From contig JAQGOL010000035.1 in NCBI GenBank assembly GCA_028293625.1, forward strand, positions 186,001-250,000: a DNA stretch of 64,000 bases, read 5' to 3'. Under the pieces are notes generated by a model, which was not told where the DNA came from, searched no databases, and was given only the letters and a program-made list of their open reading frames with translations. The position numbers were made by a program, and so were the translations under genes. This DNA is from Chthoniobacteraceae bacterium (GTDB lineage: Bacteria > Verrucomicrobiota > Verrucomicrobiia > Chthoniobacterales > Chthoniobacteraceae). This document shows positions 1 through 64,000 of this stretch, one piece after another (within the stretch, counting starts at the first letter, position 1; every line of letters starts with the position of its first letter).

Positions 1-2
1 TG

Positions 3-704
3 CTTCCCAAGGAACTCGTTGTGACCGGCATTTTCGAATCGGGCCATTACGATTACGACTCGGAGTTTCTGCTGGTGCCGCTTTATATCGGGCAGGAGCT
101 TTATGAACTGGGCGACGGCCTGCATGGATTAACCGCCCGCACCATCGATCCCAACCATCCGGAGTCGATTCAGCAGCAGATCCAGGGCTTTGTTCCAAAG
201 GAAACCGAGGTGCTGACCTGGATGGATATGAACAAGTCGTTCTTTGACGCCGTTCGCATGGAACGCAACGTCATGTTTTTCCTGCTGCTCTTTATCGTGA
301 TCGTCGCCGCGTTCGGGATCATGAACACGCTGATCACAGTGACCGTGCAGAAAACGCGTGAGATCGGGATCATGAAAGCCCTCGGCGCCACCACTTACAA
401 GATCGTCTGGGTTTTCCTGGCTCAAGGGATGCTCGTTGGTGCTTTTGGAAATCTCACCGGCCTTGCATTGGGAATGGCCGCATTGCACTGGCGCAACGAA
501 TTCAAGGATTGGCTTTCCGCAACCTTGCACATGGAGATTTTCCCCCAAACCATTTATCATTTCAGCGCAATCCCCGCCCAGGTGGTGCCACACGATGTGG
601 CGGTGATTTGTATTAGCGCCTTTGTCATGAGTTCACTGGCCGCGTTGATTCCCGCTTACTTCGCAGCGCGTCTCGATCCGGTGGTTGCGCTGCGATATGA
701 ATAA
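3..704 (+). CDS. ABC transporter permease, LolC/LolE (FtsX) family, 5' end outside window
   Basis: The reading frame is already open at the left edge, so only about the last 233 residues are present. The protein ends in a typical FtsX permease domain: three hydrophobic segments and the family ending L-D-P-V-V-A-L-R-Y-E. The V-x-G-I-F-E-S-G-H-Y-D-Y-D stretch near the edge matches the periplasmic domain of LolC/LolE, inner-membrane subunits that release lipoproteins to LolA. Those family facts are established; the assignment to LolC/E rather than another MacB-like permease is inference from this fragment. The partner ATPase (LolD) would be expected just outside the window. Confidence 0.85.
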   Translation, partial: LPKELVVTGIFESGHYDYDSEFLLVPLYIGQELYELGDGLHGLTARTIDPNHPESIQQQIQGFVPKETEVLTWMDMNKSFFDAVRMERNVMFFLLLFIVIVAAFGIMNTLITVTVQKTREIGIMKALGATTYKIVWVFLAQGMLVGAFGNLTGLALGMAALHWRNEFKDWLSATLHMEIFPQTIYHFSAIPAQVVPHDVAVICISAFVMSSLAALIPAYFAARLDPVVALRYE

Positions 705-838
705 GCAGGGGAGCAAACGCGCCTGAAAGCCGATTACCGCTGGTTGGAATGTGTGCATGCCGCGCAATTTTTCCACACCGTACTTAAACCAATTGAGACT
801 TCCCGCCAACGCGCGAAGTCCGTTAGCCTTATCACCTC

Positions 839-1780
839 ATGAAACCTCTCCTCACCACCCTGGCTGCCGCCGCTTTCCTCGGTTCGACCGCATTCGCCGG
901 TCCCTCGGCGACTGCCGGATACGATTCTAAAGACAGCAAGAAGGCGGTTATCGAGCCAACTCCTGCTGATTCGCGGTTTCTGTTTCGCTTGACCTCAAGC
1001 TACGTTTTTGAAAGCGATTTCAAACGCGGCGACGATGCCAAGGGCGACGCACTTCATAATGAAGTGGAGCTCGGTTACCGCATCCCGGTAAACATCAATT
1101 GGCAGCCTGCCAATCACACCGGCCAATGGTATTTCCGCCTCGGCGCGCAATACAGCCGGTTCGATTTTGATAATTCCGGTGGCCTGCCTCTCCCAAATAC
1201 GCTCCAAAGCGCGGCCGGTGTTGTCGCCCTTGAATTTATTACTGAAGGCCGCATCGGATTCCTGTTGCAGACCAAGCCCGGTTATTATTTCGAGCAGAAC
1301 ATCTCCAACTCGGCATTTGACGCGCCAACCACCATCGGATTCGCGATTCCCTTCAGCGAAAACTTCTACGGCGTCGTCGGCGCCACCGCGTCCATCCTGC
1401 GCGCTTATCCCGTGGTTCCTTCCCTCGGATTTCTCTGGAAGCCAACTCCCCAGTGGAGCATCTACGCAGTCGCTCCGGAGCCGCGTATTACTTATCAGCC
1501 CACAGATCACTTCGCGGTCTGGGCTGGCGGGGAACTCGTCTACAATTCCTTCCGCACCGATTCCACCCACAACCGGTCGGGCACGCTTGATCATGCCGTG
1601 GTCGATTACTCTGAATACCGTGCCGGAGCCGGCTTGAGCTGGACCGTTGCCAATTGCGCGCTCGAAGTGGGCGGCGGGTATGCGTTCCAGCGCAAATTCG
1701 ATTTCTATCGCGCCGAGAACGGCTATGAGACAGACAAAGGCGCTCCTTATGCGCGCGTTGAATTTCGCGCTGCATTCTAA
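839..1780 (+). CDS. Secreted beta-barrel-like outer membrane protein, unknown function
   Basis: A 313-residue protein starting with a clear Sec signal peptide (positively charged start, alanine-rich core, likely cleavage after A-F-A near residue 20). The mature part has no further hydrophobic segments and consists of alternating aromatic and polar strands, e.g. W-Y-F-R-L-G-A-Q-Y, finishing with R-V-E-F-R-A-A-F, an aromatic C-terminal residue typical of outer membrane barrels. I recognise the general style of DUF6268-like or transporter-like outer membrane proteins found in Verrucomicrobia but no specific family. It stands alone between the Lol-type permease and yajQ; a strong hairpin lies downstream at 1807-1845. 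Confidence 0.7.
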   Translation: MKPLLTTLAAAAFLGSTAFAGPSATAGYDSKDSKKAVIEPTPADSRFLFRLTSSYVFESDFKRGDDAKGDALHNEVELGYRIPVNINWQPANHTGQWYFRLGAQYSRFDFDNSGGLPLPNTLQSAAGVVALEFITEGRIGFLLQTKPGYYFEQNISNSAFDAPTTIGFAIPFSENFYGVVGATASILRAYPVVPSLGFLWKPTPQWSIYAVAPEPRITYQPTDHFAVWAGGELVYNSFRTDSTHNRSGTLDHAVVDYSEYRAGAGLSWTVANCALEVGGGYAFQRKFDFYRAENGYETDKGAPYARVEFRAAF

Positions 1781-1806
1781 AAGACCGCGTTTTTAATCCG
1801 TTCAAA

Positions 1807-1845
1807 CGCGTGCATTTCTTCCGGCCTTCGGAAGGAATGCACGCG
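1807..1845 (+). other. Long hairpin between the barrel gene and yajQ
   Basis: Inverted repeat with 17-nt arms (1807-1823 and 1829-1845) and a 5-nt loop; 16 Watson-Crick pairs and one G-U pair. It lies 26 nt after the upstream stop and 36 nt before the yajQ start. No U-tract follows it directly, so it is not a standard intrinsic terminator on either strand. A T-run sits further on, just before the yajQ ATG. It may be an RNA 3'-end or 5'-leader structure. Confidence 0.6.
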
Positions 1846-1880
1846 ATGGATTGGCATCTCCTCCTTATCCCGCTTTTTTT

Positions 1881-2372
1881 ATGCCGTCATTTGATATCGT
1901 CTCCGAAGTCGACAAACAGGAACTCGACAACGCCATTAATCAGGCTCGCAAAGAATTGGCGACGCGGTTCGATTTCAAAGGCAGCTCGGCGAGCATCGAA
2001 CTTGAGGTAAAGGAAAGCCGCATCAAACTAACCGCGGAAGATGCCAGCCGGCTTAAAAGCCTGAGCGAGATTGTGATCGCCAAGATTGCCAAGCGAAACA
2101 TCGACCTGCGCAATATCGAGCGCAAAGACCCGACGATCTCGCCGCTTGGCCATGCCACCCAGGAATTTAAGATCCAGCAGGGATTGGAAGGCGAAAAGGC
2201 CAAGGAAATCATCAAGGCGATCAAGGCCGCCGATTTTAAAGTCCAGAGCGCCCTTCAGGAACGCCAGATCCGCGTGACTGGCAAGAACCGCGATGATCTC
2301 CAGGCCGTCATCGCGTTTTGCCGAGGCAAGGATTTTGGTGTCTCTCTCGCTTTCCAGAACTTCCGCGATTAA
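1881..2372 (+). CDS. yajQ: YajQ family nucleotide / cyclic-di-GMP-binding protein
   Basis: At 163 residues this has the normal YajQ length when begun at the ATG at 1881, where the conserved start M-P-S-F-D-I-V-S-E-V-D is found; an upstream in-frame ATG at 1851 would add ten unconserved residues. The body shows the expected ordered motifs (N-A-I-N-Q-A-R-K-E-L, R-F-D-F-K-G, G-L-E-G-E-K-A-K-E-I-I-K). YajQ proteins have two ferredoxin-like folds; some bind cyclic-di-GMP and act with transcription factors. No Shine-Dalgarno is visible: the ATG is preceded by a pyrimidine-rich stretch ending in seven T. Confidence 0.95.
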   Translation: MPSFDIVSEVDKQELDNAINQARKELATRFDFKGSSASIELEVKESRIKLTAEDASRLKSLSEIVIAKIAKRNIDLRNIERKDPTISPLGHATQEFKIQQGLEGEKAKEIIKAIKAADFKVQSALQERQIRVTGKNRDDLQAVIAFCRGKDFGVSLAFQNFRD

Positions 2373-2405
2373 ATAAACACGCGGATTAATTCATCCGTGC
2401 CGGGC

Positions 2406-3503
2406 TTACGCCTGGAGCTTTCCGAGGAGCCGTTCAATCTCCACATGCCGCTCGATGAGCGATTGGATCATGTCGATCTTTTCGACATCGCCCGGGAGCG
2501 TCTTGACCGTCATTGAATGAATGCTGTTGGCCACACTGTAGCTGTCGAGCTGTGAGGTAATGGTGGGAAGATCCGACTCCGCCAGGAGATCAAGCACGCG
2601 CTGATGCGGCATCAGGCCGCCGGAGAGAACCAGGCCGGCAACTGCCTGGCCTTCCAATTCATTGGTGGAGAGCGTCGCCAGAATCACGTCCTCCCTGTCT
2701 CCCGGAGTAATTACCAGCGTGCCCGGCGAAAATTTCGGCATATCATGGCCCGAGCTTGTGGCGCCGATGACCACCTTTTGCACCCGCCGCCGCGACCGCG
2801 TTTTTCCATTGATGAAATCGCCTCGGGTTGATCGGCAGATCTGGCCGAGCGTTGCGTTGGCCAGAAGCGGTTCATCGGGAATTGCCCCAATGAGATCGAT
2901 CCCAAGCCGCGCAAGGCCGCGCCGTGCAAAATCGCGCACGGAATCAAATTTCTCGGGCAAAATCTTATTGATGATGACGCCGACCACTTCGACGCCTTCC
3001 TGGTCAAAGAGCGCCTTATTCAGGGCTACTTCATCAATCGCGCGTCCGATCCCGCCTTTTACCACCAATACCACTTTGCTTTGAAGCAGGCTGGCGACTC
3101 GCGCATTGGAAAGATCGAATACCGAGCCGACTCCCGCATGGCCAGTCCCCTCGATGATCACGAATTCTTTTTCCCACGCCGCCCGATCGAAGGAATTCTG
3201 GATGCGTCGGACCAGGAATTCGTTGTTTTCGTTGTCGATGTAACGCCGGGTGAAATCCGGCTCGACCGCAATCGGGCTCATTGCCTCGAGCGGGGTATGG
3301 ACGGTGAAGGTTTTGTCCATGAGCACTGAATCCTCATCAATGCGATGGCCTTCCACTTCCACAAAACGCTGGCCCACGGGTTTGATAAAACCGATGCGTC
3401 CCAGCCGTTTTCTTAGCGCCGCAAACAAACCGAGCGCGGTGGTGGTCTTGCCGTCGTTTTGCTGCGTGGCGGCGACAAAAAGCCGTGGGGTGGTTGTATT
3501 CAG
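2406..3503 (-). CDS. BioD-like P-loop plus DRTGG domain protein (detached N-terminal half of phosphate acetyltransferase)
   Basis: The frame encodes an N-terminal dethiobiotin-synthetase-like P-loop domain (A-T-Q-Q-N-D-G-K-T-T-T-A-L-G near residue 10-25, K-P-V-G-Q at about 40) followed by a DRTGG domain around residues 215-330 (T-P-G-D-R-E-D-V-I-L). In long-form Pta enzymes these two domains precede the catalytic domain on one chain; here they form a separate gene after the catalytic one. No ATG, GTG or TTG occurs in frame between the stop of pta and the P-loop itself; the first usual codon (TTG at 3428) would cut the P-loop away. CTG at 3503 gives a sensible start (M-N-T-T-T-P-R-L-F-V-A-A-T); ATT at 3521 is the alternative. 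The start is therefore uncertain; the family is clear. Length 365 residues from CTG. Confidence 0.8.
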   Translation of the reverse strand: MNTTTPRLFVAATQQNDGKTTTALGLFAALRKRLGRIGFIKPVGQRFVEVEGHRIDEDSVLMDKTFTVHTPLEAMSPIAVEPDFTRRYIDNENNEFLVRRIQNSFDRAAWEKEFVIIEGTGHAGVGSVFDLSNARVASLLQSKVVLVVKGGIGRAIDEVALNKALFDQEGVEVVGVIINKILPEKFDSVRDFARRGLARLGIDLIGAIPDEPLLANATLGQICRSTRGDFINGKTRSRRRVQKVVIGATSSGHDMPKFSPGTLVITPGDREDVILATLSTNELEGQAVAGLVLSGGLMPHQRVLDLLAESDLPTITSQLDSYSVANSIHSMTVKTLPGDVEKIDMIQSLIERHVEIERLLGKLQA

Positions 3504-3572
3504 AAGGAGGTCGTGGTGAATGTTCGTCCAAATGCCGGGCCGAAGGGAACCCGATTTACCAATGCCGCTTTT

Positions 3573-4613
3573 TTACGCGTCGGGATCGTTTGGATAGAGC
3601 CTGCGATATTCAGTCGCTTGCAATCCCAGGATCGCCGCCACCGCCAGGATATCATCCTCGGAAGCCCCGCGCGACATGTCGGCGCACGGTTTGGAAAGGC
3701 CCAGCAATAACTGGCCATAGGCTTCCGCGCCGGCAAGATATTGAACAAGTTTGACCCCGATATTGCCGCTGTTGAGGTCGGGAAAAATCATCACATTGGC
3801 GCGCCCGGCCACGAGGCTCAGTGGCGCCTTGAGTCCGGCGAGATCCGGCAGCAACGCCGTGTCCGCCTGCAATTCGCCGTCGATTTCCATCTCGGCTCCC
3901 AGCTCGCTTGCCTTCTGGCGGGCAAGCGCGGTGGCGGCGGCCACTTTGGCCGGGGAAGGCAGATTCGCGCTCCCTTTTGTCGAGTAACTCAGCATCGCGA
4001 TCCGCGGTTTGATTCCCGTGAGCTGACGGCAAAGCGTGCCGGTCTGCACCGCGATGGTGGCCAATTGCTCCACGGTCGGATCGGGGATCACGGCGCAATC
4101 GGCAAAAAACATCACCCCGCGTTCGCCATACCGCTTGTTTGAAAGATCCAGCATCATACAGCTGGAAATGGTGGTGGCGTTTGGAAGCGGTTTAATGAGT
4201 TGGATAAGCGGACGTAGCGTGCTGCTTTTTGTCTCACTCGCTCCGGTCACCAAACCGTCCACCTGCCCGGCCTGAATCATCATCGCCGCGAAATAATTGG
4301 GCTGAATGAGAATCTCTCGCGCCTGCTTGGGCCCAAGATCGCGGTAACGTTTGAACTTCTCCATCCGCTCAATGAGCACAGGGAGATCCGCCGCCGTTTC
4401 CGGGTCGATAATGCCAACGTGGTCGAGGTCGATTTTCTCCGCCAATGCCACCCGTTCGATCTGCTCCCGGTTTCCAAGCACGATCGGCGCTCCCAATTGC
4501 AATTTCACAAATCGGGCCGCGGCTCGCAAAACGCGCGGCTCGGTTCCCTCAGGGAATACAATACGTTTGGGATGTCGCTTCAGTTTTTGAAAAACGGAAT
4601 CGATAAATTTCAT
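3573..4613 (-). CDS. pta: Phosphate acetyltransferase, catalytic (PTA_PTB) domain only
   Basis: Pta interconverts acetyl-CoA and acetyl phosphate in the cytoplasm. The 346-residue product has the whole PTA_PTB domain: I-V-F-P-E-G-T-E-P-R near the start, G-L-V-T-G-A-S-E-T-K-S-S-T-L-R-P around residue 125-140, Y-S-T-K-G-S-A, and the conserved ending segment N-V-M-I-F-P-D-L-N-S-G-N-I-G. I begin at ATG 4613 (M-K-F-I-D-S-V-F), which gives the usual short-form length; ATG 4721 would add 36 unconserved residues and is possible because A-G-G-C-G-G stands before it. The regulatory BioD/DRTGG half follows in the same frame after a single TAA and 69 nt. No acetate kinase gene is visible in the window. 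Confidence 0.93.
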   Translation of the reverse strand: MKFIDSVFQKLKRHPKRIVFPEGTEPRVLRAAARFVKLQLGAPIVLGNREQIERVALAEKIDLDHVGIIDPETAADLPVLIERMEKFKRYRDLGPKQAREILIQPNYFAAMMIQAGQVDGLVTGASETKSSTLRPLIQLIKPLPNATTISSCMMLDLSNKRYGERGVMFFADCAVIPDPTVEQLATIAVQTGTLCRQLTGIKPRIAMLSYSTKGSANLPSPAKVAAATALARQKASELGAEMEIDGELQADTALLPDLAGLKAPLSLVAGRANVMIFPDLNSGNIGVKLVQYLAGAEAYGQLLLGLSKPCADMSRGASEDDILAVAAILGLQATEYRRLYPNDPDA

Positions 4614-4789
4614 GGCGCGCGGAGTCTCCACGAGCAGACCCTCCAGTGACGAGGCAAAAAAGCGTTCCGAAAACATCCCGTTTCGCACACTTTGCGGGCA
4701 ATCGCGTTGGTCTTTGTTCATCGCCGCCTAAATTCGGCGGACGTCGCTCCGGGATTGATGAATCGCCCAAAGTGTGGAGGCTGTAAGAA

Positions 4790-5215
4790 ATGAACGCCCC
4801 GCTGCGCCAGCACATTGTCCTTTACGACGATCAGTGCCCTCTTTGCACATTCCAGATGCGGTTGCTTAGCTGGCTCGATTGGTTGAATTGCCTGGCGCTG
4901 GTCCCGCTCTCCGATCCGGTCGCCCAAGAAGTTGCGCCATCCATCGAACGTGAAGATTTGCAATCGGCCATCCATTGCATCACTCGTTCGGGGCAAATCC
5001 ATCGCGGCGCCCGCTGCATTCGTTTTGTCGGGATGCGTCTGCCTCTGCTCGTGCCAGTGGCGCTGTTTCTTTGGATACCGGGAATTATCCAGATTGCCGA
5101 GGTGATCTATCAATGGGTGAGCGCAAATCGGCTGGTGCTGAGCCGGCTTTTTGGATGCAAGGGAGCATGCTCGATTCTGCCAAAACGCAGCCGCGAGCAG
5201 GACAAACTGGCGTAG
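4790..5215 (+). CDS. DCC family (DUF393) thiol-disulfide oxidoreductase-like protein
   Basis: A 141-residue protein with the family signature at its start: V-L-Y-D-D-Q-C-P-L-C, a CxxC in a thioredoxin-like setting; the usual motif is D-G-x-C-P-L-C, so Asp replaces Gly here. A hydrophobic segment follows at about residues 85-108. DCC proteins are assumed to have redox activity but few have a proven substrate. It is divergent from pta (176 nt apart) and its stop codon TAG at 5213-5215 shares a base with an in-frame GTG of the cyclase gene; the cyclase probably starts even further upstream, inside this gene. Confidence 0.85.
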   Translation: MNAPLRQHIVLYDDQCPLCTFQMRLLSWLDWLNCLALVPLSDPVAQEVAPSIEREDLQSAIHCITRSGQIHRGARCIRFVGMRLPLLVPVALFLWIPGIIQIAEVIYQWVSANRLVLSRLFGCKGACSILPKRSREQDKLA

Positions 5216-7014
5216 TGCTTCGGGAAACCAATGCGGAAAGCGAGCTGGTGCGCGCGGCATTGGCCATCGCGACTGATTCGCTGCTAAACGAGCTCGGTCC
5301 GGAAGGGCACTGGACGGGCGAACTCTCCTCCAGCGCGCTTTCCACGGCCACGGCCGTCATTGCGCTCTCCTGCGCCAGCCGGTATCCGGATCTGGTAAAA
5401 CGCGGGCTCCAATGGCTTGCCGATCACGCAAACACCGATGGCGGATGGGGCGATACAGTCTTAAGCAAAACCAATATCAGCACCACGGCGCTTTGCTGGG
5501 CGGCATTTGGCGCGGCGCAGGCCGATGCGGATTTTCCAGGGGTTGTTTCCAGCGCCGCGGCCTGGTTGGAAAAAACCACGGGCGGACCCGGCGCCGCATT
5601 GCTGGCAGCCGCCATTGAACGGCGCTACGGAAAAGATCGCACATTTTCCGTCCCGATTCTGATGACGCTCGCCTTGTCCGGACGCCTCGGACCCAACGGC
5701 TGGAGTTATGTGATTCCTTTGCCATTTGAGCTGGCTGCGTTGCCGCATCAACTCTTCGGCGCACTTCAGTTGCCGGTGGTCAGCTACGCGTTGCCGGCAT
5801 TGATCGCGATCGGCCAGGTCATTCATTATCACGCGCCAAGCAGCAATTCGCTGGTTCGTTCCATCCGCAATCTGGCCGGCAAGCGCACGCTCCAGGTCCT
5901 CACCGCGATTCAGCCTCCCAATGGCGGTTTTCTTGAAGCCACGCCGCTGACGAGCTTTGTCACCATGAGCCTGGCCGCCATGGGATTGCGCGAGCACTTG
6001 GTTGTTCAACGAGGGGTCGATTTTTTAAAAAACTCGATTCGCGCCGATGGGAGCTGGCCCATTGACACGAATCTTTCCACCTGGGCTACCACTCTTTCCA
6101 TCAAAGCGCTGGCCCATCAAAGCGTCTGGGCGCCGCCCGAAACGCGGATGATTTTGCGCGAATGGCTGCTGGCCCAGCAATACCGGGTGGAACATCCTTT
6201 TACCCACGCCGCCCCCGGTGGCTGGGCCTGGACGAATCTGCCCGGCGGCGTGCCCGATGCCGATGACACTGCCGGCACGCTCATCGCGCTTTCCAATCTC
6301 GGCGTCATTGATGCGGAAACCCGCCTGGCAGGCATCAATGCCATCCAATGGTTATGCCAGCTCCAGAATCGCGACGGTGGAATCCCGACGTTTTGCCGCG
6401 GCTGGGGCGCGCTTCCCTTTGATCGAAGTAGCCCGGACCTGACCGCCCATGCCTTGCGGGCGTGGAGCGGTTGGCTGCCGCAGCTTCCCGATGAACTTGT
6501 GCGCCGGGTCGAACGCGCCATTTATCGAGCGCTCCGTTTCCTTTCGCGGACCCAGAATGCGGATGGCTCGTGGCTCCCGCTCTGGTTTGGAAATGAGCAC
6601 GCGCCGGAGGACGCCAACTTTACCTATGGCACCACCCACGTGCTGGTGGCCCTGAGGGAACTTGAAGAACGCGGCTTCCATATTCCCCGCGACATGACTC
6701 GCAAGGCCGCCGCATGGCTCGTCGATGCGCAGGATGGTTCCGGGGGCTGGAGCGGGTTTGCGGGCGGACCGCCATCGGTGGAGGAAACCGCGCTCGCTGT
6801 GGAGGCGCTTGCCGGTTACCGCGCCGATGCGGCCAATGCCGGGGCGCGCTGGCTGGTGCAAAAAATCGAGGACGGCTCCTGGCGCACGCCGTCGCCGATC
6901 GGATTTTACTTTGCCAAACTCTGGTACTACGAGCGGCTTTACCCTCAGATCTTCACGGTGGCGGCGCTTGGAAAACTGGCGGCGTTGCGTCCCGAATCGG
7001 TCGAGGTCGCTTAA
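5167..7014 (+). CDS. Squalene-hopene cyclase-like class II terpene cyclase
   Basis: About 615 residues built from prenyltransferase/squalene-oxidase (QW-type) repeats, e.g. D-G-G-W-G-D, D-G-S-W-P-I, D-G-G-I-P-T-F and D-G-S-W-L-P-L-W. The acid motif D-A-D-D-T-A lies at residues 364-369, close to the D-x-D-D-T-A position of bacterial squalene-hopene cyclases, which are also near this length. The segment I-P-L-P-F-E-L-A-A-L-P aligns by eye with the SHC middle region, but the F-G-S-W-A-R stretch familiar from SHC is not present, so squalene may not be the substrate. Start choice is open: ATG 5113, 5155 or 5167, or GTG 5215 overlapping the DCC stop. No other hopanoid gene is in the window. Confidence 0.8.
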   Translation: MLDSAKTQPRAGQTGVVLRETNAESELVRAALAIATDSLLNELGPEGHWTGELSSSALSTATAVIALSCASRYPDLVKRGLQWLADHANTDGGWGDTVLSKTNISTTALCWAAFGAAQADADFPGVVSSAAAWLEKTTGGPGAALLAAAIERRYGKDRTFSVPILMTLALSGRLGPNGWSYVIPLPFELAALPHQLFGALQLPVVSYALPALIAIGQVIHYHAPSSNSLVRSIRNLAGKRTLQVLTAIQPPNGGFLEATPLTSFVTMSLAAMGLREHLVVQRGVDFLKNSIRADGSWPIDTNLSTWATTLSIKALAHQSVWAPPETRMILREWLLAQQYRVEHPFTHAAPGGWAWTNLPGGVPDADDTAGTLIALSNLGVIDAETRLAGINAIQWLCQLQNRDGGIPTFCRGWGALPFDRSSPDLTAHALRAWSGWLPQLPDELVRRVERAIYRALRFLSRTQNADGSWLPLWFGNEHAPEDANFTYGTTHVLVALRELEERGFHIPRDMTRKAAAWLVDAQDGSGGWSGFAGGPPSVEETALAVEALAGYRADAANAGARWLVQKIEDGSWRTPSPIGFYFAKLWYYERLYPQIFTVAALGKLAALRPESVEVA

Positions 7015-7020
7015 GACGCC

Positions 7021-8127
7021 TCAGTATTTATTGATCAAAAAGCGAATCGCCTCGTCGCAAGCCTGTTGCGCCTCGGGGCTGTCGGCATTAGCGGTGGCGA
7101 CAAAGGCTGTATTCTCTTTGGGACCAAGCCACATTACGGAATAGAACATCGTGTTTTCACCGGAATGCATCAGCGCCGTTCCGCCGGCCCAGCGCCGCTT
7201 GGTGACTGCCCAGCCCATTGCATATTCCTGTTCTTCGGGTGGCGTGTGCAGTTTTTTAAACGATTCGGGGGTAAGCAGGCGGCACTCCCCGCGTGCCCCG
7301 GCCAGATGCCAGTTTGTATACATGACAAAATCCGCGATGGTGCAATGCACGGCTGCCGCCGGCGCAATCGCAGGCGGATAATCGGCATCCGGCCCAGGCG
7401 GAACCGGCGTGTAAGGCGAATCATAACCGCGATGCCCCCATGGCTGATCGAGCTGGCCGGGCGCCGATGGCGGACCGAAACCGGCGCTGGTAAGGCCGAG
7501 CGGTTCAAAGAGCCGGTTTTTAAGCAGCGCCTCCCAGCTCTCGCCGGTGACGCGTTCCATCATGGCTCCCACGATCGCATAACCACAGTCTGAATAGATC
7601 CAGCGGGAATTGGGCGGAGCAGCGGGTTCGCGTGCCAGGAGCCCTTTTACAAAAGCCCAGCGCTGTTCAGTAGGCGTGCCGCGTTGTAATAAGGCGGCTT
7701 TCCAAATACCGGCTGGCGGCTCACTTGGAGCGCCGCCGCGGTGCACAAGCAATTGTTCCAAAGTGACTCCCTGCCATGCCGTTTCAATTTCGTCGCCCAG
7801 GTCGGGAAAAACTTCCGCTATCGTGGAGTTCCAACGCAATTTGCCTTCTTCGACGAGCATGGCCACCACCGAGGCGGTCATCGACTTGGTGCAGGAACCG
7901 AGATGCCATTTGTCGCTCAACGTCACGGGCACCTGGACCCGGCTATTGCGAAAACCGGTCGCGCCAATGGCCACAAGCTCTCCTTCATCCACAACGGCCA
8001 CCGCCAGCGCCGGAATATCATGATCCTCGCGAATCCTTTCAATCTGATGGGAAACGTCGTCGGGCGCTGCGTGCACGCTCGCTCCAAACGCAATCAGCGC
8101 GGCGGCGGCGGCGGAAATCAATCTCAT
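7021..8127 (-). CDS. Secreted serine hydrolase, class C beta-lactamase / penicillin-binding superfamily
   Basis: Begun at ATG 8127 the protein (368 residues) has a signal peptide with likely cleavage after V-H-A at residue 20; longer in-frame starts would bury it. The nucleophile motif S-x-x-K is present as S78-C-T-K81; the second motif reads Y-S-D rather than the more common Y-S-N, and the third is H-S-G. This superfamily includes D-Ala-D-Ala carboxypeptidases, esterases and AmpC beta-lactamases; sequence alone does not choose among them, and I would not call it a resistance gene. Its stop lies 6 nt from the end of the cyclase gene on the other strand, a tail-to-tail arrangement. Confidence 0.85.
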   Translation of the reverse strand: MRLISAAAAALIAFGASVHAAPDDVSHQIERIREDHDIPALAVAVVDEGELVAIGATGFRNSRVQVPVTLSDKWHLGSCTKSMTASVVAMLVEEGKLRWNSTIAEVFPDLGDEIETAWQGVTLEQLLVHRGGAPSEPPAGIWKAALLQRGTPTEQRWAFVKGLLAREPAAPPNSRWIYSDCGYAIVGAMMERVTGESWEALLKNRLFEPLGLTSAGFGPPSAPGQLDQPWGHRGYDSPYTPVPPGPDADYPPAIAPAAAVHCTIADFVMYTNWHLAGARGECRLLTPESFKKLHTPPEEQEYAMGWAVTKRRWAGGTALMHSGENTMFYSVMWLGPKENTAFVATANADSPEAQQACDEAIRFLINKY

Positions 8128-8352
8128 GAGGCGCGGAAGAGAGCGCAACGGGAGCGCTTCCACAAGTGCGGGAAACGCAATCGAGTGCGAAATCTCATTT
8201 AAATCCTGCCGGAACGCCGCGAAGGCCAAAATCGGTTTCCAAAACCGCCTCCCGCGCTGGCGGGCGCGTGCGCGATAGACCGGCAATTAGTTCTTCGAAC
8301 CGGTTTCCCACGGCTTGCAACAACAAAAAATCTCCCTACGGTTTTCACCCTT

Positions 8353-9345
8353 ATGAGCACCGCCACCGCCGAACCGCCCGCCGCTACGCAACTGAGCCAG
8401 CTTCAGCAGCTCAAAACTTTCACCAAAGTCGTCGCAGACACCGGCGATTTTGAATCGATGCGCGCTTTTCATCCGCAGGACGCCACGACCAATCCGAGCC
8501 TGATCCTTCAGGCCGCCACCAAACCCGAATACGCATTCATTCTCGAAAAGGTGGTGGCTGACCGCAAGAACTCGGGCCTCACCGGTAGTGCGCAGGTCGA
8601 AGACATTATCGACAATGTGCTCGTCGCGTTCGGACTTGAAATCCTCAAGATTGTTCCCGGCCGCGTCTCCACCGAGACCGATGCACGGCTCTCTTTTGAC
8701 ACACAAGGTTCCATCGACAAAGGCCGCCAGCTTATTGCCTTGTATGAAGCGGCCGGCATCTCCCGCGACCGGGTTCTGATTAAAATCGCCTCCACATGGG
8801 AAGGGATCAAAGCCGCCGAAGTGCTTGAAAAAGAAGGCATTCATTGCAATCTGACGCTCCTTTTCTCGCTCGCCCAGGCTGTTGCCTGCGCCAACGCCAA
8901 TGTGCAGCTTATCTCGCCTTTTGTCGGCCGCATCTACGACTGGTATAAGGCCGCCAATAAACGCGATTACACCGGTGCTGAAGATCCCGGCGTCCAATCC
9001 GTCGCTGCCATCTATAGTTACTATAAGAAGTTCGGGCACAAGACCGAAGTCATGGGCGCCAGCTTCCGTAATGTAAGCCAGATCATTGAACTGGCCGGTT
9101 CGGATCTTCTGACTATCAGCCCCGATCTGCTCGCCAAACTTGCCGCCAGCAACGATCCTATTGAACGGAAGCTTGACCCCGCCAAAGCCGCAGCGGATCC
9201 GATCGAGAAGCTGGATCTTGATGAGAAAACCTTCCGCTTCCTTCTCAATGAAGACGCGATGGCGACCGAGAAGACCGCCGAAGGCATCCGCAAGTTCGCG
9301 GCCGACATCGTCAAACTCGAGAAAGTGATCGCGGCGAAAGTCTAA
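8353..9345 (+). CDS. tal: Transaldolase
   Basis: A 330-residue pentose-phosphate enzyme moving a dihydroxyacetone unit between sugar phosphates. Visible signatures: D-A-T-T-N-P-S-L at residues 43-50, the Schiff-base lysine K144 in V-L-I-K-I-A-S-T, and [11 protein letters not shown] followed by [10 protein letters not shown]. Length fits the TalB-type subfamily (about 315-330). The ATG at 8353 begins a 20-residue polar leader before the conserved L-K-T-F-T-K-V-V; nothing better lies downstream. The gene is monocistronic and is followed by an intrinsic terminator at 9372. Confidence 0.97.
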
Positions 9346-9371
9346 CCAAACCGCTTTTCATCCCTTGATGC

Positions 9372-9410
9372 AAAAGGCGCTGCCGCAAACCGGTGGCGCC
9401 TTTTTTGTTT
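9372..9410 (+). terminator. Intrinsic terminator after transaldolase
   Basis: Stem arms 9372-9384 and 9392-9404 (G-C rich core, two G-U pairs, outer A-U pairs), loop of 7 nt, then a T-run at 9401-9410. It stands 26 nt after the transaldolase stop. The A-rich left flank could let it serve epsI on the opposite strand too. Confidence 0.85.
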
Positions 9411-9419
9411 CAAGTCCGT

Positions 9420-10109
9420 TTAGCTGCGCTCGACGCTTTCTTTGTGAATCTTCGGAACAACCTGCCCGACGAAACTCTCAATCAACGCATCGGTTTCATG
9501 TTCATCGCGTCCGAACTTGGTCCGCTCCTTGGTGATAACCGCTGAGACGGTAATATAGGCCCAGCGCTGATTATAGCCTTTAAAAAGCCGATCCTTGAGA
9601 TCGATGATTGTGCGTTCAAAATGCGAGCCGGTTACATTCGTGTGACCCACAAACCAGTAGTAATAAAGATTGCGGTGCTGAACTGGCTTTTGGTCGGCTC
9701 CCAAAGCGGTTTGCAGGTTAGAAAGCCGGGTGGCGGGAATGGAACCATACCCGGGCACGGCGATAGTACGCGAGTGTTTGTCGGTAATAGTCCAGCCTTG
9801 CGCAGGCAGACACCGTTCAGGCCGATGAATGCTCGTATTCATGTCGTGACCCCCCAAAACGATGGAAACCTGAATTTCATCACCGCGTCCATTTTGATAC
9901 GCTTTGCGTGCGAACTCGGTTTCGCTCCCCAGCCCATCGATCTCCCGCTGGCTGACCTGCAGATCGTGACCCCACCATTCGCCCAAGGATTCCGGCAACC
10001 GCAGTTCAACCCCAACGGGTTGAAACAAAAGCTGCTTAGGCAACACAAAGACCGTGCTCAGCCCGGCAAGAAGCAGGGCCAATAATACCGCCAGCCGTTT
10101 AGTAGTCAT
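9420..10109 (-). CDS. epsI: EpsI-family exosortase-associated protein
   Basis: A 229-residue protein with an N-terminal membrane anchor (residues about 6-25) and the EpsI hallmark H-R-P-E-R-C-L-P-A-Q-G-W near residue 95-106, then a soluble domain with N-L-Y-Y-Y-W-F-V-G. EpsI proteins occur beside, or fused to, exosortases in loci making extracellular polysaccharide; their precise biochemical role is not settled. The start overlaps the end of the exosortase gene by 11 nt, so both are probably translated from one transcript. It ends tail-to-tail with transaldolase across a shared hairpin. Confidence 0.9.
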   Translation of the reverse strand: MTTKRLAVLLALLLAGLSTVFVLPKQLLFQPVGVELRLPESLGEWWGHDLQVSQREIDGLGSETEFARKAYQNGRGDEIQVSIVLGGHDMNTSIHRPERCLPAQGWTITDKHSRTIAVPGYGSIPATRLSNLQTALGADQKPVQHRNLYYYWFVGHTNVTGSHFERTIIDLKDRLFKGYNQRWAYITVSAVITKERTKFGRDEHETDALIESFVGQVVPKIHKESVERS

Positions 10110-11127
10110 AAGAAATCGAAGCGCTCGGCTTACCGCTGCTGCCCGGTTTCACGGGCGGCTCCCCCGAAGGCGACCGCGGATCAAGCAGTTCCCTGAAGTT
10201 GAGGTTGACCACATTGCCGAAGCTCACCATTGCGGCCACCGCGATCGGAAAGAAAATAAATCCCGAGTAATCGTGATAAATTCCACCCGCCAGTTTGGGA
10301 CTGATAAAGCGGGCCACCAAAATCACGGTAAAAATGCGGCCAATATTGCCAATTACGGCAAAAATGATTGAACCGCCAAAGACAACGATTTTTTTCCAGA
10401 TCTCGCGTTGGGTAAAATGAACGTAAAGAGCCGTCAGAGTGATCATTGCCATCAGCGAACGAATGCCGCTGCATCCTTCCGCGATCTCAAAATTGAAGCT
10501 TCCATCCAGGGAGCGAATGGTGGTGCCGCTTGCCTCGATTTTTACTCCGACGATCGAAGCGAGAACGTTGCAAACCGAAGAGACCAGCAATTGAAGGCTG
10601 ACGGTTCCCTGCACGAGACCACCTATGGGAATCATAAAAAGAAGGAACACGCAGGGAAAAAGGCAGACCCGGGCGACCTGTTTTCCCCAAAGAAACCAGA
10701 CGATTCCAAGCACCAGCAATGGAAGCGCAAACACGGCAAGGCGCGGCTGAAGGGCACGCACCGAAAGCACAAAGCTCAGCAGACCCGCCCCGATAAGCCA
10801 AAGCCCCGCATTGGAAGGCTGCTTTGGAGCGGCCGCTAATTTATTGCGATGATACCAAAGCAGGAAAATGGAGATTGGAAGAATCACCACGGAATGCTCC
10901 TGATTGTTCTCGGCGTTCCACGATAACCACGCCCATCGCGCCGTGCTTTCCGCTCCGTTGACAAAGATTTTATAATAGCCAAAGAAATAACATAAGACCG
11001 CGAAAATAGCGGCCCAGAGGAATGCGCCGAGCGGGTGGTTTACACTCCAGCGTATACAATGCGCTGCCACCTCCTTTGGAGTGCTCGACGTCTCGGAATC
11101 GCAAAGGGATGGGGGAGTTTCCGACAT
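10099..11127 (-). CDS. Exosortase (EpsH/XrtA-like transmembrane cysteine protease)
   Basis: Exosortases are polytopic inner-membrane transpeptidase-like enzymes thought to process PEP-CTERM-type tails. The product (342 residues from ATG 11127) has about eight hydrophobic segments and the three signature residues in order: Cys219 in E-G-C-S-G-I-R, Arg264 in N-I-G-R-I, and His285 in Y-H-D-Y-S-G. Longer frames back to 11565 run over the divergent WecG-type gene, so the start is downstream of that; ATG 11154 and 11175 remain possible. Together with epsI it forms a two-gene operon, divergent from the glycosyltransferase operon by about 190 nt. No PEP-CTERM substrate was recognised in the window. 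Confidence 0.93.
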   Translation of the reverse strand: MSETPPSLCDSETSSTPKEVAAHCIRWSVNHPLGAFLWAAIFAVLCYFFGYYKIFVNGAESTARWAWLSWNAENNQEHSVVILPISIFLLWYHRNKLAAAPKQPSNAGLWLIGAGLLSFVLSVRALQPRLAVFALPLLVLGIVWFLWGKQVARVCLFPCVFLLFMIPIGGLVQGTVSLQLLVSSVCNVLASIVGVKIEASGTTIRSLDGSFNFEIAEGCSGIRSLMAMITLTALYVHFTQREIWKKIVVFGGSIIFAVIGNIGRIFTVILVARFISPKLAGGIYHDYSGFIFFPIAVAAMVSFGNVVNLNFRELLDPRSPSGEPPVKPGSSGKPSASISYDY

Positions 11128-11317
11128 AGAAAGTGGCGCCAACTTAAACGGCATCCCGCCTACTTCAATCTCCATCCTTATGGAGTTGCCCGATGGTTTG
11201 CCCTTTGCTCCGGCGGAATCCAAGCAGTGTGTGCAAACCGAGCGTGGCCGGCGGCTGTTCCCTGTTGCATCATAAGAGGTGTGCTGCATTCTGCCGTCCC
11301 CAATCCACGAGTCCCAA

Positions 11318-12103
11318 ATGTCTTTAGCCTCGGAAATCCCCCGATTCAACGTTCTCGGAGTCGCGCTTAGTGCGATGAATGTGCGCGTTGCCACCAACGC
11401 AATGCTTGAAGCCGTCCGGCTGCGGCGCAAAGGGTACATTTGCGTCACCGGCGTGCATGGAATCATGGAGGCGCGCAACGATCCACGGTTCCGAAAGATT
11501 CTCAACGGTGCTTTTCTTAACACAACAGATGGAATGCCGCTTGTCTGGCTGGGAAGGCATGCCACGCGAAAAACAATCGACCGCGTTTACGGACCAGATC
11601 TCATGCTAGAAGTCTTCGAGGCGACACAGGCGACAACCTGCCGGCATTTTTTCTATGGCGGCGCGCCGGGCGTTGCCGAAAAACTGAAGGCCAGCCTCGA
11701 AGCCCGTTTTCCCGGAGTCACCATTTGCGGCGTTTATACCCCTCCCTTCCGGCCGCTTAATTCCGGGGAAACCGAGACTTTGGAGCGATTGGTTCGCGAG
11801 GCCCGCCCCGACATCGTTTGGGTCGGCCTCAGCACCCCTAAGCAGGAACGATTCATGGCCGAATATTTGTCGCTGCTGGAAGTGACTTTGATGGTTGGAG
11901 TCGGAGCCGCGTTTGATTTTCATTCCGGCCGGGTCCGCCAGGCGCCGCGCTGGGTCCAGCGCTCGGGGTTTGAATGGCTCTACAGAATGGCATGTGAGCC
12001 GCGCCGTCTTGCAAGACGTTATCTTGCCAATAATCCCCGTTTTTTGAGTGCCATCGCCCTTCAATTATCGGGCCTGCGCAAGTATCCGCTTGAAGAAAAT
12101 TAA
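11318..12103 (+). CDS. WecG/TagA/CpsF family glycosyltransferase (GT26)
   Basis: The 261-residue protein carries the family pattern: an N-terminal N-V-L-G-V segment, T-D-G-M-P-L-V-W around residue 69-76, F-F-Y-G-G-A-P-G, and V-G-L-S-T-P-K-Q-E-R-F-M near residue 170, followed by V-G-V-G-A-A-F-D-F-H-S-G. Members transfer N-acetylmannosamine or a related sugar to lipid-linked GlcNAc, an early step in building polysaccharide repeat units at the membrane. ATG 11318 is chosen because conservation begins just after it. It is the first gene of a rightward glycan operon, back-to-back with the exosortase. Confidence 0.93.
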   Translation: MSLASEIPRFNVLGVALSAMNVRVATNAMLEAVRLRRKGYICVTGVHGIMEARNDPRFRKILNGAFLNTTDGMPLVWLGRHATRKTIDRVYGPDLMLEVFEATQATTCRHFFYGGAPGVAEKLKASLEARFPGVTICGVYTPPFRPLNSGETETLERLVREARPDIVWVGLSTPKQERFMAEYLSLLEVTLMVGVGAAFDFHSGRVRQAPRWVQRSGFEWLYRMACEPRRLARRYLANNPRFLSAIALQLSGLRKYPLEEN

Positions 12104-12168
12104 GCGGTTGGCACATTCGCCCTCCCGTTGTATTCGGGTTTAATTCTTCCACCCCTTTATCTATTTCT

Positions 12169-13173
12169 GTGAAAACCATTCTTGTCTGCGGAGCCGGCGG
12201 ATTTATCGGCGGTCATCTTATTGCTGACCTGCGTCGCCAGGGTCATACAAATTTGCGCGCGGTTGATAAAAAACCGCTTTCAGAGTGGTATCAACGCTTT
12301 GATGATGTTGAAAATCTTCAGCTCAATCTTGAGCTTCTTGAGGATTGCGACACCGCTGTCAGCGGCTGCGGTTCGGTTTATAATCTGGCAGCTGACATGG
12401 GCGGAATGGGTTTCATTGAATTAAACAAGGCGCTTTGCATGCTTAGCGTGCTTATAAACACGCATTTACTCATTGCTGCACGCAAGTATGGAGTGGAGCG
12501 CTTTTTCTTTTCCTCAAGCGCTTGTGTTTACAATGGCGATAAACAGCGGGACCCAAATGTTACCGCTCTCAAAGAGGAGGATGCATACCCTGGCATGCCG
12601 GAAGATGGTTATGGCTGGGAAAAACTCTTCAGCGAACGCATGTGCCGCCATTTCCGGGAAGATTTTGGTGTGCAAACACGTGTTGCCCGCTACCACAATG
12701 TTTACGGCCCCTACGGCACCTTTGACGGAGGCCGGGAAAAAGCGCCGGCCGCGGTCTGCCGGAAAGTCATCAAGGCTAAAATGGATGGCGTTCACGAGAT
12801 CGAAATCTGGGGGGACGGCCATCAGACCCGGAGTTTCATGTATATTGACGACTGTCTTTACGGAACACAGACGCTCCTAAATAGCGATTACGTGGAGCCA
12901 ATCAATGTCGGAAGCAGTGAGATGGTGACCATTAACCAATTGGTCGACCTCGTTGAAGAAATCGCCGGGATCAAGCTTAAGCGCCGTTACAATCTCAGCG
13001 CCCCAAAGGGGGTCAATGGCCGCAATAGCGACAATACGCTGATCAAAGAAATCTTCGGCTGGGAACCGACCACCAAGTTGCGTGATGGAATGGAAAAAAC
13101 GTATCGCTGGATCTACGATGAAGTGCTCCGACAGCATACCAGTGGCGGAACTTCCGTGGTTAACCGATCCTAG
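12169..13173 (+). CDS. GDP-mannose 3,5-epimerase-like NAD-dependent epimerase
   Basis: A 334-residue short-chain dehydrogenase fold enzyme with a GTG start: G-A-G-G-F-I-G near residue 8-14, the Y-x-x-x-K pair in Y-G-W-E-K, and a series of stretches I recognise from plant GME: A-A-D-M-G-G-M-G-F-I, Y-G-P-Y-G-T-F-D-G-G-R-E-K-A-P-A-A, G-D-G-x-Q-T-R-S-F and G-R-N-S-D-N. GME converts GDP-D-mannose to GDP-L-galactose (and GDP-L-gulose). The match to these stretches is strong, but bacterial homologues can have other NDP-sugar substrates. Neighbours are glycosyltransferases, including a GT10 enzyme 10 kb away, which fits a GDP-6-carbon-sugar donor. Confidence 0.85.
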   Translation: MKTILVCGAGGFIGGHLIADLRRQGHTNLRAVDKKPLSEWYQRFDDVENLQLNLELLEDCDTAVSGCGSVYNLAADMGGMGFIELNKALCMLSVLINTHLLIAARKYGVERFFFSSSACVYNGDKQRDPNVTALKEEDAYPGMPEDGYGWEKLFSERMCRHFREDFGVQTRVARYHNVYGPYGTFDGGREKAPAAVCRKVIKAKMDGVHEIEIWGDGHQTRSFMYIDDCLYGTQTLLNSDYVEPINVGSSEMVTINQLVDLVEEIAGIKLKRRYNLSAPKGVNGRNSDNTLIKEIFGWEPTTKLRDGMEKTYRWIYDEVLRQHTSGGTSVVNRS

Positions 13174-13269
13174 AATCTTTCGTTCTCTAAAAACTGGCAA
13201 GTCGGGTGAAATGTTCGCGTCTGCTCTTCTTACCTTAAGAGCCGGCCTTTGGCTAATTCCGAGCTTTTA

Positions 13270-14358
13270 ATGAATGGATTGTCTGATCGCCCTCTGCCGC
13301 GGATTCTCATTCTGGAGCTGTGGGGCCTTGGAGATCTTTCTTTCCTGACGCTTTTCCTGAAGCAGGTTCGCGGCGAATTCCGTGTCACACTGGTTGGCAA
13401 AGCGCACGCCGCCGCCCTGCTGAGGGAAAGTTTCCCTGAGGTCGAGTTTCTGGAATTTGACGCGCCATGGACGAAGTTTCGAGGAAAGTATGAGCTCGCA
13501 AAGTGGCCCTGGCCAAAACTAGGCCGCCTTGTTCAAGCCCTGCGCTCGCGACGCTTTGACGCGGCGGTTTCGGTGCGGCCCGATCCACGGGACCACTTTT
13601 TAATGTGGCTTACAGGCGCGCGACAGCGATTTGGATTTGCCGGTCCGGGAAGCAGGCCGTTTTTAACCAACGCCCTGCATCGTCCAAGTATCAGACAGCA
13701 CAAGGTGGAAGACTGGCGCCTTCTTACCACCGCCATCACGGGGCGTGATGCTTCCCTGCTTAACCCATGGCTTGATCCGAATGCGGCCGTGTCGACTTCA
13801 GTCCAGACGGAGCTGAAATCGTTGTCCCGGCCACTTATTACCGTTCATACCGGGGCGCAAATGAAAGTGCGCCGATGGCCGGAGGTTTTTTTTCGCGACA
13901 TCCTAAAACGGATTCGCAACGAGTTTGATGTTTACATCGCGCTGGTCCCTGATCCGGATGGATATGGCGCAGGGCTCGCCGACTTGGCGGATCGCACATT
14001 CTCGTCGTTAAATTTCCCTGAGCTCCTCACGCTGCTGCGCTGCTCGAGCGTTCTACTCTGCAACGACAGCGGGCCGGGGCATCTTGCGGCCGCCCTGGGA
14101 TGTCCCACAATCGCTCTGTTTGGGCCAGGCAGCGCCGATTGGTTTCGCCCCTGGGGTCCTCAACATCACGTTGTCATCCGGGACATCTGCCCATGGCGTC
14201 CCTGTTTTGATTATTGCAGGTTCCCCGAGCCGATCTGCTTGACGCGTTTGGAGCCCGAAGTAGTCTGGCCGGAAATTCGCACGCAGTTGTGCCGCCGGCT
14301 AATACCAATCTCCCAATGCGACGACCCTTCTTGTTCCGGTGAACGTACCCAGCCCTGA
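13270..14358 (+). CDS. Glycosyltransferase family 9 (heptosyltransferase-like)
   Basis: A 362-residue GT-B protein: start segment I-L-I-L-E-L-W-G-L-G-D-L, a central T-V-H-T-G-A-Q-M-K-V-R-R-W-P motif, and the C-terminal nucleotide-sugar region C-N-D-S-G-P-G-H-L-A-A-A-L-G-C-P followed by F-G-P-G. Those are standard for ADP-heptose:LPS heptosyltransferases, though many family members in non-enterics use other sugars. I use ATG 13270; a TTG seven codons earlier is possible. The reading frame ends within the next gene, whose GTG start lies 20 nt before this stop. Confidence 0.88.
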   Translation: MNGLSDRPLPRILILELWGLGDLSFLTLFLKQVRGEFRVTLVGKAHAAALLRESFPEVEFLEFDAPWTKFRGKYELAKWPWPKLGRLVQALRSRRFDAAVSVRPDPRDHFLMWLTGARQRFGFAGPGSRPFLTNALHRPSIRQHKVEDWRLLTTAITGRDASLLNPWLDPNAAVSTSVQTELKSLSRPLITVHTGAQMKVRRWPEVFFRDILKRIRNEFDVYIALVPDPDGYGAGLADLADRTFSSLNFPELLTLLRCSSVLLCNDSGPGHLAAALGCPTIALFGPGSADWFRPWGPQHHVVIRDICPWRPCFDYCRFPEPICLTRLEPEVVWPEIRTQLCRRLIPISQCDDPSCSGERTQP

Positions 14359-15310
14359 TTCATCCAGCCCGTACGTGGTGGCAGTCACCGCAACTTATCG
14401 CCGGCCAAAAGAACTCGCGCGGTTGCTGGAAAGTCTGCCTGCCTCGGGTAAAAGCTTTCAACTAATTGTCGTTGTCGACAATTCAGCGGATGAGGCGATA
14501 AAACGCGTGGTCGATGCTGCGCCTTGCCGGACCCATTATGTTCGCGCGGAGAGTAACCTTGGATGCGGGGGCGGCTTGCGACTTGCCGAGGAAACGGCTA
14601 TGGAAGTTGCCGGAGCAGAGCTTACCCATCTTCTGATTTTAGACGACGACGCCGTGCTATCGCCCGGTGCTCTCGACCGGCTGGTTGGCGCAATGAGCAC
14701 GGCGGATGCGACGGCCGCTTATCCGGCCGTGATGAGTGAAAGCGGACTGGTAGGATGGACGCCGGGACTTCCGGAAATCAGCCGCCGGGACTATCATCGC
14801 CTCAATGTGCCTCTTGCTCTCTTTCGTGAGCGTTGTCCCCGCACAACGCTTTACTTTACCTGGGCTCCCGGCATTTGCCTGCTCGTTAGTCGTGCTGCCA
14901 TTGTGGCGGCAGGCTATCACCGTGACGATTTCTGGATTCGAGGTGAGGATCTCGACTTTAGTTTGCGCATAACGAGTGCCGGTCGAGGAGTGTTTGTTCC
15001 GGAAGTTCTCGTTGAGCATCTACCTCCTCCGATGACATCGGTCGGCTCGCAGGGGGAATACCTCAAACATTGTGCCATGCTCCAGAACGTGGCGTATATC
15101 GGTTGCCGCCTTCCTCATGGCCATGTAATCCGAAAGACGATCCCGGGAAATACGCTTCGGTTTCTCCGTACTTGGGGAGCAAAGTCATTGGGTGATGCTT
15201 TACGCGCCCTCTGGAGGGGTGCTGTGCAAAGTCATCCGGCCGGCAAAGGGGAAGGGGATACATTCCTTCAACGCTCTGCTAATCTCCACTCGACCAAAAA
15301 CGTGAAATGA
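14339..15310 (+). CDS. Glycosyltransferase family 2
   Basis: Inverting GT-A enzyme of 323 residues. Visible: V-A-V-T-A-T-Y-R-R-P near residue 13-22, V-V-V-D-N-S-A-D, N-L-G-C-G-G-G-L-R-L-A, the metal site L-D-D-D-A around residue 102, and G-E-D-L-D-F-S-L-R, the W-x-x-E-D-x-D-like acceptor/catalytic region. The overall pattern resembles rhamnosyl- or galactofuranosyl-transferases; with a UDP-galactopyranose mutase gene 5 kb away, a galactofuranosyl role is a possibility, not shown. GTG start overlaps the GT9 gene by 20 nt, so coupled translation is likely. Confidence 0.85.
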   Translation: MNVPSPDSSSPYVVAVTATYRRPKELARLLESLPASGKSFQLIVVVDNSADEAIKRVVDAAPCRTHYVRAESNLGCGGGLRLAEETAMEVAGAELTHLLILDDDAVLSPGALDRLVGAMSTADATAAYPAVMSESGLVGWTPGLPEISRRDYHRLNVPLALFRERCPRTTLYFTWAPGICLLVSRAAIVAAGYHRDDFWIRGEDLDFSLRITSAGRGVFVPEVLVEHLPPPMTSVGSQGEYLKHCAMLQNVAYIGCRLPHGHVIRKTIPGNTLRFLRTWGAKSLGDALRALWRGAVQSHPAGKGEGDTFLQRSANLHSTKNVK

Positions 15311-15398
15311 GCAGTGCGGACCGTCTGGTTTGCCAGATCTGATCCGGCGGTTTGCCTGTGATTGATCTTTCAGCGGTAGAACAATAGGGTCGCGCCGC

Positions 15399-16238
15399 AT
15401 GATCCGATTTTCGATTGTCACCCCTAGTTTTCGCAGCGGCCGCTGGCTTAAGCTCTGCATCCCATCGGTGGCGGATCAGGAGGGCGTGACGTTTGAACAT
15501 ATTGTTCAGGACTCGTGCTCGGATGACGAAACAGCTTTGTGGTTGCCGGGCGATCCACGCGTGACCGCCTTCATCGAGAAAGACAGCGGAATGTATGATG
15601 CCGTCAACCGCGGTTTCCGTCATGCCCAGGGTGAGTTGCTGGCGTACATCAATTGCGATGAACAATACCTTCCCGGTGTCCTCAGGAAAGTATCCGACTA
15701 CTTCGATATTCATCCCGAAGTGGATGCTCTCATCGCTGATTGCATCGTGGTGGACAGCGACGGCAATTACAAATGCGAGCGGAAATCAATGATTCCCCAG
15801 CTGTCCCATACACAGGTCGGCACCACGCTCAGTTTTCTAACCGCTGCTCTCTTTCTCAGAAGGCGGGTCCTGGAAAAACATCAGCTTTTTTTTGATACGC
15901 ATTGGCGGGATCTTGGAGATGTCGAATGGACCATGCGTGCCATCCGGGCAGGGATCCGATTTGGGGTGTTACGACAATTCACCACCATTTTCACCGATAC
16001 CGGCGAAAATATGAATCTTCTGCCGAACGCCCGTCGTGAAAAAGAGGAATTGCACTCGAAGGTGCCGTGGTGGCTGCGCGTGACAGCGCCTTTATGGGTG
16101 ATTCACTATCGGCTAAGGCGGCTTTTTGCCGGAGTTTACCGGTGTAAACCTCACGATTACGCAATTTATACTCCCGATAGCGCTGGGGAACGAAAGTTAT
16201 TTCACGTGGACAAGCCAACCTTTCGCTGGACCCGCTAA
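15399..16238 (+). CDS. Glycosyltransferase family 2 (WcaA-like)
   Basis: A 279-residue GT-A protein beginning M-I-R-F-S-I-V-T-P-S-F-R-S, with D-S-G-M-Y-D-A-V-N-R-G near residues 62-72, Y-I-N-C-D-E (the D-x-D-equivalent, here C-D-E) and G-D-V-E-W-T-M-R. The D-x-G-x-Y-D-A-x-N-x-G motif marks the common subgroup of small GT2 enzymes from polysaccharide loci. It is the last gene of the rightward operon starting at 11318, 88 nt after the preceding GT2, and faces the ligase-like gene on the opposite strand. Confidence 0.87.
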   Translation: MIRFSIVTPSFRSGRWLKLCIPSVADQEGVTFEHIVQDSCSDDETALWLPGDPRVTAFIEKDSGMYDAVNRGFRHAQGELLAYINCDEQYLPGVLRKVSDYFDIHPEVDALIADCIVVDSDGNYKCERKSMIPQLSHTQVGTTLSFLTAALFLRRRVLEKHQLFFDTHWRDLGDVEWTMRAIRAGIRFGVLRQFTTIFTDTGENMNLLPNARREKEELHSKVPWWLRVTAPLWVIHYRLRRLFAGVYRCKPHDYAIYTPDSAGERKLFHVDKPTFRWTR

Positions 16239-16336
16239 CTGCAAGAGATTGAGCTAACTGGCTGCTCTTTTCTGCTTTAATGCTTCGAGCATAACAACGT
16301 ACCAAAAGGCTTGGGCAGGCTTATCCTGGAGGCCTA

Positions 16337-17977
16337 TTACCCATTATTCAGCTGACCAAGCGGTTGACGTCTTGCCCTTTTGCGATCAGCTCGAATTGAG
16401 CGGGACGCGGGCATGGCTTGCTCTTTTTCCCGGGTGTTAAAATAATGCGAAGTAACAACGATAATTACTATCCATGAAAATGCGGGTGGAAACGCGGCAC
16501 CGGCGATAAGTCCAATTCCAACGTTGAAGATATGGAATATCAAACAGATCAAGGCCAGATTTTGAGCAGAATCATCTCGCGCAGGAATTCTCCATAATTT
16601 CAAAAGAAACAAGCCAAGCGCTAAATTCATCACCATAAACAGGATTGCACCCGTCAACCCGAACATGATGAGAAGATCTGACAGAAGGTTATGAGTTGAG
16701 CCTCGCCGAAGAGCGGTTTCCAAACCACCTTCATTACCTCGCAGTTTCATGTCTAATGTATCAGCATCGCTGTAAGAATAAGTAGCGCGGCCGAACCAGA
16801 AAATCCGCCAATCGGAACGCCATTCATGTATTGCACGGGAAAAGACATCTTTCCGCCAGTCAGTGGAGCTGGAGATATCGCCCACGGTATCAAAATCTTT
16901 GTTGATCAGCATCCACTGAAGCGAACGGCTTACCATCTTCGGAGCTTCCCTGACTTCCGTTGAGAAGAGGTTAACGGTTAGGAAAAGAATAGCTGCAGGC
17001 ACTGCCCCTGCGAAGATCACCCACGATTTTTTGCGCACAACAAGCACAATCGCTATTTGCAGCACAGCGACCGCTACAGTAAAGCGCCCTCCGCTTAGTA
17101 CCGCGCCGATAATGCTTAAAGCGATGCCAATCCAGCAAAGTGCCCGTGTAGCTGCTGTCTGTTTATGAAACCATTGGCTTGTTACCAATACCGTATAGAA
17201 CAAAGCGCCGAAAGGTCCCAGAAAACGGGTGGCATACGTGTTTTCAGCCAAGTCAAGGTAAGGAATGTAGACTCCAAAAACTTCATCTTCGGTTGAGCTT
17301 ACGCCGGCACTCTGTCCCGACCATAGAAAGTAAGCCCGCATTAATACGTTTGTAATAAGGCCGACAAATAGAAGCCGCGCAATGGCGCGCTGAATGTTCG
17401 ACCCGAATCGGAAAACGAGTGGCGGCCAGGTAAGAAAGTAAAAAAGAAGTGCAAACGGTGCTGACCATTGCACAGCCGTCTTCATCAGGTTTTTAAGTGA
17501 GAAGTCCTGCGGGCTAAACGGATTAAGAATATTAAAAATAGTATGCCCTGCCGCATATCCGAGCCAAGCAATTAGTAGGATTTTAAGTAACCGAAAACTC
17601 CAATGCGTTGTCAGTTCCGGAGGTTCAAAACGCATCTTACGCCACCAGGTTGTCCCAACCAGCAGCGCGCCAAAAACCAGGCTGGCTTCGCTATTTGCAA
17701 TTTTAAAACCGAAGCCGAAGTGAACAAAATCCAGGAATGCCCACAATAAGGCGGCCATCCATGTGAAAGGTTGTAAAGTCACCGGATAGATAATCAACAT
17801 CAGGCCGCTTACCACCCACGCCAGCCGTCCAAAATCTCCGCTTCCTGCCAGGCTCCCCAGATAGACCCCACAAACCAATACGGCAGCGGTGGCAAAGTGC
17901 AGGCCTGCCCGGGAGTAGTGTAGATCGTTGAGTCTCATCAGAATAAAAACGGTTCTATAGAATGAAGTCAGAGACAT
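16337..17977 (-). CDS. O-antigen ligase / polymerase-like polytopic membrane protein
   Basis: From ATG 17977 the product has 546 residues and about a dozen hydrophobic helices with one long loop near residues 395-455, the topology of WaaL/Wzy-type proteins. The loop ends in S-T-H-N-L-L-S-D-L-L-I-M-F-G, resembling the H-N motif of the O-antigen ligase family. Such proteins polymerise or transfer lipid-linked glycans on the periplasmic face. Specific function cannot be told from sequence. By eye, base composition is nearer 50% G+C than the roughly 58-60% of flanking genes, as is frequent for Wzy genes. Further in-frame starts exist up to 18139, which would crowd the divergent gene at 18151. Confidence 0.75.
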   Translation of the reverse strand: MSLTSFYRTVFILMRLNDLHYSRAGLHFATAAVLVCGVYLGSLAGSGDFGRLAWVVSGLMLIIYPVTLQPFTWMAALLWAFLDFVHFGFGFKIANSEASLVFGALLVGTTWWRKMRFEPPELTTHWSFRLLKILLIAWLGYAAGHTIFNILNPFSPQDFSLKNLMKTAVQWSAPFALLFYFLTWPPLVFRFGSNIQRAIARLLFVGLITNVLMRAYFLWSGQSAGVSSTEDEVFGVYIPYLDLAENTYATRFLGPFGALFYTVLVTSQWFHKQTAATRALCWIGIALSIIGAVLSGGRFTVAVAVLQIAIVLVVRKKSWVIFAGAVPAAILFLTVNLFSTEVREAPKMVSRSLQWMLINKDFDTVGDISSSTDWRKDVFSRAIHEWRSDWRIFWFGRATYSYSDADTLDMKLRGNEGGLETALRRGSTHNLLSDLLIMFGLTGAILFMVMNLALGLFLLKLWRIPARDDSAQNLALICLIFHIFNVGIGLIAGAAFPPAFSWIVIIVVTSHYFNTREKEQAMPASRSIRADRKRARRQPLGQLNNG

Positions 17978-18150
17978 TGCAATGGCAGTGCCCTGAACCG
18001 GGTCGGGGGCGGCGGCTTGATCGAGTTGGCGCTCTTCGCACCGATCTGGCGGGCTTGCACACTCCCATGTTCCTATATCACACTGCGTGATTGACACACT
18101 CGGAAAGCTGGGTGCAATAGATTTCCTCCCCTTCCTCACCCCTTGATCGA

Positions 18151-19740
18151 ATGTCTTCCTCTGCGATTATTCACACCCAATACACGCCGGCTCACGAGGT
18201 TCTCTATCGCAACTTCTTCCTAGCTACCCTGCCCAAGGGGACCCGTGTCGAAGCCGAGGCTGTCTCACAATCCGGCGCGGGCGATCTTTACAGCCCGGAG
18301 TGGCACTTCTGCGTCACAAACAAAATTCGCATCCTGCTGCGGGCTATCGCCGCCAATCCCGGAGAGCTGTTCATGTGGAGCGACGTGGATGTGCAGTTTT
18401 TCGACTTTCGCGTTGAAGTGCTGCAGAAGGAAATGGAAGAGCGGAAACTTGACTGCCTGTTTCTGCGGGAAGGGATCGTGCTACCCTCAGGGCATCGTGA
18501 CGCAAATACCGGATTTTTCATCTGCCGGAGTTCCGATGTGACAAGGCGCTTTTTCGAGCAGGTTCTTCAGCGAATGGAAAGTGTCGAGCGGCCCAACGAT
18601 CAAACTTTCATTAATGGTCTGCTGGACGAAGGATTTCCATTGCAATGGGATCTCCTTGCAAATCGATACTATTGCCGCTCATTAGGCTTTCCACCTCCGC
18701 GGGGGCTTGCATTGCATCACGCCACGATGACCAACTCCGTGTCAGATAAGATCCGGCAATTGCAATTGGTTCGGATGGCTGAGACCGGTGGAATCACTGG
18801 CAGGGCATGGGCAACAGGGATAATGGGAATGAGAAAAATAAAGAGAATTTTTGCTATGCGAACCGCACCCTTGCAGGAAGTAACCGAGCCTCTGAGCCCA
18901 ATTCGCAAACTGCGAAAACAACTTGGAACCATCACCGGTAAAATTTCACCCGAGGCCTTGGAGTTTGTCCGGTCACTCATTCGGTATCGTTGTTTCCGGA
19001 AAAAACACGGCGGCTTTCAAGCCCATATTGCACGACAACTTTATTCCAAGGAAGCGCATATCCGCGTACTAGCCGGACCATTTGCAGGGATGAAATATTT
19101 CAATCGGACCGGCTGGGGGGCACTGACGTCGCGATGGGTGGGGACCTATGAAATGGAATTACGCGATTGGGTTCACGCTATTGTGGAGCGGCGCTATGAT
19201 CGGATTATCGATCTCGGCTGCGCGGAAGGATATTATGCGGTCGGATTTGCGCGTTCGCTTCCCGCAACCCAAGTCTATGCATTTGATATAGACTATTTCT
19301 CAAGGCGTTCCTGTGGTTTATTGGCGAAATTAAACGAATCCGAAAAAAGGGTGACTATCGGAGGGTTATGCACTCCGGTTCTTCTTAACGGCCTGATTGC
19401 TAAAAATACGCTTGTTTTTTGTGATGTGGAGGGAAATGAACTTGATCTGCTTGATCCGGCAAAGTGCCCGGCATTGGTCCAGGCGGATATCCTGGTTGAG
19501 GTTCATCAAAACGGCCAGCATCCGGCCCTGGAGGTTGAGGCACTGTTACGCGAGCGTTTTCATCCCACTCATGAGATCGCCAAGCGCGAGGCGGTGAGCC
19601 GTCAGGTTGCAAACTTTGATGCGTCCATTGTACGCGCGTTGCCAGGGGATCAACTGCTCGAAACCGCGGATGAAGAACGGCACGATGGGCGCATATGGCT
19701 CAAGATGGAAGCGCGGCCGATTTCCCAAGGCGTTGGTTAA
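18151..19740 (+). CDS. Two-domain protein: GT77-like nucleotide-sugar transferase plus SAM methyltransferase
   Basis: A 529-residue fusion. Residues 1-220 look like a nucleotide-diphospho-sugar transferase: W-S-D-V-D-V-Q-F-F-D (a D-x-D site) near 75-84, D-A-N-T-G-F-F-I-C around 118, and N-D-Q-T-F-I-N. Residues about 330-510 hold a class I methyltransferase with D-L-G-C-A-E-G-Y-Y-A-V-G-F-A near 352-365 and a second acidic strand Y-A-F-D-I-D-Y. Together these suggest adding a sugar and methylating the glycan, but the substrates are unknown. It stands alone on this strand, back-to-back with the ligase-like gene, its last 4 nt overlapping the end of glf. Confidence 0.75.
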   Translation: MSSSAIIHTQYTPAHEVLYRNFFLATLPKGTRVEAEAVSQSGAGDLYSPEWHFCVTNKIRILLRAIAANPGELFMWSDVDVQFFDFRVEVLQKEMEERKLDCLFLREGIVLPSGHRDANTGFFICRSSDVTRRFFEQVLQRMESVERPNDQTFINGLLDEGFPLQWDLLANRYYCRSLGFPPPRGLALHHATMTNSVSDKIRQLQLVRMAETGGITGRAWATGIMGMRKIKRIFAMRTAPLQEVTEPLSPIRKLRKQLGTITGKISPEALEFVRSLIRYRCFRKKHGGFQAHIARQLYSKEAHIRVLAGPFAGMKYFNRTGWGALTSRWVGTYEMELRDWVHAIVERRYDRIIDLGCAEGYYAVGFARSLPATQVYAFDIDYFSRRSCGLLAKLNESEKRVTIGGLCTPVLLNGLIAKNTLVFCDVEGNELDLLDPAKCPALVQADILVEVHQNGQHPALEVEALLRERFHPTHEIAKREAVSRQVANFDASIVRALPGDQLLETADEERHDGRIWLKMEARPISQGVG

Positions 19741-20897
19741 AGTTCAACCGCCGGCACAGCTTGGACAGAAGTTTCAGGCCATGCATTGGCAGGCAGCGCG
19801 GCCTTTAACTTTTCAAATTCCGCCAGTGCCATTCCTACGACCTGATCCATGTTGTAATAGCGGTAAGTAGCAAGGCGCCCGACGAAACTAACGCCTTTTT
19901 CCACGTCGGCCAGCGCAGCATAACGCTCGTATAGCTTCCTGGCATCCGGCGCGGGCACCGGATAATAAGGCTCCTTGCCGGGTCCAAAATCCTCCGGGTA
20001 TTCGCGCACAATGGTGGTTACCGGCAGCTTTTGGCCGGTGGCGTGTTTAAGCTCTACAATCCGCGTGTAATCGTGGTCGTTGGGATAGTTGACCTGCATG
20101 GCAGGTTGGAAAAATTCCTGGTCAAGCGTCTCAGATTCAAATCGGAGCGAACGATATGGGAGCGGCCCATAGCAATGATCAAAATACTCATCAATGGGGC
20201 CGGTATAGATGAGATGCTTGAACTTGATGTTTGCCCGTTCAGCGCGGTAATCAGCGCCCAGCCGTACTTCAATATTCGGGTGACGCAGCATTCTGGCGAA
20301 CATTGCAGAGTAGCCTTCTTTGGGCAGCGCCTGGAATTTTTCGGATAGGTAACGATCGTCACGGTTGGTGCGGATCGGGATCCTGCCACAGACACTGGCA
20401 TCGAGTTGGCTTGGTTCCCGGCGCCACTGCTTACGGGTGTAGTTCTCGAAAAACATCTCATAAAGACGGTGCCCAACCTGGGAGAGAATGACCTCCTCTG
20501 AATTTTTCGGCTCCAAAATCGGAAGACGCCACTCGGCCAGGGTCGATGCCATTTCTTCTTCGGTCGAAGCGCGGTCGAGCAGCTGTTCAAAGGTGTTGAG
20601 ATTAATCGGGAATTGCCAAAAGCGGCCATGCGTCCAGGAGAGGATCTGATAGTCGACCGGATGCCATTCCGTAAACTGGCTCAGGTAGTCAATAATCCGT
20701 TGGGAGTTCGTCCGGAAGTAATGCGGTCCATAAGTGTGCAAAAGCACGCCGGCCGCATCGTAATGATCATGGGCGTTGCCACCGACGTGATCGCGGCGGT
20801 CAACCACCAGGCAACGGGCGCCGCACTGGCTCGCAAGCCGTTCAGCGAGAACAGTCCCGGCAAATCCGGCACCTACAATTAGATAATCCCAAGTCAT
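19737..20897 (-). CDS. glf: UDP-galactopyranose mutase
   Basis: FAD enzyme that converts UDP-galactopyranose to UDP-galactofuranose. From ATG 20897 it has 386 residues: Rossmann start Y-L-I-V-G-A-G-F-A-G-T-V-L-A-E-R, E/D end of the fold in V-V-D-R-R-D-H-V-G-G-N-A, then Y-G-P-H-Y-F-R-T-N, Y-T-R-K-Q-W, Y-T-G-P-I-D-E-Y-F-D and the C-terminal G-R-L-A-T-Y-R-Y-Y-N-M-D-Q-V, all typical of bacterial Glf. Its presence implies galactofuranose in the surface polymer. It is the last of the leftward genes, separated from the gene before it by 288 nt. Confidence 0.96.
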   Translation of the reverse strand: MTWDYLIVGAGFAGTVLAERLASQCGARCLVVDRRDHVGGNAHDHYDAAGVLLHTYGPHYFRTNSQRIIDYLSQFTEWHPVDYQILSWTHGRFWQFPINLNTFEQLLDRASTEEEMASTLAEWRLPILEPKNSEEVILSQVGHRLYEMFFENYTRKQWRREPSQLDASVCGRIPIRTNRDDRYLSEKFQALPKEGYSAMFARMLRHPNIEVRLGADYRAERANIKFKHLIYTGPIDEYFDHCYGPLPYRSLRFESETLDQEFFQPAMQVNYPNDHDYTRIVELKHATGQKLPVTTIVREYPEDFGPGKEPYYPVPAPDARKLYERYAALADVEKGVSFVGRLATYRYYNMDQVVGMALAEFEKLKAALPANAWPETSVQAVPAVEL

Positions 20898-21185
20898 TTG
20901 CGCGCAGTCTCGCTGCTTTGCCGGCAACTTCCAGTCCTGGAATCAGCGATTCTCGATTTATTTCAATAACGGCCCGGAACCAACTGGCGACCACGCCCGC
21001 TGCCGAACGAGGCCGGCAGATCTCCCCTTTTTTCCAAGCCGCTCTTTGTACGTGCGGTGGTTGTTTTTACATTCCCCGCCTTCACCCGCGCCTCACCTCA
21101 AAGTTACTTGGTTGTCGAGGCCGAGACCGGTGAATCAGCGGATTGCTGTCGAAAAAACGTTGCTTCGGCCAAGGTGGCGTCCCGA

Positions 21186-21911
21186 TTATTTTGGATAGAG
21201 CAGATAACGTTTCTCAAAAAGGCTATTGATTAAGCGCAGAGCGGTTTTAATCGCCGCCTGCAGATAACCGCTTGGAAAAGCATTTCCGGAACTACCCGCT
21301 GTGGCAATCATTCGAGGTTGCCGCAAAAAAAAGCGGCACGTCTCAGGGCCAAACGTCTGAAGCACTTTAAAGAGGACCCGCTCGATGTAATCGCCTCGGG
21401 TATCGTCACATGCTTTGTAGAGGCCGCTGATCTCTTTCCTGTAAAAATCCGAGGTGGTGCAGAACAAGTAAGTCCGTGCCATTTCACTCCGGCTGGTTTG
21501 ATCAATAAGCAATTCAAACCGGGATCGCGCCCCGCATTCTTTGAGAATCTGCTCAATATTTATAACAAGATAGCGGCCCGTGATTTTGAGCCAGCGACCC
21601 GGCAATGGCTCTTCCTGCGCCATCCATTGGTCAAGCATCTCGAATTCCTGGAATCCTTTCCCACGGTCTGCAAACTGTGAAGGTGTGAATTTGCGCAGCT
21701 GCAAGCCCGGGAGTTCATTGAAGTCCGGGTCGTTGAGCAGATCGTAGCCTGAATTTTCGAGGAAATAGACGCGGGCGAATTGAAGGTAAAAGCGCAATGC
21801 GCGCAGATATTCTGCACGACGTTGTCTGCAAAACGCACCGTTGGGGTCGCTGCCCAATGGAACAATTGTGGCAGTCAGCACAATTGGCGGACCTGATGTG
21901 ACAGGGGTCAT
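21186..21911 (-). CDS. Conserved-looking polysaccharide-locus protein, function unknown
   Basis: A 241-residue protein without signal peptide or membrane helix. It contains G-K-G-F-Q-E-F-E-M-L-D-Q-W and W-L-K-I-T-G-R-Y-L-V, a pattern that I associate loosely with sugar-nucleotide-using proteins in LPS loci, but no family can be named with confidence. Its ATG overlaps the stop of the upstream methyltransferase by 4 nt (ATGA), so it belongs to the same transcript. The region down to glf (20898-21185) has no convincing gene. Confidence 0.65.
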   Translation of the reverse strand: MTPVTSGPPIVLTATIVPLGSDPNGAFCRQRRAEYLRALRFYLQFARVYFLENSGYDLLNDPDFNELPGLQLRKFTPSQFADRGKGFQEFEMLDQWMAQEEPLPGRWLKITGRYLVINIEQILKECGARSRFELLIDQTSRSEMARTYLFCTTSDFYRKEISGLYKACDDTRGDYIERVLFKVLQTFGPETCRFFLRQPRMIATAGSSGNAFPSGYLQAAIKTALRLINSLFEKRYLLYPK

Positions 21912-22987
21912 TTCTTGACGGCGACAACAATGAGTTCCTCACCACTTCGAGGAGCGATCCGCACCCAGATACGACTGAAAAGCTGCCGGGCCATGCCGGC
22001 GATCGAGAGAAGTTTTACAGGGCGCGTTACCTGCGGTTCACCGGCAAGCCGGGTTGCTCGAAGGGTGCTGCTCATCCCCTGTATATACCATGCACCGCGG
22101 ATGCTCGTGCGCATTTTCACGACGGCAAGATTAGACTTCCTGCAGAGCGCGGTCAGGTTCTGGAGATTGAAGATCTGCAGGTGGCGTGGCGGTTCAAGGC
22201 CGCGCCAGTCGGCTTGATAAAAGTGATGACCGAGACTTTCCGCATTGGGAGTTATCACGACGAGCCGTCCGCCCGGCTTCAGGATTCGCGCGCATTCTTC
22301 AAGAAAACCTGCCGGATCGTAGACGTGTTCGATGACGTTTCCCATATACAACGCGTCAAAGGATTGATCCGGATAATGTTGCTCCCTCAGATCGCCCAAT
22401 TTGCATGGGATCCCGGCAGAGTGTACGTGACGCAAACATTGGGGATCGAAATCGAGCCCTTCAACCTCCCACCCCAAGCTTTGCATCCGCCGCAACAAGT
22501 AGCCATTCCCGCAGCCAACTTCCAGCAGGCGGGCCGGCTGATCCGGCGCTTTCAGGCACATTGCTTCGAGTCGCATTGAATCAGGTCCGCAAGGGTGCAA
22601 GTGGGCGGCGGCCTTGAAGAAGGAAGCTAAAAAGAATGAGCGTTTCCTGGCATAGCCAAGCGCGTGGGCCATGTAGGCATTGCGGAAATTATGATAGAGC
22701 TTCTTAATCACGACGCGTTCGCCCAACTGCCCGGGGCCGCCTTCTTCGTGGGTATAGTAAGACTGATAAGCTTTACTGATTTCACTCGGTTTCGGCCGTT
22801 TACTTAACCAGAGCAGTCTGCATTCCGGAGAACGGCACTTGGAAACTTGCCAGATGCCGGAAGCTGAATAAACGCGGTCCTCCAATTGGTCGTATTTCAG
22901 ATCGCCGGCGCTGCCGCAAAGCGGACAACACTCAACAATTTCAAAGCCAATCTCATTCATTGGGCTGTCTTCCGGAGAGTTTTTCAT
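21908..22987 (-). CDS. Class I SAM methyltransferase with N-terminal zinc-ribbon-like motif
   Basis: 359 residues. The N-terminal part has C-C-P-L-C-G near residue 20 and a second cysteine pair around C-R-S-P-E-C, typical of the small zinc-finger that precedes many sugar methyltransferases. The methyltransferase domain begins near residue 150 with L-L-E-V-G-C-G-N-G-Y-L-L and continues through V-E-G-L-D-F-D and G-N-V-I-E-H-V-Y-D-P. A role in methylating a glycan or sugar nucleotide is inferred from position. Linked by 4-nt ATGA overlaps to the genes on both sides. Confidence 0.88.
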   Translation of the reverse strand: MKNSPEDSPMNEIGFEIVECCPLCGSAGDLKYDQLEDRVYSASGIWQVSKCRSPECRLLWLSKRPKPSEISKAYQSYYTHEEGGPGQLGERVVIKKLYHNFRNAYMAHALGYARKRSFFLASFFKAAAHLHPCGPDSMRLEAMCLKAPDQPARLLEVGCGNGYLLRRMQSLGWEVEGLDFDPQCLRHVHSAGIPCKLGDLREQHYPDQSFDALYMGNVIEHVYDPAGFLEECARILKPGGRLVVITPNAESLGHHFYQADWRGLEPPRHLQIFNLQNLTALCRKSNLAVVKMRTSIRGAWYIQGMSSTLRATRLAGEPQVTRPVKLLSIAGMARQLFSRIWVRIAPRSGEELIVVAVKK

Positions 22988-24036
22988 TCGCTTTTTAGGG
23001 CTTCAAGTTCGCGGTCCAGAAACGCATAGAGGTTTTCGGTGTGCAAGAGGACGTGACGCGCCTCGGCGATGGCTTTGCGGCGCGACTCATATGGATCGCG
23101 TTTTAAAATGGCGCGCAGAACATCCAGTGCGTCAGGCCGGCTAATGTCAAAAGGCTCGAAACTTTCCGCGGGCAGAAACTCGTCGAGATTCGGGCAGCCG
23201 TGATAAAGCGGGAACGAGTAGCACACGATCGAATCAGCGATCTTCTCAGTCCAATAGAATGGGGCCACGCTGTTTTCAATGACGATGGAATAGCGGCACG
23301 GGGCATGGACGCCCCATTTTGATTTCACAAAACCGCGGTAGCCGCGGAAGCGCTCCATGGCGGTGCCGCGTCCCCACAGCACGTATTCAATGTCGCTGGC
23401 ATCGAGGCGTTCTAAAAAGCGGATTCGTTCCTGATGACCGGGCAGTTTGTCCAATGCCGAGCAGATGATTCCCAGAGTAATAGGTTTGCGCGGCTCGGGA
23501 GCTTGGTTGAGGTAATTCCAGTCCTTTCCCAAGTGAAGATGGACATAAGGCGGGGCTGGGCGGTAGATGCCGCCTCGGTCGAGGAGATACTTGCAATTGG
23601 TGTAGAAGCGGGAAACCATGGCATGTTCCTCGGGCCTGTCATAACCGAATGCCTTGACATATTCCTCAGGTTCCATGTGGAGCCCCCAAACGCGCTCGGG
23701 CCCCGGCAAAGTAACTTGCGGTACGCTTATGGAATCGATGGGGTGGGTGAGCGAATTAAGGATCACGTAATGATCGGCCTCGCCCTCCGCTACAAAGAGC
23801 GTCTTTCCCCATATACAACTCCCGCCGGGAGTTCCTTCAATGGTCCGCTGCCAAAGCCCCATGAAGTTTCCCACCAGCCTGACCGTGCGCTCGATTCCAA
23901 GCGCCCGCTTTTGAGCCGGGCTCAAGTTCATCACACGGCGGATGGTGCGCCGATGCCAGAAGTCGCTAAAACTTAATAACCATGCCCGCGCCAGGACTTT
24001 GTTGCGCAGCCGTACGAAAAGCCGTTTTATTTCCAT
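22984..24036 (-). CDS. Glycosyltransferase family 10 (fucosyltransferase-like)
   Basis: The 350-residue product (ATG 24036) carries the GT10 C-terminal signature: Y-S-I-V-I-E-N-S then T-E-K-I-A-D-S, and P-L-Y-H-G-C-P-N, around residues 245-290. Characterised GT10 enzymes use GDP-L-fucose as donor. No GDP-fucose synthesis genes are in view, whereas a GDP-mannose 3,5-epimerase homologue is, so GDP-L-galactose, a close relative of GDP-L-fucose, is a possible donor (inference). Longer in-frame starts to 24126 run into the upstream methyltransferase gene; the chosen start overlaps it by 10 nt. Confidence 0.85.
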   Translation of the reverse strand: MEIKRLFVRLRNKVLARAWLLSFSDFWHRRTIRRVMNLSPAQKRALGIERTVRLVGNFMGLWQRTIEGTPGGSCIWGKTLFVAEGEADHYVILNSLTHPIDSISVPQVTLPGPERVWGLHMEPEEYVKAFGYDRPEEHAMVSRFYTNCKYLLDRGGIYRPAPPYVHLHLGKDWNYLNQAPEPRKPITLGIICSALDKLPGHQERIRFLERLDASDIEYVLWGRGTAMERFRGYRGFVKSKWGVHAPCRYSIVIENSVAPFYWTEKIADSIVCYSFPLYHGCPNLDEFLPAESFEPFDISRPDALDVLRAILKRDPYESRRKAIAEARHVLLHTENLYAFLDRELEALKSE

Positions 24037-24743
24037 GCACAAAAAAACATTGAGGAAGAGAGGACGCGAATGTTTTCGCGCGTGGCAAGGCGAATCAAGG
24101 TGCGGTAAGCATGCTGGGCAAGCCATGCGAAGGGCAGTTTGATCCAGCGCTTATAGCGGATGCTGGCGAGGGTATCATCTTTAAAAAGGACCTTATGGAA
24201 CCCAGTCATTTGCAAAAGAGCAGTAAGAGCCGTGGTTGTTAGGGCCCAATAATGAGTGATATCGTTGAAGAGTGCGCGCCCTACCACGGGGCTGTCGCCA
24301 TTGGGGCCGCGAAGGATCAACCGCCCGCCCGGAGCCAGCGTCCGATGGCATTCGCTAATGAAATCGAGAAAAACTTCTTTTGGCAGGTGCTCATAAAAAT
24401 CGAGTCCGACAATGCAATCAAGCGAGCCCGCTGCTCGGCCTCGCAGTTCCCCGATCGAATCGGCTAGTTTAACCGGCAGTCCTCCGGCCTGGGCCAGAAG
24501 AATCTGCGCCTCTGAAGAGTCGCTTCCTTCCATGTTTTTGTAACCGAGATTCTTAAGCCAATGAAGAAAGATGCCTGAACCGCAGGCCACCTCGTAGATC
24601 CGCGAATTTTTATCCTCAGGCAGCCACTCACTTACTAAGTCGTCATAAATAGGCGACTGATCTCGAACTGCAAGCAGCACATCCTGAAGCGAATTTAATC
24701 CTCGCGCTGCTGTCTGATAGGCGTAGAAGGCGGAAACATTCAT
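24027..24743 (-). CDS. Class I SAM methyltransferase
   Basis: A 238-residue methyltransferase with S-A-M site Y-E-V-A-C-G-S-G-I-F-L-H-W near residue 50-62, acidic strand M-E-G-S-D-S-S, then V-G-L-D-F-Y-E-H-L-P and L-A-P-G-G-R-L-I-L-R-G-P-N-G. This is the Methyltransf_11/23 pattern frequent in glycan operons. Substrate unknown. It begins 7 nt after the flippase gene and overlaps the GT10 gene by 10 nt, so the order flippase, methyltransferase, GT10, methyltransferase, unknown protein forms a compact operon. Confidence 0.88.
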   Translation of the reverse strand: MNVSAFYAYQTAARGLNSLQDVLLAVRDQSPIYDDLVSEWLPEDKNSRIYEVACGSGIFLHWLKNLGYKNMEGSDSSEAQILLAQAGGLPVKLADSIGELRGRAAGSLDCIVGLDFYEHLPKEVFLDFISECHRTLAPGGRLILRGPNGDSPVVGRALFNDITHYWALTTTALTALLQMTGFHKVLFKDDTLASIRYKRWIKLPFAWLAQHAYRTLIRLATRENIRVLSSSMFFCAWK

Positions 24744-24749
24744 AAGGGG

Positions 24750-26147
24750 TCAAACGGCAGGCAGCGGCGAACTCCCGGTGGAGTGCAAGGCTTTCCATGT
24801 AATCCATCCTTGGTAGGGGCAATACCAAAAATTGGTCAAAAGCACCGCCAGCAAGCTGGCAAGTGGCGCTCCAATGAGACCTAGTTTAGGACAGAAAACA
24901 AGGATGCCAGCAACGGTTAGCACGCCGTGAAGCACCGTTGTCAGCGCGAATGGGTTTCTTCCGCTGGCCAGCACAAAAATGGCAGACACCGCCGCGCAAG
25001 TGCCCGCCAGATAATTAAGCGAAAAAAGAAGAAGTGCGTTTTTGCTTAAAAACTCTCCCGGCCCGATCCAATAGTAAACCAAGGTGGGGGCGCCGAAGTA
25101 GATGGCGAGCGCCACGCATCCGTGCAGTATGCACCCTATAATAAGGGTGCGCTTAAATCGGCGTTTGCCAGCCTCGTAAGCGCCACTGGCGGTTTCGTGG
25201 GTGAAAAAGGGTCCTTGCGAGGAGGTAATCTGAGAGACTGCCGCGTTGAAGGTGTCGCCAATGCGGAGCGCGATATAATAAGGGGTGACAACCGCCGGTC
25301 CCAGGAGCAACGCCAGAAGGGGCGGTTGTGCAGTGCTGACAAGGTATCCTCCCGAGCCGGCAATGCCGTATGGGACGGCAACACGCCAGAGCTGGCCCAC
25401 CAAGTTCCGGCCTAGCTGGCGAGTTCGCTGGATGCGTCCGGAAGCGATTTTTCGCAAAGCGAGGTGCACCGCTAAATACTGCGCGAGCGATGCGGTCAGT
25501 ATTCCTACCGCCAAACCTTCGATTCCAAAGCCAAGAGATAGCGCCGCGATATTTAGCAGGTTCCAAAGGATGATGTAGGAACCCGCAATGAAGCGGTTTA
25601 GATACATATAGCCGATGCCCTCTAAAAATGCCTGGCTTAGCCGGGACTGAAATGTGGCAAGTAAAGAAACGCCCATCATCGACCAGACAGCCGTGGATGC
25701 ATGACCGGCATGAAGGTGGGTGTACGGAAGAACAAGAAAGATCAGCACGATAAGCAGCAATCCGGCCACCGCTGTTACCCACAGAAAAATATGATAACTC
25801 GCAGAGTAAAGCTCATTTAAACCCTCCCAGCCCGGCTTTGTTGCCAGGAGATCAGCCTGGCGGCTTTCTGAGCCAAGCTGCAATTTGAAGGTATAGGCAG
25901 CCTGGCGGCTAATCGCCATGCTAAAGCCAAAATCCGTCAGGCTAAAAAGCGTGAGAATGCCAATAAGGGCAAACCACAAACCTGCCATCGTTTCGCCAAG
26001 GCTGTGGATGATAAGCGGGATTGAAACGATCGCGCCGATAATTCCACAGCCTTGTTGATACCATCCCGCCAGTACGCTCGCCCGGGCCGGGTGCGTCCGC
26101 ACCCACTCCATGAGCCACCCGCCTGCACGCAATGCCTGGATTCTCAT
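24750..26147 (-). CDS. Polysaccharide flippase (Wzx/MATE-like)
   Basis: About 465 residues with 12-14 predicted hydrophobic helices. The first helices contain S-I-P-L-I-I-H-S-L-G and W-F-A-L-I-G-I-L-T-L-F-S-L-T-D-F-G-F-S, a pattern seen in Wzx-type lipid-linked oligosaccharide flippases, which move repeat units across the inner membrane. With the ligase/polymerase-like protein at 16337 this gives the two membrane steps of a Wzx/Wzy route. Start: ATG 26147 preferred; ATG 26165 and 26111 are alternatives. It is the first gene of the leftward operon. Confidence 0.85.
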   Translation of the reverse strand: MRIQALRAGGWLMEWVRTHPARASVLAGWYQQGCGIIGAIVSIPLIIHSLGETMAGLWFALIGILTLFSLTDFGFSMAISRQAAYTFKLQLGSESRQADLLATKPGWEGLNELYSASYHIFLWVTAVAGLLLIVLIFLVLPYTHLHAGHASTAVWSMMGVSLLATFQSRLSQAFLEGIGYMYLNRFIAGSYIILWNLLNIAALSLGFGIEGLAVGILTASLAQYLAVHLALRKIASGRIQRTRQLGRNLVGQLWRVAVPYGIAGSGGYLVSTAQPPLLALLLGPAVVTPYYIALRIGDTFNAAVSQITSSQGPFFTHETASGAYEAGKRRFKRTLIIGCILHGCVALAIYFGAPTLVYYWIGPGEFLSKNALLLFSLNYLAGTCAAVSAIFVLASGRNPFALTTVLHGVLTVAGILVFCPKLGLIGAPLASLLAVLLTNFWYCPYQGWITWKALHSTGSSPLPAV

Positions 26148-26273
26148 TGGATGCCGCGCCGGCACGCATGGCCGCCATTATCGGCCTTGCCACGATGCAC
26201 GCTGGTTCGGATTATCATGCACAAACGCTGGATAGCAGCACAAAGCGCGGAAATGCGGGACTCTGGCGTTTGC

Positions 26274-26810
26274 CTAGCGCACCACGCCAAATTCGGTGCG
26301 GCGGTTTTTGGACCATGCCGATTCGCTGGCGCCTGAGTCGACCGGCATCTCGGAGCCGAAGCTGACGGTTTGCAATCGGCTCGCATTGCCTCCGGCGCTG
26401 ATCAGGGCGGCGCGCACGGCTTGGGCGCGGCGTTCCCCCAGGCCGCGGTTGTATTCCGGCGTGCCGCGTTCATCGGTGAAACCGGCGAGAACAATAGTGC
26501 TGGAAGCGGTCTGCATGAAATCGGCAACGCGCTCGATTTTCCCACGTTCCTCGGAACCGATCGTATAACTATCAAAGGCAAAGTGGATCGCACTGAAGCG
26601 GGTATGATCAACATTACTTCCTAAAAATGAAACGCCCTCCTGCCGCTCCGGCAGCGGCGTTCCCAGTCCGTTGATGGCGGTTCCGTTGACCGAGTCGCTG
26701 TCGGATACGCCGCCATACTCGCGCTCTGCTTTTCCTTTGTTCGCGCAGCCGCCAAGGGAAAGTAGAAGGAGGCTTGCAAGCGCCGGTTGTAAAAGACGGA
26801 AAAATTTCAT
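26274..26810 (-). CDS. pal: Peptidoglycan-associated lipoprotein Pal
   Basis: A 178-residue lipoprotein: signal peptide with lipobox L-G-G-C at residues 19-22, a 45-residue linker, then an OmpA-like domain starting I-H-F-A-F-D-S-Y and continuing G-F-T-D-E-R-G-T-P-E-Y-N and G-E-R-R-A-Q-A-V. Pal anchors the outer membrane to peptidoglycan and works with TolB. The tolB gene lies 17 nt upstream on the same strand, the usual tolB-pal pairing; tolQRA are not in the window and no ybgF follows. Confidence 0.95.
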   Translation of the reverse strand: MKFFRLLQPALASLLLLSLGGCANKGKAEREYGGVSDSDSVNGTAINGLGTPLPERQEGVSFLGSNVDHTRFSAIHFAFDSYTIGSEERGKIERVADFMQTASSTIVLAGFTDERGTPEYNRGLGERRAQAVRAALISAGGNASRLQTVSFGSEMPVDSGASESAWSKNRRTEFGVVR

Positions 26811-26827
26811 GAAAAGGGTGGAAGACG

Positions 26828-27958
26828 TTAGCGCGACCAGGCGGGCTCGGAGATCTGGCCCAGGCCGCTTACCAGAGTTGTCTTCTGGCCGGTCTGCGCG
26901 TCGAGTAAAATCACCGAGCCGCCGCTTGCGAAAATCAGATGCCGCGAATCGGCGCCCCAGACCGGGTCCTGTCCTTCGCCTACCGTGCGGGTATGACCGC
27001 TTGCAAGTTCCAGAATCGCCACCGCAAACGAGCCGTTTTCCCTTACATTGAAGGCGACTTTTTTCCCGTCAGGCGACCAGTTCGGTTCGGTGTTATAACC
27101 GTGCCCCGTTGAAAGCAACTGACCGCTGCCGCCTGCGGCCGAAATGCGATAAAGCTGTGGAGTGCCGCGCTCATCGCTTGAATAAATGAGTTCTCCGCCA
27201 TCGGGCGACCATGTCGGCGACGATTCCACGCCGGGGGTGCGGGTGAGGCGCCGCGGGCCGCCGCCGCTTGAACTGGTGATGTAAAGCTCCGGGTTGCCAT
27301 CCTTGCTCATGGTGACCGCAAGACGATTGCCGTCGGGCGAATAGACTGCGCCGGAGTTGGTGCCTGGGAATTTGATGATCCGGTTGCGGGCGCCGCTGGC
27401 GAGGTGGATTTCGTAAACATCGGCATATCCGCTCTTGTAACTGGTGTATAAGAGCGACTTGGCATCCGTGCTTAATCTCGGCGCCACGCTGATACTGTTG
27501 TCATGGGTAAGCTGCGTAATGTTTGAGCCATCTGCATCGGCCAGGTAAACCTCCTTCTTGCCGGTCCGCGTCCCCACAAAAGCGATCCGGGTGCTGGCCA
27601 TTCCGTGGTTGCCGGTGAGCGTTTCAACAATTTCATCGGCAAATTGGTGGGCCTGCTGACGTACGGAGCCGCTGAACGTTTTGCTAAGCACGGTTTTGCC
27701 GCCGTGATCCTCCACCTTCCCACTCAAAGAATTGCCGCCCGCACTGCCGCTGATCGTAAAACCGGCTGCGGCTCCCGGAACCAGTTTGAAGTAACCGGAC
27801 ATGGTCAGATCGTTTTGGAGCACTTTGCCGAGTTCGCCTCCCAAGCCGGTTACCGCGATGCTCAGCTTGTCGCTTTTGGAGATGGTGATGGTTGGCGTCT
27901 CTTGCGCAAGCGCGAGCGAAGTCGTTGCGAGGAGGGTCAGCCAAAGGAGCCTTTTCAT
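26828..27958 (-). CDS. tolB: Tol-Pal system periplasmic protein TolB
   Basis: 376 residues from ATG 27958, the start that exposes a signal peptide cleaved near A-L-A-Q at about residue 20. An N-terminal TolB domain (D-L-T-M-S-G-Y-F) is followed from about residue 150 by a six-bladed propeller of repeats with S-P-D-G and W-S-P-D-G-K-K-V-A-F motifs. TolB binds Pal in the periplasm and helps outer membrane constriction at division. It precedes pal by 17 nt. The N-terminal glycine/serine-rich insert (G-S-A-G-G-N-S-L-S-G) is unusual but in frame. Confidence 0.95.
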   Translation of the reverse strand: MKRLLWLTLLATTSLALAQETPTITISKSDKLSIAVTGLGGELGKVLQNDLTMSGYFKLVPGAAAGFTISGSAGGNSLSGKVEDHGGKTVLSKTFSGSVRQQAHQFADEIVETLTGNHGMASTRIAFVGTRTGKKEVYLADADGSNITQLTHDNSISVAPRLSTDAKSLLYTSYKSGYADVYEIHLASGARNRIIKFPGTNSGAVYSPDGNRLAVTMSKDGNPELYITSSSGGGPRRLTRTPGVESSPTWSPDGGELIYSSDERGTPQLYRISAAGGSGQLLSTGHGYNTEPNWSPDGKKVAFNVRENGSFAVAILELASGHTRTVGEGQDPVWGADSRHLIFASGGSVILLDAQTGQKTTLVSGLGQISEPAWSR

Positions 27959-28213
27959 GGAGGCGCGCACCGTAGCGAGCGCCGCCCGCAGTGGCAAGGG
28001 GACAGGGAACTCTTTCCTGCTCGGGCGATCGCTTTGCCTATACCTGCGTCAAGAGCTGGCAAACCGAGCCAATGAAAAGATTGTCTATGAGAAGCGCCTC
28101 ATCCATTTTCCCGCCACACCCAGATTCGCGGCAACAATGCGATGAAAAAGAGCCGCTTCGTGGAATTTCACGGAGGTCTGTTGTCTGAGTTTCCGCGATT
28201 TTCCTCTTCTTAT

Positions 28214-29278
28214 ATGAAAAGTATCATTCTTACCGGCTCAAGCGGCCTGATTGGTTCGGAAGCCGCCCGCCATTGGCATTCACGCGGTTTTAAGGTTATT
28301 GGAATTGATAACGACATGCGGGCTGAGTTTTTCGGACCGGAAGCTTCCACGGCTCCGACGCGAGCCCGACTTGAGCAAGAGTTGTCAAACTATTTGCATC
28401 AATCTATTGACATCCGAGATCGGGTGGCAATCGAGAGTTTATTCCGCGACCATGGCAGCGAGATCGCCGCCGTTATCCATACGGCCGCACAGCCTTCGCA
28501 CGATTGGGCTGCGCGCGCTCCGCACATCGATTTTTCCGTGAACGCTCTCGGCACGCTGAATCTGCTTGAAGCGACCCGTCAATTTGCTCCCGAGGCGGTC
28601 TTCATTTTTACAAGTACCAACAAGGTATATGGGGACAGGCCCAATACGCTTCCCCTGGTGGAAACCGATTCACGATGGGAGATCGCCGCGGGCCACCCGT
28701 TTGAAGCCGGAATTGACGAGACCATGTCGGTCGATCAGACCACTCATTCGCTTTTTGGGGCGAGCAAACTCTCCGCTGATCTTCTGGTTCAGGAGTATGG
28801 GCGTTATTTCAATATGAAAACGGTCTGCTTCCGTGGCGGCTGTCTTACCGGTCCCTCGCATGCAGGCACTGAGCTTCACGGTTTTCTCGCTTACCTGATG
28901 AAATGTGTCGCGCTGGAAAAACCTTACCGGGTCTTTGGTTACGGCGGCAAACAGGTGCGCGACAACATTCACAGCCGCGACCTGATCGCCGCATTCTGGG
29001 AGTTTTTTCAGGCGCCCCGCTCGGGAGCTGTTTATAATATTGGCGGGAGTCGGCATTCTAATTGTTCAATGCTTGAAGCCATCGCTTTAAGTGAACAAAT
29101 AGCTGATCGAAAACTTGATTGGTCGTATATAGAGCAGAATAGAACCGGAGACCATATTTGGTGGATTAGCGACGTATCCGCTTTTAAACGTGATTACCCG
29201 AATTGGCGGCTTGAGTATGGAATCCGGGAAATTCTTACTGAGATCCACCAGGCGGTTGTTTCGGCGCCAACGCATTAG
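28214..29278 (+). CDS. NAD-dependent epimerase, CDP-paratose/tyvelose 2-epimerase-like
   Basis: A 354-residue extended short-chain dehydrogenase: G-S-S-G-L-I-G at residues 8-14, D-N-D acidic end of strand 2, T-S-T-N-K-V-Y-G, and the family-typical [20 protein letters not shown]. The catalytic Y-x-x-x-K site reads F-G-A-S-K, so phenylalanine stands where tyrosine is expected. ATG 28214 is used because the Rossmann motif begins seven residues later. It lies away from the main glycan locus, divergent from tolB and 41 nt before rhaB. Precise substrate unknown. Confidence 0.8.
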
Positions 29279-29319
29279 CCGAGCCGCTCGATGGCCATCA
29301 AAAACCGCCCCTGACTCGG

Positions 29320-30792
29320 ATGCCTGTTTATATCGCCATTGATCTCGGGGCGGAAAGCGGCCGTGTGATGCTCGCCACGCTGGAGCATGGCCGGCTTGAG
29401 TTGGATGAGATTCATCGGTTTACAAATGGCCCGCTCCGGTTGCGGGGAACGCTGCGTTGGGATGTGGCACGGCTTTGGGAGGAGATCAAAGTGGGGCTGC
29501 GAAAAGTGGCGCTTCGCAACCTGCCGATAGCCAGTCTGAGTGTGGATTCATGGGCGCTCGACTACGTCCTTTTACGCCGGCACGAACCGCTCCTGCGGCT
29601 GCCTTATAATTACCGCGACGCCCGGACCGATCAGACCTATGGCGAGGCGCGGCAACGGGCGACCAACGAGCGTATTTTTAATCAAACCGGCGTGCAATTC
29701 ATGCCGATTAACACGCTTTATCATCTGCTGGCTGATTTGAAAACCGATCCGGGCTTGCTGGAAAGCGCGGATCATTTTCTGCTGATTGGCGACTGGTTTC
29801 ATTTTCTTTTCAGCGGCCGGATTGCCCAGGAACAAAGCAACGCGAGCACCACGCAGCTCTTTAATCCGCTCTCCCGGGAATGGTCGGAGGAATTAATCGG
29901 CTTTTTCGGTTTGCCCCGGCACATTTTTCCTCCCGTGGTGCCGTCCTGCAGCCGGCTGGGTCCGCTGTTGGACGAAGTCGCGGAAGAGACAGGGCTGGGA
30001 ACCGGCGTGGAAGTGGTGGCGGGTTGCACTCATGATACCGGTGCCGCAGTCGCGGCCGTTCCCGCCGAAGAGGGTGCCAGATGGGCTTATCTGAGTTCGG
30101 GCACCTGGTCGCTCATTGGGGTGGAATTGGCCGAACCGCTTATCAATCAAGCGGCCTGCCACGCTAATTTTACCAACGAAATCGGTTGCGGTGGTTCAAT
30201 TCGGTTTTTGAAAAATATCGCGGGCCTCTGGATTTTGCAGGAATGCCGCCGCGCCTGGAGCAACCAGGGCAACGAGATCAGCTATGAAATGCTTACGCAG
30301 ATGGCTGCCGCGGCCGTTCCTTTGCGTTCTCTCGTTAATCCGAATGATCCCAGGTTTTTACGCCCGGGCGGCATGGTGGAAAAGGTGCAGGCCTTTTGCC
30401 GGGAAAGCGCGCAGCCGATTCCTGAAACGCCGGGTGAAATTGCCCGCTGCGTCTTTGAAAGCCTGGCGCTGCTTTATGGGCAGGTGTTGGAAACCATTGA
30501 GCGGCTTACAAGCGCCCCGATTGAGGTGCTGCATATCGTGGGTGGCGGCAGCAAAAACGCGTTGCTTAATCAGTTCGCCGCAAATGCCACCGGGCGCCAG
30601 GTGCTGGCAGGACCGGTCGAGGCGACAGCCATCGGCAACGCGCTTCTGCAAGCGATCACGCTCGGACATCTCGAATCGCTGACTGCCTTGCGCAAAGTGG
30701 TGCGTGATTCGTTTTCGATCAGTGCTTTTACTCCCGCCGACTCCGCACATTGGCAGGCGGCGCGCCAGCGGTTTGAGCTGCTTTCAACGTAA
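29320..30792 (+). CDS. rhaB: L-rhamnulokinase
   Basis: FGGY-family sugar kinase of 490 residues, the normal RhaB length. Seen: A-I-D-L-G-A-E-S-G-R-V at the start (phosphate loop), S-V-D-S-W-A-L-D-Y and Y-N-Y-R-D-A-R-T near residue 70-100, C-T-H-D-T-G-A-A-V-A-A-V around 238, and S-S-G-T-W-S-L-I-G-V-E, then G-G-G-S-K-N in the C-terminal half. RhaB phosphorylates L-rhamnulose; the matching aldolase fusion is at 41277. No rhamnose isomerase gene is in the window. Confidence 0.95.
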   Translation: MPVYIAIDLGAESGRVMLATLEHGRLELDEIHRFTNGPLRLRGTLRWDVARLWEEIKVGLRKVALRNLPIASLSVDSWALDYVLLRRHEPLLRLPYNYRDARTDQTYGEARQRATNERIFNQTGVQFMPINTLYHLLADLKTDPGLLESADHFLLIGDWFHFLFSGRIAQEQSNASTTQLFNPLSREWSEELIGFFGLPRHIFPPVVPSCSRLGPLLDEVAEETGLGTGVEVVAGCTHDTGAAVAAVPAEEGARWAYLSSGTWSLIGVELAEPLINQAACHANFTNEIGCGGSIRFLKNIAGLWILQECRRAWSNQGNEISYEMLTQMAAAAVPLRSLVNPNDPRFLRPGGMVEKVQAFCRESAQPIPETPGEIARCVFESLALLYGQVLETIERLTSAPIEVLHIVGGGSKNALLNQFAANATGRQVLAGPVEATAIGNALLQAITLGHLESLTALRKVVRDSFSISAFTPADSAHWQAARQRFELLST

Positions 30793-30845
30793 AATTTGAG
30801 ACACCTCAACCCTCGGCTTTTCCAATCAAGGCAAGAAACCCTTAA

Positions 30846-31583
30846 ATGTCTACCACCCGCTCCTCGCCATTCCCAGTCACGCAATGGACAGCGATTGTGG
30901 CGGTCTGCCGTTCCGGCACTCCTGAGGAGCGGCAGCGAGCGCTGGAGAAACTTTGCACCGACTACTGGTATCCGCTTTATGCGTTCGCGCGCCGCCAGGG
31001 CCGGAGCCGGGAGGATGCGGAGGACCTGACCCAGGGCCTTTTTCGCTATCTGCTGGAGCGCGACATGTTTTCGTCAGCGGACCCGGAGTTGGGAAAACTC
31101 CGCACTTTTTTGCTGACCATTTTCCAGCGCTATATCAGCGATGTGAGGGGGCGCGAGCGGGCGTTGAAGCGCGGCGGGGGGGAGGATGTTTTTTCGTTGG
31201 ATGCTGAAGAAGCTGAGCAGCGTTATGGGAATGAGCCGGCAGATATGGAAACGCCGGAGGCACTTTTTGATCGAAGCTGGGCGCTCTCTGTGCTCCAGGG
31301 GGCGCTGCACGAACTCGGCCAGGGCGAAGATAAATCAGGCAAAGGCCGGCAGTTCGAGATGCTTGAGTGTTTTCTGAGCCCGCAGGCGGTTGCCGAAGGC
31401 AACTACGAGTCGGCGGCCCGGGAATTAGGAATGAATGCCGAGGCTGTGCGCAAGGCCGTGAGCCGGCTGCGCGGGAAGTTTCGGGATTGCCTCCGCCAGC
31501 AAATCGCCGCCACTTTGTCGGAGCCAAGCGATGCGCAGATTGACGAGGAACTGGTTGCGCTCAAGGCGGCACTGCGGGGTTAA
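30846..31583 (+). CDS. ECF-like RNA polymerase sigma factor (Ser/Thr-kinase-associated type)
   Basis: A 245-residue sigma-70 family protein: region 2 near residues 35-65 (Y-W-Y-P-L-Y-A-F-A-R-R, D-A-E-D-L-T-Q-G-L-F) and region 4 near 180-215 (Y-E-S-A-A-R-E-L-G-M, V-R-K-A-V-S-R-L-R). This form is typical of sigma factors that stand next to protein kinases in Verrucomicrobia and Planctomycetes. The kinase expected next to it lies 3.5 kb downstream, after three metabolic genes. No anti-sigma factor is visible. Confidence 0.88.
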   Translation: MSTTRSSPFPVTQWTAIVAVCRSGTPEERQRALEKLCTDYWYPLYAFARRQGRSREDAEDLTQGLFRYLLERDMFSSADPELGKLRTFLLTIFQRYISDVRGRERALKRGGGEDVFSLDAEEAEQRYGNEPADMETPEALFDRSWALSVLQGALHELGQGEDKSGKGRQFEMLECFLSPQAVAEGNYESAARELGMNAEAVRKAVSRLRGKFRDCLRQQIAATLSEPSDAQIDEELVALKAALRG

Positions 31584-31794
31584 CACTCTCCGGTTGCGCC
31601 GGTCTATTTAACTGGTTTGTGCAGCCAGTCACAGAAGCCGCCACGCGCTTCTTGAGGAGTAGCGCCAAGGCACCGGCAATTGGTCCGCGAGAAGCGGCCC
31701 GCACGCAAAAAAACGCAGGAATCTTGTCACGAGCGGCTCGATCTTTCCAAGAAGTGAATGAAACCGGAATCCCCGGTTCAACGCCACCAACATC

Positions 31795-32472
31795 ATGAAT
31801 CCTTACCACAAACTATACACTCCGGAAGACAGCGCGGTTGTCTTTATCGATCACCAGCCGCAAATGACATTCGGCGTCGCCAGCATCGACCGCGCCTCGT
31901 TAATCAACAACGTCACCCTTCTGGCCAAAGCCGCCAAGGAATTTAATGTTCCTGCCGTCCTCACCGCGGTGGAGACGGAGTCTTTCAGCGGATACATCTG
32001 GCCGCAATTGCTCGATGTGTTCCCTGGTCAGCCGGTGATTGAACGCACCTCGATGAATTCGTGGGATGACGAAGCATTCCGCAACGCTATCAAGGCAACC
32101 GGACGCAAGAACATCCTCCTGACGGGCCTTTGGACGGAGGTCTGCGTGACGTGGCCGACAATCGAAATGCTTGGAGAAGGGTATAACATTTATATCGTCG
32201 AGGACTGTTGTGGCGCCACTTCGCAGGCAGCCCAGGAAGCGGCTCTTTCGCGCATGGTTCAAGCCGGGGCCGTCCGGCTCACGACCATTCCCGCGCTGCT
32301 TGAATGGCAGCGGGATTGGGCAAAGAAAGAGCATTACAATACCCTCATGGGCTTGGTGAAAGCACAGGGCGGCGCCTACGGCGTGGGAGTGGAATACGCC
32401 TACACCATGGTTCACAAGGCGCCCCAATCCGCGCTCAAACCGCAGATCGTCCCGCAAAAAGCCGGTCACTGA
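31795..32472 (+). CDS. Isochorismatase-like cysteine hydrolase (YcaC-type)
   Basis: 225 residues with the isochorismatase-fold layout: nucleophile-side Asp in V-F-I-D-H-Q-P near residue 16-22 and the catalytic Cys in L-W-T-E-V-C-V-T-W around residue 115. YcaC-like members hydrolyse amides of uncertain identity. It is the first of three closely spaced genes (hydrolase, monooxygenase, amidohydrolase; gaps of 106 and 58 nt), which together look like a degradative cassette. The 211 nt before it hold no gene. Confidence 0.88.
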   Translation: MNPYHKLYTPEDSAVVFIDHQPQMTFGVASIDRASLINNVTLLAKAAKEFNVPAVLTAVETESFSGYIWPQLLDVFPGQPVIERTSMNSWDDEAFRNAIKATGRKNILLTGLWTEVCVTWPTIEMLGEGYNIYIVEDCCGATSQAAQEAALSRMVQAGAVRLTTIPALLEWQRDWAKKEHYNTLMGLVKAQGGAYGVGVEYAYTMVHKAPQSALKPQIVPQKAGH

Positions 32473-32578
32473 TTCCCCGTCGTGTTCTCCGTGGCTCGCA
32501 GCGCGGGCCGCGGGAGCACTGCCGGCAAACCAAGAGGAGCGTCCCGTTCCTCCCGCAAGAACCCAAACACCACTGCCC

Positions 32579-33139
32579 ATGTCCCCACTGCCTGAGGATA
32601 CCACTGTGACCGTCGTCGTGCGCCGCACTACCAAGCCGGGATGCGAGTCCGATTTTGAGAACGCCATGCGCGAGTTCATTGCGTTTGCGCTGGCGTTTCC
32701 AGGCAACTGCGGCATCCACGTGCTGCGCTCGGTGCAGGCGAACCCTCGCGAATATACCGTGATCGATCGGTTTGCGGATCCCGCCGCACGCAAGGCTTTC
32801 GTCGCCGCCGAGTCTTACAAGGAATGGATGATCCGGCTGCGCGCCCTAACCGAGGAGGAACCGCACATTGAGGAAATGGGCGGCACCTCGGGCTGGTTTT
32901 CCTTGCCGGATAAACCACACGCAAAGCCGCCACCGAGGCCGAAGATGGCGCTCGTGACGTTCCTGGGTGTCTACCCGCTGACCTCGGTTTTTCCGCGGCT
33001 CTTCAAGCAGTTGCTGCCTGGATGGCACCCGCTTTTGGTCAATGTGATCGTTACGAGCCTGATCGTCGCCTGCCTGACGTGGCTCGTGATGCCAATCCTC
33101 ATCCGGGTCTTCCGCAAGTGGCTTTTTCCTACGGCCTAA
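32579..33139 (+). CDS. Antibiotic-biosynthesis-monooxygenase (ABM) domain protein with C-terminal membrane segments
   Basis: A 186-residue protein with an ABM dimeric alpha-beta-barrel domain at residues about 8-100 (F-E-N-A-M-R-E-F, R-E-Y-T-V-I-D-R-F-A-D, A-F-V-A-A-E-S-Y), followed by a proline-rich linker and two hydrophobic segments near 122-140 and 152-175. ABM proteins include cofactor-free monooxygenases and heme oxygenase-like enzymes; substrates vary. The membrane-anchored form with this tail is the kind annotated near amidohydrolases, but that link is from memory and not proven here. Confidence 0.8.
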   Translation: MSPLPEDTTVTVVVRRTTKPGCESDFENAMREFIAFALAFPGNCGIHVLRSVQANPREYTVIDRFADPAARKAFVAAESYKEWMIRLRALTEEEPHIEEMGGTSGWFSLPDKPHAKPPPRPKMALVTFLGVYPLTSVFPRLFKQLLPGWHPLLVNVIVTSLIVACLTWLVMPILIRVFRKWLFPTA

Positions 33140-33197
33140 ATCCTTCTCACCTCCACCGCTTCCTCAAATCTTTCATTCCAAAATCCGGTAATCCGCC

Positions 33198-35018
33198 ATG
33201 CAAACGCCCGACCTCATCCTCCGTAACGGAAAGATCACTACGCTCGATCCCACGTGCCCGCAGGCCAGCCACATCGCCATCAAGGATGGGCTCATTCTCG
33301 CCGTTAATGAAACCGGCGATTTTCCCGTGGGGCCAGAAACGAAGGTGATCGATCTTGAGAACCGGCGCGTCATTCCGGGCCTCAATGATTCCCATATCCA
33401 CCTCATCCGTGGCGGCTTGAACTACAATCTGGAATTGCGCTGGGATGGCGTGCCGTCGCTTGCCGATGCGCTTCGGATGCTCAGGTTGCAAGCCGAGCGG
33501 ACTCCCTCGCCGCAGTGGGTGCGGGTGGTTGGGAGCTGGAGCGAGTTCCAGTTTGCCGAACGCCGGATGCCGACGCTTGAGGAAATCAATGAGGCCGCGC
33601 CAGAGACGCCGGTTTTCATCCTGCACCTTTATTGCCGCGCACTCCTTAACCGCGCCGCGTTGCGAGCATGCGGTTACACCCGCGACTCGCCCAACCCGCC
33701 CGGCGGTGAAATCCAGCGTGATAAACAAGGCAACCCCACCGGGCTGCTGATTGCCCGGCCCAATGCGATGATTCTTTACGCGACACTGGCCAAAGGACCG
33801 AAGCTCCCGCCGGAGTATCAGTACAACTCTTCGCGTCAATTCATGCGCGAGCTCAACCGGCTGGGAATTACGAGTTGCATTGATGCCGGGGGTGGCTTCC
33901 AGAACTACCCTGAGGACTATGAGATCGTCCGCCAGCTCCATGATCGCGGCGAACTCACGGTGCGCATCGCTTACAATCTCTTCACGCAAAAGCCGCAAGC
34001 CGAGAAAGAGGATTTTGCGCGCTGGATGCGCATGACCAAGCCCGGGGAAGGGGATCCGTTTTTCCGAATGAACGGCGCCGGCGAGATGCTGGTCTTTTCG
34101 GCGGCGGACTTTGAGGACTTCCTGGAACCGCGGCCCGATCTGCCGCCGAACATGGAAAACGAGCTGGAAGAAGTGGTCACGATGCTCGCCTCAAATCGCT
34201 GGCCGTTCCGGCTGCATGCCACCTACGATGAGTCGATCACGCGTTTTCTCGATGTCTTCGAACGGGTTAACCGCGCGGCGCCATTGCACGATCTGCATTG
34301 GTTTCTTGACCACTGCGAAACGATCTCGGATCGCAATATCGAGCGGCTTCACGCGCTCGGTGGCGGCATTGCGATTCAGCATCGCATGGCTTTTCAGGGC
34401 GAATACTTCGTGGATCGCTACGGGGCAAAAGCCGCCGAGCGCACTCCGCCGATTCGGCGCATGCTGGAAATGGGCGTGCCGGTCGGCGCAGGCACCGACG
34501 CAACGCGAGTGGCCAACTACAATCCTTTTAATTCGCTCTACTGGCTCGTAAGCGGACGCACGCTCGGCGGGCTCTCGCTTTATCCGGAGGAAAACCGTCT
34601 CAGCCGGGAACAAGCGCTGCGTCTCTATACGAGCGGCAGCGCGTGGTTTTCCGGCGAGCAGGAGCAAAAAGGAACATTGTCCGTGGGGCAGTACGCAGAC
34701 CTGGTGGTGCTCACGGAAGATTACTTTCAGGTTCCCGAAGATCGAATCCGCGACCTGGAATCGGTGCTTACAATCGTCAACGGCAAACCCGTTTATGCGA
34801 CGGGCCACTTTACGGATCTGGCGCCGCCACCATTGCCGGTGATGCCGGACTGGGCGCCGGTCGCAAAATTTGGCGGCTACGGCGCTCCTTATTACCAGCG
34901 TCTCGCCAAGCCGCACGGCCACGTGCATACGGCCACTTGCGGCGTTCTTCATAGGCCCCACACCACGGGTGGCCTCTCCCAACTTTGGGGATCGGGCTGC
35001 GACTGCTTTGCCTTCTAG
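33198..35018 (+). CDS. Amidohydrolase family protein (YtcJ-like)
   Basis: 606 residues. A metal-dependent hydrolase: N-terminal beta-sandwich (L-I-L-R-N-G-K-I-T-T-L-D), metal-binding H-x-H in N-D-S-H-I-H-L-I near residue 66-72, further histidines in R-L-H-A-T-Y and L-D-H-C-E-T, and catalytic Asp in G-T-D-A-T-R around 436. The closing A-D-L-V-V-L strand returns to the sandwich at about residue 500. The last 50 residues form a His/Cys-rich tail ending G-C-D-C-F-A-F. Probable removal of an amide or cyclic-ureide bond from a small molecule; substrate not known. Confidence 0.88.
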   Translation: MQTPDLILRNGKITTLDPTCPQASHIAIKDGLILAVNETGDFPVGPETKVIDLENRRVIPGLNDSHIHLIRGGLNYNLELRWDGVPSLADALRMLRLQAERTPSPQWVRVVGSWSEFQFAERRMPTLEEINEAAPETPVFILHLYCRALLNRAALRACGYTRDSPNPPGGEIQRDKQGNPTGLLIARPNAMILYATLAKGPKLPPEYQYNSSRQFMRELNRLGITSCIDAGGGFQNYPEDYEIVRQLHDRGELTVRIAYNLFTQKPQAEKEDFARWMRMTKPGEGDPFFRMNGAGEMLVFSAADFEDFLEPRPDLPPNMENELEEVVTMLASNRWPFRLHATYDESITRFLDVFERVNRAAPLHDLHWFLDHCETISDRNIERLHALGGGIAIQHRMAFQGEYFVDRYGAKAAERTPPIRRMLEMGVPVGAGTDATRVANYNPFNSLYWLVSGRTLGGLSLYPEENRLSREQALRLYTSGSAWFSGEQEQKGTLSVGQYADLVVLTEDYFQVPEDRIRDLESVLTIVNGKPVYATGHFTDLAPPPLPVMPDWAPVAKFGGYGAPYYQRLAKPHGHVHTATCGVLHRPHTTGGLSQLWGSGCDCFAF

Positions 35019-35089
35019 TGTTCCCATGTTTCTTCAGGCACGCCCGAATCCGCTTCCCTCCGGGAGTGGATCTGATTCGATAGGCCGCC

Positions 35090-38000
35090 ATGTCCGGTGA
35101 AGGCTCCAGCAACGGCTCTGCAAAACGCCTGCCCCGGGGCGTGGCGGGAGGGTTGTTGGACCTTGGTTTCCACACCAGCGCTCAGGATCGCGCGGACAGT
35201 CCGGGCGATCTGATCGCCCGATACCGGCTCGTCGCGCTGCTTGGCGAAGGCGGGTTTGGCGTGGTCTGGAGCGCGAGTCAGGTCGATCCGATCCAACGCG
35301 AGATCGCGCTGAAGCTTATTAAGCGCGGCATGGATAGTTGCGAAATCATCGCCCGTTTCCAAGCCGAGAGCCAGGCCTTGGCGAGAATGGATCACCCGAA
35401 CATTGCCGCGGTCCTGGATGCGGGAACCGCCGCGGACGGGCGCCCCTTTTTCGCGATGGAGTTGGTTAAAGGATGCCCGCTTAACACGTACTGCGATTCC
35501 CGCAATCTGACTGTTCGCGAACGGCTCGAACTTTTCATCCCAGTCTGCCAAGCCGTTCAGCACGCCCATCAAAAGGCGATTCTCCATCGCGATCTGAAGC
35601 CTTCGAACATTCTGATCATGGAGGTGGATGGGAAGCCTGTGCCGAAGGTGATCGATTTCGGCATCGCCAAAGCACTTGGCACTCCCCAGGAAGCCGCGCT
35701 CCAGGGCAGCCTGCTCCAGACACGCGCCGGCTCGATAGTTGGCACCCTCCATTACATGAGCCCGGAACAGGCGGGAAGCGTGCCGGACGTCGATACCCGC
35801 AGCGATATCTACTCCCTTGGCGTGATCCTTCATGAATTGCTCACGGGTCAAACGCCACTTGGCGGTTTTTCCAATCTTCCCCACGAGGAAATGCTGCGCT
35901 GTATTCGTGAGGAAGAATCCGCCAAACCGAGTACCCGTATTTCGAGCGCGCACGCCGATCTTCGCAGGAGCGATCCGACGCGCCTCCGCCGTCTGCTCCG
36001 GGGCGATCTCGACTGGATCATTCTAAAGGCGCTCGAAAAAGATCGCCGCCGCCGGTACGAAACCGCCACCGCCCTGGGAACAGACCTTAGACGGTTTCTA
36101 AATGAAGAACCGGTTAGCGCGGGTGCGCCGGCATGGGGTTATCAGTTTTCGAAGTTTGCTTCGCGAAACCGGCTCGCTTTAACCGCCGCGGGCATTGTTT
36201 TTCTAACACTGCTCGCTGCCACGGCAGTCAGCCTCTCGCAAGCGGCGGAAGCCAGAAAAGCGGGCGCCTCCGCCGAAGTGCACCGCATTGAAGCCGAAGA
36301 GAATTCCCGAAGAGCGCGCGACGCGGTGGAAGTATTCCTGAGCCACGTAACGGAGAATACAGGATTAAAAAGCGAGGTTTTTCAAAAACTGCGCAAGGAG
36401 TTGCTGGAAAGCGCGCTTCCTTTTTACGAGCAAATGGGGAAAACCAAAGGAAGGGACCCGGCTTTCCGGGCTGACCAGGCTTGGGCTTTCGGCAGGTTGG
36501 GGGCGATCTATCGTGAAACCGGCGAGCGCGAAAAAGGAATTACTCCGATCCGCCAGGCCGTCGATTTGATGGAACAGCTTGTAAAGGAAGTTCCGGAGAA
36601 CCAAATCTATCGGCGCAGTCTGGTAATGCACCTCAACAACCTTTGCGTCTTGCTTCGGGAGTCGGGAAAACATGCGGAGTCGGTGGAAATCCAGAAACGC
36701 TCGCTGGTTGTTGCTGAGAACCTGGCGCGGGATTTTCCAGACAATGACGACTATCGGAAAGATCTGACCATTTTATTGGTGAATTTCGGTCAGGCTTTGG
36801 CTGAGGCCGGGAAGGTAGGCGACGCCGAGGTATCCTTAAAAAGGGCTCTCGAGCTGCGTCAGGCACTGGCTGACAAAAAACCTGCATCAACTAACCGTCT
36901 AAATGACGTAGCTTCAGCCCACGCGGACCTTGCTGGAATTCTTTATTCAGCGAACAATCCGGTTGAAGCGGAACCGCATTTCAGGCAGGCCCTGCTGATT
37001 CAGGAAAAACTTGCGGCCGACCCGGCCTCCCGGGCGGAAGCCCGCCAGAATCTCGCTAACTCTTACTATAATTTCAGCCACTTTCTCAGTCGCTTTAAGA
37101 ATCCGGAGAAGGCCATTTTATACGGCCGCCGCTCAGTAGAACTTAATCGCAAGCTGGCCGGGGAAACGCCATCGGATGTCGGCGGCCGGCACGCGCTTGG
37201 CATCAGCTATTATGGGATTGGGGATACGCTGGTTTCGCTAGGCAAAACAGGCGAGGCAGAAGATGCATTCAAAGAAGCCCTCGAGGTCCTTCGAGCTCTG
37301 GCAGCTGAATTTCCCGACAACTTTGATAATCTCTATTTTGCGGGAAGATCGGCCGATCGGCTTGGCGCGCTTAAACGCGATGCGGGCGACTATCAGGCCG
37401 CCCTCGGGTTCTATGAGGATAATTTGTATCTTCAGCGGAAGGCGTTGAAGGGAAGGCCTGAAAACAAAAACTATCGGATCGCCCTCGGCGACGCCCTGAT
37501 GGATATTGGTGAAGCGTGTTTCAAGCTCGGGGATGCAAAGGGGATGATCGCGGCCGCATTGGAACTTCCAAGCTATTTCCCCAACCAATGGGCCGAGCAC
37601 GAAAAAGCCGCGCAGCTCATCGAACGCGCAATCCCGATTTTGGAAAAGGACGCCAATCCCGAAACGCGCGCGGCAGCAATTGAGAGCGCCTCGTTACAAG
37701 CCATTGATTTTCTGAAGAGCTCAATCGCGCTCGGCAACCTGACAGATTACGATACACTCTTTGACCGGTTTCCCTCCTTGCGCGCAAATACCGGCTTTAC
37801 TTCGATGGAAAGCTTGTTGCCTGACGCGGAGGATCGAAGCCCATCGAGTTTTACCTTCGATTACCAGGACGACGATCCGGGAAAACGGCAATGGAAGCGC
37901 GATGGCGATTCCTGGTCGGAGGTTAAGCCGTCCGGCAAAACAAGCTATTTCAAAATCACACGGCGTGTTCGAGCCCTCGGCATCTCGGGAACTGAGATTG

Positions 38001-38128
38001 AGAAAACTGGCGAGTCAAACAGATGGTTCTTTATCCCTGATAAAGGGACTGCCGCTCCCAGCAGGCTACTGATGAGAACTTCCCCCGGCAAATGGGCGAA
38101 TATCGGCAAAATCGCCGACATGAAGTAA
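35090..38128 (+). CDS. Membrane-anchored Ser/Thr protein kinase with TPR-like sensor region
   Basis: A 1012-residue Hanks-type kinase. Kinase domain about residues 45-315: G-E-G-G-F-G at 52-57, ATP lysine K75 in A-L-K-L-I-K, H-R-D-L-K-P-S-N, D-F-G-I-A-K, and S-P-E-Q. One membrane helix near 362-385 is followed by tetratricopeptide-like repeats to about residue 850 and a C-terminal region of its own kind. The layout (cytoplasmic kinase, single helix, extracytoplasmic TPR region) is typical in Verrucomicrobia. Kinases of this sort pair with the ECF-like sigma factor at 30846; here a metabolic cassette lies between them. It ends tail-to-tail with the porin gene. Confidence 0.92.
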   Translation: MSGEGSSNGSAKRLPRGVAGGLLDLGFHTSAQDRADSPGDLIARYRLVALLGEGGFGVVWSASQVDPIQREIALKLIKRGMDSCEIIARFQAESQALARMDHPNIAAVLDAGTAADGRPFFAMELVKGCPLNTYCDSRNLTVRERLELFIPVCQAVQHAHQKAILHRDLKPSNILIMEVDGKPVPKVIDFGIAKALGTPQEAALQGSLLQTRAGSIVGTLHYMSPEQAGSVPDVDTRSDIYSLGVILHELLTGQTPLGGFSNLPHEEMLRCIREEESAKPSTRISSAHADLRRSDPTRLRRLLRGDLDWIILKALEKDRRRRYETATALGTDLRRFLNEEPVSAGAPAWGYQFSKFASRNRLALTAAGIVFLTLLAATAVSLSQAAEARKAGASAEVHRIEAEENSRRARDAVEVFLSHVTENTGLKSEVFQKLRKELLESALPFYEQMGKTKGRDPAFRADQAWAFGRLGAIYRETGEREKGITPIRQAVDLMEQLVKEVPENQIYRRSLVMHLNNLCVLLRESGKHAESVEIQKRSLVVAENLARDFPDNDDYRKDLTILLVNFGQALAEAGKVGDAEVSLKRALELRQALADKKPASTNRLNDVASAHADLAGILYSANNPVEAEPHFRQALLIQEKLAADPASRAEARQNLANSYYNFSHFLSRFKNPEKAILYGRRSVELNRKLAGETPSDVGGRHALGISYYGIGDTLVSLGKTGEAEDAFKEALEVLRALAAEFPDNFDNLYFAGRSADRLGALKRDAGDYQAALGFYEDNLYLQRKALKGRPENKNYRIALGDALMDIGEACFKLGDAKGMIAAALELPSYFPNQWAEHEKAAQLIERAIPILEKDANPETRAAAIESASLQAIDFLKSSIALGNLTDYDTLFDRFPSLRANTGFTSMESLLPDAEDRSPSSFTFDYQDDDPGKRQWKRDGDSWSEVKPSGKTSYFKITRRVRALGISGTEIEKTGESNRWFFIPDKGTAAPSRLLMRTSPGKWANIGKIADMK

Positions 38129-38172
38129 GCGTCTGGAAGTAAGCCGGTACTTCCCAGCGGTTTATCGGGAAC

Positions 38173-39567
38173 TTAGAATTGCACAGTAATCCACGAGCCG
38201 ACGAAATCGACTTCACGCCCGCCTGCCTTTGTCACTGCGGAACCGGCGAAGAAATGCGAGTAGTAGAGCGTCCACGACGCGTTGGCGTGGAACTGCCATT
38301 GAAGCCCCGTATTGATCTGGCTGCCGATGTAACGCGAATTGGTCTCGCCCGCGCGCACGAGTGGACGGCCCGGCGGCGCGTAGATGGCATCCTCGACACG
38401 CTGTTTCCAAAAGACGTTGTAGTCGGTGGTAAACGAAAGCTCGTGACTGAGCTGGAGCGACAGCATCGGATGCAAGTCGATGAGGTTGGCCGGCGCAATC
38501 AGCGATGCTTCGCTGAAATACGGTTGCTTTGGAAAAAGCGCATTGAAGGTAGTCAGCCGGCCGTCGTTGGGATTGCAGTCGCCCGTTGCGATGTCCGCCT
38601 TGAAACCAACGCGTGGATGGAATGGCAGTGATGCGGAGGTGTAACCGGTGTCGGTGGCGACGGTCCAGGCGAGAATGTTTGCGCCGCCAAAGGAGCCGGT
38701 TTGAATCAGCGCCTCGTAATTGTAATCCCAGGCCCCAGGTTTTCCCCAAAAGCGCGCGCCAAAGGAATGACGCAGCTCGTCCGCGATGCCTTGCTGGAAT
38801 GCCGCGTCGTCGCGCTGCAGGCCGAGGTAATAAAGATCGACGTAACCCCCGGGCAAAACTGGCAGCACGCCATAGAGTCCCCACAACGCTTCGTGCCGGT
38901 TTGGGTCGTCATTTATCGCGCCGACTTTCAAGTTCACCGTGCGCACGGCGAGTAGATCAAGGCTCGCATCTCCTGCCGTGAAAAGCAGCCGCGCTCCATC
39001 AAAGCTCCGCCGAATATTTGCACCGTCGCGCACGGAAACAAGCCGGCCCGCGCCGAGCGTAATCTCCTGGCGTCCTGCCCGGAGCACGAGTTTGCGGCGG
39101 GTGTCGAACGGAAGGATGAAATCGGCAAACCCTTGCTGGATGTCGAACTCATCCACGTCCGTCGGAGCGCGTCCTGCTACCTTGCCCGCTTCCAGAAAAT
39201 TCCCGAGTTGAAGAAAAAAACGGAAGTGATCCCCGGCATGCAGATCGGCATTCAGCAGCAGGCGGTGGAGAAGATAGTCATCCGCCGCGACGCCGCGCAG
39301 GCCAAAGAACGGTTCGCTGTAATACTCGAAGCGCTCGCGTATCTCGCCTCCAAAGGATAGATACGTGGTCCCGTCGCCGCCCAACGGAAGGGGATCAATC
39401 AAAACCTTCTTCTGGATTTGCCCGGACGCGCTTCCGCCCACCAACGCCGACGCGACGAGTGCATACCCGCCACTGCGGAGCGGGAATAAAGCCGCGGGTT
39501 TCAATGCATGCCGACAACTATTCAGCGGCCTGAAAAACGCAGCGAAAATGTAGGAGAGATAACGCAT
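38173..39567 (-). CDS. Alginate-export-type outer membrane porin
   Basis: A 464-residue protein with an unusually long N-terminal region whose hydrophobic core (residues about 34-48) is followed by S-A-S-G-Q, a likely signal cleavage. The mature chain has alternating strands, F-D-G-A-R-L-L-F and L-V-L-R-A-G-R-Q-E-I, then W-D-Y-N-Y-E-A-L-I-Q-T-G-S-F-G and ends with W-I-T-V-Q-F, an aromatic residue. These match the alginate_exp barrel family. Such porins sit next to catabolic genes for aromatic or amide compounds in soil bacteria, so uptake for the 31795-35018 cassette is plausible. A 56-residue hydrolase remnant stands 28 nt upstream on the same strand. Confidence 0.85.
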   Translation of the reverse strand: MRYLSYIFAAFFRPLNSCRHALKPAALFPLRSGGYALVASALVGGSASGQIQKKVLIDPLPLGGDGTTYLSFGGEIRERFEYYSEPFFGLRGVAADDYLLHRLLLNADLHAGDHFRFFLQLGNFLEAGKVAGRAPTDVDEFDIQQGFADFILPFDTRRKLVLRAGRQEITLGAGRLVSVRDGANIRRSFDGARLLFTAGDASLDLLAVRTVNLKVGAINDDPNRHEALWGLYGVLPVLPGGYVDLYYLGLQRDDAAFQQGIADELRHSFGARFWGKPGAWDYNYEALIQTGSFGGANILAWTVATDTGYTSASLPFHPRVGFKADIATGDCNPNDGRLTTFNALFPKQPYFSEASLIAPANLIDLHPMLSLQLSHELSFTTDYNVFWKQRVEDAIYAPPGRPLVRAGETNSRYIGSQINTGLQWQFHANASWTLYYSHFFAGSAVTKAGGREVDFVGSWITVQF

Positions 39568-39594
39568 TCGCAGATTCTTCGCGGCTCCGGAAAA

Positions 39595-39765
39595 TTAGCT
39601 CTTCAGGAAAGCGAGCAGGTCGGCATTAAGTTGATCTTTACTTGTATCGGCGAGAGCGTGAGCATCCGCGCTCAGCGGCCAGCCGTGGCTGAAAACGACG
39701 GGCTCTCCTTTGCCCCGATCCTTGTAGTAGATACTGGTGCCGTCTTTGGTGGTAATGGTGCTCAT
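39595..39765 (-). pseudogene. Internally deleted alpha/beta-hydrolase (chloroperoxidase-like) remnant
   Basis: The open frame (ATG 39765, stop TAA at 39595) encodes 56 residues. The first about 35 ([29 protein letters not shown]) match the N-terminus of non-heme chloroperoxidase/alpha-beta hydrolases; the last about 20 ([19 protein letters not shown]) match their C-terminus. The 210 or so residues between, with the G-x-S-x-G nucleophile, are gone and the join is in frame. It stands 28 nt before the porin on the same strand. It could still be made as a small protein but cannot be a hydrolase. Confidence 0.75.
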
Positions 39766-40007
39766 GCTGTTGTTGGTGTATTTGCAGGCTTCCTGCCGCC
39801 GATCCTTGCGGGCACAATGAAGGCGGCCGCTATCAAGCGTGGAAAACTGGTTCTACCCTGTTCTTGGAAAACCGGGCGCGCGCGTGACACGATTTTCCGG
39901 ATTATTTGCCGCTCCCTTTGTGCAAGCATGCGGCGGCCGGCCATCCCATCAGCCGATGTACTCCCTCCCCGGAGCCCCAAAGCTACTCCCCCTGTCAGCC
40001 GTCGCGA

Positions 40008-40382
40008 TTATTCTTCCAGCTCGTCGATATCCCGCCGCTCGCGTTTGGTTGGACGGCCCATACCAACGGGGCGGAAACCAGGTGAAACGGTTTCGGGAAT
40101 CAGCCGTTTGGCAAGTTCCTCCGCCGTGGTGAGATCCTCGGCGAACTGCGGGACAAGCTTGGCGCCGACTCTCGAAGGCGGCGCATCGAGCACTCGCAAA
40201 GTGCGCACCCAATCGACTTCCCCGTAATCCATAATGATGGTGATGATCTCGCCCGCCTTCACCTTGTAGCCCGGTTTGGCGACGCGGGTGTCAACATGCA
40301 CACGTTCCTCCCTGATTGCGTCCGCCGAAAACACACGTGTCTTAAAAACGCGCACGGCCCAGAGCCATAGATCAAGTCTCAT
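40008..40382 (-). CDS. S4-domain RNA-binding protein (HslR/Hsp15-like)
   Basis: A 124-residue protein opening with the S4 domain R-L-D-L-W-L-W-A-V-R-V-F-K-T-R, close to the start of Hsp15, which binds stalled 50S subunits. A basic region follows (G-R-P-T-K-R-E-R-R-D). Its ATG (40382-40380) shares one base with the TAA of the DeoR gene (TAATG), so translation is probably coupled, although the two products have no obvious shared pathway. Confidence 0.9.
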   Translation of the reverse strand: MRLDLWLWAVRVFKTRVFSADAIREERVHVDTRVAKPGYKVKAGEIITIIMDYGEVDWVRTLRVLDAPPSRVGAKLVPQFAEDLTTAEELAKRLIPETVSPGFRPVGMGRPTKRERRDIDELEE

Positions 40383-41170
40383 TAAAAATCACGGTTTGAA
40401 CGGCTAACACGGGTTATTCTTACTCCTTCCACAACAATCTGTTTCAACAAGGAATCTTCTTCTCCAAATTCATCAGTGAAAAGATGATCAATCTCCGAAA
40501 GGGGGCAGAGCAGACACATCGCCTTGCGCCCCAATTTCGTGTGATCAGCAAGAATGGCAACCTTCGCGCTTTGCTCAATCATCAGCCGTTCGCTGGCCAG
40601 AACCGTCTCATTGTAATTGGTCGCCGAGGTTTCATCGATTCCGGCTGCGCCAAGAAACGCCCAGTTTGCATGATACTGTTTGATAAAAGATTCCGCCTGC
40701 GCCCCCGCTACAAACCCGCACTCCGGTTGCAGCATTCCTCCCACCAGATGGATCTCCGCGCCGCGCCGGCTGCTTTGATCGAGGGCTTGGGCGATCACCA
40801 GCGAGTTCGTGATGACGCGCAGCTTTTTCGAAGCGATAAATTCCGCCAATTGCAGTGTGGTCGTGCCGCCTCCGATCATCACCACATCTCCGTCCACAAG
40901 CAGTTCCGCCGCCGCCCGGGCAATCGCTTTTTTCCCGTCTGCTTCCACCACCAGCCGGGAGGCAAATGCCGGCGCCGCCGCCGCTTCATTGCCCAGAACA
41001 CGGATTCCTCCCCAGGTTTTTTCGGCACGCCCTTCCTTTGCCAGCTCGACAAATTCGCGCCGGATCGTGGCCGGCGATGCATTAAGCCGCTCGCACGCCT
41101 GGTCCACGCTCAATTCCGGCTCGAACCGAAGCAGTTCCAAAATCTGGCGCTGACGAAGACGGCGTTTCAT
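40382..41170 (-). CDS. DeoR/GlpR-family transcriptional regulator
   Basis: 262 residues from ATG 41170 (M-K-R-R-L-R-Q-R-Q-I-L). N-terminal helix-turn-helix about residues 5-55 (L-S-V-D-Q-A-C-E-R-L-N-A-S-P-A-T-I-R-R-E-F), then a DeoR sugar-phosphate sensor domain with G-D-V-V-M-I-G-G-G-T-T-T and N-Y-N-E-T. DeoR proteins bind repeats near sugar-use operons and release on binding a phosphorylated sugar. It is divergent from the rhamnulose-phosphate aldolase fusion, and a phased 11-bp repeat array lies between, a likely operator. The natural ligand would be rhamnulose-1-phosphate or a downstream product (inference). Confidence 0.92.
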   Translation of the reverse strand: MKRRLRQRQILELLRFEPELSVDQACERLNASPATIRREFVELAKEGRAEKTWGGIRVLGNEAAAAPAFASRLVVEADGKKAIARAAAELLVDGDVVMIGGGTTTLQLAEFIASKKLRVITNSLVIAQALDQSSRRGAEIHLVGGMLQPECGFVAGAQAESFIKQYHANWAFLGAAGIDETSATNYNETVLASERLMIEQSAKVAILADHTKLGRKAMCLLCPLSEIDHLFTDEFGEEDSLLKQIVVEGVRITRVSRSNRDF

Positions 41171-41225
41171 CGAGTGGCGCAAAGGGGAAGAATTTTCAAA
41201 ATCACACTTGCACGTTGGGTCTAAA

Positions 41226-41269
41226 TCAATCAGAACTCAATCAGATTTAAGTCAAATCTCAATCAAAAC
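41226..41269 (+). promoter_or_regulatory. Four tandem 11-bp repeats, likely DeoR operator for the rhamnose fusion gene
   Basis: Four consecutive 11-mers: TCAATCAGAAC (41226), TCAATCAGATT (41237), TAAGTCAAATC (41248) and TCAATCAAAAC (41259). The first, second and fourth agree at eight or nine of their first nine bases; the third is weaker. An inverted repeat AGATTT-5-AAATCT at 41243-41259 overlaps the second to fourth. The 11-bp period is one helical turn. The array ends 8 nt before the ATG of the rhaD-type gene, so a bound regulator would sit over its promoter or leader. Confidence 0.65.
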
Positions 41270-41276
41270 AACCCCT

Positions 41277-43469
41277 ATGTCTACTTTCCGCCACGTTAAC
41301 TACTCCTGGGATGATACCCACGCCGCGTCGCTTGATCCGGTTGGCCGCCTCATTTATCGCTCCAATATCCTCGGAGCCGATCAGCGCATCACCAATACCG
41401 GTGGCGGCAACACCTCAGCCAAGATCAGCGAGAAAGATCCGCTGACCGGTCTTGAGGTGGAAGTGATGTGGGTCAAAGGGAGCGGCGGCGATCTGCGCAC
41501 TTCATTGCGGGAAAATTTCTCGTCCCTTTACCAGCAAAAGCTTCTCGATTTGCAGCCGCTTTACGCCTGTTCGCCTGAGCGCGGCCCGAAGACCGAGGCG
41601 GAAGACAAGATGGTCGGGATGTATACGCATGCGACATTCAATTTGAATCCGCGTGCTTCCTCCATCGACACGCCGTTGCATTCCTTTATCCCGTTCAAGC
41701 ATGTCGACCACATGCATCCGAATGCGGCGATTTCGCTGGCGGCCTCGCGCAATTCAGTGGCGCTGACCAAAGAGATTTACGGCGATGAAGTCATCCACAC
41801 GGGATGGTTGCGGCCGGGTTTTGAGCTTGGGCTCGAAATGCAGAAGATCGTGAGGGAAAATCCGCAGGCCAAAGGGATCATCATGGGCCAGCACGGCATC
41901 ATCAACTGGGCCAACGATGACAAAGAATGTTACGAACTCACGCTTTCGTTGATTGAACGGGCGGCCAATTTTATTGAAGCCAAATACGCGGCCAAAGGTG
42001 GTGAAACGACCGTGTTCGGCGGCCAGCAATATACCTCGTTGGAAGAAGCACCGCGCCGGGCGGTCTTTGCAAAAATCCTGCCATGGCTGCGCGGGCAGGT
42101 CAGCCAGAAGGCGCGTTTTGTCGGCACGATTCAGGACGACGATATCATCCGCCGTTTTGTGAATTCGAAGGATGCGCCGCGGCTTGCGGAACTTGGGACA
42201 AGCTGCCCGGATCATTTTCTTCGCACCAAGATCAAGCCGCTTTACGTGGCATGGGATCCGTCGACGGGCGACGTGGAGTCGCTCAAAGGATTGCTCAAGG
42301 AGGCGCTGGTAAAATATCGCGAGGATTATGCCGCTTATTACAATGCGTGCAAGCATCCCAATTCCCCGGCGATGCGCGATCCGAACCCGACCGTGATCCT
42401 GATTCCCGGCCTGGGAATGATCGCGTGGGGCAAGGATAAATCGGAAAGCCGTGTCACCGCCGAGTTCTACAATTGTGCGGTGGAAGTGATGCGTGGCGCG
42501 GAAGCAATCGACGAATACATTTCGCTGCCGCAGCAGGAGGCGTTTGACATCGAATACTGGCTGCTCGAGGAAGCGAAGCTCAAGCGGATGCCTGCTGAAA
42601 AAGAACTGGCGCGCCAGATCCACATCGTGATTGGAGCTGGGTCGGGCATTGGAAAAGAAACCGCGCATCGCCTGGTCAAGGAAGGGGCGCACATAGTGGC
42701 GGTCGATCTGAATAAAGCGGCCGCGGAGGCGACCGCCAAGGAGATCACCGATAAATACGGCGCGGGGATCGGCGTGGCCGGAAGCGGGATCAGTGGTTGT
42801 GGTCCGGCGATCGGGCTTGGAGCCAACGTGACTGATCGGGCCAGCATCCGCGCAATGCTTGATGAGGTGACGCTTGCTTACGGCGGGTTCGATTCCGTCG
42901 TCGTGACGGCGGGCATCTTTGTCCCGAGCGACACCACGGGCCATATTCCCGACGACAAATGGGCGTTGACGTTCAATATCAATGTGACTGGCAGTTATCT
43001 GGTGGCCGATGAGGCTTACAAGACCTGGAAGGAACAGGGTCTGCGCGGAAACCTTGTGCTTACCACCAGCGCCAATGCTGCCGTCGCCAAAAAAGGAAGC
43101 CTCGCTTACGACACCTCCAAAGCGGCTGCCAATCATTTGGTGCGCGAACTGGCCATCGAACTCGCTCCGTTGGTGCGCGTCAATGGTGTCGCTCCGGCGA
43201 CCGTGGTGCAGGGAAGTGCCATGTTCCCTCGCGATCGGGTCATCGGGTCATTGGCCAAATACAATATCGCTTACACAGAGGATGAAGCGACGGACTCGCT
43301 GGTAACCAAACTCGCGCAGTTCTACGCTGACCGGACCCTGACCAAATCGCCGATTACGCCCGCCGATCAGGCCGAAGCGTATTTCCTGTTGGTGAGCCAG
43401 CGTCTGAGCAAGACCACTGGCCAGGTCATCACCGTCGACGGCGGTCTGCACGAAGCGTTCCTGCGCTAA
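41277..43469 (+). CDS. rhaD: Bifunctional rhamnulose-1-phosphate aldolase / short-chain (lactaldehyde) dehydrogenase
   Basis: A 730-residue fusion. Residues about 15-430 are a class II aldolase: T-G-G-G-N-T-S-A-K near 45 and zinc-type histidines in H-V-D-H-M-H-P-N. Residues about 455-730 are a short-chain dehydrogenase: I-G-A-G-S-G-I-G-K-E nucleotide loop, N-I-N-V-T-G, and Y-D-T-S-K (Y-x-x-x-K), closing in G-G-L-H-E-A-F-L-R. Known fusions of this kind cleave rhamnulose-1-phosphate to dihydroxyacetone phosphate and lactaldehyde, which the second domain oxidises. ATG 41277 is the natural start; rhamnulokinase is 10 kb upstream. Confidence 0.93.
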   Translation: MSTFRHVNYSWDDTHAASLDPVGRLIYRSNILGADQRITNTGGGNTSAKISEKDPLTGLEVEVMWVKGSGGDLRTSLRENFSSLYQQKLLDLQPLYACSPERGPKTEAEDKMVGMYTHATFNLNPRASSIDTPLHSFIPFKHVDHMHPNAAISLAASRNSVALTKEIYGDEVIHTGWLRPGFELGLEMQKIVRENPQAKGIIMGQHGIINWANDDKECYELTLSLIERAANFIEAKYAAKGGETTVFGGQQYTSLEEAPRRAVFAKILPWLRGQVSQKARFVGTIQDDDIIRRFVNSKDAPRLAELGTSCPDHFLRTKIKPLYVAWDPSTGDVESLKGLLKEALVKYREDYAAYYNACKHPNSPAMRDPNPTVILIPGLGMIAWGKDKSESRVTAEFYNCAVEVMRGAEAIDEYISLPQQEAFDIEYWLLEEAKLKRMPAEKELARQIHIVIGAGSGIGKETAHRLVKEGAHIVAVDLNKAAAEATAKEITDKYGAGIGVAGSGISGCGPAIGLGANVTDRASIRAMLDEVTLAYGGFDSVVVTAGIFVPSDTTGHIPDDKWALTFNINVTGSYLVADEAYKTWKEQGLRGNLVLTTSANAAVAKKGSLAYDTSKAAANHLVRELAIELAPLVRVNGVAPATVVQGSAMFPRDRVIGSLAKYNIAYTEDEATDSLVTKLAQFYADRTLTKSPITPADQAEAYFLLVSQRLSKTTGQVITVDGGLHEAFLR

Positions 43470-43480
43470 AAAGCCATTTC

Positions 43481-43514
43481 AACGCCGCGCCGGACATCCG
43501 GCGCGGCGTTTTTT
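43481..43514 (+). terminator. Intrinsic terminator after the rhamnose fusion gene
   Basis: Perfect 14-bp G-C-rich stem (arms 43481-43494 and 43497-43510) with a minimal loop, immediately followed by a T-run ending at 43514. It lies 11 nt after the stop codon. tsaB, on the other strand, ends 22 nt further on. Confidence 0.92.
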
Positions 43515-43535
43515 GTGCTCACGACAGGCGATCAG

Positions 43536-44141
43536 TTAAATCGTCCGCGCTTTTGGCAGCGTGATATGTGGCTCGCGCAGATAAATTGGTTCAAGATCAT
43601 CCCTTTGCACGATCCCGGAACCGATTGCAGCGAGGCGGGCTAGTCGGACTGCGTTGGGAAGCGCCACCCGCGCGTTCGGAAACGCTGTCAGCTGCTCGCA
43701 GGCATAAACCGGCAAGGGCGATTCGAGCCGGGCGCGCAATTCCGTTTCGGAAAGCAGCAACGGCCCTTCTTCGCACACACCATTTCGAACGCGCGTAAAA
43801 TAAAACGCCTCCCGCCGCGCATCGCCGATCGCCAGATACTCGGGAGTCTCGGTTTCCAGCGCAGCCACCGATGGGATTCCGGTCAGCGCGGCTCCGAGTC
43901 CAAGCTGAAAGCCGAGTGCGGCTGAAATGGCGATCCGCACCCCGGCATACGAACCCGGTCCGAGTCCGATGACAACCTGATCGATGCCTTCCACGCACGC
44001 CCTGGCTTTTTCCAACGAGACAAAAAGCGAGGCGCTATGGCTGCGACCGGCCATGAAATGCTCTTCCATGAGTAATTGGCCATCGGCAAGGAGGGCCACG
44101 CTGCCGCGTTCTGTGGAGGTATCGATGGCGAGGATGATCAT
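43536..44141 (-). CDS. tsaB: tRNA N6-threonylcarbamoyladenosine biosynthesis protein TsaB
   Basis: 201 residues. ASKHA-fold start I-L-A-I-D-T-S-T-E-R-G-S-V-A, then G-R-S-H-S-A-S-L-F and V-I-G-L-G-P-G-S-Y-A-G-V-R-I, the standard TsaB pattern. TsaB partners TsaD and TsaE to make t6A37 in tRNA; neither partner is in view. The gene faces the rhaD terminator and is divergent from the ROK gene, with 126 nt between. Confidence 0.95.
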   Translation of the reverse strand: MIILAIDTSTERGSVALLADGQLLMEEHFMAGRSHSASLFVSLEKARACVEGIDQVVIGLGPGSYAGVRIAISAALGFQLGLGAALTGIPSVAALETETPEYLAIGDARREAFYFTRVRNGVCEEGPLLLSETELRARLESPLPVYACEQLTAFPNARVALPNAVRLARLAAIGSGIVQRDDLEPIYLREPHITLPKARTI

Positions 44142-44267
44142 GAAGCGTGGGAATGGGAGCCTTGCATCTTTATCCGGCGATGCACTCGCATGAAATGCCG
44201 ATTTTAAGCCGACCTGATCTCATTTCGGCCTTCCCCCAACGCGTCACTTTGGCAAACTCGATTTTCT

Positions 44268-45203
44268 ATGGACCACGCAATCGGTATCGACTTTGGCGGA
44301 ACGACGATCAAATCCGCCTTGGTGCGCGAAGGAGAGATTCTTGAACGCGGCGCGATCATTGACACGCGCAAATGCGGCACTCCGGAGGCGATTGTCGATG
44401 CGCTTGTCGAGGTTGCCGCGGAGCTTTCCTCCCACGCAAAAGGCCAGGTGCGCGCGCTGGGGATCGGATTGCCCGGGATCATTGACAGCGTCAACGGCAT
44501 CGTCCACGAGCTCACCAATGTCCCCGGCTGGAAGGAAGTGGCTCTTGGCGATTTGCTCCGGCAGCGCACCGGTCTTCCCAGCAAGATTGAGAACGACGTG
44601 AATGCGATGGCTTATGGCGAATGGAAATACGGCGCGGCGCGCAATGGCTTGCATGTTGTTTGTATGACCCTGGGTACCGGAGTAGGCGGCGGCTTGATCC
44701 TTGATGGCCGCCTTTATCGCGGCGCGCAGCTTGGGGCGGGTGAAATCGGCCATATGAGCCTCGACTACCGCGGTGTGCCCGGCCCATACGGCAATTTCGG
44801 CGCCCTGGAAAAATATGTGGGCAACAACCAGATCGCCGAGCGCGCCGTGTTGCTCTACGCCGCCGCCGGGATTCAAAAAAATGCCGAGTGCTGCACCCCG
44901 ATGCATCTGAGCGTGGCAGCCGATGATGGCGACCCGATCGCGCTTGGACTCTGGGAAGCGCTCGGAGCGGAAATCGGAGCCACGCTTGCGAGCGTGGTTT
45001 GGCTCCTCAACCCGGATACCATCGTAATTGGCGGCGGAGTTGCCAAAGCCGGCGAGCGCCTTTTTGCGCCGATTCGCCGCGAGCTGCGCGCCCGGACCAT
45101 CGACATTATGCACAATCGGCTCCGGATTGTGCCCGCCGAGCTCGGAAACGATGCGGGCATCATCGGCAACGCCACCCTGGCCCTCGACTCGCTTAGTGCT
45201 TAG
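44268..45203 (+). CDS. ROK-family sugar kinase / glucokinase-like
   Basis: A 311-residue ROK protein: I-D-F-G-G-T-T-I-K at residues 7-15, I-E-N-D-V-N-A-M-A near 110, T-L-G-T-G-V-G-G-G-L around 132, E-I-G-H-M at 155-159. The usual zinc motif C-x-C-G-x-x-G-C is replaced by G-P-Y-G-N-F-G-A, so cysteines are missing while the histidine and the following Glu remain. No DNA-binding domain is present, so it is a kinase rather than a repressor. Sugar specificity is unknown. Confidence 0.9.
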   Translation: MDHAIGIDFGGTTIKSALVREGEILERGAIIDTRKCGTPEAIVDALVEVAAELSSHAKGQVRALGIGLPGIIDSVNGIVHELTNVPGWKEVALGDLLRQRTGLPSKIENDVNAMAYGEWKYGAARNGLHVVCMTLGTGVGGGLILDGRLYRGAQLGAGEIGHMSLDYRGVPGPYGNFGALEKYVGNNQIAERAVLLYAAAGIQKNAECCTPMHLSVAADDGDPIALGLWEALGAEIGATLASVVWLLNPDTIVIGGGVAKAGERLFAPIRRELRARTIDIMHNRLRIVPAELGNDAGIIGNATLALDSLSA

Positions 45204-45290
45204 GTTCGCACTCCAATTTCAGGACATGGCTTCTGATCCACGTAACGAGCATAGCTGGTTGCGGCATCTTCTTTCAGAAGCAAAGGCAGG

Positions 45291-46637
45291 CTAAACGGCT
45301 TCGGCCGTTGGATGAATCCAGGGGGCGCGATAGGGACGGGCAAGGAGACGGTTGGCTTCGTCGTCGCCTGTGACTTTGTGGGTGGCAGCATCCCAGGTGA
45401 GGCTGCGGCCGAGTTGCAGCGAGAGATTGGCGAGAATACTCGAGGCACTTGAGATATGACCTTGTTCAATATCGGCCACAGGCTTTGAACGTTGGGCGAT
45501 AGCTGCCAGAAAGTCTTTCATGTGACCGCGAATGGCCGGGGCGACATGTTTTTCAAGATCCTTCTCCGTCTTGTCCTCGGGATATTGTTCAAGTTCATAA
45601 ACAACGTCGCGATGGACTGACTCGCCTTTGCCTTGGGGAACAAAATCGTAGCCCATGACACCAGCCTTTAGAGTTCCCTGATCGCCATAGAAAGTCGCCG
45701 CCCATGGATACTTGGGATCCGGAGATGAGCCGTAAGCGCGATGTGTCCAGATTACGTTTAATCCCTCAAACTCGAACATGGCGGTTTGAGTATCGGTGAT
45801 ATTCGCTCGGCTTTTTTTATCGACGAATATGCCGCCGCTGGAACTGACCCGGCGCGGCCAGCCGAGGTCAAGCATCCAGCGTGTCATATCCAGCATGTGG
45901 ACGCACATGTCGCCAACGATGCCATTGCCGTATTCCATATAAGCCCGCCATTTGCGGGGATGAACCAGCGAATTATACGGTCGCATCGGTGCCGGTCCGG
46001 TCCACATTTCGTAATCGAAAGTCGGGGGAGGCGTGCTATCCGGAGGGTTCTCCGTTGCGCGCATATGATAGTAACAGCAGATTTCAACCAGACCGACTTT
46101 TCCGAGCTTGCCGGTCTTGATAATTTGCTCGCGAGCTTCAATTAAATGCGGCGTGCTACGGCGCTGTGTGCCGACCTGAACCACCCGGTTATATTTGCGG
46201 GCCGCCGCAACCATTGCCTGGCTTTCCACCACATCGACGCCCGTCGGTTTCTGCACATAAACATCAGCGCCTGATTTTACGGCGTCGATCATCGGCAAAG
46301 CATGCCAGTGGTCGGGAGTGGCAATGAGCACCGCATCAAGATCCTTTTCACGCAGCATTTCCCGATAATCGGCATAAAGGCGTGGTGTCTTTTTGGATTG
46401 CTGACGGATTGCAACCAATTGCGCCGCTTCCTCCAACATTACTTTGTCTACATCGCAAAGTGAAACCACCTCCACCGGGGCTATTTGGACAAGACGCAGA
46501 AGGTCGCTTTTGCCATACCAGCCACAGCCAATCAGGCCGACGCGTTTTCGCTGATCGGCAAAGTCGACGGCGAAACTCGGGAGGGAGGTGGCGGCGAGGG
46601 TAGCGGCGCTCGTGCGGAGGAACTGGCGACGGTTCAT
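45291..46637 (-). CDS. Gfo/Idh/MocA oxidoreductase with Tat signal peptide
   Basis: 448 residues. It starts with a twin-arginine signal, N-R-R-Q-F-L-R-T-S-A, so the folded, cofactor-loaded enzyme is likely exported. The Rossmann motif V-G-L-I-G-C-G-W-Y-G follows at residues about 33-42, then A-T-P-D-H-W-H-A and V-Q-K-P-T-G near 107-130. Family members oxidise or reduce sugars with NAD(P); exported ones often act by recycling a bound cofactor. Common in Verrucomicrobia and Planctomycetes in many copies; no specific substrate can be given. Confidence 0.92.
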   Translation of the reverse strand: MNRRQFLRTSAATLAATSLPSFAVDFADQRKRVGLIGCGWYGKSDLLRLVQIAPVEVVSLCDVDKVMLEEAAQLVAIRQQSKKTPRLYADYREMLREKDLDAVLIATPDHWHALPMIDAVKSGADVYVQKPTGVDVVESQAMVAAARKYNRVVQVGTQRRSTPHLIEAREQIIKTGKLGKVGLVEICCYYHMRATENPPDSTPPPTFDYEMWTGPAPMRPYNSLVHPRKWRAYMEYGNGIVGDMCVHMLDMTRWMLDLGWPRRVSSSGGIFVDKKSRANITDTQTAMFEFEGLNVIWTHRAYGSSPDPKYPWAATFYGDQGTLKAGVMGYDFVPQGKGESVHRDVVYELEQYPEDKTEKDLEKHVAPAIRGHMKDFLAAIAQRSKPVADIEQGHISSASSILANLSLQLGRSLTWDAATHKVTGDDEANRLLARPYRAPWIHPTAEAV

Positions 46638-46710
46638 CCTGCTGAATTGCCAGAGATCGCGCTCAAAGGCAACGCGTTCGATGCTCTAAAACAAGGTTTC
46701 TCCGTGAATA

Positions 46711-46747
46711 AAAAAAACGCCGAGGGCAACAGGTTACCCGCGGCGTT
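46711..46747 (-). terminator. Intrinsic terminator for the small membrane protein pair
   Basis: Read on the minus strand this is a stem of about 14 bp with one mismatch, a loop of four or fewer bases, then seven U (plus-strand A-run 46711-46717). It lies 23 nt after the stop of the 46770 gene. Confidence 0.85.
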
Positions 46748-46769
46748 CGTGATTCTTTTTAAAGGTCTT

Positions 46770-47102
46770 TTAGGACCAAAGTCGCTGCCAAAAACTAGGC
46801 TTCACATCGAAATCCTGGATCCTATCCACTGCATCCCTGACAACATGCGAAGAACTCGAGTAAGCCTTGCGCGCACCTTGCGCCAGCGGGTGCATCAGGG
46901 AGCCAATGTAACCGGACTTTTCGTCGATAAAATCCCGGACAGGATGCGGCTCGGGTCTTAAGGCTCGAATTAATAGGCCAAGTCCAAACCCAAGCGCAGC
47001 CGTGGCAAGCACCGCTGGAATGGGATTTTCGCGGACGATGAGATCGGCTTGGTGTAAGAGTTTCTCCTGTTGGGTCTCTTCCTGAAATTCGTTGGTATTC
47101 AT
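46770..47102 (-). CDS. Small ElaB/YqjD (DUF883)-like membrane protein
   Basis: 110 residues from ATG 47102, the start that leaves a polar helix (E-E-T-Q-Q-E-K-L-L-H-Q-A) ahead of V-R-E-N-P-I-P-A-V-L and a single helix G-F-G-L-G-L-L-I-R-A-L. ElaB/YqjD proteins have the same order, bind ribosomes and sit in the inner membrane in stationary-phase E. coli. The resemblance is by pattern. The second small membrane gene is 19 nt upstream; the pair probably forms one transcript ending at the 46711 terminator. Confidence 0.65.
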   Translation of the reverse strand: MNTNEFQEETQQEKLLHQADLIVRENPIPAVLATAALGFGLGLLIRALRPEPHPVRDFIDEKSGYIGSLMHPLAQGARKAYSSSSHVVRDAVDRIQDFDVKPSFWQRLWS

Positions 47103-47121
47103 CGCTGATTTAATTGGAATT

Positions 47122-47391
47122 TTAGCGTCCTGAGCGCTTGGAGATCTCCTCTGAAATCTTGATGGCGCCAAAACAGAGCAGCGCGGGTTTGACAAGGGAG
47201 AAAAAGAGGCGCAACACGCCGCCCAGAATTTTGAAGACTGGAAAAACAGTCAGGATGACACCGGTGCCAAGGGCGATGCCGACCGCTTTCATCGGTTCTT
47301 CGCGCACGTAAAGTTCCGTGCGATCGCGTAGTTTTTCCAATTCCACGTTGTAGTTGCTGGTAGCCGATTTGGCCGATTCAATGGTATCCAT
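47122..47391 (-). CDS. Small membrane protein paired with the ElaB-like gene
   Basis: 89 residues. A polar N-terminal half (S-N-Y-N-V-E-L-E-K-L-R-D-R-T-E-L-Y-V-R-E-E-P) is followed by one or two hydrophobic helices beginning A-V-G-I-A-L-G-T-G-V and ending with a basic tail S-K-R-S-G-R. The V-R-E-E-P-M-K-A segment mirrors V-R-E-N-P-I-P-A in its neighbour, so the two may be diverged copies of a DUF883-type protein. Function unknown. Confidence 0.6.
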   Translation of the reverse strand: MDTIESAKSATSNYNVELEKLRDRTELYVREEPMKAVGIALGTGVILTVFPVFKILGGVLRLFFSLVKPALLCFGAIKISEEISKRSGR

Positions 47392-47725
47392 TTTGATTTG
47401 CAGTTAGCCGGGTGAATTAGGTGATAACTCGATGCGGTTGGTTCAGCTCCTTATTCGGATGAGATTAAGTTTACGGGCGTTTTAGGGTTGAAATTTGTGT
47501 GCGGTTGGATCGTCACGGTGACTGTATGGCGCGCACCGCCACAATTAAATCGCGAGCGAGTGGCAGAGGGGTCGCGTGTTATCGATGCTGCCTTTGATTT
47601 ATCTGCCGGATTTGTAAGCCAGGCAGGCCGTTCTCATTTCGGAACGGGCACGATTTTTAAAAAGTTACCCCCGGTTTGCGCTCAAATAGAAGCCTGCAGC
47701 CCGATAATGGCGCGCAAGTTCCCTC
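47392..47725. other. 334-nt non-coding gap
   Basis: Between the start of the small membrane protein pair and the end of the NAD(P)HX repair gene, both on the minus strand. It should carry the promoter of the small pair. I see no convincing gene, hairpin or repeat in it. Confidence 0.5.
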
Positions 47726-49192
47726 TCAGTAACAGCGCATCCGCAACTCTTTGAAAGCCGCACCGAGATGCAATAGGAGCGCCGTGGCGGAAAACGATTC
47801 CTCGGATTCTTTTCCGGTATGGATGGCCAGTTCCGCGGCGCGGCCGCACAACCATGCCCCGGCCCTCGCGGCATCGTAAAGGGAAAGGCCATGGCCCGCC
47901 AATGCGGCACAGACGCCGGTAAGCAGGTCGCCCATTCCGCCGCTGGCCATGCCGGGCGAGCCGGTGGAATTAAAGGAAAGAGACTTCCCTTGTTCACCGA
48001 CAAGCGTCCGCGCCCCTTTGAGCAACAGCGTATGCGGATAACGGCCGGTAAAAGCTTCCACAGTCTCTTTGCGGGAACGTTTCGAGGAGAGAGGATCAAG
48101 CCGCGCCATTTCCCCAGGATGCGGAGTCAAAAGCCGCGGCCCCGCGCATTGATTGAGCAGGTCGATTTGGGTGGCCAATGCATTGAGCGCATCGGCGTCG
48201 ACGATCATTGGCTGCCCGACGCAATGGATTAACTCGAGCACTTCAGCGTGCCGCTCCGATCCGAGGCCCGGTCCGATCGCGACGACATCGTGCCGGGAGT
48301 CCATCAACTTCAGATAAGACTCAACCGGGCGCACCATCACCTCCGGAGCGGAGGCCGAGGCGACAATCGGATAAATATCGCTGGTCACATACAGGGTGAT
48401 TAGGCCGGCACCGGCACGCACGCATGCTTCAGAAGTCATCAATGCGGCGCCTGCCAGGCCACGCGAACCTGCCACGATTGCGATCCGGCCAAAATCGCCT
48501 TTATGCACATCGAACCGGCGCAAGGGGAGCAATGGGGCAAGCAGTTCGGCCGTCGCGATTGTGTCGCCGTCGGAGTCGGCGAGGGCGCTCAGTTCGTTCA
48601 GGGGGAGCACCGCCAGCCGTCCTACGAAAGGGGTTGCCGGATCGGCAATCAGGCCGCGTTTGGCAAAGCCGATTGTCAGCGTGAAATCGGCCCGGACCGC
48701 ATCGGCATCCGCGGAGCCGTCATCGGCATTCAAGCCGGTGGGAAGATCAATTGAAAAGACACGGGCATTCCTGTTTAAACGCAGTGCATTGATGGCACGC
48801 GCGGCGCTCCGAATCGGTTCACGCAACGGGCCGCCTGCGCCAATTCCAAGCAAGCCATCGAGCACCACCACCACTGGCGAAGCGCCGATTGAAACGGGCG
48901 GTCCAAGGGCGGCGAACATTTTGGTGGTCAATGGACTCCACTGATTTGGCTCAAACGCCGGGACCGGCTCGATGCACCATCCGGCCGCGGCGAGATGGCG
49001 CGCCGCCACGAGGGCATCGCCGCCATTGTGGCCTTTTCCGAAATGGACAATACAACGGCCGGGGCCAGGGTAAAACTGGCGCACCGCCGCGGCGATTTTC
49101 TCGCCAGCTTCCTCCATAAGAGATTCGGCGGTGATTCCTTGGGAAAAAGCGCGTTGTTCAAGCGCCTGCATTTCCGAACAGGTGAGCAGCAT
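47726..49192 (-). CDS. nnr: Bifunctional NAD(P)H-hydrate epimerase / ADP-dependent dehydratase
   Basis: 488 residues joining the two domains of NAD(P)HX repair. Residues about 1-210 are the epimerase (YjeF_N): M-E-E-A-G near 26, G-K-G-H-N-G-G-D-A-L, and S-I-D-L-P-T-G-L. Residues about 220-480 are the dehydratase: H-K-G-D-F-G-R-I-A-I-V-A-G-S-R, G-P-G-L-G, L-T-P-H-P-G-E-M-A and G-S-P-G-M-A-S-G-G-M-G-D-L-L-T-G. Together they restore hydrated NADH/NADPH. The start at 49192 leaves the normal N-terminus. Confidence 0.95.
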   Translation of the reverse strand: MLLTCSEMQALEQRAFSQGITAESLMEEAGEKIAAAVRQFYPGPGRCIVHFGKGHNGGDALVAARHLAAAGWCIEPVPAFEPNQWSPLTTKMFAALGPPVSIGASPVVVVLDGLLGIGAGGPLREPIRSAARAINALRLNRNARVFSIDLPTGLNADDGSADADAVRADFTLTIGFAKRGLIADPATPFVGRLAVLPLNELSALADSDGDTIATAELLAPLLPLRRFDVHKGDFGRIAIVAGSRGLAGAALMTSEACVRAGAGLITLYVTSDIYPIVASASAPEVMVRPVESYLKLMDSRHDVVAIGPGLGSERHAEVLELIHCVGQPMIVDADALNALATQIDLLNQCAGPRLLTPHPGEMARLDPLSSKRSRKETVEAFTGRYPHTLLLKGARTLVGEQGKSLSFNSTGSPGMASGGMGDLLTGVCAALAGHGLSLYDAARAGAWLCGRAAELAIHTGKESEESFSATALLLHLGAAFKELRMRCY

Positions 49193-49246
49193 GCAAAGGA
49201 TTCGTGAACCGAACCGGAGGCAATGGCATCCAATCTGCCCTTCGTT

Positions 49247-49843
49247 TTACCGGTATTTGGAGATGATGGCGCGGGCGAGCGCATCGGCCAGTTGCTGGCG
49301 GTAGGAGCCTGAAGTAATGCGGCGCCCTTCCTGGCGGTTGCTTAAGAAACCGAGTTCAGCGAGCACGGCAGGGCTGCGAGTATTCCTGATGACGTAAAAT
49401 CCTCTCCGGCGCATGTTACGATCGGGAGTGCCAGCGGTGCGGACTACTTCCCGATGCACCGCGGCAGCCAGGCTGGCACTGCCCGGGCTGTAATAATAGG
49501 TTTCAATGCCGCAGGCGCCCTCGCGCGGCGCGCAATTAAAGTGGATGGAGATGAAGATGGCGTTGCGGCGCGAGTTGGCGATGGCACACCGCTGACGGAG
49601 ACCGACAAACGTGTCGTTCGAACGCGTCATGACGGTCGTAAAACCGGCCCGTTGCAGCCTTGCACGAAGGCGCTGGGCGACATCGAGCGTGTATAACTTT
49701 TCAGCCAGCCGTTGACCAGGGACACCGCCGCGATCGATCCCTCCATGTCCCGCGTCGATGACAACGGTACGTGCGGCAAATGCCGGTGTGAGAAAGATCA
49801 GCCAGCAGGCAAGGCCGGAAAGGAGCCGTTGGAAGGAACGCAT
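49247..49843 (-). CDS. N-acetylmuramoyl-L-alanine amidase (Amidase_3), secreted
   Basis: From ATG 49843 the product has 198 residues: signal peptide ending A-F-A near residue 24, then the zinc amidase core: V-I-D-A-G-H-G-G (zinc His), Glu in R-L-A-E-K, S-I-H-F-N (second His) and catalytic Glu in L-A-E-L-G-F-L-S-N. It cuts the bond between MurNAc and the stem peptide in the periplasm. No extra targeting domain is present. The ATG 49864, seven codons earlier, is also possible. Confidence 0.93.
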   Translation of the reverse strand: MRSFQRLLSGLACWLIFLTPAFAARTVVIDAGHGGIDRGGVPGQRLAEKLYTLDVAQRLRARLQRAGFTTVMTRSNDTFVGLRQRCAIANSRRNAIFISIHFNCAPREGACGIETYYYSPGSASLAAAVHREVVRTAGTPDRNMRRRGFYVIRNTRSPAVLAELGFLSNRQEGRRITSGSYRQQLADALARAIISKYR

Positions 49844-49992
49844 GGGGTTGGAGGTCGCAGACATTTCCTTAGAACAAGCCGATTGCCAGCGGAATTTTTG
49901 ATACTCTCTCCAAATTCCGGCTTCAAACGCTCCATTCTCAAAGCCCGCGGCGCGTCTTGTGCCCCTTGTCGTGCTCGCTTAGAAGAGCCGCG

Positions 49993-52275
49993 ATGAAGCG
50001 CCCCCTTTTTGCTCTCACAATTTTCATGGCATTCCTTGTCCCGGGTTTCGGGCAATTTAAAAATGGCATGTCAGAAGCACCGGGAAGCTGGATCAACGCG
50101 ACGATTGGGATTGGCAAAGAGGGGGATGGCACCACCAAGGTCGCCGCTTTAAAAGGGATCGCATTGAGAGTAGGCGAAAAAGGCGAAGCGGCCGTGGCTT
50201 ACGATCTGGAGCTTTGCCGGATGGCGGGTGCGTGGACCGGCAAATTTGTCACTCCTATGAATTTGATGTCGCGCGGCGAATTTCCAACCGCCTTGGGTGC
50301 CGTCGCTTTCATCAACAACGCAATCCCCGGATTTATCTCCGGTGACAGTTGTAAAGATCCGCGTCCCGAACCTTTTGGACCGTTGCCTGCCGGGGAGGCA
50401 AAATTCAAAGGGTTCCACGTCTGTGGCGATGTCGTGGTGCTCGTATGGGAAGTGCAGGGAACCGAGATTCTTGAGCAAGCCACCCATATTCGCTCGTCAA
50501 ACGTCGATCGATTTGTCCGCACTTTTTCAATTGAGCCGACGAAAACCCGTCTTCGCATTCCACTTTGCGTGGCGCAACCGGGGAGCGTGGGGACGTTTCC
50601 GGCGGCCGGCCTTAATGTGCAGGAAATTGATGGTACGTTTTACTTGGAAATTCCGCCACATGAACAGCGGTTGGTTGACGCAGTGGAAATCCTTGTGTCA
50701 CCCGATGCCGGGGCGATTCGGGAGTTGGTGGCGAGCCTGGAAACAAGCCATCTGACAGGCGATCCCGCCAGCTGGCTCACCCGCAAGCATGTGCGCTGGC
50801 CGGAATCGGTTGAAACGCAGGGCGAACTCGCCGTGCCGCCCGTAGCCGGAAAGATCGAGTCCGCTTATGTGGTGGATACCATCAAGCTCCCTGAATTGAA
50901 TCCATGGGGAGCGCCGATGTTTGTGGGCGGCTTTGACTTTTTCCCGGATGGCCGCGTGGCGTTTTGCACATTCCACGGCGACGTTTTTATCGGATCAGGC
51001 ATCGACGATACCCTTGCCCATGTGAAATGGAAACGCTTTGCAAGCGGCCTTTATCACGCACTGGGATTAAAAATCGTGGACGGTGAAATTTATGTGACCG
51101 GACGGGATGGAATCACACGGTTGCGCGATTTAAATGGCGACGGCGAAGCTGATTATTACGAAGCGTTTAACCACGACATTATGGTAACGCGAAGTTTCCA
51201 TGAGTTTGTTTTTGATCTTCAAACAGATCCAGAGGGCAACTTCTATTTTGCCAAGGCGGGACCTGTCAAAAACGGGGGACGCGGTTTTGACCAGATTGTG
51301 GCGCATCACGGTTGCCTCTTTCAGGTTTCGGCCGATGGAAAAAAGCTGGAGACCGTGGCCACCGGATTCCGGGCGCCAAACGGGATTGGATGCAGTCCAA
51401 CGGGGCAGGTGACCAGTGGCGACAATGAAGGCACGTGGACGCCAGCCTGTCGGCTCAACTGGATCAAGCCGGGCGGCTTTTACGGAGTAGTCGATCTGGC
51501 GCATCGTAATCCGGCGCCTGCCGATTACGATCGCCCGCTTTGCTGGATACCGAAGCGGTTGGATAACTCAAGCGGCGGGCAGGTATGGGTAACCAGTGAT
51601 AAATGGGGACCATGGAAGGATCAGCTCCTTCATTTGAGCTACGGCACCTGCGCGCTCTTTGGCGTGCTCAATGAAGAGGTCGACGGGAAAAGGCAGGGCG
51701 GGCTCGTGCAGTTTCCTGTTAAGTTTCAAACCGGCATCATGCGCGCCCGGTTCAATCCGGTGGATGGCCAGCTTTATGTGGGCGGCTTGCGCGGTTGGCA
51801 GACGACCGGTTTGAAAAACGGCGCCCTTCAACGGGTCCGATACACCGGGGCTCAAGTGCGGATGCCAATCGCCATGCAGGTGAAAAAGAATGGAATTGAG
51901 CTGACGTTTTCCACCGAACTCGACACGCAGGCAGCCGCTGACCCCGAGAATTATAGTATCGAGGTCTGGAACTACTTATGGTCGAAAGCGTATGGCTCGC
52001 CGGAGATCTCGACGTTGAGCGATGAAGTAAAGCCGGATGAAACAGGCAAGAGCGGTACACCGGAGTTCAGCAAGGCGCAAATGAGCAGGACGCAGCACGA
52101 TCCGCTCTCCGTTGTGGCGGTAAATATTGGAACCAATGATCGCACCGTTTTTCTTGAAATCCCGGGAATCAAACCGGTCATGCAAATGGCGATCAAATAT
52201 AACCTGAAAAGCGTCGATGGCGCGGAAATGCGCGGCGAAATCGTCAACACCATCCATTCCCTCGGACAGGAATGA
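49993..52275 (+). CDS. Secreted DUF6797-like protein with sorbosone-dehydrogenase-like propeller
   Basis: 760 residues from ATG 49993; signal peptide about residues 1-20 (cleavage near G-F-G-Q). A first domain (to about 260) matches the style of DUF6797 proteins of Verrucomicrobia and Planctomycetes. Residues about 300-620 form a propeller of the glucose/sorbosone dehydrogenase type: D-L-N-G-D-G-E-A-D, A-P-N-G-I-G and S-G-D-N-E-G-T-W. No C-x-x-C-H heme motif is present, unlike many larger relatives. Periplasmic role, possibly in oxidation or binding of a carbohydrate, is inference. Confidence 0.75.
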   Translation: MKRPLFALTIFMAFLVPGFGQFKNGMSEAPGSWINATIGIGKEGDGTTKVAALKGIALRVGEKGEAAVAYDLELCRMAGAWTGKFVTPMNLMSRGEFPTALGAVAFINNAIPGFISGDSCKDPRPEPFGPLPAGEAKFKGFHVCGDVVVLVWEVQGTEILEQATHIRSSNVDRFVRTFSIEPTKTRLRIPLCVAQPGSVGTFPAAGLNVQEIDGTFYLEIPPHEQRLVDAVEILVSPDAGAIRELVASLETSHLTGDPASWLTRKHVRWPESVETQGELAVPPVAGKIESAYVVDTIKLPELNPWGAPMFVGGFDFFPDGRVAFCTFHGDVFIGSGIDDTLAHVKWKRFASGLYHALGLKIVDGEIYVTGRDGITRLRDLNGDGEADYYEAFNHDIMVTRSFHEFVFDLQTDPEGNFYFAKAGPVKNGGRGFDQIVAHHGCLFQVSADGKKLETVATGFRAPNGIGCSPTGQVTSGDNEGTWTPACRLNWIKPGGFYGVVDLAHRNPAPADYDRPLCWIPKRLDNSSGGQVWVTSDKWGPWKDQLLHLSYGTCALFGVLNEEVDGKRQGGLVQFPVKFQTGIMRARFNPVDGQLYVGGLRGWQTTGLKNGALQRVRYTGAQVRMPIAMQVKKNGIELTFSTELDTQAAADPENYSIEVWNYLWSKAYGSPEISTLSDEVKPDETGKSGTPEFSKAQMSRTQHDPLSVVAVNIGTNDRTVFLEIPGIKPVMQMAIKYNLKSVDGAEMRGEIVNTIHSLGQE

Positions 52276-52280
52276 CCCGC

Positions 52281-52319
52281 AAAAAAATCACGCGCACCGG
52301 ATTGCTCCGGTGCGCGTGA
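52281..52319 (-). terminator. Intrinsic terminator for the DUF3467 gene
   Basis: A perfect 14-bp stem (52288-52301 with 52306-52319) and a four-base loop. On the minus strand it is followed by seven U, from the plus-strand A-run 52281-52287. It also lies 12 nt after the stop of the convergent 49993 gene, where it may protect the 3' end, but no U-run follows on that strand. Confidence 0.88.
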
Positions 52320-52351
52320 AGAGATTGAACGGGGGGGTTAGAGCTTGGGAC

Positions 52352-52681
52352 TTAGACCGGTTCGCCGGCCGGGATTTCGACAGGAACCGGCGGGGCGGGC
52401 GGCTGGTTGGCGCCGCCCTGGGGAACCTGAACGACTTGGAAATTTTGCACCGTTTGGGCAAGAAGCTGTGCCAGGCGCACAACGCCTGCAGGGGTCATCG
52501 CGATACGCGTGTGAATGGGCATCAGCGAAGTGCCGGGACGATCCGGAACAATGCCGGAAGTGAAATCGAGGTAAACTTCCTCCGCGCCGACATTGACTAG
52601 GGCGTGGTTTGCGTAACGCGCCGTGAAGTCTTCGTAACGGACCTGGATGGAATGTGAGGGGTTGGGGCTTGGATTCGACAT
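52352..52681 (-). CDS. DUF3467 protein
   Basis: 109 residues. Start ATG 52681 is chosen because T-G-A-G-G-A lies just upstream as a ribosome site; an ATG four codons earlier sits inside that site. The body has Y-A-N-H-A-L-V-N, E-E-V-Y-L-D-F and R-I-A-M-T-P-A-G-V-V-R-L-A-Q-L-L, as in DUF3467 proteins, followed by a proline-rich tail P-P-A-P-P-V-P-V. Function unknown. It is on the same strand as the GreA-like gene, 137 nt downstream of it, and may be cotranscribed. Confidence 0.8.
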   Translation of the reverse strand: MSNPSPNPSHSIQVRYEDFTARYANHALVNVGAEEVYLDFTSGIVPDRPGTSLMPIHTRIAMTPAGVVRLAQLLAQTVQNFQVVQVPQGGANQPPAPPVPVEIPAGEPV

Positions 52682-52817
52682 GACGATCCTCATTTAACAG
52701 CGCAAGAGTAGTTTGCAATGGCGAAGCCACGCAGATGTCCGGAGGAAGGCTTTGAAGCAAAGGTTCTTTCCTTGTCGCATCCATCGGGGGGGAAAGGTGA
52801 GATAACAAACGGAATGG

Positions 52818-53297
52818 TCAGCAAACCGAGACGATCCGGAAGTGATTGCGCGAACCGCCTATACCCATTTCCAGCTGCTCATTTTCTTTCTTGCCCAATA
52901 ACTGGGATCCCAGAGGCGAGTGTGGCGTTATGACAAGGACTTCCTTGTTCTCATGCACGATTTCAGTCCCGCCGGCGCGCGGGCCGATGAAATACCAGGA
53001 GTGTTCTCCTTTGCTTTCCAGTTCGACCAATGCGCTTAGGCCGATGATATCACCGGGTCCGAATGTTTGAAGTGTCAGCGCTTGAAAACTCTGTCGGGCG
53101 TGCTCTGTCTCGGCTGCCTGACGTGATTGTCCATGCGCCAGATAGGAAGCTTCCAACGCACGGGTGTCATATTTGTTCTCGGCCTTGTTTTGTTCGTGAG
53201 TCGCCTCGGCATGCGCGGCGCGGGCCGAAAGGGAGTATAACTCGAGTTCAGCTTCAAGCTGTGCGAGGATTTTTTTAACGAGATCGGTTTTATTCAC
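52818..53297 (-). CDS. GreA/GreB-like transcription elongation factor homologue
   Basis: About 159 residues from GTG 53297 (V-N-K-T-D-L-V-K-K). Residues 1-80 form a coiled coil with acidic tip residues (K-A-E-N-K-Y-D-T-R-A-L-E), and residues about 85-155 a C-terminal FKBP-like domain ending V-I-T-P-H-S-P-L-G-S-Q-L-L-G-K-K, a clear GreA signature. GreA releases backtracked RNA polymerase; this shorter form may instead be a Rnk- or Gfh-like regulator. The start is uncertain: a TTG at 53348 adds 17 residues. Divergent, across 303 nt, from the flotillin operon. Confidence 0.75.
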   Translation of the reverse strand: MNKTDLVKKILAQLEAELELYSLSARAAHAEATHEQNKAENKYDTRALEASYLAHGQSRQAAETEHARQSFQALTLQTFGPGDIIGLSALVELESKGEHSWYFIGPRAGGTEIVHENKEVLVITPHSPLGSQLLGKKENEQLEMGIGGSRNHFRIVSVC

Positions 53298-53600
53298 GGC
53301 AAGGAGAAGAGAGGCGGTGCGCAGCACGGCCGCGTGTTCATACAGCAATTTTTGGAGCTGGCAATTCCACGATTATCCTCAAGGACGCAGCCTGCTGGCC
53401 CGTTCGCTGATTCCTGCATGGGAATAGGGAATCCGGCTTTGCGCTTTGATCGCGGGAACGCGACAATCGACCAATCATTGAGCGATTATTGCTGCAAGGA
53501 GTTAGGCCGTATGGTTCCCTCGCTTTGTTCGATGAAACCGGCAGCTATTTACGGTTCAACCTGGCTCAGCTCTTTCGCGGTGAAAGCACGGAGGTAAGCG
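53298..53600. promoter_or_regulatory. 303-nt divergent intergenic region
   Basis: Between the GreA-like gene and the OB-fold/flotillin/ATPase operon. It should hold promoters for both. At its right edge the GGAGGT at 53590-53595, five bases from the ATG at 53601, is one of the few textbook ribosome sites in the window. No repeat, hairpin or extra gene was recognised. Confidence 0.6.
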
Positions 53601-54254
53601 ATGCACGAAGTCTTTCTGGAGGCGATCACTTTCGTCAATCTGCCGTTTACCGTCCTGCTCGGCCTGATTGTCCTTTACTGGGTCATGGTCGTCATTGGGG
53701 CATTGGATTCCACATTTGGCAGTGAGTTCGATGGGCATCTGGAAAGCGGCACTGAATCCTCGTCGGACCACGATGCCAATCATGACGGCTGGATCTCCGG
53801 CTTGGCGCATTTTATCAATTTAGGCGATGTCCCCTTGATGGTCGTCATGAGCGTCATCACGCTTAGCCTCTGGACGGGCTCATTGATTGCCAACCGCTAT
53901 GTAACCGGTCACCAAACGCTGCTTGCCCTGGCGTGCCTGATCCCAAATCTACTGATTAGTATTGTCGTGACCCGCTATATCACGCTGCCGCTAAAACCGC
54001 TTTTCAGAATGCTTCGACGCAATGAAGATGACGCGGTGCCGATAGTAGGGCAGCCGTGCCGGATCCTGACAAGCCAGGTCACCGGCACGTTTGGCCAGGC
54101 GGAAATCACCACTCAAGGCGCTCCCTTGCTAATCAATGTGCGGACCCTGGATGGCAGCTGTCTGCCCAAAGGCGCCATCGCGATTGTTGTTCGTGAAGAC
54201 CGGGAGCGAGACTTCTACTTTGTAACCGCCTTTCCGGATCCGCAGATGTTCTAA
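53601..54254 (+). CDS. YqiJ-like membrane protein with OB-fold (NfeD-type) C-terminal domain
   Basis: 217 residues: a first membrane helix near 12-34, an acidic loop (E-S-S-S-D-H-D-A-N-H-D), two further helices at about 78-96 and 104-125, then a soluble domain from about 140 (V-G-Q-P-C-R-I-L-T-S, G-T-F-G-Q-A-E-I-T-T) that resembles the OB fold of YqiJ/NfeD proteins. In many bacteria these stand next to a flotillin, and the two interact in membrane microdomains. Here the flotillin gene follows after 13 nt. Preceded by a strong GGAGGT ribosome site. Confidence 0.82.
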   Translation: MHEVFLEAITFVNLPFTVLLGLIVLYWVMVVIGALDSTFGSEFDGHLESGTESSSDHDANHDGWISGLAHFINLGDVPLMVVMSVITLSLWTGSLIANRYVTGHQTLLALACLIPNLLISIVVTRYITLPLKPLFRMLRRNEDDAVPIVGQPCRILTSQVTGTFGQAEITTQGAPLLINVRTLDGSCLPKGAIAIVVREDRERDFYFVTAFPDPQMF

Positions 54255-54267
54255 CCTATATCCAACC

Positions 54268-56358
54268 ATGGCCAATCCTCACGCCTTCCTCGCCTTCATC
54301 GACGCGCTCTTCGGAGTAGGCGCAACGCTGCTGCTTTTAATTCTTATAGGCGGCGCTTTTAGTGTTCTCACCTGCTTTCGCAAAGTAGAGCAGGGCCGGG
54401 CAATTATCCGCAACGGACTTCGAGGCACCAAAGTCTCCTTCTCAGGTCTGACCGTCTTTCCGATCATCGACAAAGCCGAGTATATGGATATCTCGGTCAA
54501 ACGAGTCGAGATCGACCGGAACGGCGCCAACGGCTTGATCTGCATGGATAACATGCGTGCCGACATCAAAGTGGCCTTCTTTGTCAGGGTAAACCAAACT
54601 CCGGAGGCCGTGCTCAAAGTTGCCCAATCCATCGGATGCGAACGCGCTTCAAGTCAGCATGCCATCGTTGAGCTCTTCGACGCGAAGCTCTCCGAGGGAC
54701 TTAAAACCGTGGGCCGCCAGTTTCAGTTTGTCGACCTTTACAATTCCCGGGACAAACTCAAGGAAGGCATTTTGCAAAGTATCGGCACCGACCTCAACGG
54801 GTTTGTGCTCGAGGATGTGGCCATTGACTATCTTGAGCAAACACCGGTCGCGTTGCTTAATCACGATAATATCCTCGATGCGGAGGGCATTAAAAAAATC
54901 ATCGAGCTAACGGCTGCGCAGAAAATTCTCGCCAATCAAATCGATCGTGAACGGGAGAAAACCATCACCAAGCAGAACGTCGAAGCAACTGAAACGATCC
55001 TCGCTCTCAACCGGCAGCTCGCCGAAGCCGAACAGAAACAGAAGCGCGAAATTTCAGGAATTGTCGCGCGCGAGGAAGCGGAATCAAAAAAGGTCCAATC
55101 CGAACAACGGCTTCGGGCCGAGCAGGCGCGAATTGCCGTCGACGAGGAACTGCAGGTGGCCGAGGAAAACAAGAACCGCCAGATCATTGTGGCCCAGCGC
55201 AACAAGGAACGGACCGATGGGGTTGAAAAGGAGCGCGTTGAAAAGGATCGCGCGCTTGAGCAGATTGAACGCGAACGGCTCGTTGCGCTGGCCGAGATCG
55301 CCAAGGAAAAAGCGGTTGAGAGCGAACGGAAGCTTATTCAGAATGTCATCCGCGAGCGCCTGGAGGTGGAGAAGACTGTCGTTATTGAGCAGCAACGCAT
55401 TAAAGACACCGAAGCCTTTGCAACGGCCGATCGGGAGAAAAAGGTCGCGGTGACCGCGGCGGAAAAGCAGGCGGAGTCCGAGTTGATCCGCGACATCAAG
55501 GCGGCGGAAGCGGCAAAAAAATCGGCGGAGCTGCGGGCCGATCAGGAGATGGTCACCGCTGTGCGCCGCGCAGACGGCGAGAAACAGGCGGCCGAACGCC
55601 ATGCCCAGCAACGGATTATTACCGCCGACGCCGAGCTTGCCGCCGCTTCCAAAGAGTCGGCGGCCAAAAAAGTGCTGGCTGAAGCGGTAACGGCGGAAGC
55701 GGCGGCCACCGGCCTGGCTGATGCCCAGGTGCAGGAAGCAAAAGCCGGTGCCTTGCAAAAACAGGGTGCCGCCGAGGCCGAAGTCATGCAACTCAAGGCG
55801 AGTGCGGAAGCGGAAGGAATCACGCGCAAAGCCGAAGCGATGAAGCTCTTTGATGAGGTGGGCAAGGAACACGAGGAGTTTAAGCTGCGTTTGGCCAAAG
55901 AGCGCGATGTGGAGTTGGCGCATATCCAGGCGCAGGCCAATATTGCGAGCAGCCAGGCGGAGGTTTTGGGCGAGGCGCTCAAGAGCGCCAAAATTGACAT
56001 TGTTGGCGGAGACGGAGCGTTCTTTGACCGGATCACTGGAGCGATCTCCAGCGGTAAAGCGCTTGAGCGCTTAATACGGAACAGTCCGACATTAAGCGAT
56101 GTAAAGGAGACGTTTTTCAACGCGGATCCCGAGTATTTTCACGCGCAGGTTCGCACTTACGTGGATCGGTTCGGACTAAGCAGCGAGGACGTTAAGAATC
56201 TTAGTATCGCCACCGCTCTTACCCAGATGCTGACCCTAACCGACGATGCCAAAACAAAAGGGCTTTTAACCGGGCTGCTTGGCCAGGCTAAACGTCTCGG
56301 TCTTGATGGCATTGCCCTTTCCAGCCTGCATCAAAATGGCGTTGCCCGTTCCGCTTAA
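54268..56358 (+). CDS. Flotillin (SPFH/band 7; YqiK-like)
   Basis: 696 residues. N-terminal membrane anchor near 14-35 and an SPFH domain to about residue 230 (V-F-P-I-I-D-K-A-E-Y-M-D-I-S-V). The centre, about 225-560, is a long Ala/Glu/Lys-rich coiled coil with flotillin-style A-E-A repeats. The C-terminal about 100 residues include I-V-G-G-D-G-A-F-F-D-R-I, the YqiK ending. Flotillins scaffold detergent-resistant membrane patches. It follows the OB-fold gene by 13 nt and overlaps the ATPase gene by 23 nt, so all three probably form one coupled unit. Confidence 0.93.
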   Translation: MANPHAFLAFIDALFGVGATLLLLILIGGAFSVLTCFRKVEQGRAIIRNGLRGTKVSFSGLTVFPIIDKAEYMDISVKRVEIDRNGANGLICMDNMRADIKVAFFVRVNQTPEAVLKVAQSIGCERASSQHAIVELFDAKLSEGLKTVGRQFQFVDLYNSRDKLKEGILQSIGTDLNGFVLEDVAIDYLEQTPVALLNHDNILDAEGIKKIIELTAAQKILANQIDREREKTITKQNVEATETILALNRQLAEAEQKQKREISGIVAREEAESKKVQSEQRLRAEQARIAVDEELQVAEENKNRQIIVAQRNKERTDGVEKERVEKDRALEQIERERLVALAEIAKEKAVESERKLIQNVIRERLEVEKTVVIEQQRIKDTEAFATADREKKVAVTAAEKQAESELIRDIKAAEAAKKSAELRADQEMVTAVRRADGEKQAAERHAQQRIITADAELAAASKESAAKKVLAEAVTAEAAATGLADAQVQEAKAGALQKQGAAEAEVMQLKASAEAEGITRKAEAMKLFDEVGKEHEEFKLRLAKERDVELAHIQAQANIASSQAEVLGEALKSAKIDIVGGDGAFFDRITGAISSGKALERLIRNSPTLSDVKETFFNADPEYFHAQVRTYVDRFGLSSEDVKNLSIATALTQMLTLTDDAKTKGLLTGLLGQAKRLGLDGIALSSLHQNGVARSA

Positions 56359-59300
56359 CTTCGAGGCAGACCCGCTGCTCGATCAAGGCACCTACGAGAT
56401 TCTGCGCGGCCGCCTTGTCGCGCACGGTGCGCAATTGCGTGAGCGGTTGGAGAGGTTAAATGCCGCCCGCCAAAGCGTGTTCGGTTCCATTCCCACGACA
56501 CTGCTTGCCACCGAGCGGGTGACGACCAAAAACAACTGCACGCCCCGCGATATCATCCCCATCGGCGAAAGCCGGTTTTTGCTCGGCTATAATGTGCATG
56601 TCGGGCTCCGCAGCGAAATAAAGCTCGAAGACGTTTTCGCCCTTTATGAATGCCAGGGACGCGCATTTAGGGAACTGCCACTTGAAGCCATCGCCGATCC
56701 CACTTTTCAGTCCGACTTCAAGAGCCTGTATAAGTATTACAAAGAAACAATCTTCACCAAGTTTTCGATTCTCGAGCCGCATCTCTTCATGGAGTTCCGG
56801 ATCGGCAAGAGCATCACCGATATCAAGACGTTCAAGTGGCTCTGCCAGGATGGTCTGCTTGCTTACCAGGGAAACCGATTCGATCACGAATACCAGTTCC
56901 CGCCCGAGCACGAGTTTAGCTGGATCCGGACCCACCGCGAACTACACCGGTCCGGGCTTCACCCTCATATCTCCATTGAGGACCGGGTCTTTGTAGAATG
57001 CGTGGGCGGCGATCTTACAATTAAGGTTGAAGATAACACCGCGACCGGTCAGGGGATTTATTCGGAGAATGTTGATCACCGGGATCAAACTCTCGATGAC
57101 GCCGAGATTTTTTACGCATCGGTTGGAAATCTTGTGCTCCTCAAGATCCGGCCATACCAGGAAAAGGCATTTCGTTATTTTGTCTTCAATGAAAAGCTCA
57201 AGGAAGCCCGGCGCATTGATGCGATAGCGGACTCCTGCGTGCTGCTTCCTGACGGTCACGGGATCATTTTCTCCCACGGTTATTATCTGCAAAGCGGCGA
57301 GTTCAAGATTTTCGATACGGCTTTGGAAGGGATGGTTTTCTACAAGCGCATCGCTTCGCCCAACGGCGAGGACACACTCTTTACATTCTACCATCGGGAG
57401 AGTGGCGATTACATTCTGCTCTCTTACAATCTTATCGCCCGAGCGGTCGAGACACCGATTATCTGCAGCGGTTTTTCTCTTTTCGAGAACGGCGAGATGG
57501 CGCTTTTCCGAAGCGATCTCCAACCGCAGAAACATCATGTGGTGCAGGTCTGGCAAACTCCTTATGTCGGCCCGGCGTGGCAGCCGGAAGTGCAGCCGAC
57601 AAGCTATCTGTATAAAATTGGAAATCCGGCGCTGGTCGGCGCGATGGCTGAATGCCAGGGCATTCTCACCCTGCTCAGTAAGAACGACAGTTATAGCGGT
57701 CTTTATCTCGATCTTGTAAAGGAATCAGGTGCGATTCTTGACGCCTATTTCTGGCTGGACCGCGAGGATGCCTGCAATCTGCAGGAACCGCTTGTTGAGA
57801 TCAGGCAGGCAGCCACAGCGGCGCTCGCGGAATTCGACAAGGTTGAGAATATCAAGCGGAGAACCGCGGCCGAAGCGCAGCGAGTCCTTGAACAGGCCAG
57901 TGCTATTCTCGATTTGCTTCCCACGCAAAGCTTCAAACAAATCGGCGCATTTGTTGCCCGGCTCGCCGAGTTGCGCGGCATCCGTGGAAGCCTGATTTCG
58001 CTTAAGGAACTGCGATATATCGATTTGCCACGAGTTGGCGAGACCGAGCAGCAGGTTGTCGTGGCGGCCGGGCAACTGGCTGAACGCACAGTGGCGTTTC
58101 TTCTTAAACCCGAAGCGCTGGACCCTCTCCGTGATCAAGTCCGCGCGCTCAAGGACGCCGTTGCTGCACTAACCAAAGTGACTGTTGCCCAAGCGCTCGA
58201 GGAGCAGATGGGCGTGGCGGCTCGGGAGCTCGATCTTCTGATTGAAACCGTTAGCAACCTTAAAATCCAGGATGCCACTGAGACTACCCGAATCATCGAG
58301 AACGTTTCGGCAATCTATGCCGTGCTCAACCAGGCGCGCGCAGGGCTCAAGCAGAAGGTTCGTGAACTGCGCGGAAACGAAGCGATCGCCGAGTTTGGCG
58401 CCCAGTCGCGTTTGCTTGACCAGGGACTGGCTAACTTTCTGGATCTTTGTGCCACACCCGAAAAGTGCGATGAATACCTGAATCGGCTACTGGTTCAGGT
58501 GGAAGAACTTGAAGCACGCTTTTCCGATTTTGACGAGTTTGTAGTAGAGCTCTCCGAAAAGCGCACTTTATTGGCGAGCGCATTTGAATCGCGCAAGATT
58601 GAGTTGATTGAAGTGCGCAATCGCAAGAGCCATGGCTTGCTCACCGCGGCGGAACGCATTCTCAAGGCGATCAAACATCGCGCCGATCACCTTGAAAGCC
58701 TCGACGCGATCAATGCCTACTTTGCGTCCGATCTCATGGTCGAAAAAGTGCGCGACCAAATCGCGCAGCTGATCGCTTTGAGCGATAGCGTCAAGGCCGA
58801 CGACCTTGGCAGCCGGCTCAAAACAATCCGCGAGGATGCCGGCCGCCAACTCAAGGATCGGCAGGAACTTTTTGCCGGTGGCGCCAACTGCATCCAGCTT
58901 GGCCGTCATCAGTTTCTCGTTAATACCCAGGAACTCGACCTTACCGTCGTCCAACGCGGCGGGGAGATGAATTTGCACCTGACCGGGACCAGCTTTTTTG
59001 AGCCGATCATCGACCCGGCTTTCCTTGCCACCCGGCCGGTTTGGGAACTGGAAGTCGTTTCTGAATCTTCAGAAGTTTACCGGGCGGAGTATCTGGCCTT
59101 TCGGATATTGGAAAATACCAAGCCGGATGAAGCGGTTTCCTGGAGCGAAGAAACACGGCTTGCCAGGGTGACGGAGTTTATGAGCCCGCGGTATGCGGAG
59201 GGTTATGTGAAAGGGGTCCATGATGGCGACGCCGCGAAGATCCTTGGCACATTGCTTGAAATGCACGCGAGCCTCGGGCTTTTGCGCTACTCAAGCCAGG

Positions 59301-61453
59301 CCCGCGCTTGCGCGGCACTCTTTTGGCAGCATTTTCCCGAAGGTGAACGCCGCTCTCTTCTTACTGCCAAACTGCGCGGTTACGCGACGATGAAACAGCT
59401 CTTTCCCGGAGCCGAGCTTCAATCTTCCTATATCGGGGAGTTACAAACGCTGCTTGGTGAATGGACAGGCCGTACCGCAATTTTTGATGCGAGTTGCCTT
59501 ACTCAAGCCGCCGAGTACCTCTATTTTCAAATCAAACGCGGCGGCAATTTCGTTGCCAGCCCGCAGGCAGCACGATTGCTTCATGCCTTCCGCCAGCATC
59601 TGAGCGTGAGAGGATTTGAGGATGCGTTCCAAGCCATTCGTGCTTCGGTGGAAGCGGATCTCGCCAGCTTGTTTGTCATCGTTCGCGATTGGCTTGGCGC
59701 TTTTATTCGCAATGCCGGGGACGACGGCGCGCTGGAGTTTCTGGATGAAGCTGGTTGGCTGCTTTTGCGCGGCACCACCTCGGAGCTGGACATCATCGAC
59801 GCTTCGGTAGCGCGCGAGGTTGAGGGGCTGCTGGGCAGTCATCCCTTGCTGCAGGGCGGGCGTCTCGTGGTGCATTACATTCGCTTCATGGAAAAGCTGC
59901 GGACCCATACGCTCACGGTCGTCCCGGCCTTTGAATGCTGTCAGCGACTTAAAAAGCAGCATATTGAAGAAGCTCGCGTGCGGCTTCAGCTTGAGAACTT
60001 CAAGCCTAAGGTTCTTACTTCATTTGTTCGCAATCGCCTGATTGACAGCGCCTATCTGGGGCTCATCGGCGATAATCTGGCCAAACAGATAGGGACCGCC
60101 GGCGATACCAAGCGGACTGATCGGATGGGGTTGCTTCTGCTGGTCTCGCCTCCCGGCTATGGAAAGACGACGCTGATGGAATACCTGGCAAGCCGCCTGG
60201 GTATTGTTTTCGTTAAAATCAACGGTCCCGCCATCGGCCATCGCGTGACCTCACTGGATCCGGCTGAAGCGCCCAATGCTTCCGCACGGGAAGAGCTCGC
60301 GAAACTCAATCTTGCCTTTGAGATGGGTGACAATGTCCTGGTTTGCCTTGATGACATCCAACATCTCAATCCGGAGTTATTGCAGAAATTCATCTCCCTC
60401 TGCGATGGCTCCCGGCGGATTGAAGGCGTCCATGGCGGGAAACCGCGCACCTACGATTTCAGAGGCAAAAAAGTAATCGTTGTGATGGCTGGCAACCCTT
60501 ACACCGAGAGCGGCGAGAAGTTCCAGATTCCAGACATGCTGGCCAACCGTGCCGATACCTATAATCTGGGGGACGTCGCGGGGAGCCATGCGGAGGCTTT
60601 CAAATCGAGTTACCTGGAGAACGCGGCGGCTTCCAACCCGGCTTTGGGGCGCGTTGCCGGTCGCAGCCGCAAGGATCTATTGACTTTAATTCAGCTGGCC
60701 GAGCTTGGGCCGCGGGACGGGCTTGCTTTTGAAGGAACCTATTCGCCGGAGGAGCTTGGCGAATTCGTGAAGGTCATGCGGATGATGCTGCGGTTGCGTG
60801 ATGTTGTCCTGCGCGTCAACGAAGAATATATCCGCTCGGCTGCCCAAGCGGATGCCTATAGGACCGAGCCGGCTTTCAAGCTTCAAGGCTCCTATCGCAA
60901 TATGAACCGGCTTGCCGAGAAAGTCGCCCCGGTCATGAATGCGAGCGAACTTGAAGCCCTCATTCAGGAGCACTATCGAAATGAGGCGCAAACGTTGACC
61001 AAAGGCGCGGAAGCCAATTTGCTCAAGCTCCGGGAACTTACCGGTGCCCTTACTCCGGAGGAAGCGGTACGCTGGGAAACGATCTGTAAGACTTTCCGTA
61101 AAAACCAGCTGTTTCAAGGCGGCGACGAACGGGATCCGGTATCGCAGGTTGTCCGTCAACTCTCAGCCTGCTTTGATGGGATTGATTCCATCAAGGAAGT
61201 TCTTTCAGCCGGTTTCCGTGATCGGCTCAGCCCGCACGTTCCATCAGTGACTCTAATCATTGCGCCTCCTTCGGGCATGCCCGTCGCCGCCCGGGATGTT
61301 CCAAGCGGGAACGAGAATTTCAGTGCCGGAATCCGCGAAGTGCAGATTGATCAGGAAACGCTGGCGGAGATTTGGAAAGTAATTGAAGAGCGGCGAACGG
61401 CCGGCCTGCCCGCACAGGTATGCCGTTCATTGGATCTATCTTCCGGGAAGTAG
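56336..61453 (+). CDS. Giant AAA+ ATPase (DNA-repair-ATPase / DUF3686-like)
   Basis: A 1705-residue cytoplasmic protein without signal or membrane helix. Residues about 20-450 form a beta-rich region I associate with DUF3686; 450-850 is mainly helical/coiled coil; 860-1250 is a further large helical region; an AAA+ domain spans about 1260-1450: G1274-Y-G-K-T1278 (Walker A, K1277), D1339-D1340 in C-L-D-D-I (Walker B) and sensor-1-like N1387 in M-A-G-N-P-Y. The Walker B reads D-D rather than D-E. Related proteins are often named 'DNA repair ATPase', without experimental support that I know of. Start at ATG 56336 lies inside the flotillin gene, implying translational coupling. Confidence 0.9.
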   Translation: MALPVPLNFEADPLLDQGTYEILRGRLVAHGAQLRERLERLNAARQSVFGSIPTTLLATERVTTKNNCTPRDIIPIGESRFLLGYNVHVGLRSEIKLEDVFALYECQGRAFRELPLEAIADPTFQSDFKSLYKYYKETIFTKFSILEPHLFMEFRIGKSITDIKTFKWLCQDGLLAYQGNRFDHEYQFPPEHEFSWIRTHRELHRSGLHPHISIEDRVFVECVGGDLTIKVEDNTATGQGIYSENVDHRDQTLDDAEIFYASVGNLVLLKIRPYQEKAFRYFVFNEKLKEARRIDAIADSCVLLPDGHGIIFSHGYYLQSGEFKIFDTALEGMVFYKRIASPNGEDTLFTFYHRESGDYILLSYNLIARAVETPIICSGFSLFENGEMALFRSDLQPQKHHVVQVWQTPYVGPAWQPEVQPTSYLYKIGNPALVGAMAECQGILTLLSKNDSYSGLYLDLVKESGAILDAYFWLDREDACNLQEPLVEIRQAATAALAEFDKVENIKRRTAAEAQRVLEQASAILDLLPTQSFKQIGAFVARLAELRGIRGSLISLKELRYIDLPRVGETEQQVVVAAGQLAERTVAFLLKPEALDPLRDQVRALKDAVAALTKVTVAQALEEQMGVAARELDLLIETVSNLKIQDATETTRIIENVSAIYAVLNQARAGLKQKVRELRGNEAIAEFGAQSRLLDQGLANFLDLCATPEKCDEYLNRLLVQVEELEARFSDFDEFVVELSEKRTLLASAFESRKIELIEVRNRKSHGLLTAAERILKAIKHRADHLESLDAINAYFASDLMVEKVRDQIAQLIALSDSVKADDLGSRLKTIREDAGRQLKDRQELFAGGANCIQLGRHQFLVNTQELDLTVVQRGGEMNLHLTGTSFFEPIIDPAFLATRPVWELEVVSESSEVYRAEYLAFRILENTKPDEAVSWSEETRLARVTEFMSPRYAEGYVKGVHDGDAAKILGTLLEMHASLGLLRYSSQARACAALFWQHFPEGERRSLLTAKLRGYATMKQLFPGAELQSSYIGELQTLLGEWTGRTAIFDASCLTQAAEYLYFQIKRGGNFVASPQAARLLHAFRQHLSVRGFEDAFQAIRASVEADLASLFVIVRDWLGAFIRNAGDDGALEFLDEAGWLLLRGTTSELDIIDASVAREVEGLLGSHPLLQGGRLVVHYIRFMEKLRTHTLTVVPAFECCQRLKKQHIEEARVRLQLENFKPKVLTSFVRNRLIDSAYLGLIGDNLAKQIGTAGDTKRTDRMGLLLLVSPPGYGKTTLMEYLASRLGIVFVKINGPAIGHRVTSLDPAEAPNASAREELAKLNLAFEMGDNVLVCLDDIQHLNPELLQKFISLCDGSRRIEGVHGGKPRTYDFRGKKVIVVMAGNPYTESGEKFQIPDMLANRADTYNLGDVAGSHAEAFKSSYLENAAASNPALGRVAGRSRKDLLTLIQLAELGPRDGLAFEGTYSPEELGEFVKVMRMMLRLRDVVLRVNEEYIRSAAQADAYRTEPAFKLQGSYRNMNRLAEKVAPVMNASELEALIQEHYRNEAQTLTKGAEANLLKLRELTGALTPEEAVRWETICKTFRKNQLFQGGDERDPVSQVVRQLSACFDGIDSIKEVLSAGFRDRLSPHVPSVTLIIAPPSGMPVAARDVPSGNENFSAGIREVQIDQETLAEIWKVIEERRTAGLPAQVCRSLDLSSGK

Positions 61454-61475
61454 CCCACCCTGAAAGCACGCTTTT

Positions 61476-61510
61476 AATCGTAATCTCCGTGTGCCCGGAG
61501 GATTACGATT
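61476..61510 (+). other. Hairpin at the end of the flotillin/ATPase operon
   Basis: Arms 61476-61489 and 61496-61510 give a 14-bp stem with one bulged base and a six-base loop, 22 nt after the ATPase stop. There is no U-tract after it on either strand, so termination would have to be Rho-dependent or the hairpin may protect the 3' end. It stands between convergent genes. Confidence 0.6.
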
Positions 61511-61547
61511 GCCAGGGTGACAAGACTGCCATCATCGTCGGATGAGC

Positions 61548-62270
61548 TCAGAGCTGGGAAACAAACTGCTCGCGCGCGGCTGCGGCGCGGGCGTATTGGC
61601 GTGCCTGTTGCCAGCCTCGGCTGCAATGCATGAATACAAACGCAGCCATGATACCGATCCAGACCGAGTGCAACCAAAAGGCCACCGCGACCAGCCCGGC
61701 TACTCCGATAAAGCCGATGCTAGTTGCTACGAATAAACTGCGGATAGGTCCCAGCCAGAACCAAAGCAGTGAACGCAGAATTTGTCCGCCATCGAGCGGG
61801 TAGATCGGGAGGATGTTAAAAATAAGAAGAGCCAGATTAATACTCGCGGCCGCTTCGACTAGTAAAATGAGGTTGGGCGTTACGTGCCATCCGGAACGCC
61901 GGAAGAAAAATAGAAGACCGAATGTAATCGGCAACAGCACAACATTGACCAGCGGACCGGCGGCGATACTCCAAAGGGTGGCGCCGGGACGCGGCGGCGG
62001 CGCAACATAAGCGACTCCGCCCAAGGGCCAGAGAATGATTTCGTTTGCCTGGCCGCCAACCTGCCGGCAGGCAAGGGAATGGCCAAACTCGTGAAGCAGC
62101 ACGATCAAAAAGAGCATCAGATACTCCAATACATTCCATGTAAGCGAAGAGTAATATCCCTTCCGATTTTGAATCGAGTAGGCTGCAACCACAAACCATG
62201 ACCAATGAAGGGAGACCTCAATCCCGGCGATCTTGAATAAATGAAAGGCTCCTGAACGGGTCGGTAACAT
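61548..62270 (-). CDS. Site-2 protease family (M50) intramembrane metalloprotease
   Basis: 240 residues from ATG 62270; a TTG at 62306 would add 12. Five to six hydrophobic helices; zinc site H60-E61-F-G-H64 and the second ligand in P-L-D160-G-G-Q. This is the compact SpoIVFB-like type without PDZ or CBS domains. Such proteases release membrane-bound regulators. It ends tail-to-tail with the giant ATPase gene; a functional link is possible but not shown. Confidence 0.9.
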   Translation of the reverse strand: MLPTRSGAFHLFKIAGIEVSLHWSWFVVAAYSIQNRKGYYSSLTWNVLEYLMLFLIVLLHEFGHSLACRQVGGQANEIILWPLGGVAYVAPPPRPGATLWSIAAGPLVNVVLLPITFGLLFFFRRSGWHVTPNLILLVEAAASINLALLIFNILPIYPLDGGQILRSLLWFWLGPIRSLFVATSIGFIGVAGLVAVAFWLHSVWIGIMAAFVFMHCSRGWQQARQYARAAAAREQFVSQL

Positions 62271-62348
62271 GCCGGAGACCGATAACAGACTTAACCACCG
62301 CCACAACCCTGATTTTCGACGCGCGGACGGCGCCGGCCCGCGCTGCGG

Positions 62349-63392
62349 CTAGCTTTCCAAAGCGGCTTGAAGATCGTGCCCGATCTTTTTTAGTGAATAA
62401 CTGGCTGCAATCGAATCGACGCCGGCCGCGCCGAGTTGTTCGCGCAATCCGGGCGATTCTTTTAGGGCGAGTAATTTTTGTTCAACCTCGGTTTGTAGGT
62501 CGAGGTCGACGATCAAACCTGTAATGCCCTCTTCGACTTGCTCCAACATGCCGCAGTCGTTGTTTACCATCACCGGAAGTCCCGATGCCTGAGCTTCAAG
62601 CACAACGTAAGGAAAAGCATCCAGGCCCGAAAAATGAATGAAAGCATCGTGCCGCGCGTAAAGCGAACCGATGCCGGCAACGTGTCCAAGGAAATCAATT
62701 TCCTTGCCGTAACGTGCGCGAAATTGGGCGAGCGCGATGCCGGTGCCGGCCACGGAGATTTCAATCCCGTGCTTGCGAAGAAACGTTGCGGAACGCTCAA
62801 AAAACAGACCCATCGGCGCGACTTTTTGCGGGTAGTTGAAGTTGGTTACAGCCAGGAGCCGCAATGATGAACCGCTATGGATGCGCCGATTAAATGCAGC
62901 GGGATCGCAGGGAATCCGCACGACGCTGCTTTTCGCGTGGATTCCAAGCCGGCGCACAATCCAATGCGAGACCGGCACATAACGATCCACGAAACGGAAA
63001 AGCAGCCGGTCAAGTCCAAGCGACATCATCCCGCGCGCCAGCGGCGCCCATTGACAATGCCGAAAATGAAACCGGATCTGGTCCCGCGATTCGGCGAAAA
63101 GATCGCCCCGCAACCGCATCAGCACCGTGGCATTGCGCGGTTTGGCCAGGCCGAGGATTGTGGCCAGAAAAACCGAGCTCATGTCGGTGAAGACGTGGGT
63201 AAACCCGTGGTTGCCGCCGCAGAGCAGCGTCCAGAGCTCAATGAGAAACCGCGCGTGCGGGAATCGTCCGGCCTGGCAGATTTTCTCCCAGTCGATGATT
63301 TCAAGTTGCACACCGATTGCTTTGAGCGGTCGCACAATTTCGCGATGGCCGCGTTCGCCGGTGATCACGGCAAGGATTTTTTTTGAGTTCAA
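62349..63392 (-). CDS. Glycosyltransferase family 4
   Basis: 347 residues, GT-B fold. Visible: N-terminal I-L-A-V-I-T-G-E-R-G-H-R; central V-T-N-F-N-Y-P-Q-K-V-A-P; D-F-L-G-H-V-A; and C-terminal G-L-D-A-F-P-Y-V-V-L-E-A-Q-A-S-G-L-P-V, the retaining GT4 E-x7-E-like region. The start is TTG at 63392, next to an eight-base A-run; no Shine-Dalgarno is visible. No neighbours point to its glycan. Confidence 0.85.
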   Translation of the reverse strand: MNSKKILAVITGERGHREIVRPLKAIGVQLEIIDWEKICQAGRFPHARFLIELWTLLCGGNHGFTHVFTDMSSVFLATILGLAKPRNATVLMRLRGDLFAESRDQIRFHFRHCQWAPLARGMMSLGLDRLLFRFVDRYVPVSHWIVRRLGIHAKSSVVRIPCDPAAFNRRIHSGSSLRLLAVTNFNYPQKVAPMGLFFERSATFLRKHGIEISVAGTGIALAQFRARYGKEIDFLGHVAGIGSLYARHDAFIHFSGLDAFPYVVLEAQASGLPVMVNNDCGMLEQVEEGITGLIVDLDLQTEVEQKLLALKESPGLREQLGAAGVDSIAASYSLKKIGHDLQAALES

Positions 63393-63411
63393 AATAGAGA
63401 AGGGAGCCGGG

Positions 63412-64000
63412 CTACCGCTGGTTTATCCGGTAATCGCTTGGACGCCAGCCGACCCATTTTTTAAACGTGGTTGAGAAGACGAACGGGTTCTCGTATCCGA
63501 CCGCGTCGGCGATGGTTTCGATCTTGTCGGAGGTGGTGGCAAGCAGTTTGGCGGCCAATTGCATTCGTAAAAAAATGACGTGATGCATCGGGCTGCGGCC
63601 AAGTTCCCTGCGGCAGAGGCGCCGCAGATGTTCGGTGCTCAAATGGGAATGCTGCGCGAGCCGGTCGAGCGACCATGGTTCCCCGAGGCGGGTGGCGACA
63701 AATTCCCAAAGCGTGCTGAGCCGGTCATCGGTCTGCCACGGACGCGCGAACCGAAGGACATAGGTGTGGATCAACTCCACCCAATGGCTGATCGTCGCCG
63801 GGGCAAGCTGGCTTTGCATTTCAAAAAAAAGGCCCTGCACCGCCGCCCGTAGCGGGAGCGAATCAAAACGCGCCACGGCCGGGGAGGAACTCGACATGAA
63901 CGGCTTTTGATCGGGTGGCTGCTGATAGCGAACCCAGGTAAACTCCCAGCGCGAATTCGGTTCGGTATGAAAAGCGAGCAGCGCGTGGGGCGGCGCAAGG
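63412..64000 (-). CDS. AraC-family transcriptional regulator, 5' end outside window
   Basis: The frame stays open at the right edge. About 195 residues are present. The N-terminal sensor fragment reads H-A-L-L-A-F-H-T-E-P-N-S-R-W-E-F, a cupin-like AraC_binding pattern. The C-terminal 100 residues hold two helix-turn-helix motifs: L-D-R-L-A-Q-H-S-H-L-S-T-E-H-L-R-R and I-A-D-A-V-G-Y-E-N-P-F-V-F-S-T-T-F-K-K. It precedes the GT4 gene by 19 nt on the same strand. Ligand unknown; sugar-responsive regulators of this type are common. Confidence 0.88.
   Translation of the reverse strand, partial: LAPPHALLAFHTEPNSRWEFTWVRYQQPPDQKPFMSSSSPAVARFDSLPLRAAVQGLFFEMQSQLAPATISHWVELIHTYVLRFARPWQTDDRLSTLWEFVATRLGEPWSLDRLAQHSHLSTEHLRRLCRRELGRSPMHHVIFLRMQLAAKLLATTSDKIETIADAVGYENPFVFSTTFKKWVGWRPSDYRINQR

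What the first reader, a model, noticed from the sequence alone, without database searches (positions are those of the whole stretch)
52352..61453. OB-fold membrane protein, flotillin and giant AAA+ ATPase in one coupled operon, divergent from GreA-like and DUF3467 genes
Seen: three genes on one strand with 13-nt spacing then a 23-nt overlap; one of the best ribosome sites in the window at its head; the ATPase has 1705 residues with an intact Walker A. Known: YqiJ/NfeD-type proteins work with flotillins in membrane microdomains. Inference: the ATPase is recruited to, or remodels, a flotillin scaffold, and the GreA-like protein ties it to transcription stress. I know of no described function for such a set; it is my best candidate for an undescribed system.
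Basis: partly seen in the sequence, partly recalled or inferred. Interest (0 to 1): 0.78.

Follow-up and report, generated by a model that had tools for sequence, protein, structure and literature searches.

The report
Flotillin–giant ATPase membrane operon
This is a conserved three-gene bacterial operon (a small membrane anchor, a flotillin scaffold and a giant ATP-driven remodelling protein), already noticed by others as a branch of the PspA membrane-stress machinery; new here is evidence that the scaffold carries a special end piece only when the ATPase partner is present, and that the two genes proposed as extra partners are bystanders.

Summary
A YqiJ-type membrane protein, a YqiK-type flotillin and a 1705-residue DUF3686/AAA+ ATPase form one operon with the stated 13-nt gap and 23-nt overlap. 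The core set is widely conserved: among ATPase loci with enough upstream DNA, flotillin is present in 65/69 and YqiJ in 62/63. It occurs in Verrucomicrobiota, Planctomycetota, Bacteroidota, Actinomycetota, Deinococcota and Gammaproteobacteria. The GreA-like and DUF3467 genes are not part of it (GreA-like 1/61, the window itself; DUF3467 2/61).

The set is not undescribed. Ravi et al. 2024 (PMC11237479) report this operon, with or without CesT/Tir–PspA, and propose sub-membrane remodelling. The function remains experimentally unproven.

New here: (i) a C-terminal flotillin module found in 72/72 ATPase-paired flotillins and 0/12 unpaired ones, a candidate docking site; (ii) the predicted ATPase fold is nearest to MoxR types (CbbQ, NorQ), with catalytic residues invariant in 77 homologues; (iii) PspA genes co-occur with the ATPase across 338 Verrucomicrobiota genomes, in about half of those cases elsewhere in the genome; the window genome has one 280 kb away.

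Best explanation: an ATP-driven remodeller anchored on a flotillin scaffold, working with PspA in membrane stress.

The parts
53601..54254 (+). YqiJ/DUF1449-type membrane protein with C-terminal OB-fold-like part (NfeD-like by homology), 217 aa
   Evidence: Pfam YqiJ_N above cut-off; BLASTP to E. coli YqiJ E 2e-6; YqiJ in 62/63 ATPase loci
53590..53594 (+). Shine-Dalgarno GGAGG of the operon's first gene
   Evidence: sequence
54268..56358 (+). flotillin/YqiK-type SPFH protein, 696 aa, N-terminal hydrophobic segment, SPFH domain, long coiled coil
   Evidence: tblastn to E. coli YqiK 28.6% over 416 aa, E 3e-34; alignment A2
55801..56067 (+). 'HEEF...VGG' C-terminal module of the flotillin (residues about 512-600), specific to ATPase-paired flotillins
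   Evidence: profile hits 72/72 paired, 0/12 unpaired
56068..56337 (+). variable terminal tail of the flotillin (about 601-690), conserved in Bacteroidota, Verrucomicrobiota, Planctomycetota and Actinomycetota members, not detected in Gammaproteobacteria or Deinococcota
56336..61453 (+). DUF3686/AAA+ ATPase, 1705 aa, overlapping the flotillin gene by 23 nt
   Evidence: Pfam DUF3686 588 bits
56498..57556 (+). predicted WD40-like beta-propeller of the ATPase (residues about 55-407)
   Evidence: AlphaFold2 model; best PDB matches are WD40 propellers, Z 9.9, rmsd 6.3, 227 aligned
57770..58870 (+). long helical/coiled-coil region of the ATPase (about 479-845), includes DUF7902
   Evidence: AlphaFold2 model; Pfam DUF7902 at 593-677
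60020..61040 (+). AAA+ module (about 1229-1568): Walker A 1271-1279, Walker B DD 1339-1340, sensor 1 N1387, Arg finger R1405, sensor 2 R1521
   Evidence: invariant in 77 homologues; fold nearest MoxR type CbbQ/NorQ, Z 15-16
52818..53348 (-). GreA-like protein, divergent neighbour, judged NOT part of the system
   Evidence: near the triad in 1/61 loci only, the window; independent in relatives
52352..52693 (-). DUF3467 protein, divergent neighbour, judged NOT part of the system
   Evidence: 2/61 loci (window and L014; also L013, which has less upstream DNA): both others are near relatives with the gene 4-4.7 kb downstream of the ATPase

Best explanation
The operon encodes a membrane-anchored ATP-driven remodelling machine. 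The YqiJ-type protein and the flotillin assemble at the inner face of the cytoplasmic membrane (inferred from known YqiJ-YqiK/NfeD-flotillin pairs). The flotillin's C-terminal HEEF-VGG module docks the giant ATPase through its beta-propeller or coiled coil (docking inferred; co-occurrence of module and ATPase shown). The ATPase, probably a ring-forming AAA+ of MoxR-like fold with complete catalytic residues (fold predicted, residues shown), uses ATP to extract or disassemble subunits of membrane-bound assemblies. The most likely clients are the flotillin scaffold itself and PspA/ESCRT-III-like carpets (inferred from PspA in cis or in trans). The physiological role is maintenance or repair of the membrane under envelope stress (inferred). 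It is a member of the PspA-flotillin-AAA+ systems described by Ravi et al. 2024, in the 'abbreviated' form with PspA elsewhere in the genome.
For: Triad conserved: flotillin 65/69, YqiJ 62/63, same strand and order. PspA upstream on the same strand in 38/61 and CesT/Tir in 32/61 of the same loci. Near-obligate flotillin-ATPase pair: 30/31 versus 0 in the other 307 of 338 genomes, 5/5 versus 0/52 in relatives, 12/12 in PLSDB; pairwise distances of flotillin and ATPase correlate r=0.92, of either with PspA only 0.69-0.74. C-terminal module 72/72 versus 0/12. AAA+ motifs invariant in 77 homologues; MoxR-like fold; propeller plus coiled coil, matching the architecture in Ravi et al.. PspA co-occurrence in 338 genomes: 22/31 ATPase-positive versus 24/307 negative, Fisher 4e-15; by genus 12/17 versus 10/155 (hits at E<1e-6), p=3e-9. 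In relatives 5/5 versus 15/52; inside genus g5 3/3 versus 0/6. The window genome has a PspA at G000:C39:526568-527269 behind a 151-aa protein of CesT-like size. Plasmid pQBR103 carries YjfI-PspA and the triad in one same-strand stretch.
Against: No paper on a DUF3686 protein was found, so there is no biochemistry to lean on. PspA is not obligate: 9 of 31 ATPase-positive genomes showed none at E<=1e-3, though at most 8 candidates per genome were scored. The stand-alone PspA family first seen only with the ATPase also occurs in 9 ATPase-negative relatives. The 'CesT-like' label of the 151-aa protein rests on size and position; it has no Pfam hit. A MoxR-like fold is not a Vps4-like one, so the ESCRT analogy is functional only. 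Shared ancestry, genome size or habitat could drive part of the co-occurrence.
Confidence: 0.6

Rival explanations
1. The ATPase is a MoxR-type assembly chaperone that matures or activates a membrane protein complex held by the flotillin, as NorQ and CbbQ do for their enzymes; PspA is a downstream safeguard and not a client.
For: Closest folds are CbbQ and NorQ, Z 15.3-16.4; a hairpin before sensor 1 is present in the model; PspA evolves less tightly with the triad (r 0.69-0.74 versus 0.92) and is missing in some ATPase genomes.
Against: No obvious VWA partner and no particular metalloenzyme recurs near the triad; the recurring neighbours are PspA and CesT/Tir.
Confidence: 0.22
2. A DNA repair ATPase, as its database name says, with the flotillin merely co-transcribed.
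For: Pfam and RefSeq names ('ATPase involved in DNA repair', 'DNA repair ATPase'). A mutant of an unpaired YqiK-type flotillin in Shewanella has more spontaneous resistant mutants and peroxide sensitivity (PMC1468410).
Against: No DNA-repair gene stood out among the recurrent neighbours; near-obligate membrane-protein partners; no paper found that tests it; the Shewanella phenotype was attributed to iron and oxidative stress.
Confidence: 0.06
3. A phage or plasmid defence module that happens to use membrane proteins.
For: Patchy distribution (31/338 genomes) and presence on plasmids such as pQBR103.
Against: PADLOC gives only weak P-loop matches (E 0.003 and 0.008); neighbours are membrane-stress genes.
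Confidence: 0.06
4. Five-gene unit, with GreA-like and DUF3467 proteins coupling it to transcription stress.
For: Divergent adjacency in this genome.
Against: GreA-like near the triad in 1/61 loci (the window), DUF3467 in 2/61; GreA-like in 34/57 relatives irrespective of the triad, not beside it in any examined.
Confidence: 0.03

Closest known systems
PspA-CesT/Tir-YqiJ-flotillin-AAA+ operons and their abbreviated forms (Ravi et al. 2024, PMC11237479)
   Same: Same YqiJ/YuaF-type protein, band-7/flotillin protein, and AAA+ ATPase with beta-propeller and coiled coil; abbreviated forms without PspA in cis are mentioned there as widespread.
   Different: This locus lacks PspA and CesT/Tir in cis; a PspA lies 280 kb away on the same contig. 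The flotillin module, the MoxR-like fold and the co-occurrence statistics are not in the passages read.
E. coli yqiJ-yqiK / B. subtilis yuaF-yuaG (NfeD2-SPFH2 operons, PMC2636767)
   Same: First two genes homologous to yqiJ-yqiK, same order.
   Different: No ATPase; E. coli YqiK lacks the HEEF-VGG module.
P. aeruginosa bacABCDEF operon (PMC10948618)
   Same: Six-gene operon starting with YjfI/DUF2170 and PspA, putative sigma54 site, linked to biofilm; its authors compare it with a six-gene operon of Ravi et al.
   Different: Whether bacE encodes a DUF3686 ATPase was not verified here (sequence not held).
MoxR AAA+ ATPases CbbQ and NorQ
   Same: Nearest solved folds of the AAA+ module.
   Different: Sequence identity only 14-16%; no VWA partner seen; much larger protein with propeller and coiled coil; Walker B is DD.
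Vps4-ESCRT-III
   Same: AAA+ enzyme genetically linked to a Snf7/PspA-family protein.
   Different: AAA+ fold ranks with MoxR, dynein and Clp types rather than classical AAA; the tight linkage is to flotillin.

Membership tests
PspA-flotillin-AAA+ operon (Ravi et al. 2024) | TM + band-7/SPFH + coiled coil + flotillin protein | tested here: met
   alignment with E. coli YqiK, E 3e-34
PspA-flotillin-AAA+ operon (Ravi et al. 2024) | YqiJ/YuaF 3-TM protein in the operon | tested here: met
   Pfam YqiJ_N, E. coli YqiJ E 2e-6
PspA-flotillin-AAA+ operon (Ravi et al. 2024) | AAA+ ATPase with N-terminal beta-propeller and coiled coil | tested here: met
   models and fold searches
PspA-flotillin-AAA+ operon (Ravi et al. 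2024), full form | CesT/Tir-PspA dyad in cis (full form only; the abbreviated form does not require it) | tested here: not met
   absent from the window locus; PspA in trans
SPFH2/flotillin family | SPFH domain similarity to YqiK plus an NfeD2-type neighbour | tested here: met
   no Pfam Band_7 hit, presumably because divergent
MoxR AAA+ family | AAA+ fold of MoxR type | tested here: inconclusive
   top VIA-align hits are CbbQ and NorQ, Z 15.3-16.4, against 13.9 or less for dynein and Clp; sequence search gives only short P-loop-region matches to p97, Rix7 and RuvB
MoxR AAA+ family | VWA-domain partner encoded nearby | tested here: inconclusive
   no recurrent neighbour looked like one; not searched with a VWA profile
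DNA repair ATPase | role or partners in DNA repair | not testable with these tools
   name only; no recurrent DNA-repair neighbour stood out
Known anti-phage defence system | PADLOC model match over most of a protein | tested here: not met
   only about 30-residue P-loop matches

The most novel reading that the evidence does not exclude
A bacterial flotillin scaffold acts as the membrane receptor of a dedicated MoxR-like giant AAA+ enzyme, bound through the flotillin's C-terminal module, and this enzyme drives turnover of PspA/ESCRT-III-like polymers: a bacterial answer to how PspA assemblies are taken apart by ATP, built independently of Vps4.
Probability: 0.25. Interest if true: 0.8.

Novelty: new member of a known kind. 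Interest (0 to 1): 0.42.

Why it matters
PspA and Vipp1 are bacterial ESCRT-III relatives, and Ravi et al. state that it is unknown how PspA homologues without an associated AAA ATPase regulate their assembly. A flotillin-anchored AAA+ enzyme that co-occurs with PspA, including PspA encoded elsewhere in the genome, is a candidate for that missing activity. It also gives bacterial flotillins, whose function is unsettled, a definite enzymatic partner and a short C-terminal module to mutate. The system is present in tractable organisms such as P. fluorescens SBW25 carrying pQBR103, and Hymenobacter.

Tried and rejected
GreA-like/DUF3467 as partners: rejected. An exclusive trans-acting PspA family (A3): looked exclusive in the phylum sample (9/9 ATPase-positive), but a wider check found it in 9 ATPase-negative relatives, so only enrichment is claimed. 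Flotillin terminal tail (596-690) as the universal mark of pairing: rejected, not detected in Gammaproteobacteria and Deinococcota; the module at 512-600 is universal instead. Defence system: PADLOC gave no real match. Window-type PspA as marker: absent from the four other ATPase-positive relatives in a protein search, but PF04012 found divergent PspA in all of them. GC content shows no sign of recent import (0.53-0.60 throughout). Solved-structure profile search with the flotillin alignment: no hit. Literature search for DUF3686: no paper. L041, L048, L058 and L071 lack a detected flotillin upstream of the ATPase; not resolved further.
Full report
What is there. The window (G000:C39:186001-250000; a Verrucomicrobiota genome whose nearest named relatives in the search are Chthoniobacter and Chthoniobacteraceae) contains, at 53601-61453 on the + strand, a YqiJ-type membrane protein (217 aa), a flotillin (696 aa) and a 1705-aa ATPase. 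Spacing is 13 nt, then a 23-nt overlap; GGAGG lies 6 nt before the first ATG. Pfam identifies YqiJ_N, DUF3686, DUF7902 and AAA; the flotillin has no Pfam hit but matches E. coli YqiK (28.6% over 416 aa, E 3e-34) and aligns with it through the SPFH domain and coiled coil. On the other strand lie DUF3467 (52352-52693) and a GreA-like protein (52818-53348).

Conservation. An alignment of four ATPases brought in 80 loci from GTDB genomes, mostly Bacteroidota (many Hymenobacter), Verrucomicrobiota and Planctomycetota. Counting only loci with enough upstream DNA (the window included), flotillin is present in 65/69, YqiJ in 62/63, PspA in 38/61 and CesT/Tir in 32/61. GreA-like is in 1/61 (the window). 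DUF3467 is in 2/61 (the window and L014); L013, with less upstream DNA, also has it. Both others are near relatives with the gene 4-4.7 kb downstream of the ATPase. In PLSDB records, 12 contain the ATPase and these are exactly the 12 best flotillin records; 43 further flotillin records have no ATPase match. They add Streptomyces, Nonomuraea, Deinococcus, Pseudomonas (pQBR103), Proteus, Halomonas, Vibrio and Photobacterium. On pQBR103 the same-strand stretch reads YjfI, PspA, rhomboid protease, DUF2491, DUF350, DUF1190, glutathionylspermidine synthase, a YqiJ-like protein, flotillin, ATPase.

Flotillin and ATPase are a near-obligate pair. In 57 relatives, 5 have both and 52 neither. In 338 Verrucomicrobiota genomes, the long flotillin is in 30 genomes, all ATPase-positive; 31 genomes have the ATPase. 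Five other genomes carry a shorter YqiK-type flotillin without ATPase, beside YqiJ and usually a PspA-family gene. Pairwise distances of flotillin and ATPase correlate at 0.92, of either with in-cis PspA at 0.69-0.74 (shared species history contributes).

A pairing-specific module. Comparing paired with unpaired flotillins shows a C-terminal module (window residues about 512-600, HEEF...VGG) hit by a profile in 72/72 paired flotillins across phyla and in 0/12 unpaired ones, E. coli YqiK included. A further tail (about 601-690) is present in most but not detected in Gammaproteobacteria or Deinococcota. I infer that the module docks the ATPase; this is not shown. Many of the 72 sequences come from the same lineages, and the profile was built from five paired sequences.

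The ATPase. Walker A, Walker B (DDIQH), sensor 1 (GNPY), the Arg-finger position (NRAD) and sensor 2 (QGSYR) have their key residues invariant in 77 homologues. The AAA+ model (mean pLDDT 83) is nearest to MoxR-type CbbQ and NorQ (Z 15.3-16.4, rmsd 3.5-4.2, 227-252 aligned), ahead of dynein and Clp (13.9 or less). The N-terminal model (pLDDT 83.7) has a beta-propeller (WD40 matches, best Z 9.9, rmsd 6.3), then a long helical region. This is the architecture Ravi et al. give.

PspA. The window locus has no PspA in cis. The genome has one PspA (234 aa; G000:C39:526568-527269) behind a 151-aa protein of CesT-like size without Pfam hit, 280 kb away. In 338 genomes, PspA is in 22/31 ATPase-positive and 24/307 ATPase-negative genomes (Fisher 4e-15); at genus level 12/17 against 10/155 (3e-9). 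By the contig positions, about ten of the 22 have PspA within about 10 kb of the triad and the rest have it elsewhere. In relatives it is 5/5 against 15/52; within genus g5 3/3 against 0/6, in g9 1/1 against 0/4, in g1 1/1 against 1/3, which together have a chance probability of 1/840 (arithmetic). One PspA family seemed exclusive to ATPase genomes but is not. So PspA is associated, partly in trans, and not obligatory. Genome size or habitat remains a possible confounder.

The divergent neighbours. GreA-like orthologues are in 34/57 relatives; in all four other triad-bearing relatives they lie on other contigs, and no triad gene or DUF3467 lies within 1.5 kb of the 19 examined. They are bystanders.

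Mechanism and status. Shown: operon, conservation, near-obligate pairing, module/ATPase co-occurrence, intact catalytic residues, PspA co-occurrence. Predicted: MoxR-like AAA+ fold, propeller, coiled coil. Inferred: assembly at the membrane, docking through the module, ATP-driven remodelling of flotillin or PspA assemblies in envelope stress. The rival that it matures a membrane complex like NorQ or CbbQ is the strongest alternative.

Prior knowledge. Ravi et al. 2024 (PMC11237479) describe this gene set, with and without PspA-CesT/Tir, and propose chaperone-like membrane remodelling. PMC2636767 describes NfeD-SPFH operons including yqiJ-yqiK. PMC10948618 studies the P. aeruginosa bac operon that begins with YjfI and PspA; whether it contains the DUF3686 ATPase was not verified. 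No paper mentioning DUF3686 is in the library. The finding is therefore a new member of a known kind with unproven function and some new, testable detail.

Noticed in passing
L045:9518-9949 and 16 other loci: In Hymenobacter versions a DUF559 endonuclease-like gene often sits between the flotillin and the ATPase (17 loci).
   Followed up: partly
L036:4264-5055 (-); L213:2577-3362 (-): A divergent HTH/LexA-family regulator lies at the head of the CesT-PspA-YqiJ-flotillin-ATPase operon in about 30 loci, a candidate regulator of the system.
   Followed up: no
L209 (pQBR103, NC_009444.1:84458-105296): Plasmid pQBR103 of P. fluorescens SBW25 carries the polyamine-linked PspA genes and the flotillin-ATPase triad in one same-strand stretch.
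   Followed up: partly
G000:C39:526568-528685 (L011): The window genome's PspA is preceded by a 151-aa protein without Pfam hit and a protein with an N-terminal hydrophobic segment; relatives G020, G024 and G030 have a related PspA.
   Followed up: partly
L206 (G243) and L207/L208 (G317): In one Verrucomicrobiota genus the ATPase gene is not next to YqiJ and flotillin (in G317 they are on another contig; in G243 no flotillin was found) and is preceded by unrelated small genes.
   Followed up: partly
L220:4182-6680: In Martelella sp. AD-3 an unpaired flotillin gene follows a gene annotated as bacteriorhodopsin.
   Followed up: no
RefSeq product names, e.g. in L209, L211, L213, L218: DUF3686 ATPases are named 'DNA repair ATPase' in RefSeq; nothing found here supports that name.
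   Followed up: partly
L201, L202, L203, L205: Verrucomicrobiota YqiJ-YqiK operons without ATPase have conserved genes of about 170-230 aa upstream, one of them PspA-like.
   Followed up: no
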